A stretch of 32,121 nucleotides of DNA from Acidobacteriota bacterium (GTDB lineage: Bacteria > Acidobacteriota > JAAYUB01). The notes below the pieces were generated by a model. It made no database searches. It worked only from the letters and a program-made list of their open reading frames with translations, and was not told where the DNA came from. Below are positions 1 through 32,121 of the stretch, piece by piece. The position numbers and the translations under genes were made by a program. Where the stretch lies: the NCBI GenBank assembly GCA_012517875.1, contig JAAYUB010000102.1:1-32121 (forward strand), given 5' to 3'. The stretch's first letter is position 1, and each line of letters starts with the position of its first letter.

Positions 1-413
1 CGGAATACATCCGCGAGGGCCGGCTCACGCTGGATCCGTCGAAGAACACCGAGCGGGTGACGCTCCACGACCCGTGCAACCTGGTGCGTCTCGGCGGCGT
101 GGTGGAGGAACAGCGCTACATCCTGCGACGGGCCGTGAGCGATTTCACGGAGATGACGCCTAACCGGGAGAAGAATTTCTGCTGCGGCGGCGGAGGCGGT
201 CAGCTGGCCATGACCCGTTACGCCAAGCGCCGTCTCCAGGCCGGCCGGATCAAGGCGGACCAGATCGGTGCCACAGCGGCGAAGGTCGTGGCCACGCCAT
301 GCCACAACTGCGTGGACCAGCTCTCCGAACTAAACAAGGAGTACAAGCTGGGTGTGGCGATCAAGACCGTCTGCGAGCTTGTCGCCGATGCTCTGGTCCT
401 CCCTGCAAAGTAG
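1..413 (+). CDS. CCG-domain Fe-S oxidoreductase subunit (HdrD/DsrK-like), 5'-truncated
   Basis: This is the C-terminal part of an iron-sulfur oxidoreductase. The reading frame is open from base 3, so the start lies outside the window. Visible motifs are DPCNLVR, then CCGGGGG, then TPCHNC. This is the spaced C...CCG...CxxC cysteine pattern of the CCG domain (Cys-rich domain of HdrB/HdrD, GlpC, LutA and DsrK-type subunits), which binds a noncubane or cubane Fe-S cluster at a site of disulfide or quinone-linked electron transfer. The partner subunits (4Fe-4S ferredoxin domain, membrane cytochrome) would lie upstream and cannot be seen. The long spacing and the 'NREKNFCCGGGGGQ' style resemble DsrK/HmcF-type proteins more than GlpC, but the physiological partner cannot be named. 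A GC-rich hairpin follows the TAG stop at once, and the next gene is convergent. Confidence 0.85.
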   Translation, partial: EYIREGRLTLDPSKNTERVTLHDPCNLVRLGGVVEEQRYILRRAVSDFTEMTPNREKNFCCGGGGGQLAMTRYAKRRLQAGRIKADQIGATAAKVVATPCHNCVDQLSELNKEYKLGVAIKTVCELVADALVLPAK

Positions 414-415
414 GT

Positions 416-482
416 CGCGCCCGCCGGGCGCGGGCAATCGCAAGACATTGCCGCATCACCAGCTGCGTCCGGCGGATGCGGC
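416..482. terminator. Paired GC-rich hairpins between convergent genes
   Basis: Two perfect inverted repeats fill the 95-base gap between the Fe-S gene and the convergent btuC. The first is CGCGCCC-gcc-GGGCGCG (416-432), starting 3 bases after the TAG stop. The second is GCCGCATC (450-457) with GATGCGGC (475-482). Neither has a clear U-tract on either strand, so intrinsic termination is plausible only by position and stem strength. They may act as bidirectional RNA-end structures. Confidence 0.4.
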
Positions 483-508
483 TGGCGTTGCCGCCAGGCG
501 GCAGCCGG

Positions 509-1519
509 TCACATGAAGTACCGGCTGGAGCGGCCGCGGATGAGGAGCCAGAGGAAGAAGGGGCCGCCCAGAAGGGCCGTGATGATCCACACCGGCATCT
601 CCGCCGGGAAGATGAGCCCGCGGGCCACCCAGTCGCAGCACGCCAGAAACACCCCGCCGCCGAGGAGACTCCCCCAGAAGAGCCACCGGTGCTCCGCCCC
701 CAGCAGCAGCCGGAGGATGTGGGGCACCATCATCCCGATGAACCCGATGGGCCCGCAGAACGAAACCACCACCCCTGTGAGCAGCGAGACCACGCCGAAC
801 AGCACCAGCCGCACCCGCCGCACGTCCACCCCGCGGCTGCGCGCGAAGTCATCACCCACCAGGATCAGGTTCAGGTCCAGGCAGAGCCACCGCACCACCA
901 GGGCGCCCGGCAGCAGCACGGCCGCCAGTTGCAGCGGCCGCTCGAACCCCACCGCGTTCAGGTCGCCCATGAGCCAGCGCACCATCTGGTAGGAGCCGGT
1001 GAAATCGCTGAGGTACTGAACGAGCAGGATGGCCGAGGAGAACAGAAAGCTCAGCGCCACACCGGCGAGCAGCATCACCTCGGTGGAGAACTCCCGCTTC
1101 ACGGTGGCAAGCAGATAGATGACGCCCACAGTCAACGCAGCGCCGAGAAACGCGAACAGGCTGACCGACGAGAATCCGAGCAGGCCGGTCACCAGCCCGA
1201 GCTTCACCGCCACAGCGGCTCCGAACGAAGCGCCGGTGGATACGCCGAGCGTGAACGGCGTCGCCAGCGGGTTTCGGAACATCGCCTGAAAGACCATTCC
1301 GCCGATGGCCAGCGCCGCACCCGCCAGAAAGCCCAGCAGGACGCGGGGCAGCCGGAGCTGCCAGAAGATCCGCCCGTCCGCGCTCCCGGTGAAGGCGGGA
1401 TCCAGCAGCCGGGCCGGCGAGATGGCCGGCGTCCCCGCGAGCGCGAGGATCAGCGTCACGAGCAGGGCCGTCGCCAGGAGCCCGGCGATCCAGAGCGGCC
1501 GGCGGGATGCGCGGTTCAT
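509..1519 (-). CDS. btuC: BtuC-type (FecCD family) corrinoid ABC transporter permease
   Basis: This is the membrane permease of an ABC importer of the FecCD/BtuC family, about 336 residues, which is the usual length. The protein is almost wholly hydrophobic, with about ten likely membrane helices. It has the family hallmarks RLPRVLLGFLAGAALAIGG near residues 55-75, FRNPLATPFTLGVSTGAS soon after, and a C-terminal GFIGMMVPHILRLLLG segment, the region that contacts the ATPase. A longer in-frame start exists at 1573, but the ATG at 1519 makes an exact ATGA overlap with the btuD stop, the same arrangement as the btuF/btuD junction, so I choose it. Corrinoid as substrate is inferred from the cobalamin riboswitch that heads the operon. 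The family alone would also allow haem or siderophores. Confidence 0.92.
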   Translation of the reverse strand: MNRASRRPLWIAGLLATALLVTLILALAGTPAISPARLLDPAFTGSADGRIFWQLRLPRVLLGFLAGAALAIGGMVFQAMFRNPLATPFTLGVSTGASFGAAVAVKLGLVTGLLGFSSVSLFAFLGAALTVGVIYLLATVKREFSTEVMLLAGVALSFLFSSAILLVQYLSDFTGSYQMVRWLMGDLNAVGFERPLQLAAVLLPGALVVRWLCLDLNLILVGDDFARSRGVDVRRVRLVLFGVVSLLTGVVVSFCGPIGFIGMMVPHILRLLLGAEHRWLFWGSLLGGGVFLACCDWVARGLIFPAEMPVWIITALLGGPFFLWLLIRGRSSRYFM

Positions 1520-2313
1520 GGCGCGGACCTCCCGGGCAGGTAGGCGGGCGGTCCGGTCGGATCGTCGGGGCATTCGTAGCGCCGGAACGGCGTGTCATAC
1601 AGGATATCGAGTACCCGTCCAGCCAAAAAGTCCGCCGGCGGACCGAAATAGACCGCCCGGCCCGCCTTCAGGCAGAGCAGCCGGCTCGAGAGCGCCAAGG
1701 CGGCATTCACGTCGTGGGTGACCATGACAATCGTTTTTCCGCCCGGTGCATGGAGCCGTCCGAGTAGTTGGTAAATCTCTTGCGCGTGCAGCGGATCGAG
1801 GAAGGTGGTGGGCTCGTCCAGCAGGATAAGGCCCGTCTCCTGGACCACGGCGGCGGCGATGAACACCTTCTGGCGCTCGCCGCCGCTGAGCGTGTCCAGG
1901 AACCGGTCGCGGAATTCTGTCATGGCCACCTGCGCCAGCGCGTCCTCGACGACGGCCCGATCCCGCGGTCCGGGCGCTCCCAGCGCCTGCAGATAGGGGA
2001 AGCGGTTCATCAGCAGGAACTCGGCCACGCGGTACGGCGGGATGTAGCCTTTGGCCTGCGGCACGTACGACTGGAGGCGAGCCAGGGCGCGAAACGCGTA
2101 GTCGGCCACCGGCCGGCCCCGCAGGCGCACCGCCCCTTCCCGGACCGGCAGCAGGCGGTTCAGGTGTTTGAGCAGCGTCGACTTGCCGGCTCCGTTCGGT
2201 CCCAGCACCGAGACGAACTCGCCCTCGCCCACGTCGAACGACACGCCGGCCAGCACCCGCTTCCCCTCGGGGGTGTAGCCCAAGTCCTTCACCTCGAGGA
2301 ACTCGGTGGTCAT
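1516..2313 (-). CDS. btuD: BtuD-type ABC transporter ATPase
   Basis: This is the cytoplasmic ATP-hydrolysing subunit that drives the BtuC channel, 265 residues. Motifs in order: Walker A GPNGAGKST (about 38-46), a Q-loop in SYVPQAKG, signature LSGGE, Walker B LILLDEPT, the D-loop FLDP and the switch histidine in VTHD. The frame is open to an ATG at 2340, but the ATG at 2313 overlaps the btuF stop by four bases (ATGA) and gives the family's usual N-terminus (MTTEFLEVKDLGY), so the upstream ATG is rejected. It lies between btuF and btuC in one transcription unit under the riboswitch at 3325-3480. By sequence alone it could be any FepC/BtuD-like ATPase. Confidence 0.92.
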   Translation of the reverse strand: MTTEFLEVKDLGYTPEGKRVLAGVSFDVGEGEFVSVLGPNGAGKSTLLKHLNRLLPVREGAVRLRGRPVADYAFRALARLQSYVPQAKGYIPPYRVAEFLLMNRFPYLQALGAPGPRDRAVVEDALAQVAMTEFRDRFLDTLSGGERQKVFIAAAVVQETGLILLDEPTTFLDPLHAQEIYQLLGRLHAPGGKTIVMVTHDVNAALALSSRLLCLKAGRAVYFGPPADFLAGRVLDILYDTPFRRYECPDDPTGPPAYLPGRSAP

Positions 2314-3284
2314 CACGGATCTCCCTTCCCGGTCATGCACCTACGGAGGGCGCGGGCGATGGCCACCGCCCGCGGGCCGGGGATGGCCAGGTACGCGTCA
2401 GCCAGGACATGCACGCGCCGGCTCCGCACGGCGGCCAGCGCGGGCAGCCGGTCCCAGTCGCGCGCCAGCGCCGCCATCTGCGCGGCATCCAGCTTCATTC
2501 CCGGGTACATCTCGACGATCACCTCGGGGTCAGCGTGGGCGATCCCCTCCAAGGACAGGCTGGGATAGCGAACTTTCCCCTGGTAGACGTTCCGGCCGCC
2601 CGCGAGCCGCACCAGCTCGCCAAGAAAGGTCGCCGGGCCGGCCACAAACACGTTGTTCAGGCTGGACGGGTTGCGCCCCACGACCACCATCACCCGCGGG
2701 GCCGCGCCGGCCGGGCTTTCCCGCGCCACCGCCTGGAGTTCCCGCCGCCACGTGCGCGCCAGCGTCTCGCCCGCCGCCGGATCGCCCAGCCGCCGGGCAA
2801 CGACGCGCATGGCGCGCTCGATATCCGCCAGCGTGTACAGGGAGAGGACTTCGGTGCGGATTCTCAGCGCGCCCAGCCGCTGCGCCAGCTCCGCCTCCTC
2901 GGGCACCAGCAGCACGAGGTCGGGCGCAAGCCGGATGATCGCCTCGAGGTTGGGGTTGAGGAAGCCACCCACGCGGGGCAGCCGCCGGGCGGCGTCGGGA
3001 AAGTCGCAGTAGTCGGTCACACCGGCCACGGCGTCGCCGTGGCCCAGCGCGAAGCAGATTTCCGTGAACGCGGGCGCCATGCACACCACCCGGCGGGCGC
3101 CGGGCGCCGGCGCAGCCGCCGGCAGCGCCGTCCAGAGGGCGGCAGCCAAGACGATCAGCGCCCACCGGCTGCACGGGGATCGGAGCAGAAACTGTCCCGT
3201 CGGGCGACGGTTGGGTAGATCGGTGATGAGCGCCGGCCCGAATGCTTCGGGCCGGCCGGCGAGGGTGAAAAGCCAGCAGGGCAT
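2313..3284 (-). CDS. btuF: BtuF-type periplasmic corrinoid-binding protein
   Basis: This is the substrate-binding protein of the importer, 323 residues, of the helical-backbone class III family (BtuF/FepB). After a hydrophobic export segment (ALIVLAAALWTALPAAA, about residues 40-56) the mature part opens with RVVCMAPAFTEICFALG and DAVAGVTDYCDFPD, typical of BtuF-like proteins, followed by GGFLNPNLEAIIRLAPDLVL. There is no lipobox. The frame is open upstream to 3497, but that stretch is the cobalamin riboswitch and leader, so translation must start near the end of the leader. The ATG at 3284 is preceded by AGGA seven bases upstream, and an in-frame GTG at 3287 is an alternative. The N-terminus before the signal helix is long (about 40 residues), which is somewhat unusual. 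Confidence 0.88.
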   Translation of the reverse strand: MPCWLFTLAGRPEAFGPALITDLPNRRPTGQFLLRSPCSRWALIVLAAALWTALPAAAPAPGARRVVCMAPAFTEICFALGHGDAVAGVTDYCDFPDAARRLPRVGGFLNPNLEAIIRLAPDLVLLVPEEAELAQRLGALRIRTEVLSLYTLADIERAMRVVARRLGDPAAGETLARTWRRELQAVARESPAGAAPRVMVVVGRNPSSLNNVFVAGPATFLGELVRLAGGRNVYQGKVRYPSLSLEGIAHADPEVIVEMYPGMKLDAAQMAALARDWDRLPALAAVRSRRVHVLADAYLAIPGPRAVAIARALRRCMTGKGDP

Positions 3285-3316
3285 CACTGTATCCTGTCTC
3301 CGCGAGGAGTCCAGTG
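3285..3316 (-). promoter_or_regulatory. Possible RBS-sequestering hairpin (riboswitch expression platform)
   Basis: On the minus strand CACTG (3316-3312) is complementary to CAGTG (3289-3285), which directly precedes the btuF ATG. Inside it CTCC (3309-3306) pairs with GGAG (3301-3298) across a TCGC loop. Folding would bury the GGAG/AGGA ribosome-binding region. This suggests that the riboswitch controls translation initiation. No U-tract terminator is seen here. The fold is my inference from base complementarity. Confidence 0.45.
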
Positions 3317-3324
3317 AAAACATC

Positions 3325-3480
3325 GACCGGCCGGTCTTCTGGCTTCCGGATCGTCCTCCGGCCGCGCCTTCCCATCCGAAATCCGTCCGGACAGTGGCGA
3401 TGTGCGGCCTTCGTCCCCGGTCACAGCGGCGGGCCCGCAGTGGATTCGCACCACCTTCCCAATTCGCCCGAGGGCACCGG
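3325..3480 (-). promoter_or_regulatory. Cobalamin (AdoCbl-class) riboswitch
   Basis: Read on the minus strand, the leader carries the conserved blocks of the cobalamin aptamer in the right order: GGTGCC at the 5' end, GGGAAGGTGGTGCGAATCC, the GCCGCTGTGACCGGGGACGA block, CGCCACTG, GGATGGGAAGGCGC, GATCCGGAAGCCAGAAGACC and a closing GGCCGGTC. The GCCACTG and AGCCAGAAGACC (B12-box) elements are diagnostic. It sits between a strong promoter and btuF, so coenzyme B12 should repress the uptake operon. This was recognised by consensus, not by a covariance-model search. Confidence 0.93.
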
Positions 3481-3509
3481 TCAACGGTTTCGCTCAAACA
3501 TCCGATCTG

Positions 3510-3538
3510 ATTCTAAGGAGCGGCGGCGGGACTGTCAA
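3510..3538 (-). promoter_or_regulatory. Strong sigma-70-like promoter of the btuFDC operon
   Basis: On the minus strand a perfect -35 TTGACA (3538-3533) is separated by 17 bases from TAGAAT (3515-3510, 5/6 to consensus). Transcription would begin near 3503, about 23 bases before the first conserved riboswitch block. The -35 box overlaps the stop codon of the upstream metallophosphoesterase gene. Confidence 0.8.
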
Positions 3539-4839
3539 GCCAGATCCGGTCCGGGACCGTGGTCGTCGGGTGACTCGCGCACCAGCTCAATCACGGCGAT
3601 CTCCGGCCGGATCCCCACCCGGCCCATGAAGGCGACGTGGCCGAAGCCGCGGTTCACATAGAGGTACTGCCCGCCTTCCCGGTAGAGACCGGCCCACTGG
3701 CGGTACATGTACTGCACGGGGCTCCAGCGGAAGCCCGGCACTTCCACCCCGAACTGGAAGCCGTGAGTATGGCCGGACAAAGTCAGTCCGATGCCGCCGA
3801 AATTCGGTCGCACCTCGCTGTCCCAGTGGGAGGGATCGTGGGTGAGGAGGATCCGGGCCGCCCCAACCGGCAAACCCCGGGTCGCCCGCTCCAGGTCACC
3901 CCGCTTGTGAAAACCGTGGCGGTTGCTCCAATTTTCAACGCCGATCACGGCAAGGCGATCATCCCCTCGTGCGAACACCGCGTGCTCGTTCCGGAGCAGC
4001 CGCCAGCCCAGCGCTTCATGGCAGTCCAGCATGCGCTGGAAGTGGGCCGTATGCTCCCGGTCACTGGGCCACGCACGGTAATCACCGTAGTCGTGGTTCC
4101 CGAGCACGGAGAGCACGCCCAGCGGCGCGCGCAAAGCCGCGAACACCTCGCCGTACGCGCCCACTTCATCCACCACGTCGTTCACCAGGTCGCCGGTGAA
4201 GACAATCAGGTCGGCACCCTGGGCGTTGGCCAGTGTGATGCCGTCGCGCACCGCCGCCAGGTCGTCGAAGCTGCCGACGTGGATATCCGACAACTGGAGG
4301 ATCCGGAAGCCGTCGAAAGCCGGTGGCAGACCGGGCAGCGTGACGCGCTCCCGGCGGACGGTGAAGGCATACCGCGCGCGCACCACGCCGTGCACGATGC
4401 CGGCGAGCGGGATGCCCGCCAACGCCACCGCGGTCAGGCTGAGAAACTCCTTCCGGTTGATGCCGGCCGCCGGTTGCGCCGCCGGCACCGGCGACGGGGC
4501 GGGCCTCAGCCAACGGGCCAGCCGCTGCCAGATCCAGCGGACCATCCGGCTGGCGTCCTCGAGCAGGAGCACCGCCGCGGCCGCCAGCTTGGGCACGTAC
4601 AGCAAGACGAACACGGTGATCAGGTAGAAATACCCGCGCGGCGGCAGGCGGTGGCCCGCCATGGCCGCCAGCGGCGTGACAACCAGGGCGAGGTAGAACA
4701 ACGCGTGCACCCACCAGTAGGCGCGGCGGGCCCAGCCAAGTGTCCGCCAGCGGTTGGCGATCACCCGAACGGCCTGGTAAGCGTAGATGTCCAGACCGAT
4801 GCAGATGGCCAGAGGAATCAGAAATCGGACGCTGGTCAT
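3535..4839 (-). CDS. Membrane-anchored metallophosphoesterase
   Basis: This is a 434-residue calcineurin-type metallophosphoesterase. Residues 1-100 hold about three membrane helices, a further hydrophobic stretch follows at about 133-152 (NRKEFLSLTAVALAG, a weak echo of a Tat-like signal), and the catalytic domain begins near 178. Dinuclear-metal motifs are all present: SDIHVG (D185, H187), TGDLVND (D217), GNHD (247-250), THDPSHW (H334) and GHTHGFQ (356-360). The architecture is that of the YkuE/YaeI-like group, for which phosphodiesterase action on lipid or nucleotide substrates has been proposed. The real substrate here is unknown. The catalytic domain is probably outside the cytoplasm. 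It has its own likely promoter (4863-4886), and a GGGAGA precedes the ATG. Confidence 0.85.
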   Translation of the reverse strand: MTSVRFLIPLAICIGLDIYAYQAVRVIANRWRTLGWARRAYWWVHALFYLALVVTPLAAMAGHRLPPRGYFYLITVFVLLYVPKLAAAAVLLLEDASRMVRWIWQRLARWLRPAPSPVPAAQPAAGINRKEFLSLTAVALAGIPLAGIVHGVVRARYAFTVRRERVTLPGLPPAFDGFRILQLSDIHVGSFDDLAAVRDGITLANAQGADLIVFTGDLVNDVVDEVGAYGEVFAALRAPLGVLSVLGNHDYGDYRAWPSDREHTAHFQRMLDCHEALGWRLLRNEHAVFARGDDRLAVIGVENWSNRHGFHKRGDLERATRGLPVGAARILLTHDPSHWDSEVRPNFGGIGLTLSGHTHGFQFGVEVPGFRWSPVQYMYRQWAGLYREGGQYLYVNRGFGHVAFMGRVGIRPEIAVIELVRESPDDHGPGPDLA

Positions 4840-4862
4840 GGGGCGTCTCCCGGCCGCTCACC

Positions 4863-4886
4863 ACTATAAACGAAGGACCGGCCTTC
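4863..4886 (-). promoter_or_regulatory. -10 box with overlapping inverted repeat upstream of the metallophosphoesterase
   Basis: On the minus strand TATAGT (4868-4863) is a good -10 about 24 bases before the ATG. Just upstream lies the inverted repeat GAAGG-5 bases-CCTTC (4872-4886) in the -35 region, which has no good consensus hexamer at normal spacing. The repeat could be an operator or activator site. This is an inference only. Confidence 0.4.
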
Positions 4887-4943
4887 AATGTTTCCACAGC
4901 CGGTCCGCAGGCTGTTAGATGTGCGCCCGGACGGGTGGATTGA

Positions 4944-5453
4944 TCATTCCTCCAAGCGGAAGCCGCAAGCAGACGGCAGGTCCGGCGGAAAGGCCGCGTA
5001 CGCCGACGGGTATTCGCGGCACAGCCGCGGCCGGCGATCGTAGATCCGGCAGAGCCGGTCGGGCCCGAGGTGGGGACACCCGAACAGCAGGCCCTTCCCC
5101 GCCTCGTACCCCTCATAGACGAATTCGTAGTTCACCTCATGGAACCGCTGCACGAACCGGACGGCGGCCGGGTGCCGCGCCAGTGACGGGGTGATGCTCA
5201 CCGCGAGCAGTTCGCAGCATTCGCCGCACCGGTTGCATCCGCCGGACAGCTTCCACCGCGGCGGGCGGAGACGCCGTTCCCAACGCGTCAGGAGCCCCGA
5301 CATCGCCACGACGGGCGCCAGGAACCAGCGGATGGAGCGATAGTACGCCGCCCGGAGAGGCGGCCACCGTTCGGCCGCGACGAAGCCGCCGCCCAGCGCC
5401 AGCGCCAGAACCACGGGCACCGCCAGATCATACCAGGTGAACCAGTTCATCAT
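4944..5453 (-). CDS. YkgJ-family cysteine-cluster protein
   Basis: This is a 169-residue protein with the PF03692-type (YkgJ, 'zinc- or iron-chelating') cysteine pattern: CNRCGECC (73-80), GCPHLG (C126), DRLCRIYDRRPRLC (C135, C145) and a late CGF (C163). Residues 8-26 are hydrophobic, so the protein is probably tethered to the inner membrane with the cluster domain in the cytoplasm. The family's function is not firmly known; metal or Fe-S binding is the usual proposal. Two ATGs stand in tandem (5453 and 5450), and an AAGG lies 4 bases before the first and 7 before the second, so the second may be the true start. It lies 45 bases after the M28 peptidase gene, probably in the same operon. Confidence 0.82.
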   Translation of the reverse strand: MMNWFTWYDLAVPVVLALALGGGFVAAERWPPLRAAYYRSIRWFLAPVVAMSGLLTRWERRLRPPRWKLSGGCNRCGECCELLAVSITPSLARHPAAVRFVQRFHEVNYEFVYEGYEAGKGLLFGCPHLGPDRLCRIYDRRPRLCREYPSAYAAFPPDLPSACGFRLEE

Positions 5454-5498
5454 GTTGCCTTGACCACAAACGGATCCTGCCGGCGTTCTCGCCGCCGG

Positions 5499-7043
5499 TC
5501 AGTGCAGCGGCCGGTCGTCCGCCGCCAGCTCCACGAGTCCGCGAAAAACGATCCGCGCCAGGTCTTCCATGATCTCCGGATTCAGAATCTCCGGCCGGTC
5601 GCGGGTGGTGTGGTAGGTGGGGGGGCCGCCTTCGGGCCCGCCGCCGGTGCTGAAGGAGAGCGTGGGAATCCCCGCCTTCAGGAAGTGCGCGGCGTCCAGG
5701 CGCTGACGTCCCAGGTTCGCCGTCTGCGAGGGCTCGCAGGTCCGGTGCACCCAGCGCCCGTTGGCCCGGTCGAAATAGTCCCACAGTTTCGGAAAATTCA
5801 AACCGGCGAGCACGCGGATCTCCTCGCCGACGCCCACGCCGTCGAAATTCAAACACGCCACGGTCTGCGCCAGCGGGAACAGCGGCTGCTCCAGGTAGAA
5901 TTCCGATCCCCGCACGCCCTGCTCTTCCGCCCCGAAAAAGACGAACGCCACCGAGCGGCCGGGCGGCACCGGCGACTGCGCCAGCGCCCGGGCCACGGCC
6001 ATCACCACCGCCACGCCCGAGGCGTTGTCGTTGGCGCCCATCAGCAGTTCGGGATTTCGGCCGAGGAAATCCAGGTGGGCCGCCACCACGATGGTCTCAT
6101 GGCGCCGCGCCGGGTCGGCGCCCTCAAGCCAACCCACCACCGTACAGCCGACGCCCGCCGGATGGTGCTCGGTGCGGTTGCTCATCCGGACCGTCTTGCC
6201 TGTGGCGAATGAAGCCGGCTGCAAGTTTTTACGGATGCCCGCCACTGTGCCCTTCCAGTCCCGGCCGGTCCCAGCGAACAGGTCGTCCACCACCGCGCGG
6301 CTCACATAGGTCAAGCCGAGCCCGGGAATATAGGCGCAGTTTGGGTTGACGATGTGATAGTGGTAGAGCATCCCCGCGGCGCCGTGGTTCCACGCATTGG
6401 CCACCTTGTACTGGTGGAAGCTGTAAGGCCGCCACTTCAGGAACGCGTCGGCGCCGGCGTCCGGGGCCACGGGCGCTTCAACATCCACGAGCACAATCTT
6501 GCCCCGCACGTCCACCCCGGCGTAGTCGTCGTAGCCGAGCTCCGGCGCGGTGATGCCGTAGCCCGCGTAGATCACCTCCGCGGTGACCTCGCCGGTGCCG
6601 GAGGTCGCCCCGGGGTAGTATTCGTCCTCGTACCGGTATGCTTTCTCGATCCAACCGTCGGCGCCGGCAGGCAGCCGCAGCGCCAGCGCACCGTGCGCCA
6701 TGACCTGCGTGTATGGGTTGTGAAAATCCTGCGTCCACCGCCCGTTCTCGCCGCCGGGCCGGTAGCCCCACGTACGCAAGCGGTCGATCACCCATTCGGC
6801 CGCCGTGTCGTAGCCGGGCGTGCCCGTGAGCCGGCCGTCATACTTCGGGTCGCACAGCTCCCGCACGGTTCCCATCAGCTCGTCGCTTCCGATGCGGTGC
6901 GTCAGGGCGACGAGCTGGTCCGCGGCGGATGAGGCGCCGGTTGTCTGCGCGGCCGGACAGCGCACGGCCGCCCACGCCAACTGGATCAGGATGATTCCGA
7001 TCACATAGAGCCGGGCTAATCGGCGGTGGCTTCCTCGCTGCAT
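5499..7043 (-). CDS. Secreted M28-family zinc metallopeptidase with PA domain
   Basis: This is a 514-residue exported aminopeptidase-like enzyme. A signal peptide (hydrophobic YVIGIILIQLAWAAV, about 12-27) is followed by a protease-associated insert (roughly 150-280; GYDDYAGVDVRGKIVLVDV, GAAGMLYHY). The M28 co-catalytic zinc site then appears: AAHLD (H323), GANDNASG (D339), GAEEQG (E373/E374), NFDGVG (D401) and TYHTTRD (H478). All ligands are present, so it should be active, probably releasing amino acids from peptides in the periplasm or outside. The frame is open to 7139, but the ATG at 7043 has a perfect AGGAGG four bases upstream and gives a clean signal peptide. A good promoter (7084-7112) lies just upstream. 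It probably shares a transcript with the YkgJ-type gene. Confidence 0.9.
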   Translation of the reverse strand: MQRGSHRRLARLYVIGIILIQLAWAAVRCPAAQTTGASSAADQLVALTHRIGSDELMGTVRELCDPKYDGRLTGTPGYDTAAEWVIDRLRTWGYRPGGENGRWTQDFHNPYTQVMAHGALALRLPAGADGWIEKAYRYEDEYYPGATSGTGEVTAEVIYAGYGITAPELGYDDYAGVDVRGKIVLVDVEAPVAPDAGADAFLKWRPYSFHQYKVANAWNHGAAGMLYHYHIVNPNCAYIPGLGLTYVSRAVVDDLFAGTGRDWKGTVAGIRKNLQPASFATGKTVRMSNRTEHHPAGVGCTVVGWLEGADPARRHETIVVAAHLDFLGRNPELLMGANDNASGVAVVMAVARALAQSPVPPGRSVAFVFFGAEEQGVRGSEFYLEQPLFPLAQTVACLNFDGVGVGEEIRVLAGLNFPKLWDYFDRANGRWVHRTCEPSQTANLGRQRLDAAHFLKAGIPTLSFSTGGGPEGGPPTYHTTRDRPEILNPEIMEDLARIVFRGLVELAADDRPLH

Positions 7044-7083
7044 GTCGCCTCCTGTGAAACTGGCTGGATCCGTCATGGTGCTG

Positions 7084-7112
7084 ATTGTAGAGTCCGGCTC
7101 TGCGCCGGTCAA
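7084..7112 (-). promoter_or_regulatory. Sigma-70-like promoter of the M28 peptidase gene
   Basis: Minus-strand TTGACC (7112-7107), a 17-base spacer and TACAAT (7089-7084). It lies about 40 bases before the chosen ATG, inside the false N-terminal extension of the frame, which supports the downstream start. Confidence 0.7.
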
Positions 7113-7157
7113 CTCATCACTGGATGATCCCGGCGACACCCGAGAGGCGCGGCGAGC

Positions 7158-7186
7158 TTCACCGGCTCGAACGACTCTGCTACAAT
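7158..7186 (+). promoter_or_regulatory. Promoter of the radical SAM cluster (extended -10)
   Basis: Plus-strand TTCACC (7158-7163), a 17-base spacer and TACAAT (7181-7186), with TGC directly before the -10 hexamer (extended -10 form). It is divergent from the M28 promoter, with about 45 bases between the two -35 boxes. The first radical SAM gene starts 63 bases downstream. Confidence 0.6.
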
Positions 7187-7249
7187 GCCCCCGTAGTCAT
7201 CCCCGGTCCGGGCGCCCGCCGACCCCGTCCGGCGCCGTGAGGTCATCGC

Positions 7250-8806
7250 ATGCTGCTCATCCATCCGCCCTTCACCAAGGCGTCCGAGCCGCCCGCCGGG
7301 CTCGCCCGCCTGGCCGGGGCGGTCGCCGCCGCCGGCGGACGCGCGGCGGTGCTGGATCTCAACCTGGACGCGCAACTGCACCTCATCGGCGCGGATCCAC
7401 CGGCCGGCGACACCTGGACGCGGCGGGCCGTGAAGCAGCGGGACCGCAACCTGGCGGCGATCCGCGACGCGACGACGTACCGGCGCCTGGACACCTACAC
7501 CACCGCGGTCCGCGGTTTGAGCCGGCTCCTGGAGGCCCACGGCGACGCCGCCGGCGTAGGCATCCGCCTGGCCGACTACACGGATCCGGCCCGGTCGCCG
7601 TTGCGAAGCGCCGATCTGATCGCCCAGGCCGCCGCGCCCGAGCACCACCCGTTGTGCGCCTTTTTCCGCGAGCACCTCGACCGCGCGCTGTCCGGGACCG
7701 CGCCGCGGATCGTCGGCCTCTCCATCAATTTTTTAAACCAGGCCTTGAGTGCGTTCGCCCTGCTGGGGATTCTCCGCCGCGACCACCCCGGTGTGCGCAT
7801 CCTCGTGGGCGGCGGCCTGGTGAGCTCATGGCTGGGCCGGCCGGGGTGGGCCGATCCGTTCCGCGACCTGGCTGACGAATGGATCGCCGGCGCCGGCGAG
7901 CGCCCGCTGCTCCGGGCGGCGGAGTTGCCGGGCGAGCCGGACGATTTTCCCGTGCCGGATTTCAATCCGTTCCGCGGGGAGGAATACCTCGCGCCGGGCC
8001 TTATCCTGGGCATCAGCTTTTCGGACGGCTGCTACTGGAACCGCTGCGCCTTCTGCTCCGAGCGCACCGAGGACCGGCGGTACCTCGCCTGGACTCCCGC
8101 AGACGCGGCGGCGCGCCTGCGCGAGGCGGCCGTCCGATACCGGCCGGCGCTCGTCCACCTGCTGGACAACGCGCTGAGCCCGGCGGCGCTCCGCGCCCTC
8201 ATCGCCGATCCGCCGGGTGCGCCATGGTACGGATTCGCGCGTTTCACCCCCGAACTGGCTGAGCCGGATTTCTGCCGCGCGCTGCGACGGTCGGGTTGCC
8301 GGATGCTGCAACTGGGGCTGGAGTCCGGCGACCCGGACGTTCTGGCCCGGATGCGCAAGGGCATCGACCTGGCGGCGGCCGGCTTGACCTTGCACCGGTT
8401 GCGCGAGGCGGGGATCGGGACGTACGTTTACCTGCTGTTCGGCACGCCGTGGGAGGCGGAGCCGGCCGCCCGGCACACGCTGGATTTCGCGGCCGCGCAC
8501 GCGGCGGCGATCGGCTTCTTGAACGTGTCCATCTTCAACCTGCCGCGCGGGTGCGATGAGGCGGCCGCGCTGGACACCCGGCCGTTTTCCGACGGCGACT
8601 TGTCGCTGTACGAGGATTATCGGCATCCGCTGGGCTGGGACCGCCTGGCGGTCCGGAGATTTCTGGATCGGGAGTTCAACCGGCAGCCGGCCATCGCAGA
8701 GATATTGCGCCGGACGCCGCCCGAGTTCACTTCCAACCACGCGCCGTTCTTCGTGCCGACGCTCGCGCGACCGTCTGAAGCCGCCCGGGAGAGCCTGCGG
8801 CGATGA
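7250..8806 (+). CDS. Radical SAM protein of the B12-binding-domain type
   Basis: This is a 518-residue radical SAM enzyme. The N-terminal 250 residues resemble the Rossmann-like cobalamin-binding region of class B radical SAM enzymes (MLLIHPPFTKASEPPAGLARLAGAV; later VRILVGGGLVSSW), but I see no clear DxHxxG motif for lower cobalamin ligation. The cluster motif is C261-YWNR-C266-AF-C269, i.e. CX4CX2C rather than the common CX3CX2C. To my knowledge this spacing recurs in some members of this group. LQLGLESGDPDVLARMRKGI is a typical later radical SAM segment. The substrate is unknown. The ATG has GAGG seven bases upstream, and the stop overlaps the next start by four bases (ATGA), so the two radical SAM proteins are translationally coupled. 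Confidence 0.85.
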   Translation: MLLIHPPFTKASEPPAGLARLAGAVAAAGGRAAVLDLNLDAQLHLIGADPPAGDTWTRRAVKQRDRNLAAIRDATTYRRLDTYTTAVRGLSRLLEAHGDAAGVGIRLADYTDPARSPLRSADLIAQAAAPEHHPLCAFFREHLDRALSGTAPRIVGLSINFLNQALSAFALLGILRRDHPGVRILVGGGLVSSWLGRPGWADPFRDLADEWIAGAGERPLLRAAELPGEPDDFPVPDFNPFRGEEYLAPGLILGISFSDGCYWNRCAFCSERTEDRRYLAWTPADAAARLREAAVRYRPALVHLLDNALSPAALRALIADPPGAPWYGFARFTPELAEPDFCRALRRSGCRMLQLGLESGDPDVLARMRKGIDLAAAGLTLHRLREAGIGTYVYLLFGTPWEAEPAARHTLDFAAAHAAAIGFLNVSIFNLPRGCDEAAALDTRPFSDGDLSLYEDYRHPLGWDRLAVRRFLDREFNRQPAIAEILRRTPPEFTSNHAPFFVPTLARPSEAARESLRR

Positions 8807-10011
8807 ATCCCTCTTTCAGACACGAGGCGCAGCGGGCGGGCTCCGGCGGGCACCAGACCCCCAGGCCGGAGGAATATCCCCGTTCGCTGATCCTCGATCT
8901 CACCAGCCGCTGCAACCTGCGCTGCTTCATGTGCAACGCCCACATGGAGGGTTCGACAGTCGATCCAGCCACCTTCACCGACATGCCGGATGAGGTGTTC
9001 AACCGGCTGCAACCGCTCGTCGCCCGGGCCGATATCATCAACCTGGGCGGATGCGGCGAGCCCTTGTTCGCCGGGCGGATCCTGGACCGGCTGGCGCAAA
9101 TCCGGGAGTGGCACCGCGACGCCTACCTCCTCACGTTCACCAACGGCACCTGTTTCTCCAGCCGGGAGCACACCGCCCACCTGCTGCCGTTTTTCAATGA
9201 GGTCCACATCTCGCTCAACGGCGTGGGCAGCTACGACCGGGTCATGACCGGCAGCCGGTTCCCACTAATCCGCCGCAATCTGGATTTCATCCGCGAAGTG
9301 CGCCGGGAGATGGGCAAACCGGAGACGCTGGTCATCGGATTCATCGTCATGCGGCGCAACCTGGATGACATCGTCCCGGCGGCCCGCCTGGCCCGCGAAC
9401 TGGATGCTTCACGGATCCAATACAAGAGCCTCTGGGTGTTCAGCCGGGAACTGCAGACCGAATCGATCCTCCAGGATCCCGACTTGACCCGTCTGGCGCA
9501 CGAGCAGGTTCGGGCGGCCCACACCGTCGGCATCCCCGTTGAATGCGAGATGTGGCCGGAGCTCAACACCCGTGTCAGCGGCAATTGGGGCGCGAACCGG
9601 CTGACGCAGAAGCTACGCCCGCTCCAGCGGCGGCCGCCGCTGGTGGTTCGGGCGGGGCGGATGCTCCGCGACGATCCGCGGCTCTTCCGCGAGCGCCTGA
9701 TCCGGTTCATCGGGGCGTACGGCCGCCGGTTCATCGGGCGGCCGCCCCGCCGCGACATGAGTCTGCCCTGCCATTACCCCTGGCGGCAGGTCCAGGTTTT
9801 CGAGAACGGTGACGTGTTCTTCTGCTGCGAGGGCGAGACCCGGATCGGCAACCTGCTGGCGGAGGACTTTCCCGCCATCTGGAACAGCGAGGAGGCTTGG
9901 CGGTATCGGGACGGTCTGTTCAGCGGACATTTCTATCGGGATTGTGCCCGCTGCAAGGTCATCTTCCGGAACCGTCATGAAGCCTACATCAAAACCGGCG
10001 GAAACGGATAA
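8803..10011 (+). CDS. Radical SAM protein with SPASM-like C-terminus
   Basis: This is a 402-residue radical SAM enzyme with the canonical CX3CX2C motif (C37-NLR-C41-FM-C44) in a SRCNLRCFMCN context, the GGCGEPLF glycine-rich SAM-binding element and HISLNGVGSYDRV. The C-terminal part (from about 325) has CHYPWRQVQVFENGDVFFCCEG, then IGNLLAEDFPAIWNSEEAW and DCARCKV. This is the layout of a SPASM/twitch auxiliary-cluster domain, as in peptide-modifying maturases and in MoaA-like or glycyl-radical activators. The substrate is unknown. It starts by ATGA overlap with the preceding radical SAM gene. A methyltransferase gene follows after 97 bases, so all three may work on one product. Confidence 0.87.
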   Translation: MNPSFRHEAQRAGSGGHQTPRPEEYPRSLILDLTSRCNLRCFMCNAHMEGSTVDPATFTDMPDEVFNRLQPLVARADIINLGGCGEPLFAGRILDRLAQIREWHRDAYLLTFTNGTCFSSREHTAHLLPFFNEVHISLNGVGSYDRVMTGSRFPLIRRNLDFIREVRREMGKPETLVIGFIVMRRNLDDIVPAARLARELDASRIQYKSLWVFSRELQTESILQDPDLTRLAHEQVRAAHTVGIPVECEMWPELNTRVSGNWGANRLTQKLRPLQRRPPLVVRAGRMLRDDPRLFRERLIRFIGAYGRRFIGRPPRRDMSLPCHYPWRQVQVFENGDVFFCCEGETRIGNLLAEDFPAIWNSEEAWRYRDGLFSGHFYRDCARCKVIFRNRHEAYIKTGGNG

Positions 10012-10108
10012 CCATGATGCAGAGCCATCGACTCTGCTTATCCCAAACCACGAGGGACAGGCCGGCGTTCACACCGGCTGGCGAACGCTTCCCCGTCAGG
10101 AGAAATCC

Positions 10109-10885
10109 ATGACCGTGTTCAACGAGTTCTCGACAATCTATGACCGGATGTTCCCTTGGGAGACCCGCTTGGCCAAGGAGGGGCCGTTTCTACGCCGCCT
10201 GTTCGAAGGGGCGGGCGTCCAGACGGTGCTCGACTGCGCCTGCGGCACCGGGCGGCACGTGATCGCCCTCAGCCAGTGGGGATACCAGGCCTGCGGCTCC
10301 GACCAGTCCCCGCAAATGATCGAGGCCGCCCGGGCCAACGCCCGGGCCGCCGGCGTCGCCGCCGATTTCCGAACCGCCTCGTTCACCGGACTGGACGCGG
10401 CGTTCGGTCCGGCGGCGGCCTTCGACGCCGTCCTATGCATCGGCAACTCCCTCACCCTGGCGCCGTCCGACGACGACGTGGCGGCGGCCTGGCGCGCCAT
10501 GCACCGCGTGTTGCGCCCCGGCGGGATCGCAGTGGTGCACGTGTTCAACTGGGACCGCGTGGCCGCCGCGGGATTGAAGATCATGCCGGCGATTATCGTG
10601 GAGTTGGACGGACGCCCCGTCACCACCCTCCGGGTGTTTCACCACCACGAGTCCGTCATCGATCTGCACCTGGTCACGGTGAGCCGCGCTGATGACGGCC
10701 GGGCGGACACCCAGGTGCTCACCGCCGCCCAGCGCCCCCTCGGTCCCGACAGCCTAGCCGGGATGGCGGCCGCCGCGGGGTTCGAAGAGGCGGCGCGCTG
10801 GAACGGCTACGACGGCCGCCCCTTCGATCCCGGCCAATCGGACCAGCTCCTGCTGGTGGCCCGAAAGCCATCGATGCCGGCCTGA
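10109..10885 (+). CDS. Class I SAM-dependent methyltransferase
   Basis: This is a 258-residue Rossmann-fold methyltransferase. Motif I is VLDCACGTGRHVIALS (about 40-55), followed by GSDQSPQMIEAARANA (motif II acidic region) and FDAVLCIGNSLTLAPSDDD, RVLRPGGIAVVHVFNWDR. It resembles small-molecule methyltransferases of the Methyltransf_25 type; the acceptor cannot be told. The frame is open upstream to 9809, but those codons run antisense to sense in the radical SAM gene. The ATG at 10109 has AGGAGA six bases upstream and gives the usual N-terminus (FNEFSTIYDRMF). A perfect hairpin follows directly after the stop. Confidence 0.88.
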   Translation: MTVFNEFSTIYDRMFPWETRLAKEGPFLRRLFEGAGVQTVLDCACGTGRHVIALSQWGYQACGSDQSPQMIEAARANARAAGVAADFRTASFTGLDAAFGPAAAFDAVLCIGNSLTLAPSDDDVAAAWRAMHRVLRPGGIAVVHVFNWDRVAAAGLKIMPAIIVELDGRPVTTLRVFHHHESVIDLHLVTVSRADDGRADTQVLTAAQRPLGPDSLAGMAAAAGFEEAARWNGYDGRPFDPGQSDQLLLVARKPSMPA

Positions 10886-10912
10886 GGCGGACGGCCCGTC
10901 CAGGCGTCCGCC
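10886..10912. terminator. Hairpin between convergent genes
   Basis: GGCGGACG (10886-10893) and CGTCCGCC (10905-10912) form a perfect 8-bp stem with an 11-base loop, starting at the first base after the methyltransferase stop. An alternative inner stem GGACG-gcc-CGTCC is also possible. There is no U-tract, and the convergent beta-helix gene ends 16 bases further on. Confidence 0.45.
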
Positions 10913-10927
10913 GGCCGGCATCTACGA

Positions 10928-12265
10928 TCAACGGAATGACTGGGCGCCCACGCCGGGCACCGCGCCGAACAGTTCCAGCGCCTTCTGCCAGGCGTACCGA
11001 TTCCCGAACATCGAGACCTTCGTGGTCAGCTTGCCCTGCAGATTGAGCCCCAGGATGGACCGCCACTGGTTGGCCGGCGAGTTCCGGTCGAAGTCCGCCT
11101 GCTCCGAATACCGCGCACTGAGATAACCCTCCAGGTAGCTCTTGTCCACCGGGAGCGTCTTGGGGATTTCCTCCCGGTTGCCGCGGGCGCTGGCGAACTC
11201 CAGATCACCGAACTGGTTGACCCGGAGATCCAGCATGGTGTTGCTGGCCGGGCTGAACGACAGGTCCGCCGTCTTGTTCACGAAGAACACGTTGTCGTCC
11301 ATCCGCACCCACTCGTTCTTGTTGAACCGGGTGTGGTCCACGCCGCCCTGGATGTTCCCGCCGATGATGTTGTGGTGGATGTTGTACTCGAGCTTGGTCA
11401 TCACCCGCACGCCGTAGCCCATGTCCTTGAAATCCTTGAGCCGGCTCCAGCTGAATAATATGGTGTTGTGGGCGATCTCCACCTGGCCGCACAAGGTCAG
11501 CGTCTTTGGACCGCCGGTGTTTCGGCAGGTGCCGTACACCTCGATGGCCGCCATGCGGTTGGCCACGAACACGTTGTTGAGAATGCGGCAGGTCCCGCTG
11601 CGCAGGCCGATCTGCACGCCGAAGCTGGCGCCGTTGATGAACGCGTTGTTCTGAATGAGCAGCTCGCCGCCGTTGGCCGCGCTGGGCACCGACAGGATGG
11701 GTTCCGTCACCGTGGCGTTGGCCGCGGGCCCCTTTTCCGGCGGCAGCAGCAGCATCCCCGTCTCGCACCCGGCCGGTTTTCCCTCGACCGGCGAGTAGGC
11801 GTTCCGGAGGCCCATGTCGAAGACGAACCCGTCCACCACCGCGCCGTCAATCTCGCGCGTGAAGGTGAGCACGGCCTTCCGGGCATTCCCCGCGCTGGCG
11901 TTGTCGGGCTGGAACAGAGTGGGCGTGCGCCGGATGTCGCGCGCCGAGAAATCCTGGGCGAAGCTGCCGTACAGTTTGAGCGGCTTGTCGATTTCCATGT
12001 AGCCGATGTTGAAAGTGCCGCTGTAAACACCCTCGGCGACGGCCACCGTGTCGCCGGCCTGGGCGACCTTGATCGCCTTGTCGATGTCCTTGAACGGCTG
12101 CGCCTGCGTTCCCGGGTTGCTGTTGCTACCGGTCTTGGCCGAGACGAACCAGACCTTGCCGCCGGCCGGGTTGAGCAGCATGTCCGCGCCGCCGTGGACC
12201 GGCGCCATCATCCCCAACAGGGCGATCATCCCGACACAGACGGCTAGAGCCCGCACAGTTTTCAT
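10928..12265 (-). CDS. Secreted right-handed parallel beta-helix protein
   Basis: This is a 445-residue exported protein. A signal peptide (about 1-27; VRALAVCVGMIALLGMMAPVHG) is followed by WFVSAKTGSNSNPGTQAQPFKDIDKAIKVAQAGDTV, the DUF1565-like opening of right-handed beta-helix proteins. Successive rungs follow (LLIQNNAFINGAS, CRILNNVFVANRMAAIEVYG, VEIAHNTILFSW, YNIHHNIIGGNIQGG). The fold is common in polysaccharide lyases, epimerases and adhesive surface proteins, but no catalytic residues can be assigned. An AGGAGG lies four bases before the ATG. It is divergent from tag and seems to be a single-gene unit. Confidence 0.8.
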   Translation of the reverse strand: MKTVRALAVCVGMIALLGMMAPVHGGADMLLNPAGGKVWFVSAKTGSNSNPGTQAQPFKDIDKAIKVAQAGDTVAVAEGVYSGTFNIGYMEIDKPLKLYGSFAQDFSARDIRRTPTLFQPDNASAGNARKAVLTFTREIDGAVVDGFVFDMGLRNAYSPVEGKPAGCETGMLLLPPEKGPAANATVTEPILSVPSAANGGELLIQNNAFINGASFGVQIGLRSGTCRILNNVFVANRMAAIEVYGTCRNTGGPKTLTLCGQVEIAHNTILFSWSRLKDFKDMGYGVRVMTKLEYNIHHNIIGGNIQGGVDHTRFNKNEWVRMDDNVFFVNKTADLSFSPASNTMLDLRVNQFGDLEFASARGNREEIPKTLPVDKSYLEGYLSARYSEQADFDRNSPANQWRSILGLNLQGKLTTKVSMFGNRYAWQKALELFGAVPGVGAQSFR

Positions 12266-12360
12266 ATGGCCTCCTTTGACTCGAAATACAGATCCTGATC
12301 CGCCACCCGGATTCCCGACCGGAATAGACGGCCGCGGCAGAACTTTTCATCCGGATATCG

Positions 12361-12366
12361 TATACT
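12361..12366 (+). promoter_or_regulatory. Possible -10 box of the tag gene
   Basis: TATACT lies 48 bases before the GTG start of tag in the 149-base divergent spacer (12266-12414). No convincing -35 hexamer stands at 16-18 bases upstream, so this is a weak call. The same spacer holds a short inverted repeat ATTCC-5 bases-GGAAT (12311-12325). Confidence 0.3.
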
Positions 12367-12414
12367 GCCAGACGACCCGCCCGGCCGGCACGGATCCGGG
12401 CGGCAGGAGCGCCA

Positions 12415-13008
12415 GTGAACGACAAACCGCGTTGCGCCTGGTGTCTGGGTGATCCGCTGTACCTAGCATACCACGACCTGGAGTGGGGCGTCCCGCTGCA
12501 CGATGACCGCGGACTGTTCGAGTTTCTTGTCCTGGAGACCTTTCAGGCCGGCCTGAGCTGGTTGACCATCCTGAAGAAGCGGGACAATTTCCGGCGCGCC
12601 TTCGCCGGCTTCGATCCAAAGCGGGTGGCTCGCTTCGACGGACGGGACCGGCGGCGGCTGCTGGCGGACGCCGGCATCGTCCGCAACCGGCTGAAGGTGG
12701 ACGCGGCCATCGTCAACGCCCGGGTGTTCCTCGAGGTGCAGGCGGCCCACGGCAGCTTCGACCGGTGGATCTGGTCGTTCACCGACGGCCGTCCCGTCGT
12801 CAACCGATGGCGGGAGCTCCGGGAAGTACCCGCCCGGACGCCGTTGGCCGCGACGATCAGCCGGGAGATGCGCCGGCTCGGCTTCCGCTTCGCGGGTCCT
12901 GTCGTCGTCTATTCCCACATGCAGGCAACCGGCATGGTGAACGACCACCTGGTGAGCTGCTACCGGCACGCGGAAATCCGGCGGTTGGCCGCCGACACCA
13001 CGATCTGA
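12415..13008 (+). CDS. tag: DNA-3-methyladenine glycosylase I
   Basis: This is a base-excision repair enzyme that removes 3-methyladenine from alkylated DNA, 197 residues, close to the family's usual size. The protein opens RCAWCLGDPLYLAYHDLEWGVPLHDD and continues FEFLVLETFQAGLSWLTILKKRDNFRRAF, the highly conserved TAG core. The zinc ligands of this family are present: Cys7 and His20 near the N-terminus, and the His and Cys of HLVSCYRH near the C-terminus. Translation starts at GTG with AGGAG six bases upstream. The exported C45 gene follows after 23 bases and may be co-transcribed, though no functional link is apparent. Confidence 0.96.
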   Translation: MNDKPRCAWCLGDPLYLAYHDLEWGVPLHDDRGLFEFLVLETFQAGLSWLTILKKRDNFRRAFAGFDPKRVARFDGRDRRRLLADAGIVRNRLKVDAAIVNARVFLEVQAAHGSFDRWIWSFTDGRPVVNRWRELREVPARTPLAATISREMRRLGFRFAGPVVVYSHMQATGMVNDHLVSCYRHAEIRRLAADTTI

Positions 13009-13031
13009 CCCCCAGTCCCCGAAGGAGCGAC

Positions 13032-16000
13032 ATGATGCAACCCGACCGACGCCTGGTTCCTCCCCCCCTGCAACGGCACCCTAGCCCGAGACGCGCACGC
13101 CGGATATCGCCGGCTCTCGGAGCCGCCGTGATTGCGCTGGCCGCCAGTCTGTGGGCGGCTCCGCCGCCGGCGCTGCCGGCCGCCGCCCAGCCGCCGGCCT
13201 TGACGAACGCCGGGTTCGAGACCGCCGGCAGAGGCGCGACACCCGCCGGCTGGCAGGTCACCGAGCCGGCTTCGCCCGGGGCAGCGGTGGTCACCCGAAG
13301 CGCCGCCGTGCGGCACGCCGGCACGGCCAGTCTGCTCATCGACTGTCCCCGCCCGGAACGCGTCACGGTCGCTTCCGAACCGATCCGACTGACCGTGGGG
13401 CGCATCTACCGGCTCAGCGGCTGGATCCGGACCGAGGAGGCACTGTCCGACCCGCTCAGCCGGTATCCCACCGCCGTGCCCGCCACCCTGAGCATGCTCT
13501 CCTTCCCCTTCACCAATCACGCTCCGGCCGTGGGCGCCGATTCCGACTGGACCGCGGTAAGCACGGTCTTCATCGCCACGAAGGGCGTGGACCGCGTCCA
13601 GCTGCACCTGGGCCGCAACGGCACCGCCACGGGCCGCGCCTGGTTCGACGAGCTGCGTCTCGAGGAAGTGACGGATATCGCCGAGTTCATCCCCCTGGAG
13701 ACGGTCCGCTGGCACGGGCCGGCCTACCGCTACGACGACCAGGGCTGGACCTTCGTCCACATCGAGGGCGAACCGTACGCCCGCGGCTTCCAGTACGGCT
13801 CGCTGGTCGCCGACGAGATCGTCCAGTACCTGTCCAAGCTGGCCGTGCAGCGCCACGCCCAGGAGCCGGCCCGCGGCTGGCAGCAGCTGCGCTTCATGGC
13901 GGACGCCCTCTTCCTCCGCCGGTTCGACGAGGAGTTCCTCCTGGAGATGCGCGGCATCGCCGACGGAGCCGCCGCCGCGGGCGCCCGCTACGACGGCCGG
14001 CCGTTGGATTTGGTGGACATCGTCACGATCAACGCATTCATCGATCTCGACAGCCTGGAGGACGCGCTGGATCGCACCCCCCACGCGCTAAGCGGCAGGA
14101 AATTGCTGAAGCCCGAGGAGGAGATGGACGTCCCGGCCGACCGGAACCGCTGCTCCTCAATGGTGGCCACCCGTTCGGCCACCACGGACGGCCGGTTCGT
14201 CTTCAACCAGCTCTTCATGTGGAACGGCTACACGGGCGTCCACTGGAACATCGTCGTCGACGTCCAGCCCAGCGCCGGCCACCGGCTGGTGTACCAGACA
14301 TTCCCCGGCGGCATCCACTCTGGTGCCGACTTTTACATCAACGCGGCCGGCCTCGTCATCGGGGAAACCACCGTGGGGCAGACTCCGTTCAACGCCGAGG
14401 GGACACCCCAGGCGAACCGCATCCGCAAGGCCGCCCAGTACGCGTCGAGCATCGACGAAGCCTGCGCCATCCTGCGCGAGCACAACAACGGGTTGTACAC
14501 CAACGACTGGACCATGGCCGACGCCAAGACCGACGAAGGCGCCGTCCTGCTGCTGGGCACCCACGCCTCGAGGCTGTGGCGTACCGGCACCGCCTCCGTC
14601 GCCGCGGACACGCCGGGCGGCCTGCGCGACTTCATCTGGGCCAACAACAACAACCGCGACCCGGCGGTGACGCGGGAGTACGTCACCCACCCCGAAAACG
14701 CCCCCTACGACCTCGCGTTCAGCGCCTGGAACCGCGACGTCGCCTTCAATGAATTCTATCGCCGCTACGGCGACGGCCGCATCGATTCCATCGCCGCGGT
14801 CAACCTCGCCGCCTCATCGCCCATCAACCGCGCCCACGCGTGCGACGCCAAGGTCACCACCGCCGAGATGGCTGAGCAGCTCGTCTTCTTGGCGCACCAC
14901 GGCAAGGCCACCTTGCGGGACAAAACCGTCGGCGGCCGCTGGATCCCCGACTTGCCGGGCGCGCGACCACACCTGGCCCTGGGCTGGACGGCCTTCAGCC
15001 CGGTCGTCATCACCGAACGGCTGCACGCCGCCCGGGCCCAGGCGCCCGAGCCGCCGGCCCGACCGGCCGATCCGGAGACGGACCGCCAGGCGATCACCGG
15101 CTGGCTGGCCTACCCGCGCGAGCGGTTGTGGCACAACACCGTCGCGCCGGCCACCGACGCCGACAACTGGTTCGTCTCCGGCTCGGCCGCCTACTGGCGG
15201 ATTCTGCGGGACCTGCCGGAGAAGGCCGCAGACGCGCAAACCCATCTGCTCCGGACCTTCGGCGAGCTGAACGACCGGTACCTGTACCTGACCGGCCGGG
15301 AGGGCACGCTGACCCCCGCCGCGGCCCGCCGGGCCTACGACCGCTACACACCGTACCAGGTGCCGCGCATCAAGGGCACCTACCTGCTCCACCAGCTCCG
15401 GCTCCTGCTGGGCAACGCGGCGTTCGCCCGGGTCATGGACGCGGTGCATGAGCAGTACGCCGACACGCCCATGACCACCGCCCAGTTCATCGCGACGGCC
15501 GGTCTGGCCGCCGATCGCGAGTTGGCGACATTCGTCCGCCAGTGGACCGACCGGGACGACCTGCCGGATCCTCGCATCACTGCGGCCGTCTCCGCCACCA
15601 CCGACTCCGGTCTGACGCTCACCGTGACCGTCCGCCAGGACGGGACACCGTACCATTTCATCACCGCCTTGGCCATCCGGACGGGCCAGAAGGTCCGCCA
15701 TGAAGTCCTGGAAGTTGACGCGCCGGCCCAGGAGTTCCGCTTCACGCTGACGGAACCACCCGACGCGATCACCTTCAACCCGGGCTTTGATATCCCCGTG
15801 AACCGGGAGCGGTTTTACACCTGGTCCAATTTCATCGACGATTTCCATGACACCTGGATCGTCTACGGGACCAACCGGCAGGTGGAGGCGAACCATTCCG
15901 CCGCCGAACGATGGGCCCTCACGCTGGCCGACGCGTACGCCGAGGTCCTGGCGCCGGTGTGCAAGGACTGCGAGCTCTCGACGCCAGACGCGGCCGCGCA

Positions 16001-16376
16001 TGACCTGATCGTTCTGGGCAGCCCCAGCGACAACGTCCTGACCGCAAGTCTGGCCCAGTCGGGCCGACTGCCCGTCGATTTCGGCCGTAACTGGTTCCGC
16101 TGGCAGGACCGCGTCTACGCCGATCCGGACGACGGACTGGTGCTCGTGCTCCCCAACCCCTTCAATCCGAGACGGGCCCTCTACCTGTTCACCGCCAATT
16201 CCCAGCTTCAGCTCCATGCCATGACCCGCCGGTTCCAGCGCGACCTGGGCGGTTGGGCGGTCTTCAAGGGAGACGCGGTGACGGCGAAGGGGCCGCATCC
16301 GGAGGAGCGGTTCACCATCCGGTTCGGAAAACCGGATGCAGTGGCTGTCCCCCTGGACGACTCGACCGCACCGTGA
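13032..16376 (+). CDS. Exported C45-type acyl hydrolase fused to a degenerate M1-peptidase-like tail
   Basis: This is a 1114-residue exported multidomain protein. After a signal peptide (hydrophobic about 30-50) residues 57-213 look like a CBM4/9-type carbohydrate-binding module (LTNAGFETAG..., IYRLSGWIRTEE, AWFDELRLEEV). Residues about 235-660 resemble the C45/phospholipase B-like N-terminal-nucleophile family: GEPYARGFQYGSLV, then NRCSSMVATRSATTDGR with C374 as probable autoprocessing nucleophile, GADFYINAAGLVIGETT and TNDWTMADAKTDEGAVL. From about 685 it resembles the second half of M1 aminopeptidases (LWHNTVAPATDADNWF, KGTYLLHQLRLLLG, FVRQWTDRDDLPDP), but the zinc motif HExxH and the third Glu are absent. 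The last 200 residues include LIVLGSPSDN and NPFNPRRALYLFTANS. GAAGGAG precedes the ATG at 13032. The longer upstream frame overlaps tag and is rejected. Confidence 0.75.
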   Translation: MMQPDRRLVPPPLQRHPSPRRARRISPALGAAVIALAASLWAAPPPALPAAAQPPALTNAGFETAGRGATPAGWQVTEPASPGAAVVTRSAAVRHAGTASLLIDCPRPERVTVASEPIRLTVGRIYRLSGWIRTEEALSDPLSRYPTAVPATLSMLSFPFTNHAPAVGADSDWTAVSTVFIATKGVDRVQLHLGRNGTATGRAWFDELRLEEVTDIAEFIPLETVRWHGPAYRYDDQGWTFVHIEGEPYARGFQYGSLVADEIVQYLSKLAVQRHAQEPARGWQQLRFMADALFLRRFDEEFLLEMRGIADGAAAAGARYDGRPLDLVDIVTINAFIDLDSLEDALDRTPHALSGRKLLKPEEEMDVPADRNRCSSMVATRSATTDGRFVFNQLFMWNGYTGVHWNIVVDVQPSAGHRLVYQTFPGGIHSGADFYINAAGLVIGETTVGQTPFNAEGTPQANRIRKAAQYASSIDEACAILREHNNGLYTNDWTMADAKTDEGAVLLLGTHASRLWRTGTASVAADTPGGLRDFIWANNNNRDPAVTREYVTHPENAPYDLAFSAWNRDVAFNEFYRRYGDGRIDSIAAVNLAASSPINRAHACDAKVTTAEMAEQLVFLAHHGKATLRDKTVGGRWIPDLPGARPHLALGWTAFSPVVITERLHAARAQAPEPPARPADPETDRQAITGWLAYPRERLWHNTVAPATDADNWFVSGSAAYWRILRDLPEKAADAQTHLLRTFGELNDRYLYLTGREGTLTPAAARRAYDRYTPYQVPRIKGTYLLHQLRLLLGNAAFARVMDAVHEQYADTPMTTAQFIATAGLAADRELATFVRQWTDRDDLPDPRITAAVSATTDSGLTLTVTVRQDGTPYHFITALAIRTGQKVRHEVLEVDAPAQEFRFTLTEPPDAITFNPGFDIPVNRERFYTWSNFIDDFHDTWIVYGTNRQVEANHSAAERWALTLADAYAEVLAPVCKDCELSTPDAAAHDLIVLGSPSDNVLTASLAQSGRLPVDFGRNWFRWQDRVYADPDDGLVLVLPNPFNPRRALYLFTANSQLQLHAMTRRFQRDLGGWAVFKGDAVTAKGPHPEERFTIRFGKPDAVAVPLDDSTAP

Positions 16377-16389
16377 GCGGCGGCGCTCA
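16374..16389. terminator. Short palindrome joining two convergent stop codons
   Basis: TGAGCG-gcgg-CGCTCA is a perfect 6-bp inverted repeat whose outer three bases are the TGA stop of the C45 gene and, on the other strand, the TGA stop of the MFS gene. It is the only structure in the 10-base gap between the genes. A role in transcript ending is possible but unproved. Confidence 0.3.
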
Positions 16390-17622
16390 GCGTCCGGCCG
16401 GATTGACCGGGCGCCTGTGCACGCGGAACCGCGGCGCCAGGAACGCGCATCCGACCCAGAGGACCAGCCCGAGCACACCGGCCGCAGACCACAGGACGGT
16501 GCCGCCCAACCGGGCGTAGATCCAGAGCCCAGTCGCCGGTGCGACCACCAGCGCCACGGCGAACAGCGCCGTGTAGGCCCCCATGTACCGACCCACATCG
16601 GTCGTGCCGGCACGAGCCGCCACCAGGCTGTTGGCGAACGGCAGCGCCAGCATCTCGCCGGCGGTCCAGACCAGCACCGTGAAAACGACATACGGCCAGC
16701 TCGAGCCCCACGGCATCAGGCCGAACCCGAGACAGACCAACAGGCAGCCCCAGCCCATCATCCGGAGATGATCGCACTGCTGCAGTCGATGCACGAGGAC
16801 CATCTCCACCATCACGATGATCAGGGCGTTGAGCCCGAACAGCATCCCAATCCGGTTTTCGAGCAGGCCGAAATGCTCCCGGTAGTACAGCGGAAGGGTC
16901 CCCATCGTCTGGAAGAACACCATGGCCAGCCCGAACAACACGGCCAGCAGCCCCAAAAACGGCCAGTCCCGCTTCCGCGCCGGCGGTCCGGATGGAGCCG
17001 GTGTCACCGGAGCCGCCGCAGCGCCCTGTCGTCGGTACCGGCGGCCCACCGTCACCCAGAGCAGCGCGGCCGCCAGGCAGCAGGTGCTCCCGTCCACCAC
17101 GAACAGCCAGAAGTAATCAACGAGGGCCAGCATGCCCCCGACGAGCGGCCCCACCGTAATGCCCAGGTTGATGGCCATCCGGAGGAGCGTCAAGGCGCGG
17201 GTGCGCGTCTCGGGCGCCGCCGACTCGGCCACGGCCGTCATGCAGGCCGGCCGGAACGCGTCGCCCAGCATTCCCAGCGCGGCGAAACCCGTCATGAGCG
17301 CGGGCGCCGTGCGCAGCAGCCCCAGCAGCAGGAAACCCGCCCCGCCGGCGATCAGACTGACGAGCTGAACGGGGATCGCCCCCACCCGGTCGCTCAGCCG
17401 GCCCCCGGCAAAGGTGCCGATCACCGACCCGATGCCGAACGCAAAGATCACCCATCCGGCTTCGCTCTTGTCGAAGCGAAGCTCCCGGGTGAGATACAGC
17501 GTCAGGAAGGGCAGCACCATGGTTCCGGCGCGATTGACGAGCGCCACCGCCACCAACACCCAGGTCTCTCGCGCCAATCCCGCGAACGCATCCCGGTACA
17601 GGCTGATCACATGTTGCAGCAT
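16387..17622 (-). CDS. MFS transporter
   Basis: This is a 411-residue major facilitator with two six-helix halves joined by a polar, proline-rich loop near the middle (GRRYRRQGAAAAPVTPAPSGPPARKRDW). Motif A in the loop between helices 2 and 3 reads GGRLSDRVGAIPV. RPACMTAVAESAAPETRTRALTLLRMAINLGITVGPLVGG is the helix 4-5 signature typical of drug:H+ antiporters of the MdtH/DHA1 type. The substrate is unknown; export of small molecules is the best guess. It starts with ATG at 17622 and stands alone between the convergent C45 gene and the divergent kinase gene. Confidence 0.87.
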   Translation of the reverse strand: MLQHVISLYRDAFAGLARETWVLVAVALVNRAGTMVLPFLTLYLTRELRFDKSEAGWVIFAFGIGSVIGTFAGGRLSDRVGAIPVQLVSLIAGGAGFLLLGLLRTAPALMTGFAALGMLGDAFRPACMTAVAESAAPETRTRALTLLRMAINLGITVGPLVGGMLALVDYFWLFVVDGSTCCLAAALLWVTVGRRYRRQGAAAAPVTPAPSGPPARKRDWPFLGLLAVLFGLAMVFFQTMGTLPLYYREHFGLLENRIGMLFGLNALIIVMVEMVLVHRLQQCDHLRMMGWGCLLVCLGFGLMPWGSSWPYVVFTVLVWTAGEMLALPFANSLVAARAGTTDVGRYMGAYTALFAVALVVAPATGLWIYARLGGTVLWSAAGVLGLVLWVGCAFLAPRFRVHRRPVNPAGR

Positions 17623-17652
17623 GGCGGTGGCCTAAACCCCGCGATTTTCGTT

Positions 17653-17690
17653 CCGCTCTAGCGGGACCACCCGGATTTGCCCCAAAATCC
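17653..17690. repeat. Two short inverted repeats in the MFS/kinase divergent spacer
   Basis: CCGCT-ct-AGCGG (17653-17664) and GGATTT-6 bases-AAATCC (17673-17690) lie side by side in the 173-base spacer between the divergent MFS and kinase genes. Their position suits an operator or attenuator for the MFS gene, but no regulator is encoded nearby. Confidence 0.35.
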
Positions 17691-17732
17691 GCTGGCTCCG
17701 AGCGGAATACATTTTAGCAATTCGGAAAACGA

Positions 17733-17760
17733 TTGTCACAAGTGGCCCGTTTGCTATAAT
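17733..17760 (+). promoter_or_regulatory. Sigma-70-like promoter of the kinase gene
   Basis: TTGTCA (17733-17738), a 16-base spacer and a perfect TATAAT (17755-17760), with the ATG 36 bases downstream. The ribosome-binding site is poor (only GGAACGG), so the mRNA may be translated weakly. Confidence 0.75.
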
Positions 17761-17795
17761 GACTTTGTCTTTCTCGACCGATCGGAACGGGCGGC

Positions 17796-20330
17796 ATGCA
17801 ACACAAATCACTGGGCAAGTACCAGATCGAGGGAACCCTCGGCAAGGGCTCGATGGGCGTGATCTACATCGCCTTCGACACCGCCCTCGAGCGCAAGGTC
17901 GCCATCAAGACCATGACGTCCGAACTGATGACGGACCCGCAGCTCCGCAAGCGCTTCAACACCGAGGCCAAAGCGGCCGGCAGCCTGCGGCACGCGAACA
18001 TCATCACCATTTTCGAGCTGGGCGAGGAGCAGAAGACGCCCTACATCGTCATGGAGCTGCTCAGCGGGACCGACCTGAAGACCATGATGCAGTCCAACCA
18101 GCGCTGGCCTTACCGGAAGCTCCTGAACATCGCCATCCAGACAAGCAAGGGGCTGCATTACGCCCACCAGCACGGGGTCGTCCACCGGGACATCAAGCCG
18201 GCCAACATCTTCATCTGCTCCGACGGTCTGGTGAAAATCCTGGATTTCGGCGTGGCCCATGTCCTGACGTCCACCATGACCCAGGCCGGCATGCTGCTGG
18301 GCTCGCTCGGCTACATGCCTCCCGAACAGATCATCGGTCAGAAGGTGGACGGCCGCGTGGACCAGTATTCGCTCGGGGTGATCCTGTACGAGCTGATCAC
18401 GGGCAACAAGCCGTTTCTGGAAAAAGACATCCCCACCACGATTCAGGCCATCCTCAACAAGCCGCCCATTCCCATCCGGACCATCCGCGACGACTGTCCC
18501 GCGGCGCTGGAGACCGCCGTTCTGCGGAGCCTTCAGAAAGACCGCGAGAAGCGTTTTCCCAACCTCGACGAATTCTGCCGGGTGCTGTCCCAGCTCTATG
18601 CGACGGTCGCGGCCGACGACACCCTCCAGCTCCAGCATACCGTGACGGCGGACCAGGCGGCTCCGACCAAGGCTGCGGAGAAGAAAGGGTCCGACACCAA
18701 ATCCTGGTTGACGCTGAACGAGCTGCTCCACCAAAGCCGTGAGATGGCAAAGGACGGCCGGCTGACCGAGGCGATCGGGCTCCTCAAGGAGCATAACAAG
18801 ACCTATCAGCACGATCCCGAATTCCAGACCTACTACCGCCAACTGCGCCAGGAAAAAGAATCCTTCGACAAGCGGGCCATGTTCCAAAAGCACTACCAGG
18901 ACGCGCTGCGACTCCTCGATGAGGACAACTTCCAGCTGGCCCGGCTGGAACTGGAGACGCTGCTCAAACTGGATCCATCGTCACCTCAGATCAGCCAGCT
19001 GGACCGGTTGATCTCCACGCGGGAGTCGGCCTGGCAGATCAACGAGTGGGCCGAAGAGGGTGAAAAGCTGGCCAACCGCGGCAGCTGGGACGAACTCGCC
19101 GCTCATATCGACGCGGGAAACCGCCTCTTCGGCAAGGTGAAAGACTATATCGTCCGCAGGGAGCATCTGGAGAACCGCCGCGAGAAGAGCGACATCGCCT
19201 CCCTGTTTGAACAGCTGATTCCGCTGGAGGAGTCGGGCCGATTGGAGGAAGCCGTGGCGTTGCTGCGGCCCCTGCTCCGTGTGTATTCCAAAAACCGGGA
19301 ACTTGTCGAGAAGTACAACACCCTGATGGCCACCAAACTGGAACAGGACCGTCAGGAATCGATGCAGCATTTCGTCAGCGATCAGATCAAGATCGTCAAC
19401 ACCCTGCTCAAGTCCGATCAGACGGAACAGGCCCAGATCTACCTCATGAAACTGCTGGACAAGTTCCCTGGCACGGCGGCATTCGAAGAGAAGATGATCG
19501 AAGTGGCCAATCAGATCGAGCTCCAGCGGTCGTTCCGCGAGATCCGCGAGGCGCTGGACGCGCGCGATCTCGGCAAGGCGGAGGAGCTGTACAAGCTGGT
19601 CACCGAAGCGTATCCGAACGAGAAGCAGGTGACGATCTTCAAGCATGAGCTGGACAACCTGCGCCTGAGCTTCCAGAACGAGGACATGCTTGAATGCAGC
19701 CAGTCCCGATTGGCCAACGCCGTGAACCTGGCTTCGAAGGGCGCCTATGACAAGGCGCTGGAGATCATCCGCGAGCTCATGGCGCAGAATCCGGAGCACA
19801 CGTTCCTGTACACCAATTACCTGAAGATCAAGTCCGACAAGGAAACGCGTGATCGCGAGGAACTGCTGGCCGGCCTCGAGGAGCTTGACCGTCTCGAGAA
19901 AAACGGCGACTTGTACCAAGCGGCAGAGCTCGCCCTGTGCCTGATGGACCGGTTCCCCAACGAGGACGCCCTGATCACCCTGTCGCAGGCACTCAAGAAG
20001 CGTCTGGTCAGCCTGCAGCAGGAGAAAATCGAAAAAGCCATTGCCACGGGCTCCTTCCAAGAGGCCGCCGCGCTCCTGGACAGCACCCTCAGCCTCATAC
20101 TCTTGAAAGACGAGCCCGTGTTCCAGGAACTGCGAGACAACCTGGACATGGAAAACAAAAAAGAGGAGCACATCAAGGCGGAGATGGAGAAGGCGCGCAT
20201 CGCCCTGAAGGAGCAGCGGATCGACGAAGCGTTGGACATCGTCAACTCGCTCATCCCGCTCAGCCCCGCCAGTGAAGAACTCAAGGAATTTCTCCGGGAC
20301 ATCGTCTACCGAAAAACTCGATCACTTTAA
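17796..20330 (+). CDS. Cytosolic Ser/Thr protein kinase with long helical-repeat tail
   Basis: This is an 844-residue Hanks-type kinase. The kinase domain (about 8-270) has all catalytic elements: glycine loop GKGSMG (16-21), VAIK (K38), E57 in the C-helix, HRDIKPAN (130-137), DFG (150-152) and the activation-segment end GSLGYMPPEQ (169-178), so it should be active. No membrane helix follows. Instead a roughly 550-residue, charged, alpha-helical tail contains repeated TPR-like units (for example LTEAIGLLKEHNKTY, LEEAVALLRPLLRVYSKN, YDKALEIIRELMAQNPEHTFLY, IDEALDIVNSLIPLSP). It probably serves as a scaffold for partner proteins. The substrates are unknown. The downstream small helical-repeat gene could be a partner, and an FHA protein (a phosphothreonine reader) lies 11 kb away. 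Confidence 0.92.
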   Translation: MQHKSLGKYQIEGTLGKGSMGVIYIAFDTALERKVAIKTMTSELMTDPQLRKRFNTEAKAAGSLRHANIITIFELGEEQKTPYIVMELLSGTDLKTMMQSNQRWPYRKLLNIAIQTSKGLHYAHQHGVVHRDIKPANIFICSDGLVKILDFGVAHVLTSTMTQAGMLLGSLGYMPPEQIIGQKVDGRVDQYSLGVILYELITGNKPFLEKDIPTTIQAILNKPPIPIRTIRDDCPAALETAVLRSLQKDREKRFPNLDEFCRVLSQLYATVAADDTLQLQHTVTADQAAPTKAAEKKGSDTKSWLTLNELLHQSREMAKDGRLTEAIGLLKEHNKTYQHDPEFQTYYRQLRQEKESFDKRAMFQKHYQDALRLLDEDNFQLARLELETLLKLDPSSPQISQLDRLISTRESAWQINEWAEEGEKLANRGSWDELAAHIDAGNRLFGKVKDYIVRREHLENRREKSDIASLFEQLIPLEESGRLEEAVALLRPLLRVYSKNRELVEKYNTLMATKLEQDRQESMQHFVSDQIKIVNTLLKSDQTEQAQIYLMKLLDKFPGTAAFEEKMIEVANQIELQRSFREIREALDARDLGKAEELYKLVTEAYPNEKQVTIFKHELDNLRLSFQNEDMLECSQSRLANAVNLASKGAYDKALEIIRELMAQNPEHTFLYTNYLKIKSDKETRDREELLAGLEELDRLEKNGDLYQAAELALCLMDRFPNEDALITLSQALKKRLVSLQQEKIEKAIATGSFQEAAALLDSTLSLILLKDEPVFQELRDNLDMENKKEEHIKAEMEKARIALKEQRIDEALDIVNSLIPLSPASEELKEFLRDIVYRKTRSL

Positions 20331-20545
20331 ATCCAATCTGCTTAAGAAACAAAATTAGGGTTGCATATCGTTGCGTTTGATCGCAACATATTCATCATAA
20401 TGCAACTATTTGCAACACAACAATTCGCGCGGGATTTATTTTAATTAATTATTTATCAATGTGTTACATACTATACTCGCATTTGGCATCAGAAGTGCGA
20501 TTGGTTAAGGTTCACGAGCGCCGTGAGGAGGATGCCGACGACTCC
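20331..20545. repeat. AT-rich spacer with nested GTTGC/GCAAC inverted repeats
   Basis: This 215-base gap is strikingly AT-rich against the GC-rich surroundings, especially 20331-20480. It holds a nested palindrome: GTTGCAT (20360-20366) with ATGCAAC (20400-20406) outside, and GTTGCG (20370-20375) with CGCAAC (20382-20387) inside. A further TGCAAC follows at 20411-20416. A run rich in TTAATT follows (20436-20456), and a possible -10 TATACT stands at 20472-20477. It could be an operator cluster or a folded RNA leader. No U-tract terminator for the kinase gene is evident. Confidence 0.55.
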
Positions 20546-20956
20546 ATGAACGCGATGCTGGCCAATAAATACCTTGCGGAAGGACAACCGGAGCGAGCAG
20601 TTCCCCTGTTCGAAGCCCTGGTCGCCGACGGAGCCCAGCAGGAGCCGGCCCTCTATGCCCTGCTCGTCTGCTACGCGGTTCAGCTGCGCTGCCGAGACGT
20701 TTCCGAAATCATCCGCCGGATCATGACCATGAGTCCGGCGCTGGACATCGGCCGAATCCGTCAGTACGGCCTTCGTTTTTCTTCAGAATTCATCGACGGG
20801 CTTCGGGCCCGGCTGGGCGCTCTCTGCCGTCAGGCCGACTCCAGTGCCACCGCCTGCAACCGGATGGTGCTGGCGGAGCTGCTGGAGGACGAGACGGAAG
20901 CGGCTCGCTGCCGTTGGCTGATCGGCCAGTTGGAACCCGAATGGCACATTCGCTGA
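20546..20956 (+). CDS. Small helical-repeat (TPR-like) protein, function unknown
   Basis: I do not recognise a named family. About 136 residues, mostly helical. The opening MNAMLANKYLAEGQPERAVPLFEALVADGAQQEPALYALLVCYAVQLRCRDVSEII reads as one to two TPR-like helix pairs, similar in style to the repeats in the tail of the preceding kinase. The start is uncertain. The frame is open back to an ATG at 20459, but its first 20-odd codons have low third-position GC and contain a possible -10 box. A GAGGAGG lies at 20525-20531, 14 bases before the ATG at 20546, which is long. Being between the kinase and an efflux operon, it could act with either. Confidence 0.55.
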   Translation: MNAMLANKYLAEGQPERAVPLFEALVADGAQQEPALYALLVCYAVQLRCRDVSEIIRRIMTMSPALDIGRIRQYGLRFSSEFIDGLRARLGALCRQADSSATACNRMVLAELLEDETEAARCRWLIGQLEPEWHIR

Positions 20957-21005
20957 GAAGCACATGATCCAGCGCGCACGATATTTTATATTCAAGGAGC
21001 TTAAG

Positions 21006-22379
21006 ATGGCGATGACACCCCGTATACTGGCGTCGTCCTGGGTGGCATGGGCGGCGCTTGGGGCCTGGCTGGCCGCCGCGGACGCGTCCGCACCCCGCCT
21101 GCTCACTCTACGCGAGGCCGCGGAACTGACTCTGGCCCACAATCCTTCGGTTCAGGCGGTCCGGGAACAGCAGGAGGCCGCGCGCCAGGTGAGCCGGCAG
21201 GCAAAATCGCAGCAGTTGCCGCGTCTCGACTTCAAGGAGAGCTTCACCAACGGCAACAACCCGATCTACGTCTTCGGAGCGAAGCTGACCCAGGAGAAGT
21301 TCTCCGCCTCCGATTTCGACATCGAGCTGCTGAACAATCCGGATCCCATCAACAACATCAAGACCGAGCTCACCCTGTACCAGTCGATCTGGCAGGGCGG
21401 CCAGACGCAGGCGCGGCGCGCAATGGCCCGGCTGGGCGAGGAAATCGCCGCTGAACGGCTGAACCAGACCCAGCAGCAACTCCTGCTGGAAGTGGTCACT
21501 CACTACTATGCCATTCAGCTCGCGCGGCAGAACCTGGAGACCGTCCAAGCCGCCCGCCGGTCCGCCGAAGCCAGCCTCACCCGCATCCAGAACATGTTCG
21601 ACTCGGGGCTCGTGGTGAAGTCGGACCTGCTCCGGATGCAGGTTCACATCGCCGAGGTGAGACGGCAACTGCTGGAGGCGGAGAACAACCTCAGGCTGAG
21701 CGTCTCCGCGCTGGACATCGACACCGGCCGGCAGCTCGGCGAAGGCTTTGAACCGGCCACACCGCTGGCGATGCGCGGCGACGCGCTGCCCGACGAGGCG
21801 TCGCTGCTGGCCGCCGCACTGGCTAACCGACCGGAGATAGCGGAAATGGAGCGCGCCATTGCCGTCGGCCGTGAGCAGGTTAACGAGGCCCGCGGCTACA
21901 ACCGGCCCCAGGTCGGCGCCTTCGCCACGTTCGAATACGACCAGGGCACGCGGTCCGGTTCCTCCGGCGCCAACTACCTGCTCGGTGTGCAGCTGTCATA
22001 TAACATCTTCGACGGTATGTACAAGGGAGCCAAAGTGGCCGAAGCCGAGGCCAACACCCGCGCCCGCGAGTCGCAGCTCCGTCGCCTGACCCAACTCATC
22101 AGCCTGCAGGTCAAGGATGCCTATCTCCGCAGGAGCACCGCCCGCCAGCAGCACCAGGTTGCCGCGGAGGCGGTGGCCCAGGCGGACGAAAGCCTGCGGA
22201 TCATGAAGGACCGCTACGAGGCGGGCATGGCCCCCCTCACCGACCTGCTGAACGCCGAGACGGCGCTGACGGCCGCCCGCACCAGCCTGAGCCAGGCAAT
22301 CTACCAGTACCACCTGGCGCACGCCAACCTCGAGCTGGCGGCCGGTCGGCTGAATCTGGACAGCCCCCTCTTCCAATGA
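21006..22379 (+). CDS. TolC-family outer-membrane efflux channel protein
   Basis: This is the outer-membrane exit duct of a tripartite RND pump, 457 residues. A signal peptide (about 5-25) is followed by the OEP hallmark LTLREAAELTLAHNPSVQAVREQQEAARQ. There are two homologous long coiled-coil halves (YYAIQLARQNLETVQAARRSAEASL; DAYLRRSTARQQHQVAAEAVAQADESL) with RYEAGMAPLTDLLNAETALTAAR in the second. The ATG at 21006 has AAGGAG six bases upstream, so the in-frame ATG at 20964 is rejected. The stop overlaps a possible upstream ATG of the adaptor frame, showing tight operon packing. The substrate is unknown. Confidence 0.92.
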   Translation: MAMTPRILASSWVAWAALGAWLAAADASAPRLLTLREAAELTLAHNPSVQAVREQQEAARQVSRQAKSQQLPRLDFKESFTNGNNPIYVFGAKLTQEKFSASDFDIELLNNPDPINNIKTELTLYQSIWQGGQTQARRAMARLGEEIAAERLNQTQQQLLLEVVTHYYAIQLARQNLETVQAARRSAEASLTRIQNMFDSGLVVKSDLLRMQVHIAEVRRQLLEAENNLRLSVSALDIDTGRQLGEGFEPATPLAMRGDALPDEASLLAAALANRPEIAEMERAIAVGREQVNEARGYNRPQVGAFATFEYDQGTRSGSSGANYLLGVQLSYNIFDGMYKGAKVAEAEANTRARESQLRRLTQLISLQVKDAYLRRSTARQQHQVAAEAVAQADESLRIMKDRYEAGMAPLTDLLNAETALTAARTSLSQAIYQYHLAHANLELAAGRLNLDSPLFQ

Positions 22380-22474
22380 TCGCCGAGAGGAACAGCGCCA
22401 TGATGCAGCAACTGAACAACACCGGAGTCCGTCGGTTCCATTCCGCCGCATTCAATTCAGGGAGGTTCAATCCT

Positions 22475-23623
22475 ATGTTCCGCAATATTCTGCCTGTCGC
22501 CCTTCTGGTCGTCCTGCTGGCGGGTTGCGGCGGTGCACCCGAGAAGGCCGCAGCCCCGACCCCGGGAACGCCCGTCGCCGTCGGGGCTCTGGTCGTCCAG
22601 CCGACCGAATGGCCGGCGACCCTGGAGGCTGTGGGCACCGTGCGCGCCCGAACCAGCGCCCTGATTGCGAGCAAGGTGATGGGGTACGTGCGGGAGGTGC
22701 GCGTCCAGGCCGGCGATGCCGTGGGCGCGGGCGATCTGCTCGTGTTGCTCGACGCCCGGGACCAGGAAACGGCCCTGCGGACCGCCCAGGCCGGCCTGGC
22801 CGAAGCGCGGGACGCCACGACCGAGGTTGAGAACGCCATCCGCGCCGCCGAGGCCAATCTCGAGCTGGCTCGGGCCACCCATCGGCGGATGAGCAACCTG
22901 TTCGACAAGAGCTCCATTTCCCGTCAGGAATTCGACGAGGTCGTCACCCGCCTCAAGATGGCCGAGGCCAACCACGAGATGGCCCTGTCGAAGCAGAATC
23001 AGCTTCAGGCCAGGATCCGGCAGGCGGAAGAGGGGGTCCGATCAGCCGAGATCATGACCGGATACGCCGAGATCCGCGCGCCTTTCGCCGGCGTGGTCAT
23101 CGACAAAACCGCGCAGCCGGGCAATCTGGCCGCGCCGGGAGTGCCGCTGTTGACCCTGGAGCGGCGCGGCGACTACCGCCTGGAAGCGTCGGTGGACGAA
23201 TCCCAGTTGGCTTCGATTCGGCCAGGCGCGCCGGTCACGGTCACGCTGGACGCCTTGAACCGCCGGATCGACGCCCGGGTGTCCGACGTTGTTCCGGCCG
23301 TGGATCCCGCGGCCCGCGCCTTCCTGGTCAAAATCGACCTGCCGGCTGCGCCGGACCTGCGCTCCGGACTGTTCGGCCGGGCCACCTTCGCCGTGGGCAG
23401 TCGCCGCGTGCTGACGGTGCCCGCCGACGCTATCCGCACCCGCGGCCAGCTGCAGTGGGTGTTTGTGACCGACCAGGGCACGGCCCGTCTGCGCATGGTC
23501 ACCACCGGCACCGAGCGCGACGGCCGCCGCGAGGTTCTCTCCGGTCTCGCCGCCGGTGAGTCGATCATCTATCCCGTCACCGCTGACCTGTCCGACGGGG
23601 CCAAGGTGGAGGTCCGGTCGTGA
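22475..23623 (+). CDS. RND efflux periplasmic adaptor (membrane fusion lipoprotein)
   Basis: This is a 382-residue membrane fusion protein linking the RND permease to the TolC channel. The N-terminus [18 protein letters not shown] ends in a lipobox (LAGC, Cys18), so it is a lipoprotein of the periplasmic face. Next come the lipoyl-like half-motif ([40 protein letters not shown]), a coiled-coil hairpin (about 85-185), the second lipoyl half ([32 protein letters not shown]) and the beta-barrel domain ([14 protein letters not shown]...). The frame is open to an ATG at 22376, but only the start at 22475, with GGGAGG nine bases upstream, puts the lipoprotein signal at the N-terminus. The stop overlaps the GTG start of the permease. 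Confidence 0.92.
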
Positions 23624-26600
23624 AAGAGCTGCAACCGCTCGGCATCGCGGGCCGCTTCGCCCGCTCGTGGATCAACTCGAAGCTGACGCCGCTGTTCATC
23701 GCCGCCTCGCTGGCGCTCGGCGCGTTCGCCGTGTGGCGCCTCCCCCGCGAGGAGGAGCCGCAGATCAAGGTGCCCATGCTCGACGTCTTCGTCGCCATGC
23801 CCGGCGCCAGTGCCAAGGAAGTCGAAGAGCGGGTCACCAAGCCCATGGAAAAGCTCATCTGGGAGATCCCGGGTGTCGAGTACATCTATTCCACCTCCAG
23901 CCCGGGGATGGCCATGGCCATCGTTCGCTTTTACGTCGGCGAGGACGAGGAAGACAGCATCGTCAAGCTGAACCAGAAGATGTTCGCCAATTTCGACCTC
24001 ATCCCGCCGGGCGCCTCTCAGCCGCTGATCAAGCCGCGCTCCATCGACGACGTGCCCATCCTGGCGCTGACGCTTTGGAGCGAACGGTACGGCGACTTCG
24101 ACCTGCGTCGCATCGCCGCCCAGGTGCATGACACCGTGAAACAGGCGCCCGACGTCTCGGCGGCCACCATCATCGGCGGCCAGCGTCGCGAGGTCCGGGT
24201 GGTGCTCGACGAGAAACGACTCGCCGCCTACAGCCTGTCGCCCATGCAGGTGTACGGCGCGCTCGGTGCGTTCAACCGGCGCCTCTCCGGCGGCCGGTTC
24301 GCCGCCGACAACCGTGAGTTCACCCTGGAGGTGGGCCAATTCCTGGCCAGCGCCGCCGACGTCGGGAACGTGGTCGTCGGCATCGCCCAGGGCAAGCCGA
24401 TCTACGTCCGCGACGTCGCCGAGGTGGCCGACGGCGGCGAGGAGCCGGTCCAGTACGTCATGCACGCCCACGACGGCACGTTCCGCCCGGCGGTGACGCT
24501 GTCCATCTCGAAACGCAAGGGGACCAACGCCATCACCGTGGCCGAGGAGGTCCTGCAACGTGTCGAGAGCCTCAAGGGCCGAGTCATCCCGGCCGACGTG
24601 AATGTGACCATCAGCCGCCACTACGGCGAGACGGCCTCGGAGAAATCGAACGAGCTGCTCTTCCACATGGCCATCGCTGTGGTTTCGGTGAGCATCCTGG
24701 TCGGCATCACCTTGGGCATCCGGGAGCTCTGGATCGTCTTCATCGCCATCCCGGTGACCCTGGCCCTCACCCTGACGGTGTTCTACCTGTACGGGTACAC
24801 CCTCAACCGGATCACCCTATTTGCGCTCATCTTCTCCATCGGCATCCTGGTGGACGATGCCATCGTGGTGGTGGAAAACATCGTGCGCCATGCCCGCATG
24901 GCCGCCAACAAGGGGCGCCCCCTCGTCGATATCGCCATCGAGGCGGTGGACGAGGTGGGCAACCCCACCATCCTGGCCACCATGACCGTTATTGCCGCCA
25001 TCCTGCCCATGGCCTTCGTGGGCGGGCTCATGGGCCCCTACATGCGGCCCATCCCGGTGGGCGCCTCGGCGGCCATGATCTTCTCGCTCATCGTCGCCTT
25101 CCTGGTCACCCCGTGGGCCGCGGTCCGGCTCCTCAAACTGCGCGGAAGCCACGGGCACGACGAGCAGGAGGATCTGCTCACCCGGTTCTACCGGCGGGTG
25201 ATGGACTACCTGCTCCACCGTCCGGCGTACCGGTACGGCTTCCTGCTGATGGTGATCGTGCTCCTTCTCGGCTCGGTGGGACTGATCTTCATCGAGTTCG
25301 TCGAAGTCAAGATGCTCCCATTCGATAACAAGAGCGAATTCCAGGTCATCGTGGACATGCCCGAGGGGACCACCCTGGAGACCACCGCGATGGTCACCCG
25401 CCGCCTGGCCGAGAAGGTGCTGGAACACCCCGAGGTGGTGGACCTGCAGACGTACGCCGGCACGGCGTCGCCGTTCAACTTCAACGGCTTGGTGCGGCAC
25501 TACTTTTTGCGCCAGGGCGCCAACGTGGCCGACATTCAGGTCAACCTTTTGCCCAAGGGCGACCGTGATCTCCAAAGCCATGACATCGCCAAGAAGGTCC
25601 GCGCCGACCTCGTGCCCGTTGCCCAGGCGTTCGGCGCACGGATCAAGGTGGCTGAGGTGCCGCCGGGCCCGCCGGTGCTTCAGACGCTGGTCGCCGAGAT
25701 CTACGGCCCCGACCAGGCCGGCCAGCACCGGCTGGCCCGCCAGGTGCGGGACATCTTCGAAAGCGTCGAGGGTGTGGTGGATGTGGACATGTACCTCGAG
25801 GACGACCAGCCGAAGACCAACCTGCTGGTCGACAAAGAAAAGGCCGCGCTGCACGGAATCTCCGAGGATGACATCGCCCGGACGCTGCGGATCGCCACCG
25901 CCGGCGAGTCGGCCGGTCTGCTCCACAGCGAACTGGAGAAAGAGGATGTGCACATCCGGATGCGCCTGGACCGCGCGGCGCGCTCCGACCTGAACCGCCT
26001 CCTGAGCCTTAAACTCCCCTCGCCCGACGGCCGGCTCGTGCCCCTGTCGGAACTTGTCCGGGCAGAGCGGACCATTGATGACAAGAGCATCTACCACAAG
26101 AATCTGATGCCCGTGACCTACGTGACCGCCGACGTGGCCGGGGCCCACGAGAGCCCGGTCTACGCGATCCTCGCCCTCGGGCCCAAGATCGACGGAATCC
26201 GACTGCCCGAGAGGTACCGGATCGAACAGCTCACTGCGCGGTTGCCCGAAAGCGACGATCGGTATGTCCTCAAGTGGGACGGTGAGTGGCACATCACGTA
26301 TGAGGTGTTCCGCGACCTGGGCATCGCCTTCGCCGCGGTGCTCCTGCTCATCTACATCCTGGTGGTGGGCTGGTTCCAGTCGTTCGACACGCCGCTCATC
26401 ATCATGGCGGCGATCCCCTTCTCGCTGGTGGGTATCCTGCCGGCCCACGGCCTCATGGGCGCCTTTTTCACCGCCACGTCCATGATCGGCTTCATCGCCG
26501 GCGCGGGGATCGTCGTCCGCAACTCCATCATCCTCGTCGATTTCGTCGAGCTGCGTTTGCGCGAGGGGATGCCCCTGGACCAGGCCGTGATCGACGCTGG

Positions 26601-26811
26601 CGCCGTCCGATTCCGCCCCATGATGCTCACGGCGGCGGCGGTGATCGTCGGCTCGGCGGTGATCCTGTTCGATCCGATCTTCCAGGGGCTGGCCATCGCT
26701 CTGATGGCCGGCGAGGTGGCCTCGCTGGCCCTGTCGCGCATGACCGTCCCCATCGTCTATTTCGTGGTGCACCGCCGGTGGCACAAACACCCGGCTGCAC
26801 CACCAGCCTGA
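23620..26811 (+). CDS. RND efflux permease (HAE/AcrB superfamily)
   Basis: This is the proton-driven inner-membrane pump, 1063 residues, the full usual length. The first helix ([34 protein letters not shown]) is followed by a large periplasmic loop beginning [46 protein letters not shown]. The second helix bundle carries [17 protein letters not shown] with the paired aspartates D412/D413 of the proton relay. The second half repeats the pattern ([29 protein letters not shown]). The Asp pair argues against a CusA-type metal exporter and for the multidrug-like or uncharacterised branch. It starts at GTG, which overlaps the adaptor stop (GTGA), with GGAGG seven bases upstream. Confidence 0.93.
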
Positions 26812-26824
26812 TCAGGAGGAGACC

Positions 26825-27691
26825 ATGAGCGCCGATTCCGCCCGACCGATCCTGTGCCCCACGGACTTCAGCGCCGAAGCCGGCCACGCCCTCCGCTGGG
26901 GCGGTGAGCTGGCACTCCGGCTGTCCCGTCCGCTGGTCGCCCTATATGCCGACCGGTTCCTGCCGCCGCCGCACTTCACGGCGCGACAGATCGACATCCT
27001 CGTCGAGGAACTCGACCAGTCCCGCACCGTCGCCCGGCAGGCGCTGGTCGACCAGGCGGGCCGGATGATCGCCCCGGCCGTCGCCACCGAGCCGGTGGTG
27101 GTCCAGGATCTGGCGGTTCCAGCGATCATCCGGCTGGCCGCCGAACGGAACGCCGAGATGATCGTGATGGGCTCACACGGTCACAGCGCCCTCGACCGGA
27201 TCATGCTGGGTTCGGTGACCGAACGGGTTCTGCGATTGGCGGACCGGCCGGTACTCGCGGTCAAGCTATCCGCAGAAAAGGACCCCGCCGCCTTCCCGGA
27301 GATTCGCACCATCCTCTGCCCCGTGGACCTCGGCGAGGACGCCCGGCCGGCGCTGCTGCTGGCTGCCCGGCTGGCCACGGCCTTTGCGGCCGAGCTCCAG
27401 GTGCTCCACGTGGCGGAAGCGGCGCCGGACCCGGACGTGGAACGCGCCGCGCGGGAGGCCCTGTGCGCCTGGGTGCCGGACACCGCCCGCACCAGCTGCC
27501 GTCTCCACGAGGTGGTTCGGCCTGGCAAACCGGCCGAAGAGATCCTCCTGGCGGCGCAGGAGTCGCACGCGGAGCTCATCGTGTTGCCGACCCGCCACAA
27601 GCTGTTTCAGGACGTCACCGTGCTCGGGGCCACCGTCGCCCGGATCACCCGGCACGCGTCGTGCGCCGTGCTGGCCGTTCCAGTCGTCTGA
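26825..27691 (+). CDS. Tandem-domain universal stress protein (UspA family)
   Basis: This is a 288-residue cytosolic protein made of two Usp domains (about 6-145 and 155-288). The first begins RPILCPTDFSAEAGHALRWG and keeps the nucleotide-binding motif GSHGHSALDRIMLGSVTERVL (GxxGx9GS), so it probably binds ATP. The second begins TILCPVDLGEDARPALLLAARLA, but its equivalent loop reads PTRHKLFQDVTVLGATVARI, in which the first two glycines are lost, so it probably does not bind ATP in the usual way. The ATG follows AGGAGG by five bases and lies 13 bases after the RND permease stop, which puts it in the efflux operon. Confidence 0.92.
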   Translation: MSADSARPILCPTDFSAEAGHALRWGGELALRLSRPLVALYADRFLPPPHFTARQIDILVEELDQSRTVARQALVDQAGRMIAPAVATEPVVVQDLAVPAIIRLAAERNAEMIVMGSHGHSALDRIMLGSVTERVLRLADRPVLAVKLSAEKDPAAFPEIRTILCPVDLGEDARPALLLAARLATAFAAELQVLHVAEAAPDPDVERAAREALCAWVPDTARTSCRLHEVVRPGKPAEEILLAAQESHAELIVLPTRHKLFQDVTVLGATVARITRHASCAVLAVPVV

Positions 27692-27763
27692 GACGAACCG
27701 GCGGGTTGCATCATCCAATACTATTGACCGATTCAAGCGGATCGAGTCCAAAGGAGACACATT

Positions 27764-27970
27764 ATGACCGTTGATCGCCTGCTTCGACTGATCGCCGGAT
27801 TCTTCATTCTGCTCACCGTGGCCCTGGGCGTCTGGGTCCATTCGAACTGGTTCTACTTCACCGCGTTCGTCGGGCTGAACCTCTTCCAGTCAGCCTTCAC
27901 GAACTGGTGCCCCATGATGACCATCCTGCGCAAGCTGGGCGTGCCTGATACCACCCCATGCAGACAGTGA
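27764..27970 (+). CDS. DUF2892 (YgaP-like) inner-membrane protein
   Basis: This is a 68-residue membrane protein with two hydrophobic helices (LIAGFFILLTVALGVWVH; WFYFTAFVGLNLFQSAF) and the terminal NWCPMMTILRKLGV, a typical DUF2892/YgaP transmembrane-domain ending with a Cys-Pro. In other bacteria the domain is often fused or adjacent to rhodanese domains and linked with sulfur handling. No rhodanese is present here. AAGGAG lies seven bases before the ATG. It is followed after 19 bases by the tiny membrane ORF with the in-frame TGA. Confidence 0.85.
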   Translation: MTVDRLLRLIAGFFILLTVALGVWVHSNWFYFTAFVGLNLFQSAFTNWCPMMTILRKLGVPDTTPCRQ

Positions 27971-27989
27971 CGAGAGGCGGGGCAATTCC

Positions 27990-28145
27990 ATGTCCGAGAT
28001 GTTGACGATTTTAATGTTCGTCGGGATCTGGATCCTGCTCCAGGCGGTCATCCTACCCCGCCTGGGCGTCAAGACCTGAATGTCCGACGCCTGCGATCTC
28101 GGGTCCCGGGATCGGAAACAGCCGCCGCCATCGGATGCGGAGTGA
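27990..28145 (+). CDS. Tiny membrane protein, candidate selenoprotein (in-frame TGA at 28077-28079)
   Basis: An ATG at 27990 opens a 29-codon frame made of one membrane helix (LTILMFVGIWILLQAVIL) ending in PRLGVKT and then TGA. If the TGA is read as selenocysteine, the frame continues U-M-S-D-A-C-D-L-G and ends at 28143-28145 after 51 codons, just 7 bases before the fmdB-like ATG. From memory, and unverified, short membrane proteins beside DUF2892 genes in other bacteria end in a GVPT-C-M-(S/T)-G-x-C motif, so the TGA sits where a Cys would be. A SECIS-like hairpin (28094-28114) follows. GAGG/GGGG stand upstream of the ATG. The conservative alternative is an ordinary 29-residue protein ending at 28079. 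No selenocysteine machinery is visible in this window. Confidence 0.55.
28094..28114 (+). promoter_or_regulatory. SECIS-like hairpin after the in-frame TGA
   Basis: CGATCTCGG (28094-28102) pairs with CCGGGATCG (28106-28114), nine pairs with one G-U wobble, closing on GTC. If the top pair opens, the loop is GGUCC, close to the AGGUCU loop of the E. coli fdhF SECIS. The stem starts 14 bases after the TGA, and the apical G's lie 22-24 bases after it. This falls in the range known for bacterial SECIS elements. The stem could also be a chance GC-rich palindrome or a weak terminator, although no U-tract follows. Confidence 0.5.
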
Positions 28146-28152
28146 GGTGACC

Positions 28153-28341
28153 ATGCCGCTGTACGAATACTTCTGCCGGGAGTGCCGAAAAACGTTTGAA
28201 GCGTTGCGGCGCCTGTCCGACGACGACGCCGACGTGCGCTGCCCCCATTGCGGCTCGGAGAAGGTGGATCGTGAGTTCTCGACCTTCGCCAGCGCCGGGT
28301 CACCGGGTCACGCCGGATGCGCATCCGGTCCCATCGGCTGA
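28153..28341 (+). CDS. FmdB-family zinc ribbon protein
   Basis: This is a 62-residue protein that opens with the family signature MPLYEYFCRECRKTFEALRRLSDDD and carries two CxxC knuckles (FCREC and RCPHCGS) that should hold one zinc. The short C-terminal tail contains another Cys (HAGCASG). FmdB proteins are putative regulatory or zinc-handling proteins; the exact role is unknown. The ATG at 28153 has GAGG five bases upstream. The in-frame ATG at 28135 falls within the selenoprotein-candidate reading frame and is not used. It is probably the last gene of the efflux operon. Confidence 0.88.
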   Translation: MPLYEYFCRECRKTFEALRRLSDDDADVRCPHCGSEKVDREFSTFASAGSPGHAGCASGPIG

Positions 28342-28352
28342 GCCTGATCCCG

Positions 28353-28371
28353 GGGGCGGAGTTGCCGCCCC
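28353..28371 (+). terminator. Hairpin after the fmdB-like gene
   Basis: GGGGCGG-agttg-CCGCCCC is a perfect 7-bp stem starting 12 bases after the stop of the FmdB-like gene. There is no U-tract, so this is an intrinsic terminator candidate by position only. The rest of the 194-base gap (28342-28535) holds the promoter listed next and nothing else that I recognise. Confidence 0.45.
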
Positions 28372-28476
28372 ATCCACCGACGGCCACCGTCCGGTCCGGC
28401 GCGGCGTGTTCACTGCGCGCCGGATCAATTTTCTTGCGGGTCCCGCGGCCGGCCGGAGCCGCCGACCGCTTCGCAC

Positions 28477-28505
28477 TTGCGCGCGCTTCCACCCTGGGAT
28501 AGACT
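28477..28505 (+). promoter_or_regulatory. Probable promoter of the acyltransferase-CCA operon
   Basis: TTGCGC (28477-28482), a 17-base spacer and TAGACT (28500-28505), 30 bases before the GTG start of the acyltransferase. The -35 is only partly consensus. Confidence 0.5.
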
Positions 28506-28535
28506 GGAACGATCTCGGGTGCAGGAGACCCCGGC

Positions 28536-29276
28536 GTGGCGGAACGAACGTCGTACCGCTGGATCTGGATCGACCCCATCATCATCACCTTCACCGGGCT
28601 GATGTCGTGCCTGTCGGTGATCATGTCGCTGTTCGACGGCAGCGGGGTGAAGCAGCATTGGTGCGCCCGGACGTGGGCCCGCTTCATCCTCTGGATCAGC
28701 CGTGCTCGCGTCACCACTGTCGGCGTGGAGCACATTCCCCTCAACCGGCCGTGCGTTTTCGCCTCCAACCACCAGAGCTTCTTCGACATCTGGACGCTGC
28801 TGGCGCACCTCCCGGTCCAGTTTCGGTTCGCCGCCAAGGAGTCGCTCTTCCGCGTCCCGTTCCTCGGCTGGCACCTGCGCCGGAGCGGCAACATCCCCGT
28901 GCATCGCGGCGAGCCGCGCAAGGCGCTCCGCAGCATCCGCGACGGCGCACGCAGGATCGCCGGCGGCGTCAGCGTGCTCGTGTTCCCCGAAGGGCAGCGC
29001 AATCCCGAGGGTGTGATTCTGCCCTTCAAGAAGGGGGTACTGCTCATCGCCATCTACGCCCAGGCGCCCGTGGTGCCCATCGCCATTGCCGGCAGCCGGT
29101 TCCTGCTCCCCAAGGCCTCGATGCGCATCCAGCCGGGCGACATCCACATGACCGTGCTGCCGCCCATCGAGACGACAGGTCTCACCACCCGCGATGCGGA
29201 AGAGCTGGCCGAGCGCGTCCGCGCCGCGATGCTCTCGGTGTACACCCAGCCCGGGCCGGCGCCACATGATGCCTGA
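28536..29276 (+). CDS. plsC: 1-acyl-sn-glycerol-3-phosphate acyltransferase (PlsC family)
   Basis: This is a membrane-bound acyltransferase of phospholipid synthesis, 246 residues. It should acylate lysophosphatidic acid at position 2. The N-terminus is hydrophobic (about 10-32). Motif I is NHQSFFD (NHx4D, H79/D84), followed by RFAAKESLFRVPFLGWHLRRSGNIPVHR (motif II), FPEGQRNPEG (motif III, 150-159) and VVPIAIAGS (motif IV). All are intact. The family also includes acyltransferases of other lipids, so the substrate is inferred. It starts at GTG with AGGAG eight bases upstream and overlaps the next gene by 11 bases. Confidence 0.9.
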   Translation: MAERTSYRWIWIDPIIITFTGLMSCLSVIMSLFDGSGVKQHWCARTWARFILWISRARVTTVGVEHIPLNRPCVFASNHQSFFDIWTLLAHLPVQFRFAAKESLFRVPFLGWHLRRSGNIPVHRGEPRKALRSIRDGARRIAGGVSVLVFPEGQRNPEGVILPFKKGVLLIAIYAQAPVVPIAIAGSRFLLPKASMRIQPGDIHMTVLPPIETTGLTTRDAEELAERVRAAMLSVYTQPGPAPHDA

Positions 29277-30627
29277 ACCCCTCCGACCCTACGAACCGTC
29301 GGGTGTCGACCCGGTCCTGTTCGGGGCCGCGGGTCGCATCGTGGCGACGCTGCACGCGGCCGGCTTCACGGCCTATTTCGCCGGTGGATGTATCCGCGAC
29401 CTGTTGCTCGGCCGCCCCGTCCAGGATGTCGACATCGCCACCGACGCCGTGCCGGCGGAGATCCAGCGCCTCTTCCCCGACCACCGCGCCGTGGGTGCGC
29501 AGTTCGGCGTCATCCTGGTGAAGCTGGATGGCATTCCGTTCGAGGTCGCCACGTTCCGCGCCGACCTGGCCTACCGCGACGGGCGGCATCCCGAAGGGAT
29601 CCGCTTCAGCACACCGGCCGAGGACGCGCGCCGCCGCGACTTCACTGTCAACGGCCTGTTCTACGATCCCCGCCGGCGGGTCATCATCGACTACGTCGGC
29701 GGCGAAGCCGACCTGGCAGCCCGGTGCATCCGGACGATCGGCGCGCCGGATGACCGCTTCAGCGAAGACCACCTCCGGCTCATGCGGGCCGTCCGGTTTG
29801 CCGCCGGTCTGGGATTCACCATCGATACGGCCACGTGGGAGTCTCTGCGACGATTGGCGCCCGCCATCCACCGGGTGGCGCCCGAACGCATCCGGGAGGA
29901 ACTCCTCAAAGGCCTCACCCGCCGGGGAGCCGACACTGCGCTCGACCTGCTGGAACGCTCCGGACTGCTCGCCGCCATCCTGCCGGAGGCGAGCGCCATG
30001 GTGGGCATCCCCCAGCCGGAAACCTACCACCCCGAAGGCGACGTGTTCACCCACGTGCGGGCGATGTTCGCCGCCGCCGACTACCCACTGCCGGGCGCCC
30101 TGGCCATGGGGATCCTGCTCCACGACATCGCCAAGCCGCCCACGTTCCGCATCCGGGACCGAATCCGATTCCACGGCCACGTCGAATTGGGCGTCGCCCT
30201 GAGCCGGCGGATCATGGAGCGGCTACGTTTCGCGCGTGAGGAGACCGAACGGGTCAGCGCGCTGGTGGCGTCGCACCTGCAGTTCATGCACGTCCAGGAG
30301 ATGCGGCCCAGCCGGCTGAAGCGCTTCCTGCGGATGGACGATTTCGACCTTCACCTGGAACTGCACCGCCTGGACTGCCTGGGCTCCCACCGCCTGCTGG
30401 ACCATCACACCTTCTGCCGCGAGCAGCTCGCCGCCCTGGGCACGGCGGCCATCAGTCCGCCGCCGCTCCTCACCGGCCGCGACCTCATCGAGCTGGGCTT
30501 CCAGCCGGGACCCCAGTTCAAGACCATCCTGCACGAGGTCGAGACCCTTCAACTCGAAGACCGGCTCACGACTCGCGAGGCGGCGCTGGAGCACGTCCGC
30601 CGGCGGTATCGGTCGGCCGGCCACTGA
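29266..30627 (+). CDS. CCA tRNA nucleotidyltransferase / poly(A) polymerase family protein with HD domain
   Basis: This is a class II nucleotidyltransferase, 453 residues. The head domain reads YFAGGCIRDLLLGRPVQDVDIATDA, with the GG (40-41) and the two metal-binding aspartates of DVD (54-56). RRRDFTVNGLFYDP and DDRFSEDHLRLMRAVRFAAGLGFTID (neck region) follow, and then an HD domain with H286/D287 in LLHDIAKPP. The probable role is adding CCA to tRNA 3' ends. Such proteins can instead be A-adding or poly(A) polymerases, and the sequence alone does not settle this. The frame extends upstream to 29194 inside plsC. The tandem ATGs at 29266/29269 match the family's N-terminus, although no clear ribosome-binding site precedes them, so translational coupling to plsC is likely. 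Confidence 0.88.
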   Translation: MMPEPLRPYEPSGVDPVLFGAAGRIVATLHAAGFTAYFAGGCIRDLLLGRPVQDVDIATDAVPAEIQRLFPDHRAVGAQFGVILVKLDGIPFEVATFRADLAYRDGRHPEGIRFSTPAEDARRRDFTVNGLFYDPRRRVIIDYVGGEADLAARCIRTIGAPDDRFSEDHLRLMRAVRFAAGLGFTIDTATWESLRRLAPAIHRVAPERIREELLKGLTRRGADTALDLLERSGLLAAILPEASAMVGIPQPETYHPEGDVFTHVRAMFAAADYPLPGALAMGILLHDIAKPPTFRIRDRIRFHGHVELGVALSRRIMERLRFAREETERVSALVASHLQFMHVQEMRPSRLKRFLRMDDFDLHLELHRLDCLGSHRLLDHHTFCREQLAALGTAAISPPPLLTGRDLIELGFQPGPQFKTILHEVETLQLEDRLTTREAALEHVRRRYRSAGH

Positions 30628-30645
30628 TCGTCCGCAGGGACCCTG

Positions 30646-30673
30646 TTGCGCCGCCGATGATTTATGCTATAGT
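30646..30673 (+). promoter_or_regulatory. Promoter of the cyclic-nucleotide phosphodiesterase gene
   Basis: TTGCGC (30646-30651), a 16-base spacer and TATAGT (30668-30673). The ATG lies 53 bases downstream, and the first base of transcription would be near 30680. Confidence 0.6.
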
Positions 30674-30725
30674 GATGGCGCCGGAGCAATAACCAGCCGC
30701 AAGGACAACCGCCAAGGATTGTGCC

Positions 30726-31490
30726 ATGGATATTCAGATCCTCGGAACCTATCCGGGCGAACTCTCGCAGCGCTTCATCCTGACCACCTACGTCATCAAC
30801 GGCGAGCTGGCCATCGACGCCGGCGCCATCGGGCTGGGCCTGACCGTGGCGGAGCAGAAGCGGATCCAGAACATCCTCGTCACCCACACCCACATCGACC
30901 ACCTGGCCACCCTGCCGATCTTCATCGACAACCGCTGGTCCGACTCCGCCCCACCGCCCGTGATCCACGCCACGGCGCACAACCTGGCCATGGTCAAGAA
31001 GCACCTGTTCAACAATGTCCTGTGGCCCGAGCTGCAGAGCATCTCCGACCACTTCTTCACGCTGCGCGACGCGGAGCCCTACCAGCCGGTGGACCTGGAG
31101 CGGTTCACCTTCTACATGTTCCCCGTGAACCACCCGGTCCCGACCTATGGCATCGTGCTGGAGGAGAAGACCACCCGGAGCCAGGTGCTGTTCACGTCAG
31201 ACACCACCATCTGCGACGTGATCTGGATCGAGGCCAACCGCAGCCCGCGCCTCAAGGCCATCTTCAGCGAAATCTCGTTCCCCGACGCCTACCTGGACCT
31301 GGCCCAGTCGTCGGGACATCTCACGCCGAAGCTCCTCGAGCGGGAGCTTCGGAAGCTGAAGAAGCACGTGCCGATCTACCTCACCCACTACAAGAACCAG
31401 TACGTGGAACAGATCGAGCGGGAGATCGACGGATTGCGCGGTCCGTGCATGCACATTGCCCGCGCGGGGGAGAGGATCCACATTGAGTGA
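30726..31490 (+). CDS. Class-II cAMP phosphodiesterase-like MBL-fold hydrolase
   Basis: This is a 254-residue metallo-beta-lactamase-fold protein. The zinc motif THTHIDH (H54, H56, D58, H59) is followed by further candidate ligands in FPVNHPVP, LFTSDTT and YLTHYKN. The opening MDIQILGTYPGELSQRFILTTYVINGELAIDAGAIGLGL and the phrase ILVTHTHIDHLATLPIFIDN are close to the class-II 3',5'-cyclic-nucleotide phosphodiesterase family (PDE1/CpdP type). I infer that it hydrolyses cAMP or a similar nucleotide; a different phosphodiester or RNA substrate is possible. It overlaps the following FHA-GAF gene by seven bases, so the two probably belong to one signalling pathway. Confidence 0.8.
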   Translation: MDIQILGTYPGELSQRFILTTYVINGELAIDAGAIGLGLTVAEQKRIQNILVTHTHIDHLATLPIFIDNRWSDSAPPPVIHATAHNLAMVKKHLFNNVLWPELQSISDHFFTLRDAEPYQPVDLERFTFYMFPVNHPVPTYGIVLEEKTTRSQVLFTSDTTICDVIWIEANRSPRLKAIFSEISFPDAYLDLAQSSGHLTPKLLERELRKLKKHVPIYLTHYKNQYVEQIEREIDGLRGPCMHIARAGERIHIE

Positions 31491-32121
31491 AAATGTTTAC
31501 CTGGAACTCCGGGACAAGTCGCAGTCCCGCCGATTTCCCCTGACCAGCGTGTCCAACACCATCGGCCGGGCGCCCGCCTGCGATGTCGTGCTGGCCTTTC
31601 CCCAGGTGTCCCGGTACCACGCCCGGATTTACCGACAGGGGGAGCAGTTCCTGATCGAGGACAACAAGAGCGTCAACGGCACGTTCGTCAACGACCAGCA
31701 GATCACCAGCCACCTGTTGCGCCACGGCGACCGGATCAAGCTGGGCACGGTGGTGGTGACGTTCTGCAACCCGCTGGTCTCACGCGTCAACCTGTCGGAC
31801 GAGTATGAGACCGACGCGAACATGACCATCGCCTTCCCCATCTCCCGCTTCTCGCTCTCCGAAGGCAAGACCACCCCCCAGCTCCAGCGCGACCCCCAGC
31901 AGATGATCCAGGTGATCTTCAACTCCACCAAGGCGCTGATCGGCTCCAACAGCCTGGACAGCGTGCTCTCCGGCGTCATGGACCTGGTGTTCGAGTACCT
32001 GAAGGCGGACCGCGGCTTCCTCATGCTCCAGGACGAGACGAACGAGCTCGTGCCCTATGTGATCAAGCTGCGCCATCCCTCCGCGTCGCGCTCGGAGAAG
32101 GACATCAGCTTCTCCCGGACC
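31484..32121 (+). CDS. FHA-GAF domain signalling protein, 3'-truncated
   Basis: The frame starts at TTG 31484 (L/M-SENVYLELRDKSQ), with GAGAGG seven bases upstream, overlaps the phosphodiesterase stop, and is open to the window edge (about 212 codons). Residues 5-95 form an FHA domain with the phosphothreonine-binding signature TIGRAPACDVVLAFP (R29), SRYHARI (S43, R44, H46) and NKSVNGTF (N65). After a linker, a GAF-like domain starts near 140 (MIQVIFNSTKALIGSNSLDSVLSGVMDLVFEYLKADRGFLML). The missing output domain could be an adenylate cyclase, a sigma-54 activator, a PP2C phosphatase or a histidine kinase. The overlap with a cAMP phosphodiesterase-like gene makes a cyclase attractive, but this is speculation. 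Confidence 0.82.

Follow-up and report, generated by a model that had tools for sequence, protein, structure and literature searches.

A widespread family of one-helix bacterial membrane proteins that apparently contain selenocysteine

The prokaryotic selenoproteins are listed in a 2026 review (PMC13188914), Table 1 of which contains 119 families and subfamilies. In the accessible text of this review, the families cited from Haft and Tolstoy mostly bear NCBIfam numbers, the groundwater candidates of Deng et al. 2026 are also cited, and rules are given for the bacterial SECIS element, including loop size, an early G and a spacing of 16-37 nt. In the available part of the deep-Sep paper (PMC12013277), GrdA (glycine reductase selenoprotein A) is given as the one earlier case of a selenoprotein without Cys homologs, and the authors indicate that families without such homologs may be filtered out. 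Genes in which UGA stands for selenocysteine (Sec) are easily mis-annotated, and both the gene callers that stop at TGA and the methods that demand Cys homologs would be likely to miss a family such as the one described here.

This family, represented here by a small gene from an Acidobacteriota contig, looks widespread across several bacterial phyla and apparently contains selenium. Nothing like it is present in Table 1 of the review as accessible, and no literature naming this one-helix family was found, the available portions of PMC13188914, PMC12013277, PMC5029168 and PMC2398784 included. As a whole, the observations are probably best explained by a new bacterial selenoprotein family, for which a sulfane-sulfur role is tentatively proposed.

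The small gene with an in-frame TGA

The window (the whole stretch of DNA that was analysed, 32,121 nucleotides) contains an operon with the order OMF-MFP-RND-USP-DUF2892-Sec gene-FmdB. The genes of this operon and the elements of the small gene are as follows.

20964..22379, + strand: outer-membrane efflux protein (PF02321, E 4e-60)
22376..23623, + strand: membrane-fusion protein of the HlyD type (PF16576, PF13437)
23620..26811, + strand: RND efflux permease (PF00873, E 3.7e-159)
26825..27691, + strand: tandem universal stress protein (PF00582, two stretches)
27764..27970, + strand: YgaP-like_TM (DUF2892) small membrane protein, upstream operon mate (PF11127, E 2.5e-15)
27990..28145, + strand: gene of the putative one-helix selenoprotein (51 residues, Sec as residue 30, then stop)
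27993..28061, + strand: predicted membrane helix, residues 2-24 (AlphaFold2, mean pLDDT 94 for residues 1-10 and 90 for residues 11-20)
28077..28079, + strand: in-frame TGA, probably read as selenocysteine (codon 30; TGA in 89 of 92 distinct main-set loci, Cys in 5 genomes)
28092..28094, + strand: Cys codon at +5, possible resolving partner (UxxxxC; present in 67 of 72 type I members)
28094..28114, + strand: SECIS-like hairpin (9 bp including one G-U pair, GUC loop with GGUC apex, -12.2 kcal/mol)
28153..28341, + strand: FmdB-family zinc-ribbon protein, downstream operon mate (TIGR02605, 66.1 bits, cut-off 31.3)

The translation of 27990-28145 is MSEMLTILMFVGIWILLQAVILPRLGVKT-U-MSDACDLGSRDRKQPPPSDAE, that is 29 residues, a TGA and 21 residues ending at a second TGA. 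The final stop is separated by 7 bases from the ATG (28153) of the FmdB-type gene, a distance that becomes a 73-base gap if the first TGA is taken as the true stop. This read-through frame with its TGA at codon 30 and both spacings had been claimed in an earlier note on this DNA and is confirmed in the window, as is the partner gene announced there, which matches PF11127 (YgaP-like_TM, which we take to be the present name of DUF2892).

The TGA could also be an ordinary stop. The product would then be a one-helix peptide of 29 residues, and what is conserved downstream would be a regulatory RNA hairpin or chance. A membrane peptide of 29 residues is possible, and since 73% of the 262 natural TGA stops in the loci collected here are followed by at least 15 open codons, the length of the open frame was dropped as evidence.

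AlphaFold2 models only the helix 2-24 of the window protein and gives low confidence beyond it; the best match of the family profile among solved structures has an E-value of 0.43. The positively charged flank of a membrane helix faces the cytoplasm (positive-inside rule). In the family, Lys and Arg number 0.11 on average in the short stretch before the helix versus 3.47 in the 23 residues after it, and are more numerous after the helix in 89/89 members, counts that are overstated because related loci are treated as independent, that compare stretches of unequal length and that include one locus (L034) lacking a called start. As the positive charges follow the helix, the selenol would probably be placed at the cytoplasmic surface of the membrane.

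Relatives, hairpin and selenocysteine machinery

The read-through peptide, with Cys replacing the residue at UGA, was searched against 149 related genomes (E 0.1 or better). Relatives were detected in 35 of them, with one in-frame TGA at 36 of the 38 matched places, the two others being weak. All 30 loci taken from this search display LPxxGxxT-U plus a Cys five residues on. A profile of 28 of these 30 loci matches 97 of the 396 genomes of the own phylum (Acidobacteriota) at E 0.01, including five genomes that are based on weak rows only and may not be members (G293, G093, G162, G337 and G050). The weak matches G093:C1:4159369-4159455 and G162:C1:1822992-1823078 hold two in-frame TGA codons each.

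A scan of species genomes recovered 42 loci, of which 40 have TGA, one has Cys (L146, on the same contig as the Cys genome G186) and one is a broken relative with TAG (L156). The titles of these loci comprise Acidobacteria, Deltaproteobacteria, Rokuibacteriota, Planctomycetota, Armatimonadetes, Verrucomicrobia, Chloroflexi and others. In the planctomycete phylum the family is present in 30 of 343 genomes (26 TGA and 4 Cys), and in the deltaproteobacterial phylum in 141 of 345; for these counts the codon itself was read in the collected loci, and elsewhere TGA is the stop reported by the search. The matches that stop short of the codon in 12 deltaproteobacterial-phylum genomes have TGA there in 12/12. 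The 68 loci read at the codon, which overlap earlier ones, are divided into 64 TGA and 4 Cys. Searches of plasmids with the window peptide and with its Cys form gave no match.

The main set was obtained by pooling 112 loci into 92 distinct ones, with 89 TGA, one TGT, one TGG and one GAG. The GAG (L092, copy L033) results from mis-indexing by the pattern; its codon is actually TGA, and the gene is absent from the later counts of 89. The TGG locus (L087) is a weak profile match judged unrelated. Four further Cys loci are known besides the TGT locus, and the Cys forms TC[ML]SGxC of five genomes read GIGTCMSGAC, GMKTCLSGFC, GMQTCLSGMC, GMQTCLSGLC and GIPTCMSGGC. The motif GVPT-C-M-x-G-x-C given in the earlier note has its real counterparts in these. 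TGA or Cys aligns at codon 30 and MSxxC continues after it, as that note had proposed to check among homologs.

The alignment A1 contains 28 sequences whose members were chosen without the motif (the near-copies L035 and L041 were left out). P23, G26, T29, residue 30 (U) and C35 (the +5 Cys) are invariant in 28/28. The main set (TGA in 89 of its 92 loci) has the motif LP[RK]xGVxT-U around the codon; the pattern used for this larger set required P, G and T or R ahead of the codon, so that invariance there is partly by construction and A1 is the test free of it. Two types can be distinguished. In type I (n=72), the Sec codon is followed by M-S-x-x-C, with M at +1 in 55/72 and C at +5 in 67/72. 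In type II (n=16), it is followed in most by [AG]-V-P-x-P, and the +5 Cys is found in 0/16. Two corrections apply to the earlier note: the usual residue found at the codon is Sec and not Cys, and the second Cys of the proposed pair does not occur throughout the family, being missing from all of type II. The putative Sec is more constant in the family than its possible Cys partner.

The type II loci, in which Sec has no near partner, include L076-L091 (minus L084, L086 and L087) plus L093. L127, L134 and L148 are type I loci that keep TGA and lack the +5 Cys. In the deltaproteobacterial phylum (that of G396), the variant forms LPS-U-GAP, IPV-U-GMP and IRG-U-GVG were seen, so that the Thr before Sec is not universal. 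Sec forms without the +5 Cys also occur in L201-L212, including LPS-U-GAP, IPV-U-GMP and FKT-U-LIPQNRQ.

These data bear on the reading of TGA as an ordinary stop. The Cys members read straight on with the same CxSGxC, and the +5 codon of type I encodes Cys in most members with its third base free, which both argue against a stop. No TAA or TAG occurs at the aligned codon among the members read apart from L156, whose TAG could speak for a stop; this locus comes from a short contig, its genome bearing the title Bacteroidetes, and its frame is shifted within the helix (near 2168-2221). After the UGA, codons 1-5 display a modest periodicity (p about 0.01); codons 6-12 display none (p 0.3-0.55), which would suit a stop. 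This absence is expected if the hairpin constrains these codons; the signal is still weaker than one would wish.

The hairpin is present as the earlier note had described it, with 9 bp and a GGUC apex, beginning 14 bases downstream of the TGA. The 51 bases after the window TGA fold with -17.3 kcal/mol (z = 0.10), and 106 of 200 shuffles are as good. Taken alone, the window hairpin is thus no better than chance, a point in favour of the stop, and the case therefore rests on the comparison of the family. The bSECIS rules (loop of 3-9 with a G at its first or second place, spacing of 16-37 and -7.5 kcal/mol) were taken from the accessible text of PMC13188914. Hairpins that fit them occur in 80/89 members versus 171/267 shuffles with synonymous codons, 150/267 dinucleotide shuffles and 86/180 natural TGA stops (a fraction of 0.48-0.64 in the controls); 9/89 members have none. 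A GUC/GGUC loop is found in 47/89 members versus 13/267 synonymous shuffles, 12/267 dinucleotide shuffles and 4/180 natural TGA stops. The spacing peaks at 22-23 (54/80). Among the nine stem pairs of the 48 members with a GUC/GGUC loop, pairs 1, 2, 5 and 6 exceed all 500 shuffles in how often they form, a covariation overstated by treating related loci as independent; for pairs 3, 4, 7, 8 and 9 no such excess is seen.

Of the selenocysteine genes that the earlier note had proposed to look for, the own genome contains selA (474.5 bits), selB (320 bits, above cut-off, with 302 of 581 positions covered at the edge of a contig) and tRNA-Sec (selC; 79.3 bits, anticodon TCA). Together with the alignment at the codon and the continuation after it, the refuting conditions named in that note thus turned out in favour of its interpretation. 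In the set of 149 genomes, selA is above cut-off in 30/35 family genomes versus 72/114 others (p 0.008). Of the five exceptions, one is 1.8 bits under cut-off, three have selB above cut-off and one is 64% complete; in the last of these (G126, TGA form) neither selA nor selB is above cut-off. In the Cys genome G186, which is 99% complete, no selB exceeds the cut-off. In the planctomycete phylum, selA is found in 23/26 TGA genomes, 0/4 Cys genomes and 194/313 others (p 0.004 for TGA versus others), and selB is above cut-off in all three TGA genomes without selA and in none of the four Cys genomes. In 14 genomes of the species-scan loci, selA is present in 11/13 TGA and 0/1 Cys genomes, and in 21 chosen genomes it is above cut-off in 16/16 TGA and 0/5 Cys. 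Two TGA genomes, G398 and G400, have neither selA nor selB above cut-off; the selB-like hit of G398 is partial (192 bits, with an internal stop), and G400 gives no hit at E 1e-30. G398 is the genome of L127, a type I member without the +5 Cys.

That the TGA form tracks selA/selB is the last of the points against an ordinary stop, which we regard as very improbable. Decoding of the UGA as another residue such as Trp, through a changed genetic code or natural suppression, is more improbable still, with nothing detected in its favour: Cys takes the place of this codon in the read-through homologs, the tRNA-Sec of the own genome has the anticodon TCA, and TGA acts as a stop for other genes of the window, e.g. 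the universal stress gene at 27691. Judged from sequence comparison, UGA codon 30 is almost certainly decoded as selenocysteine by SelB and tRNA-Sec, aided by the hairpin directly downstream.

Gene neighbourhood and possible function

Near the Sec gene in the 89 loci we detected RND permeases (21 loci), DUF302 (19), membrane-fusion proteins (18), DUF2892 (17) and ArsR-type regulators (12, or 14 after pooling), and a rhodanese/MBL/ferritin-like cluster lies beside it in 9/89. TauE, DUF302 and other labels outside the scanned representatives correspond to BLAST clusters, and the labels thioredoxin-like, cysteine-desulfurase-like, FmdB-like and persulfide dioxygenase-like were assigned by eye. 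FmdB-like genes, so labelled, are near the Sec gene in 8 other loci. L082 and L083 have the order RND, DUF2892, P-II-like, ArsR, Sec gene, FmdB-like, DUF302. A short P-II-like gene lies just upstream in L078, L079, L082, L083, L090, L095, L102 and L107, often beside RND/DUF2892; that of L083 matches PF00543 with 26.5 bits (cut-off 25).

From the RND and ArsR neighbours, and from the order of the window operon, it could be proposed that the protein is an accessory or capture protein for the efflux of metal(loids) or toxic compounds, whose U and C would bind soft metals (Hg, As, Te) at the membrane and pass them on to the RND pump, under ArsR control. On the metalloregulator ArsR/SmtB model (cut-off 55), the regulator of L080 scores 102 bits, which is in agreement with such a role. 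We consider it unlikely, because most loci have no RND neighbour, the second set of 40 loci adds none to the RND cluster, type II has no second ligand and the planctomycete Cys and Sec operons consist of sulfide genes.

The copies of several genes are close to the Sec gene. Within 1.5 kb are 18/18 copies of DUF2892, 19/20 of DUF302 and 15/17 of the rhodanese/MBL cluster. When the copies of DUF302, DUF2892, rhodanese/MBL, TauE, SQR-like and CoADR genes are added up over both sets, 65/71 fall within this distance versus 48% of all ORFs, a near-far contrast whose p values are overstated since related loci count as independent. DUF2892, rhodanese/MBL, TauE, SQR-like or CoADR genes are found within 1.5 kb in 28/89 loci of the first set (40 with DUF302) and in 5/40 of the second, all planctomycete; the counted clusters of these five kinds include none within 1.5 kb in the 34 deltaproteobacterial-phylum loci. 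In four planctomycete loci the small gene is accompanied by TauE, MBL-rhodanese and SQR-like genes: L197, L198 and L199 (Cys) and L214 (Sec), in the last of which two other ORFs separate the small Sec gene from the SQR-like gene. L197-L199 and L214 represent a natural Sec-Cys pair in like operons. In L152 (5236-5799, identified with Pfam; a like gene exists in L155), a rhodanese fused to a YgaP-like membrane domain is encoded downstream of the Sec gene.

The earlier note had guessed a redox function, possibly for sulfur or selenium species or linked with an RND pump. Its sulfur part agrees with the recurrence of sulfur genes and its pump part with the RND genes, but neither kind is present at most loci. 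A sulfane-sulfur role, which gene context suggests in part of the family, is the best-supported function, and we put it forward tentatively, at a little under an even chance; it is proposed because DUF2892, DUF302, rhodanese and SQR-like neighbours recur, although most loci lack them. In the corresponding scheme, SelB and tRNA-Sec would insert Sec at UGA codon 30 with the help of the downstream hairpin. The product would consist of one membrane helix and, after it, LP[RK]xGVxT-U, with the selenol on the cytoplasmic face. This membrane-tethered selenol would take up, carry or reduce sulfane sulfur (persulfide, polysulfide) that passes from one protein of sulfide handling to another, for example those of the SQR-like, MBL-rhodanese, DUF2892/YgaP and rhodanese kinds. 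Type I would use its +5 Cys to resolve the Se-S bond, and the Sec of type II, which has no such Cys, would serve as a carrier only. The more specific proposal of a membrane selenol serving as sulfane-sulfur acceptor or reductase in chains that oxidise sulfide and handle persulfide (SQR, MBL-rhodanese, DUF2892), with Sec near-obligatory and Cys a rare substitute in genomes without SelB, is plausible and slightly more tentative again.

A membrane peroxide or disulfide reductase or sensor without sulfur specificity, in which thioredoxin would feed a selenenylsulfide U-xxxx-C cycle, would suit the UxxxxC of most type I members, the thioredoxin-like genes (by eye) of 9 loci and the OsmC, cytochrome bd subunit I and universal stress genes near some loci. 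The +5 Cys is, however, absent from type II and from five type I members, and the rhodanese, MBL-rhodanese, TauE and SQR-like neighbours indicate sulfur; this reading appears rather doubtful. If the sulfane-sulfur role is true, selenium use would be linked to membrane sulfide and persulfide handling, and the Sec and Cys versions in like operons would offer a simple test of the advantage of Sec over Cys.

Comparison with described families

The 28 members of A1, all with the +5 Cys, were compared with the family libraries. In NCBIfam 20.0 they reach two families (best E 0.1), neither being a selenoprotein model, and in Pfam they have no plausible model, with nine families at E 1 and PF11127 not among them. 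The family thus looks unlisted in these libraries and in the 2026 catalogue as accessible, a view that does not extend to the sequences of GOS_A (PMC2398784) and of the candidates from groundwater in Deng et al. 2026. Found in 97/396 and 141/345 sampled genomes of two phyla, it is yet without a model in the tested libraries, and the Cys-homolog filter mentioned in the available deep-Sep text could explain why it is unlisted.

YgaP-like_TM/DUF2892 (PF11127), a neighbour in 18 loci, is like our family a small membrane protein, and visual inspection of DUF2892 proteins shows that a Cys-Pro close to a Leu-Gly turn is conserved. Our protein differs by its one helix and by Sec instead of Cys, and no A1 member matches PF11127. 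The type III sulfide quinone reductase selenoprotein subtype (NF049943) and the MBL-rhodanese correspond to the types of partner genes in the planctomycete operons and are unrelated in sequence to the small protein. The SQR-like neighbours score 241-262 bits on the NCBIfam type III SQR model (cut-off 525), a CoA-disulfide reductase 469 bits, also under cut-off, and the MBL-rhodanese neighbours 50-55 bits on the Blh model (cut-off 625).

In the accessible part of PMC13188914, the selenoprotein families share with ours the in-frame UGA, the SECIS-like hairpin downstream, the Cys homologs and the Sec machinery in the genome. Compared by description, no entry of its table, as available, is a one-helix membrane protein with UxxxxC; TsoB has UxxxxU, but in a rhodanese/DsbD fusion. 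GrdA resembles our family in being nearly always a Sec form; the protein is unrelated, and ours has rare Cys forms. In contrast to the families described in the available text of the review, the Sec forms here far outnumber the Cys forms.
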